DNA of 6,616 nucleotides from Streptomyces speibonae (lineage in GTDB: Bacteria; Actinomycetota; Actinomycetes; Streptomycetales; Streptomycetaceae), in contig KL568553.1 in assembly GCA_000715605.1 (NCBI GenBank), positions 73,356 through 79,971 on the forward strand, read 5' to 3'. The position numbers and the translations under genes were made by a program. The notes beneath the pieces are model-generated. The model saw only the letters and a program-made list of their open reading frames with translations, did not search any database and was not told where the DNA came from. Positions 1-6,616 of the stretch are shown piece by piece. Within the stretch, counting starts at the first letter, position 1. Each line of letters starts with the position of its first letter.

Positions 1-18
1 GATGTGTATAAGAGACAG
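1..18. other. Nextera-type transposase adapter remnant (artefact)
   Basis: The window opens with GATGTGTATAAGAGACAG, which is 18 of the 19 bases of the Tn5 mosaic end used in Nextera libraries. It is not genomic. It creates false starts: an ATG at base 4 adds the artefact peptide MYKRQ to the front of the first gene, and another frame gives MCIRDS. Real sequence begins at about base 19. Confidence 0.96.
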
Positions 19-495
19 CCGCTCATGGTCACCGACCGCATGCCCGGCACCGTCGCCCCGGACCCCTGCCTACGCCGCGTCCGCAAGGACGAACTCGAGA
101 CGATCATGCCGGCGTGCGTGGCGATGTTCACCGAGGAGGTCGGCGTCTCCCCGCTGGCCGGCGACGGGGGACTGCTCTACCAGGCACGGGTCGCCGAACT
201 CGTCGGCGCCGGCCGCTCCTTCGCCCGCTTCGACGACGAGGGCAAGGTCGTCTTCAAGGCCGAGATCGGTGCCGCGACCGACCGCGCCTGCCAGATCCAG
301 GGCGTCTGGGTCGCCCCCGAGCACCGCGGCAAAGGGGTCGCCGCCCCCGGCATGGCGGCCGTCCTGCGCTACGCCCTGGCGGACGTCGCCCCCGTGGTCA
401 GCCTCTACGTCAACGACTTCAACCTCCCCGCCCGCAGGACGTACGAACGCGTCGGCTTCCAGGAGGTCGGGGCCTTCATGAGCGTGCTGTTCTGA
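19..495 (+). CDS. GNAT N-acetyltransferase, 3' part (5' end missing at contig edge)
   Basis: This is the C-terminal ~158 residues of a GNAT-fold acetyltransferase, an enzyme family that moves an acetyl group from acetyl-CoA to an amine. The acetyl-CoA pyrophosphate-binding motif A is visible as VWVAPEHRGKGVAAPGMAAV, with the R-G-K-G-V-A core. Motif B follows as LYVNDFNLPARRTYERVGF, where the Asn and the Tyr are typical. From memory, the Streptomyces protein just upstream of proS is a roughly 280-residue two-part acetyltransferase with an N-terminal DUF4081 segment. If so, about 120 residues are missing here. The true start lies outside the window, and the ATG at base 4 is adapter-derived. It reads toward a second GNAT gene after a 27-base gap. 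The substrate cannot be told from sequence. GNAT membership is secure, the DUF4081 assignment is moderate. Confidence 0.88.
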   Translation, partial: PLMVTDRMPGTVAPDPCLRRVRKDELETIMPACVAMFTEEVGVSPLAGDGGLLYQARVAELVGAGRSFARFDDEGKVVFKAEIGAATDRACQIQGVWVAPEHRGKGVAAPGMAAVLRYALADVAPVVSLYVNDFNLPARRTYERVGFQEVGAFMSVLF

Positions 496-523
496 CCGGC
501 ACCGCCCTGTAGTCTCCCCGGCA
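487..523 (+). promoter_or_regulatory. Candidate leaderless promoter for second acetyltransferase
   Basis: TAGTCT at 510-515 fits the Streptomyces housekeeping -10 consensus (TANNNT) and sits seven bases before the ATG at 523. A weak -35 (CTGTTC, 487-492) lies 17 bases upstream of it. No purine-rich ribosome-binding site precedes the ATG. Together these suggest a transcript that starts at the ATG. The -35 match is poor, so this is tentative. Confidence 0.35.
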
Positions 524-1089
524 TGCTGCGCTTTCCCGGTCACGGCCGCTCACAGCCCGACGACATCGTGATCGGCCCCCTCGACCTCCCCGGCCACGTC
601 GACGAGGCGCTGGCGGTGCAGGCGGTGGCGTTCGGTCTCGGACCCGACGAGGTGGCGGTGCGCCGGCAGATCGTGCTGCGCCACATGAGCTTCCCCGGTG
701 CCCGGGCCTTCGGCGCGACCACCCGGGGCCGCCTGGCCGGCTTCGTCTACGGCATGCCCAACGACCGCGCCCACTGGTGGTCCACCGTCGTGGAGCCCTA
801 TCTGCGCGCCCGGGGCCACGACGACTGGCTCGACGACTCCTTCGTCATCACCGAGCTGCACGTCCACCCCCGGCACCAGCAGCGCGGCATCGGCCGGGCC
901 CTGATCACCACCATCACCGACGGCGCGGAACAGCCCCGTTCGATCCTCTCCGCGATCGACGTGGAGAGCCCCGCCCGCCGGCTGTACCGCTCGCTCGGCT
1001 ACCAGGACCTCGCCCGCCAGGTCCACTTCCCCAGCGCCCCCAGGCCGTACGCCGTCATGGGCGCGCCGCTGCCCCTCCGGCGCCGATAG
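523..1089 (+). CDS. GNAT family N-acetyltransferase
   Basis: This is a complete 188-residue single-domain GNAT protein, of usual length for the family. The strand before motif A reads DSFVITELHVHP (about residues 104-115), followed by the acetyl-CoA loop RHQQRGIGRALI with the Q-R-G-I-G-R signature. Motif B is seen in ESPARRLYRSLGYQDLAR (about 147-164). There is no signal peptide or membrane segment, so it is cytosolic. The start is the first ATG in frame. It has no Shine-Dalgarno sequence, and the -10-like TAGTCT seven bases upstream suggests leaderless translation. It lies 78 bases before proS, which has its own promoter-like sequence. The substrate is unknown, and family assignment is as far as the sequence goes. 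Confidence 0.9.
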   Translation: MLRFPGHGRSQPDDIVIGPLDLPGHVDEALAVQAVAFGLGPDEVAVRRQIVLRHMSFPGARAFGATTRGRLAGFVYGMPNDRAHWWSTVVEPYLRARGHDDWLDDSFVITELHVHPRHQQRGIGRALITTITDGAEQPRSILSAIDVESPARRLYRSLGYQDLARQVHFPSAPRPYAVMGAPLPLRRR

Positions 1090-1100
1090 GGACAACCGAT

Positions 1101-1130
1101 TTCCGCCGCCCCCGCCCGCCCGGCTAACCT
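1101..1130 (+). promoter_or_regulatory. Candidate proS promoter
   Basis: TAACCT (1125-1130) is a good -10 element. TTCCGC (1101-1106) is a weak -35 match, 18 bases upstream. Transcription would begin near 1137, giving a leader of about 30 bases that contains the proS ribosome-binding site AGGAG (1153-1157, ten bases before the ATG). Confidence 0.5.
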
Positions 1131-1167
1131 CCTGTCATCACCGAGACGCAGCAGGAGTACGAGAACC

Positions 1168-2871
1168 ATGGCGAACGCACCGGTCCAGCGCATGTCCCAG
1201 TTGATGGCGAAGACGCTGCGCGACGACCCGGCGGACGCCGAGGTCCTCAGCCACAAGCTGCTGGTCCGGGCCGGCTACGTGCGCCGCACCGCCGCCGGCA
1301 TCTGGACCTGGCTGCCCCTGGGCAAGAAGGTCCTCGCCAACGTCGAGCGGATCGTCCGCGAGGAGATGGACGCCATCGGCGCCCAGGAGGTCCTGCTGCC
1401 CGCGCTGCTGCCGCGTGAGCCCTACGAGGCGACCGGCCGCTGGGACGAGTACGGCGCCGAGCTGTTCCGGCTGAAGGACCGCAAGGGCGGCGACTACCTT
1501 CTCGGCCCCACCCACGAGGAGATCTTCACCCTGATGGTGAAGGACCAGGCGTCCTCCTACAAGGACCTGCCGGTGATCCTCTACCAGATCCAGACCAAGT
1601 TCCGCGACGAGGCCCGCCCGCGGGCCGGCATCCTGCGCGGCCGCGAGTTCCTCATGAAGGACTCCTACTCCTTCGACCTGGAGGACGAGGGCCTGGCGCG
1701 GTCCTACGCCCTGCACCGCCAGGCGTACCAGAGGATCTTCGAGCGCCTCGGCCTCGACCACCGGATCTGCGCGGCCACCGCGGGCGCCATGGGCGGCTCC
1801 AGGTCGGAGGAGTTCCTCGCCCCGGCCGAGGCCGGCGAGGACACCTTCGCCGACTGCCCGAACTGCGACTTCGCCGCGAACACGGAGGCGATCTCCTACG
1901 AGCTGAAGCCGGTCGACGCCACCGGTGTCCCGGCCGCGGAGGACATCCCCACCCCCGACACCCCGACCATCGAGACGCTCGCCGACTCGCTGGGCGTGCC
2001 CGCCTCGGCCACGCTGAAGAACCTGTTGGTCAAGGTGGACGGTGAGATCGTCGCCGTGGGCGTGCCCGGTGACCGCGAGGTCGACATGGGCAAGCTCGAG
2101 GCGCACTTCGCCCCGGCCGTGGTGGAGATGGTCACCGAGGCCGACTTCATCGCCCGCCCCGACCTGGTGCGCGGCTATGTCGGACCGCAGGGCCTGGACA
2201 AGGTCCGGTACCTGGCCGACCCGCGGGTCGCGCCCGGCACCGCCTGGATCACGGGCGCCAACAAGGCGGACACGCACGCCAAGAACGTGGTCGCCGGCCG
2301 TGACTTCGAGGTCGACGCGTACGTGGACGTCGTGGTGGTGCAGGAGGGCGACCCCTGCCCGAAGTGCGGCACCGGGCTGCGCCTGGACCGCGCCATCGAG
2401 ATCGGCCACATCTTCCAGCTGGGCCGCAAGTACACCGACGCCCTCAAGCTCGACGTCCTCGGCCAGAACGGCAAGCCCGTCCGCGTCACCATGGGCTCCT
2501 ACGGCGTCGGTGTCTCCCGCGCGGTGGCCGCCCTCGCCGAGCAGACCGCCGACGACAAGGGCCTGTGCTGGCCCGCGGAGGTCGCCCCGGCCGACGTCCA
2601 CGTGGTCGCCGCGGGCAAGGCCCTGCAGACCGAGCTCGCCCTCGACGTCTCCGAGAAGCTGTCCGCCGCCGGCGTCCGCGTCCTGGTCGACGACCGCGCG
2701 GGTGTCTCCCCGGGCGTGAAGTTCACCGACTCGGAGCTGATCGGCGTGCCGCGGATCCTGGTCGCGGGCCGCCGCGCCGGCGAGGGCGTGGTGGAGCTGA
2801 AGGACCGCAGGACCGGAGAGCGCGAGGAAGTGACCGTCGACGAGGCGATCACCCGTCTCACCGGCCGCTGA
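1168..2871 (+). CDS. proS: Prolyl-tRNA synthetase (bacterial type, with editing domain)
   Basis: This cytosolic class II aminoacyl-tRNA synthetase charges tRNA-Pro with proline using ATP. Its 567 residues match the bacterial-type enzyme. Class II motif 2 is at about residues 145-170 ([25 protein letters not shown]), and motif 3 is at 443-451 (GSYGVGVSR). The YbaK-like insertion domain that hydrolyses mischarged Ala-tRNA-Pro lies between them, at about 240-390. Its lysine in TLKNLLVKV (K284) is probably the equivalent of E. coli K279, needed for editing. Two Cys pairs flank the insertion, CPNC (230-233) and CPKC (397-400), as in many bacterial ProRS. The C-terminal anticodon-binding domain is at about 475-564. 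The ATG is set by AGGAG ten bases upstream and by the conserved N-terminus ([34 protein letters not shown] region). The gene is complete, with no frameshift or missing motif, and is followed by a strong terminator. Confidence 0.98.
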
Positions 2872-2893
2872 CCGGCGGCTGGGAGTACGGCAC

Positions 2894-2932
2894 CACCGCC
2901 CGGGGCGGGCCCGCGGCCTGCCCCGGGCGGTG
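2894..2932. terminator. GC-rich terminator after proS
   Basis: CACCGCCCGGGGC (2894-2906) pairs perfectly with GCCCCGGGCGGTG (2920-2932). The stem continues inward through one G-U and four G-C pairs to a three-base loop at 2912-2914, giving 18 pairs in all. There is no U tract, as is common in Streptomyces. It lies 22 bases after proS and 42 bases beyond the end of the converging minus-strand gene, so it can serve both directions. Confidence 0.85.
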
Positions 2933-2974
2933 CGTACCCGGAGGCGGCGGGGCGGACCGGCGTGCGTGGCGGCG

Positions 2975-3220
2975 TCAGCAGGCCTGAGCCGTCACCGGGT
3001 GGCCGATCAGTTCGGCGGGCAGCTCCAGCCGCGCGCCGCAGAAGCACAGCAACGTGTAGCCGGTCCCCCCGGGTGCTCCGAGGTCGACCGTCAGGAGGGC
3101 ATGCAGTTCCCGGACCACTTCAAGTAGGTGGGAACCCCTCGCGACGAGGATGCTGACCTCGTTCGGATCCCATACGACGATGTCCGGCAGATCGTCCGCA
3201 ACGGCGACGTGGATGCACAT
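2975..3220 (-). CDS. Small protein of unknown function
   Basis: This 81-residue protein begins MCIHVAVADDLPDIVVWDPNE. I do not recognise a family. It is acidic to neutral and has no signal peptide or membrane segment. It shows a hydrophobic N-terminal strand pattern, a probable helix (HLLEVVRELHALL), then LLCFCGARLELP with a Cys-x-Cys pair, and it ends in Cys. A longer reading from an ATG at 3250 adds ten residues (MPLCIPGETV). I reject that start because the inner ATG at 3220 has a near-ideal ribosome-binding site (GGGGAG, six bases upstream) and the outer one has none. It follows the XRE regulator gene in the same direction after 145 bases, with promoter-like sequence in the gap, and could be its target or partner. 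Confidence 0.7.
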   Translation of the reverse strand: MCIHVAVADDLPDIVVWDPNEVSILVARGSHLLEVVRELHALLTVDLGAPGGTGYTLLCFCGARLELPAELIGHPVTAQAC

Positions 3221-3226
3221 GACTGT

Positions 3227-3232
3227 CTCCCC
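3227..3232 (-). promoter_or_regulatory. Ribosome-binding site fixing the small-protein start
   Basis: On the minus strand GGGGAG stands six bases before the ATG at 3220. It matches the 16S rRNA anti-Shine-Dalgarno sequence well and decides for the 81-residue form over the 91-residue one. Confidence 0.75.
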
Positions 3233-3283
3233 AGGGATGCACAACGGCATGAAGTTCCGCTTCGGGAGGCCAGCGGCTTCCCG

Positions 3284-3313
3284 ATGGTATCGATGCCTGT
3301 GAGTACCTGTGAG
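3284..3313 (-). promoter_or_regulatory. Candidate promoter for the small protein
   Basis: On the minus strand TACCAT (3289-3284) fits a -10 element, and CTCACA (3313-3308) matches four of six -35 bases with an 18-base spacer. Transcription would start near 3277, leaving a leader of about 57 bases. The -35 falls inside a direct repeat (3296-3313). Confidence 0.4.
3296..3313. repeat. Tandem 8-bp direct repeat, 10-bp period
   Basis: CCTGTGAG occurs at 3296-3303 and again at 3306-3313, separated by TA. The 10-bp period puts both copies on one face of the helix. They overlap the putative -35 element and spacer of the small-protein promoter, as expected for a regulator binding as a head-to-tail pair. 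Confidence 0.55.
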
Positions 3314-3365
3314 GCTTTCTGTGCATTCCGTGACGGCGGATCGGCAGTCCTCGGTGCGCGGTCGT

Positions 3366-3788
3366 TCAGGTGATCCTGCTGACCTGAAGCATCGCTTCCG
3401 CGTCCTTGATCAGGGCGCGCTGCCGGGCCTCCGGCAGCTGGCGGTAGAGCTTCAGCAGCCGCGCCTCGCGCTCGTCCTTGCTGGGCCCCGGCACGGGACG
3501 CCCGACGGCCTCGAAGAACTCCTTGGGTGTCGTACGCACACCCCACCGCCGGAACACCTCGACCATGGCCCGCAGCTTCTCCGGCGCGATCCGGGAGGTG
3601 CCGCGGGTGCGGTTCATCCAGGCGTTGAGCGTCTGGTAGGAGATGCCCGCCTCTTTGGCCAGGTCCTTCTGGGTCCCGCTCTGGGGCAGCGCGAGGAGGC
3701 GCTCGAGGAGTGCCGCCAGATCCTCGCCCGGGCGCTCCGGATCGTCACCGGCGTCCGGTGCGGGAGGGGGCGTCTGTCGGTTCGTCAC
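3366..3788 (-). CDS. XRE-type helix-turn-helix transcriptional regulator
   Basis: This is a 140-residue cytosolic DNA-binding protein. Residues 1-20 are a Pro/Asp-rich, probably flexible tail. The helix-turn-helix is at about 38-60 (TQKDLAKEAGISYQTLNAWMNR), with QKDLAKEAG as the positioning helix and SYQTLNAWMN as the recognition helix. The C-terminal segment (about 105-136, DEREARLLKLYRQLPEARQRALIKDAEAML) is strongly helical and resembles the dimerisation or tail helices of phage-repressor-like proteins. It carries no peptidase or metal-binding motif. The start is GTG at 3788. It has no Shine-Dalgarno sequence, but a -10-like hexamer lies seven bases upstream, which implies a leaderless mRNA. 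A dyad operator covers its -35 element, so autorepression is likely (inference). It is divergent from the sigma-factor operon, which it probably also controls. Confidence 0.87.
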   Translation of the reverse strand: MTNRQTPPPAPDAGDDPERPGEDLAALLERLLALPQSGTQKDLAKEAGISYQTLNAWMNRTRGTSRIAPEKLRAMVEVFRRWGVRTTPKEFFEAVGRPVPGPSKDEREARLLKLYRQLPEARQRALIKDAEAMLQVSRIT

Positions 3789-3795
3789 GCGTCAG

Positions 3796-3825
3796 AGGAT
3801 GTGCCATGCCCATCTACAAGCGCAA
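3796..3825 (-). promoter_or_regulatory. Candidate leaderless promoter of the XRE gene
   Basis: On the minus strand TTGCGC (3825-3820) and CATCCT (3801-3796) are separated by 18 bases, and the -10 lies seven bases before the GTG at 3788. The -35 hexamer lies inside operator site A, so a bound protein would block RNA polymerase. Confidence 0.5.
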
Positions 3826-3831
3826 GTAGAT
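3812..3831. promoter_or_regulatory. Operator site A (dyad ATCTAC-N8-GTAGAT)
   Basis: ATCTAC (3812-3817) and GTAGAT (3826-3831) form a perfect 6-bp dyad with an 8-bp spacer. The spacer (AAGCGCAA) is itself centred on GCGC. The site covers the -35 of the XRE promoter. The half-sites and spacing are the same as in sites B and C. Confidence 0.75.
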
Positions 3832-3901
3832 TGCAGATCGAGGCGGGGATCGGGTGGTGTGCGCCGGAGCGTTCGTACGGTCGCCGCACAACCCGCACCC
3901 C

Positions 3902-3930
3902 TTGACGCGATCTACATCTACATGCAGACT
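3902..3930 (+). promoter_or_regulatory. Candidate promoter toward the sigma operon (PB)
   Basis: TTGACG (3902-3907) is an excellent -35 and CAGACT (3925-3930) is close to the TAGAC/TT -10 type, with a 17-base spacer. Transcription would start near 3937, giving a leader of about 186 bases before the sigma-factor GTG. Operator site B covers the spacer and -10. Confidence 0.55.
3910..3929. promoter_or_regulatory. Operator site B (degenerate right half)
   Basis: ATCTAC (3910-3915), eight bases, then GCAGAC (3924-3929), which matches GTAGAT at four of six positions. The left 15 bases, ATCTACATCTACATG (3910-3924), are identical to those of site C at 3991-4005. The spacer itself repeats the ATCTAC half-site. 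It lies inside promoter PB. Confidence 0.65.
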
Positions 3931-3988
3931 GTGTATGTCCTCGGGAGGCGGCCCCCGGCGGTGGGTCGAGCGGAGCTGTCGCGTCCAG

Positions 3989-4012
3989 GTATCTACATCT
4001 ACATGTAGATAC
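3989..4012. promoter_or_regulatory. Operator site C (strongest dyad)
   Basis: GTATCTAC (3989-3996) and GTAGATAC (4005-4012) form a perfect 8-bp dyad around the 8-bp spacer ATCTACAT. A second, shorter perfect palindrome, ATCTACATGTAGAT, is nested at 3997-4010. The outer arms have the site A spacing. In RNA from PB this could also fold into an 8-bp hairpin in the leader. It is the best-matching copy and so may be the highest-affinity site. Confidence 0.75.
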
Positions 4013-4020
4013 AAGATGTT
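3992..4020 (+). promoter_or_regulatory. Possible second promoter toward the sigma operon (PC)
   Basis: TCTACA (3992-3997) matches four of six -35 bases, and GATGTT (4015-4020) is an imperfect -10, 17 bases downstream. If active, it would start near 4027 with a 96-base leader and be covered by operator C. This is weaker than PB. Confidence 0.25.
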
Positions 4021-4107
4021 TCCGCTGTCGGCGACCCGCCCGCACAAGGTGGGGCACCGGCCCCCGACGACACCCGGACCCCCCTGCGCACCGACGCGGA
4101 CGAGATC

Positions 4108-4114
4108 GAAGGAG
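4108..4114 (+). promoter_or_regulatory. Ribosome-binding site fixing the sigma-factor GTG start
   Basis: GAAGGAG lies eight bases before the GTG at 4123. This matters because the start places a TTA leucine codon at codon 3. No alternative ATG or GTG with a ribosome-binding site occurs in the early reading frame. Confidence 0.85.
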
Positions 4115-4122
4115 TACCGAGC

Positions 4123-4713
4123 GTGTCCTTACCCACCCCCACGAGAACCGCCCCGGACGCCCCGGAGCCGGAGTGGCTCGCCCGTGCCCGCAACGGGGAC
4201 CGGGAGGCGTTCGGCCTCCTCTACCGCGAGCACTACCGGCTGGTGTACGGCTACCTGCTGAGCCGCACCCGCGACCGGCACCTGGCCGAGGACCTGACCC
4301 AGGAGGTCTTCACGCGTGCCCTGCGGAACATCGGCGGCTTCGCCTGGCGGGGCACGGACCCGGCCGCCTGGCTGACCACCATCGCCAGGAACCTGCACCT
4401 GGACGAACTGGGCCGCAGCCGCACCCGGCGGGAGACGCTGGTCCCCGAGTTCGGGGACCCGGAGCAGCCCGGTCCCGGCACCGAGTCCCTGGTGCTGCGG
4501 GAACTGGACGTCATCGAGGCCGGCGAGACGGTGCAACGCGCCCTGTGCGCGCTGGCCCCCTCCCAGCGGCACTGCGTCGAACTGCGCTTCATCGGAGGGC
4601 TGTCGATCGAGCAGACCGCCACCGCCATGGGCCGCACCGTCGGTGCCGTCAAAGCCCTGACGCACCGTGCCATGTGCAAGCTGCGCTGGGCGGCGGGGGC
4701 GATGGCCGCGTGA
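4123..4713 (+). CDS. ECF-family RNA polymerase sigma factor with TTA codon
   Basis: This 196-residue sigma-70 factor of the extracytoplasmic-function type directs core RNA polymerase to a specific promoter set. Region 2 spans about residues 28-100: AFGLLYREHYRLVYGYLLSR, then region 2.2 as AEDLTQEVFTRAL (55-67), and region 2.4 ending in WLTTIARNLHLDELGRSR. A variable linker follows (101-130). Region 4 is at about 135-190, with the -35-binding helix-turn-helix LSIEQTATAMGRTVGAVKALTHRAMCKLR. There is no extra C-terminal domain. Codon 3 is TTA, the only TTA codon I find in any gene of the window. In Streptomyces such codons need the bldA tRNA and are linked to development and secondary metabolism. 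The stop overlaps the next gene's GTG, so translation is coupled. No anti-sigma gene is adjacent. Its target promoters are unknown. Confidence 0.94.
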   Translation: MSLPTPTRTAPDAPEPEWLARARNGDREAFGLLYREHYRLVYGYLLSRTRDRHLAEDLTQEVFTRALRNIGGFAWRGTDPAAWLTTIARNLHLDELGRSRTRRETLVPEFGDPEQPGPGTESLVLRELDVIEAGETVQRALCALAPSQRHCVELRFIGGLSIEQTATAMGRTVGAVKALTHRAMCKLRWAAGAMAA

Positions 4714-5366
4714 ACGGACCCGTCGTACGCGCGCCGTCCTTCGTCCGCGTGACCGTCGTGGCACCCCACCGCGACCAGCCCGCCGCCACGACGCTCCCCG
4801 CGCCGGCCGAACCGGACGCCCCCGTGCCGTCGCCCGGCGCACCCCCGCCGACCGAACTCGAACAAGAGGCACTCGCCTGGGACGCCGCCCGCGAGCACGC
4901 CAGGATCGTGGCCCGGGCGGTCGAGAGGGAGGTGGGAACCCACCCGGACGTGCGCAAGGTGTGGGCCGACGGCGACGCGGTGCGTGTCCTCCTCGAACTC
5001 GCGCCCCCGTTCGCGCGATGGCCCGGCTGGTGCGAGTACTTCGGCATCACCGTGGCCGACGAGCCGGCCGGAGACAGCACACCGGCCGGTGAAGGGCGGC
5101 GTGCCGGAGTCCGGGTGAGCGTCCTCGTCCGGCAGGCGGCCACAGCGGCGCGGCCCTTCCGGCTCGGCGACACCCTCTACGACCTCGCGGTCCCGTACCG
5201 CGACGCGCACGGCGTCATCTGGTACTTCCAGGGACAGCGGGCCGACGACGGAATGCCCCTGATGTCGGTGGACGGCCGCGCGGAGCGCTGTTCCCTCGCC
5301 AACGTGGCCGAGTACGCGGGCCCGCTGACCCCCCTGCCCCCGTCCGCGTCGGAGGAGTCCGGATGA
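4710..5366 (+). CDS. Conserved-looking protein of unknown function, sigma-operon second gene
   Basis: This is a 218-residue protein starting at a GTG that overlaps the sigma-factor stop (GTGA). I do not recognise a defined domain. Residues 24-48 are a Pro/Ala-rich linker. Residues 49-76 form a charged helix (ELEQEALAWDAAREHARIVARAVEREV), followed by strands in HPDVRKVWADGDAVRVLLEL (about 78-97). The C-terminal half holds RAGVRVSVLV and then a well-ordered segment, LYDLAVPYRDAHGVIWYFQGQRADDGMPLMSVDGRAERCSLANV split over about residues 157-199. No signal peptide, membrane helix or zinc-binding anti-sigma motif (HxxxCxxC) is present, so it is not a classical anti-sigma factor. From memory and unverified, it may belong to the family NCBI labels BN159_2729, common in streptomycetes. 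Coupling to the sigma gene suggests a shared role. Confidence 0.82.
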   Translation: MNGPVVRAPSFVRVTVVAPHRDQPAATTLPAPAEPDAPVPSPGAPPPTELEQEALAWDAAREHARIVARAVEREVGTHPDVRKVWADGDAVRVLLELAPPFARWPGWCEYFGITVADEPAGDSTPAGEGRRAGVRVSVLVRQAATAARPFRLGDTLYDLAVPYRDAHGVIWYFQGQRADDGMPLMSVDGRAERCSLANVAEYAGPLTPLPPSASEESG

Positions 5367-5851
5367 ATCCGCCGACCGTGCTGCGCAGGCTCCTGCCGCA
5401 CCGGGCCGCCCGGGCCCGGGCGGCCGAGGACAGGCTGCGCCTGGAACACGAACTCGCCGTGAGCAGACAGCGGCTGGCGCGCTGGCAGCAGCACGCCGAC
5501 TCCTACGAACGCCAGGCGGTCCGGACGCACCAGGAGCGGGCGCACCTCCTGGCCTGGCTCGCGGCGCTGCATCCGGCCAGTGCCGTCCTCAGCCCGCTCG
5601 ACACCGAAGGGACGCAGCGCCTGTGCCTGGTGGCCGGCGGATGGCATCTGTCGTGGCGCGTGCCGCCCGGCGACCTCGCCCTCTTCACGCACGTGCCCTC
5701 CCACCCGGAGCACTCCGCCGCGCACGACGCGACCGACCTCGACGACGGCCCCGACCAGGGGTCGCTCATTCGCCGGCACACATGGCTGCTGGCCTGTGAA
5801 GCCACCGCACATCCCGGACGCGCCGCAGCGGCTCCTCCGGCGGGCCCGTGA
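5363..5851 (+). CDS. Coiled-coil protein of unknown function, sigma-operon third gene
   Basis: This 162-residue protein's ATG overlaps the preceding stop (ATGA) and has GGAGGAG five bases upstream, so it should be well translated. Residues 12-66 are Arg/Glu/Gln-rich and helical (RAAEDRLRLEHELAVSRQRLARWQQHADSYERQ region), probably a coiled coil. A compact segment follows at 67-111 (WLAALHPASAVL, then LCLVAGGWHLSWRV and DLALFTHVP), which looks like a small beta-rich fold. The C-terminus is low complexity (AAAAPPAGP). No membrane segment or catalytic motif is visible. I have an impression of similar segments in streptomycete accessory-island proteins but cannot name a family. It is the last gene of the operon, with a terminator 44 bases later. 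Confidence 0.8.
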   Translation: MNPPTVLRRLLPHRAARARAAEDRLRLEHELAVSRQRLARWQQHADSYERQAVRTHQERAHLLAWLAALHPASAVLSPLDTEGTQRLCLVAGGWHLSWRVPPGDLALFTHVPSHPEHSAAHDATDLDDGPDQGSLIRRHTWLLACEATAHPGRAAAAPPAGP

Positions 5852-5895
5852 AACTCCGGTCAGCAAGCTCGGGAGGCACGCCGACCGGACCCCCA

Positions 5896-5931
5896 GCGCC
5901 CCCCTGCACCCACCCGCGCGCAGGGGGGCGC
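5896..5931 (+). terminator. Terminator of the sigma-factor operon
   Basis: GCGCCCCCCTGC (5896-5907) pairs perfectly with GCAGGGGGGCGC (5920-5931) across a 12-base loop, 44 bases after the last gene's stop. It is a GC-rich stem without a U tract, as usual in Streptomyces. Confidence 0.8.
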
Positions 5932-5988
5932 ACCCGCCCTTCCACCCAGCCGGAGCCCTTCACCACGCCGCCGACCCGCGAGCCACAC

Positions 5989-6052
5989 CCACCCGCACCG
6001 GCCCACCCCCGCACTCCGGTCCCTGGCGGGCGGGGGCGTGGTGTCCGGGTGG
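5989..6052. repeat. Imperfect nested inverted repeat
   Basis: CCACCCG (5989-5995) pairs with CGGGTGG (6046-6052), and inside it CCCCCGC (6006-6012) pairs with GCGGGGG (6030-6036). The arms are almost symmetric (10 and 9 bases between stems). It could form a long interrupted hairpin. Function unknown. Confidence 0.45.
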
Positions 6053-6103
6053 CGGGCCGGGCAAGCCGGGGGCGCTGCCCCGGGTACACGGCCGCGGTCA
6101 GTC

Positions 6104-6143
6104 GTGCCTCCCGCTCGAGCGAAGCCGAGAGGGCGGAAGGCAC
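6104..6143. repeat. Long hairpin with one mismatch
   Basis: The arm at 6104-6116 (GTGCCTCCCGCTC) pairs with 6131-6143 (GGGCGGAAGGCAC) through 12 pairs, including one G-U, with one C-A mismatch. The loop is 14 bases. A 10-bp palindrome, CGCTCGAGCG (6112-6121), overlaps the left arm and loop. It may be an extra terminator or a copy of a dispersed intergenic repeat. Confidence 0.5.
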
Positions 6144-6198
6144 CCCGCATGCGCGGGCTTGGCCGGGCCGGGGTTCGGGCTGCCGTGGTCGGGTGCCG

Positions 6199-6215
6199 GG
6201 GCGGCGACGCCGCCC
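6199..6215 (-). terminator. Candidate terminator of the kinase-like gene
   Basis: GGGCGGCG (6199-6206) and CGCCGCCC (6208-6215) form a perfect palindrome about one base. In RNA the loop would open to at least three bases, leaving about seven G-C pairs. It lies 33 bases past the stop of the minus-strand gene. Confidence 0.55.
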
Positions 6216-6248
6216 GCCCCCGTCGGCTCGCGGAAGCTGCCGGCGGAG

Positions 6249-6616
6249 CTACAGCCAGCTGGCGAATTCCAGGAGGAGTTCCGCGTCCTGTTCGCGGCCC
6301 ACGCGGCGCGCGCGGACGCCCGACTCCACCGCGCGGAACAGGGTCCACCCCCGAAGGCGTTCGCGGTCGACCTCCAGGGACTCCGCCAGCCGCTTCACCC
6401 GCCGACGGGTGGTCGCGGCGCCGGACGCCTGGGCGATGAGGTCCTCCACCCGGTCACGGACCAGCCGGGCCAGGTCGAACGCCTGCTCGCCGACCACCGG
6501 GTCCGGTCCCACCGCCAGCCACGGCGTGCGCTCCCCGGCCAGCACCTTGCTCTGCCGGAACGTCCCGTGCAGCAGCCGGTGCTCGGGCGGAGCCGCCAGC
6601 AGCTCCTCGCGCACCG
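6249..6616 (-). CDS. Aminoglycoside-phosphotransferase-like protein, C-terminal part, degenerate catalytic motif
   Basis: The gene runs off the right edge, so its N-terminal part is missing. About 122 residues are visible. The segment LLHGTFRQSKVLAGERTPWLAVGPDPVVGEQAFDLARLVRDRVEDL follows the APH/streptomycin-6-kinase pattern: a catalytic loop, PWLA, the second acidic loop, then GE-x-AFDLA. Active members read HGDxxxxN in the catalytic loop and I-D-P in the second. Here the Asp is Thr and the Asn is Lys (HGTFRQSK), and the second Asp is Gly (VGPDP). The protein is therefore probably not a conventional kinase. An ATP-independent or binding role is possible (inference). From memory, Streptomyces carries an APH-like gene near proS, so this is likely a conserved neighbour and not acquired resistance. 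The GTG at 6614 is a chance frame start. Confidence 0.75.
   Translation of the reverse strand, partial: VREELLAAPPEHRLLHGTFRQSKVLAGERTPWLAVGPDPVVGEQAFDLARLVRDRVEDLIAQASGAATTRRRVKRLAESLEVDRERLRGWTLFRAVESGVRARRVGREQDAELLLEFASWL

Follow-up and report, generated by a model that had tools for sequence, protein, structure and literature searches.

The window, i.e. the whole stretch of 6,616 nt of Streptomyces speibonae DNA that was analysed (contig KL568553.1, positions 73,356 to 79,971), quite probably contains the control region of a temperate actinophage, retained without an integrase and a Cro-like gene, in which a XRE-type regulator would repress both its own gene and a divergent sigma factor operon by means of three operators. 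Given that integrase and Cro-like gene are absent, the region, as judged from sequence comparison, would act like an actinophage immunity region, while being filed neither as one nor as a prophage. The initial annotation had anticipated this reading in part: the XRE switch is well supported by comparison, a promoter at the third operator and phased looping are not supported, and both the phage descent and additional half-sites had been missed.

Operators and genes of the window

The presence of three genuine repeated elements, named A, B and C, was confirmed. A search for ATCTAC-N8-GTAGAT with up to three mismatches gave three matches in the window, starting at 3812 (no mismatch), 3910 (two mismatches) and 3991 (no mismatch), and shuffled windows contained 0.30 matches on average, none of 200 shuffles attaining three. 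Of the three shared dyads originally described, A and C are therefore exact and B is an imperfect copy, its two mismatches leaving GCAGAC, not GTAGAT, as right half. The 15-mer ATCTACATCTACATG, common to B and C, and the distances between site starts (98 bp from A to B, 81 bp from B to C) are as first reported. In the whole 8.76-Mb assembly, the dyad is found without mismatches at A and C only.

The predicted operators, to which no strand is assigned, are longer than the dyads. A (3812..3838) is made up of the exact dyad at 3812-3831 and an outer half-site at 3832-3838; B (3910..3936) and C (3991..4017) include the dyads at 3910-3929 and 3991-4010, respectively, each with a weak outer half-site. 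The fit of the latter is good at A only, B and C being poor, with two and one mismatches to the longer pattern. When this longer, degenerate site was searched with up to two mismatches, four places were found in the same genome, three of which are A (0), B (2) and C (1); the fourth, outside the locus, has two mismatches. No Rfam families, tRNAs, generic promoters or terminators were found near A, B or C.

A XRE-type repressor gene of 140 aa with a GTG start, predicted to be leaderless (3366..3788, reverse strand; HTH_3 27.2 bits, cut-off 23), reads away from A. Its predicted promoter (3796..3825, reverse strand) consists of TTGCGC (3825-3820), 18 nt, CATCCT (3801-3796) and 7 nt leading to the GTG at 3788. 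The corresponding pattern TTGCRC-N18-[GC]AT[CG]CT, with TTGCRC inside A, precedes the XRE gene in all 27 loci read, i.e. the window and the loci from protein-based scans (24 from Streptomyces and 3 viral), minus L031, dropped for a match over 28 residues only; the overlap of A with the -35 element of the XRE gene, noticed initially, is hence a conserved arrangement. The aligned GTG lies 6 or 7 nt past the -10-like hexamer, and five loci have an extra GTG 2 nt earlier. Since no ribosome-binding site is seen before the XRE start, the promoter is taken to be leaderless, with its -35 inside A.

In a structure model of the XRE protein (mean pLDDT 80.3), the HTH helices span residues 40-47 and 51-58, the latter being the second HTH helix. 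A fold search ranked XRE-like folds at the top, none at E <= 0.001. Among 25 aligned XREs, T53, W57, R62 and G63 are invariant and N55 nearly so, and the helix of the window, SYQTLNAWMNRTRGTSR, is identical in the XREs of the phage-type loci L029 and L030. The sharing of a TCTAC core along with these helix residues fits XRE as the likely binder of the sites. Downstream of the XRE gene lies a small ORF of 91 aa (2975..3250, reverse strand), with tblastn matches in L029, L030 and L048-L053; in phage-type loci its relatives sit between the XRE and integrase genes.

On the other side, the predicted sigma-operon promoter (3902..3930, forward strand) is formed by TTGACG (3902-3907), N17 and CAGACT (3925-3930). 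The first gene of the operon (4123..4713, forward strand) encodes an ECF-type sigma factor of 196 aa, matching Sigma70_r2 (PF04542, 65.9 bits, cut-off 24) and Sigma70_r4_2 (PF08281, 45.3 bits, cut-off 25.7); its score with the BldN-family ECF sigma model (TIGR02952), 118.3 bits, is below the cut-off of 206.45. It is followed by G3 (4710..5366, forward strand; 218 aa), a member of the BN159_2729 family with a phiSA1p31-type domain (NF038081, 202.2 bits, cut-off 80; NF038082, 75 bits, cut-off 30), and by the third operon gene, G4 (5363..5851, forward strand; 162 aa), for which no Pfam or NCBIfam family is over cut-off. A generic sigma-70 scan called neither the XRE nor the sigma-operon promoter.

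Distribution and form of the operators

The initial annotation had suggested searching other Streptomyces for the motif along with the regulator. XRE matches were found in 39 of 392 Streptomyces genomes, 19 of which have a close homologue (E <= 1e-38). The strict A pattern was detected only where such a homologue exists (13/19 genomes versus 0/373 others; Fisher p 4e-20), all 13 patterns adjoining the XRE gene, and the reversed pattern, used as control, was not found in any of the 392 genomes. The six genomes without the strict pattern (G306, G256, G109, G218, G398, G287) show, at the XRE locus, the N8 dyad with at most two mismatches. The self-contained XRE switch is well supported by this comparison; occurrence of the motif before unrelated genes without the regulator, which had been named as speaking against it, was not observed for the strict A pattern in the 392 genomes. 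A 13-mer of the B/C type was found in 39/392 genomes: 16/19 of those having a close XRE homologue, and 23/373 of the remainder (Fisher p 3e-15); the reversed 13-mer also matches in several genomes, and for this reason only the A pattern was treated as specific. The module is patchy in the genus, and 13 of the 19 genomes with a close homologue have no integrase in the fetched flank.

Site A occupies one fixed place before the XRE start in 27/27 loci read, the N8 dyad being exact in 24 and having one mismatch in L009, L027 and L028. Conservation was further evaluated in 35 loci, including the window, classified as integrase-less within the fetched flanks. An A-form site (up to two mismatches) is present in all 35, that of the window being the exact match at 3812. 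Among the other 34 loci, B is kept in 32 (absent in L026 and L043) and C in 33 (absent in L046); near-duplicates reduce these sets to 27 or 28 distinct contexts per site class.

The columns conserved in these alignments read TCTGCG-ATCTACTTGCGCNTGTAGAT at A, TCTACA-GTCTTCATGTAGATG at B, where the right end is weak and GTAGAT is found in 12/32 sites, and TCTTCA-ATATTCATGTAGATGTAGAT at C, while flanking columns carry little information. An outer half-site TCTNC, in the direction of XRE, is present at 32/34 A, 28/32 B and 23/33 C sites of the other loci, and a second right half-site at 31/32 B and 31/33 C sites. From the conserved columns, each site is therefore described as a cluster of 3-4 half-sites with a TCTNC core. 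The N8 dyad, originally taken as the full operator, was rejected as such, since the outer half-site and, at B and C, the second right half-site are conserved too; column information from the other loci defines a longer element, of about 27 bp, with more than two half-sites. The exact dyad is found at 29/34 A, 0/32 B and 0/33 C sites of the other integrase-less loci, and its exact form at C is peculiar to the genome of the window.

At 41 of the 41 host and phage B sites listed, TTGACN is followed, after 17 or 18 nt, by a hexamer of the form nAnnnT/TAnnnT, so that the described position of B, over spacer and -10 of a TTGAC promoter, is a conserved arrangement; B sites were, however, picked by the presence of GTCAA within 12 nt, which makes the adjoining TTGAC part of their definition, and the -10 match is loose and overlaps the operator. 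The weaker promoter proposed at C is not sustained by the other integrase-less loci, where the flanks of C have no conserved TTGAC-like hexamer. Looping between sites had been suggested from their spacing. Distances in host loci vary from 85 to 219 bp between A and B (Rayleigh p 0.91) and from 125 to 449 bp between A and C (p 0.76), without helical phase, which argues against the phased form of looping. In phage-type loci, the A-B distance is 122-124 bp in 8/9 cases.

Related phages and prophages

In the phage-type loci, the small ORF and a tyrosine integrase gene come after the XRE gene, which faces a second HTH gene matching PHROG 14639, 'cro-like repressor' (1.5e-23). Site C falls inside the Cro-like gene in L029, L030 and L049. 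Operator C encodes a STSTR stretch of the Cro-like protein in L029 (4271-4771) and L095 (2552-3073), and the same frame would read TGA in some host copies, such as L007. The A pattern was found in 19 stretches of viral contigs. The eight with a GC content of at least 0.65 all contain XRE, small ORF and integrase; seven of them also show the Cro-like gene, which the eighth contig has in another piece (L196). The other 11 have a GC content of 0.23-0.46, lack any XRE match and were regarded as chance occurrences.

In 11 of the 12 phage-type loci with enough sequence, the Cro-like gene is followed by a sigma gene, L112 and L113 having been left out as too short. The exception is contig G431, where a different ORF (L029 3800-4270) takes the usual place of sigma, between the Cro-like gene and a G3-like ORF. 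A Streptomyces prophage group, in which an ECF-type sigma gene directly follows the Cro-like gene, is thus pointed out. These sigma-carrying IMG/VR prophage contigs, of the G432 type, share with the window sites A and B and a XRE 70.7% (L029) or 67.6% (L030) identical; in both loci the A core is exact and its spacer similar to that of the window. Sigma and G3 of L030 are 49% and 46% identical to those of the window. Unlike the window, such contigs contain an integrase, a Cro-like gene holding C and, in G432, structural genes: further on, this contig shows a RecT-like match and terminase, portal and tape measure genes. The very similar operators, and the recognition helix identical in two of the phage XREs, suggest that the XRE of the window would probably also repress the early promoter of related phages, and immunity to phages of the G432 type is predicted.

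A more distant XRE family, about 40% identical, has the same layout, but the repeat found in the corresponding position ahead of the repressor gene is TTCTAC-N14/15-GTAGAA. It is clear in 8/10 loci, truncated by the ORF call in L061 and degenerate in L057. A TTCTAC...GTAGAA repeat also precedes the repressor gene of phages VWB and OnionKnight, and a variant of it that of mu1/6. The immunity regions of these three phages resemble the window in having a XRE repressor, 30-37.5% identical to that described here (tblastn E 8e-8 to 4e-5), preceded by an inverted repeat with TCTAC-like halves. They differ in that the repressor is divergent from a cro-like gene, with the integrase on the repressor side, both genes being absent in the window, and in the spacing of half-sites, N14/15 versus N8. 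No sigma gene was found in any of the 13 pieces of the distant XRE family and the three named phages, within the pieces read for the latter. The annotation of mu1/6 lists integrase, hypothetical protein, repressor, cro-like repressor and excisionase, and that of OnionKnight tyrosine integrase, hypothetical protein, HTH protein, immunity repressor and excise. The mu1/6 repressor (L257 1681-2001) is annotated from a CTG; by analogy with its relatives, an ATG about 50 nt past the start of the inverted repeat would give a leaderless, longer protein, and the annotated start may be wrong.

Control regions of the lambda CI/Cro type have divergent promoters and several copies of one operator. The window is similar in its divergent promoters, repeated operator and predicted autoregulation, but the Cro-like gene is absent, the sites are 81-98 bp apart rather than adjacent, and the output is a sigma factor.

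Probable retention in the chromosome and alternative explanations

The module of the window is located between proS and an APH gene. No integrase match was found, within the fetched flanks, in the window, L005-L028 and L037-L047, and no match to the Cro-like gene at E 0.01 in the window or the other integrase-less loci, some of which contain faint possible Cro-like remnants (best E 0.006, L024). A tree of 53 XREs places the integrase-less sequences in a single clade of 29 rows (support 100/98); a clade of integrase-linked sequences appears in 0 of 200 bootstrap trees. The window XRE falls among the phage repressors; support for the branches that put the clade next to L029 and L030 is below the threshold taken as strong, and the nesting is not forced by strong branches alone.

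The integrase-less clade splits into two sister clades, of 22 and 7 rows, at different chromosomal places. In the former, 19 rows have proS in the fetched flank, and for L015, L023 and L043 the distance to proS would be about 4 kb, if contig numbers are taken as contig order. The latter is away from proS, by about 2 Mb in G148 and G306; G126, L016, L017 and L027 are either on a different contig or far along, and the genome of L022 gave no proS orthologue. Seven picked genomes without the module have none beside proS, and APH is within 1.5 kb of proS in six of them. A plasmid origin was discarded, as plasmids gave no XRE match. As a separate observation, positions 1-18 of the window, inside contig C35, correspond to GATGTGTATAAGAGACAG, which we take to be the Nextera transposon end, and translate as DVYKRQ in the frame of the first GNAT-like ORF; at this point, adapter contamination or a chimeric join in the assembly is probable.

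Uncorrected pN/pS values were obtained by comparing 12 relatives at the proS locus to the window. They range over 0.17-0.28 for XRE and 0.12-0.22 for proS, 0.34-0.75 for sigma, 0.43-0.85 for G3 and 0.33-0.78 for the small ORF. The low values of XRE, and the higher ones of the other three, indicate repressor and sites as the best-kept parts; the weaker constraint on sigma and G3 suggests that the switch may matter more than its output.

In the proposed switch, XRE would bind A, B and C. Occupation of A, over the -35 of the leaderless promoter, would result in autoregulation, and that of B, over spacer and -10 of the TTGAC promoter, would block the sigma operon, while C, lying downstream, might add occupancy or serve as a roadblock. 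A drop in XRE, or its inactivation, would permit synthesis of sigma, G3 and G4. If so, a phage immunity repressor and its operator array have outlasted the rest of the phage and been retained by the host for regulation, their output being a sigma factor, and the operator sequence would predict the actinophages which such strains should resist. More tentatively, a lysis-lysogeny switch may have been tamed as an on/off switch for an ECF sigma factor, the repressor both silencing the operon and immunising the cell against a family of sigma-carrying actinophages, and an infecting phage causing derepression by titrating the repressor with operators of its own.

The same data might be explained, although this appears doubtful, by XRE being kept mainly as an immunity gene, a chromosomal orphan repressor expected to shut off the early promoter of any incoming phage that shares its operators, while the sigma operon would be a passenger. 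The constraint on XRE, far stronger than that on sigma, G3 and small ORF, points in this direction, as do the recognition helix and exact A core shared with L029 and L030; B, C and the TTGAC promoter, needless for pure immunity, nevertheless stay beside sigma in nearly all host loci. An improbable reading is that of a decaying prophage relic without present function. It would account for the missing integrase, Cro-like and structural genes, the faint Cro-like remnants, the fast change of sigma and G3 and the patchy presence of the module (close homologues in 19/392 genomes, 13 without integrase in the fetched flank). The pN/pS of XRE is near that of proS, however, and the operators are intact in nearly all loci of the two sister clades, at different places and among flanks that are little informative. 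XRE binding being a prediction, the operators could also be the target of another host regulator, with XRE as a mere neighbour. This is very improbable, as the strict A pattern goes together with the XRE gene in the 392 genomes, and the distant XRE family has a related repeat in the equivalent position ahead of its repressor gene.

No literature on this locus was found among titles and abstract openings, nor in the excerpts of PMC10117723, PMC9429907 and PMC11302927, and the open-licence literature gave no account of a phage sigma factor under a repressor of such kind. Sigma factors in phages are already known: sporulation sigma factors of Firmicutes phages are described in excerpts of PMC10117723 and PMC9429907, and, among Streptomyces phages, the annotation of Gilgamesh includes an RNA polymerase sigma factor (34% identity, 79% query coverage). 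Finally, a metagenomic viral contig (L178 4015-4398) contains, among the listed matches of a B/C-type 15-mer to viral contigs, four copies of CRTGTAGATGTAGAT exactly 123 bp apart, an array which is probably an unrelated tandem repeat.
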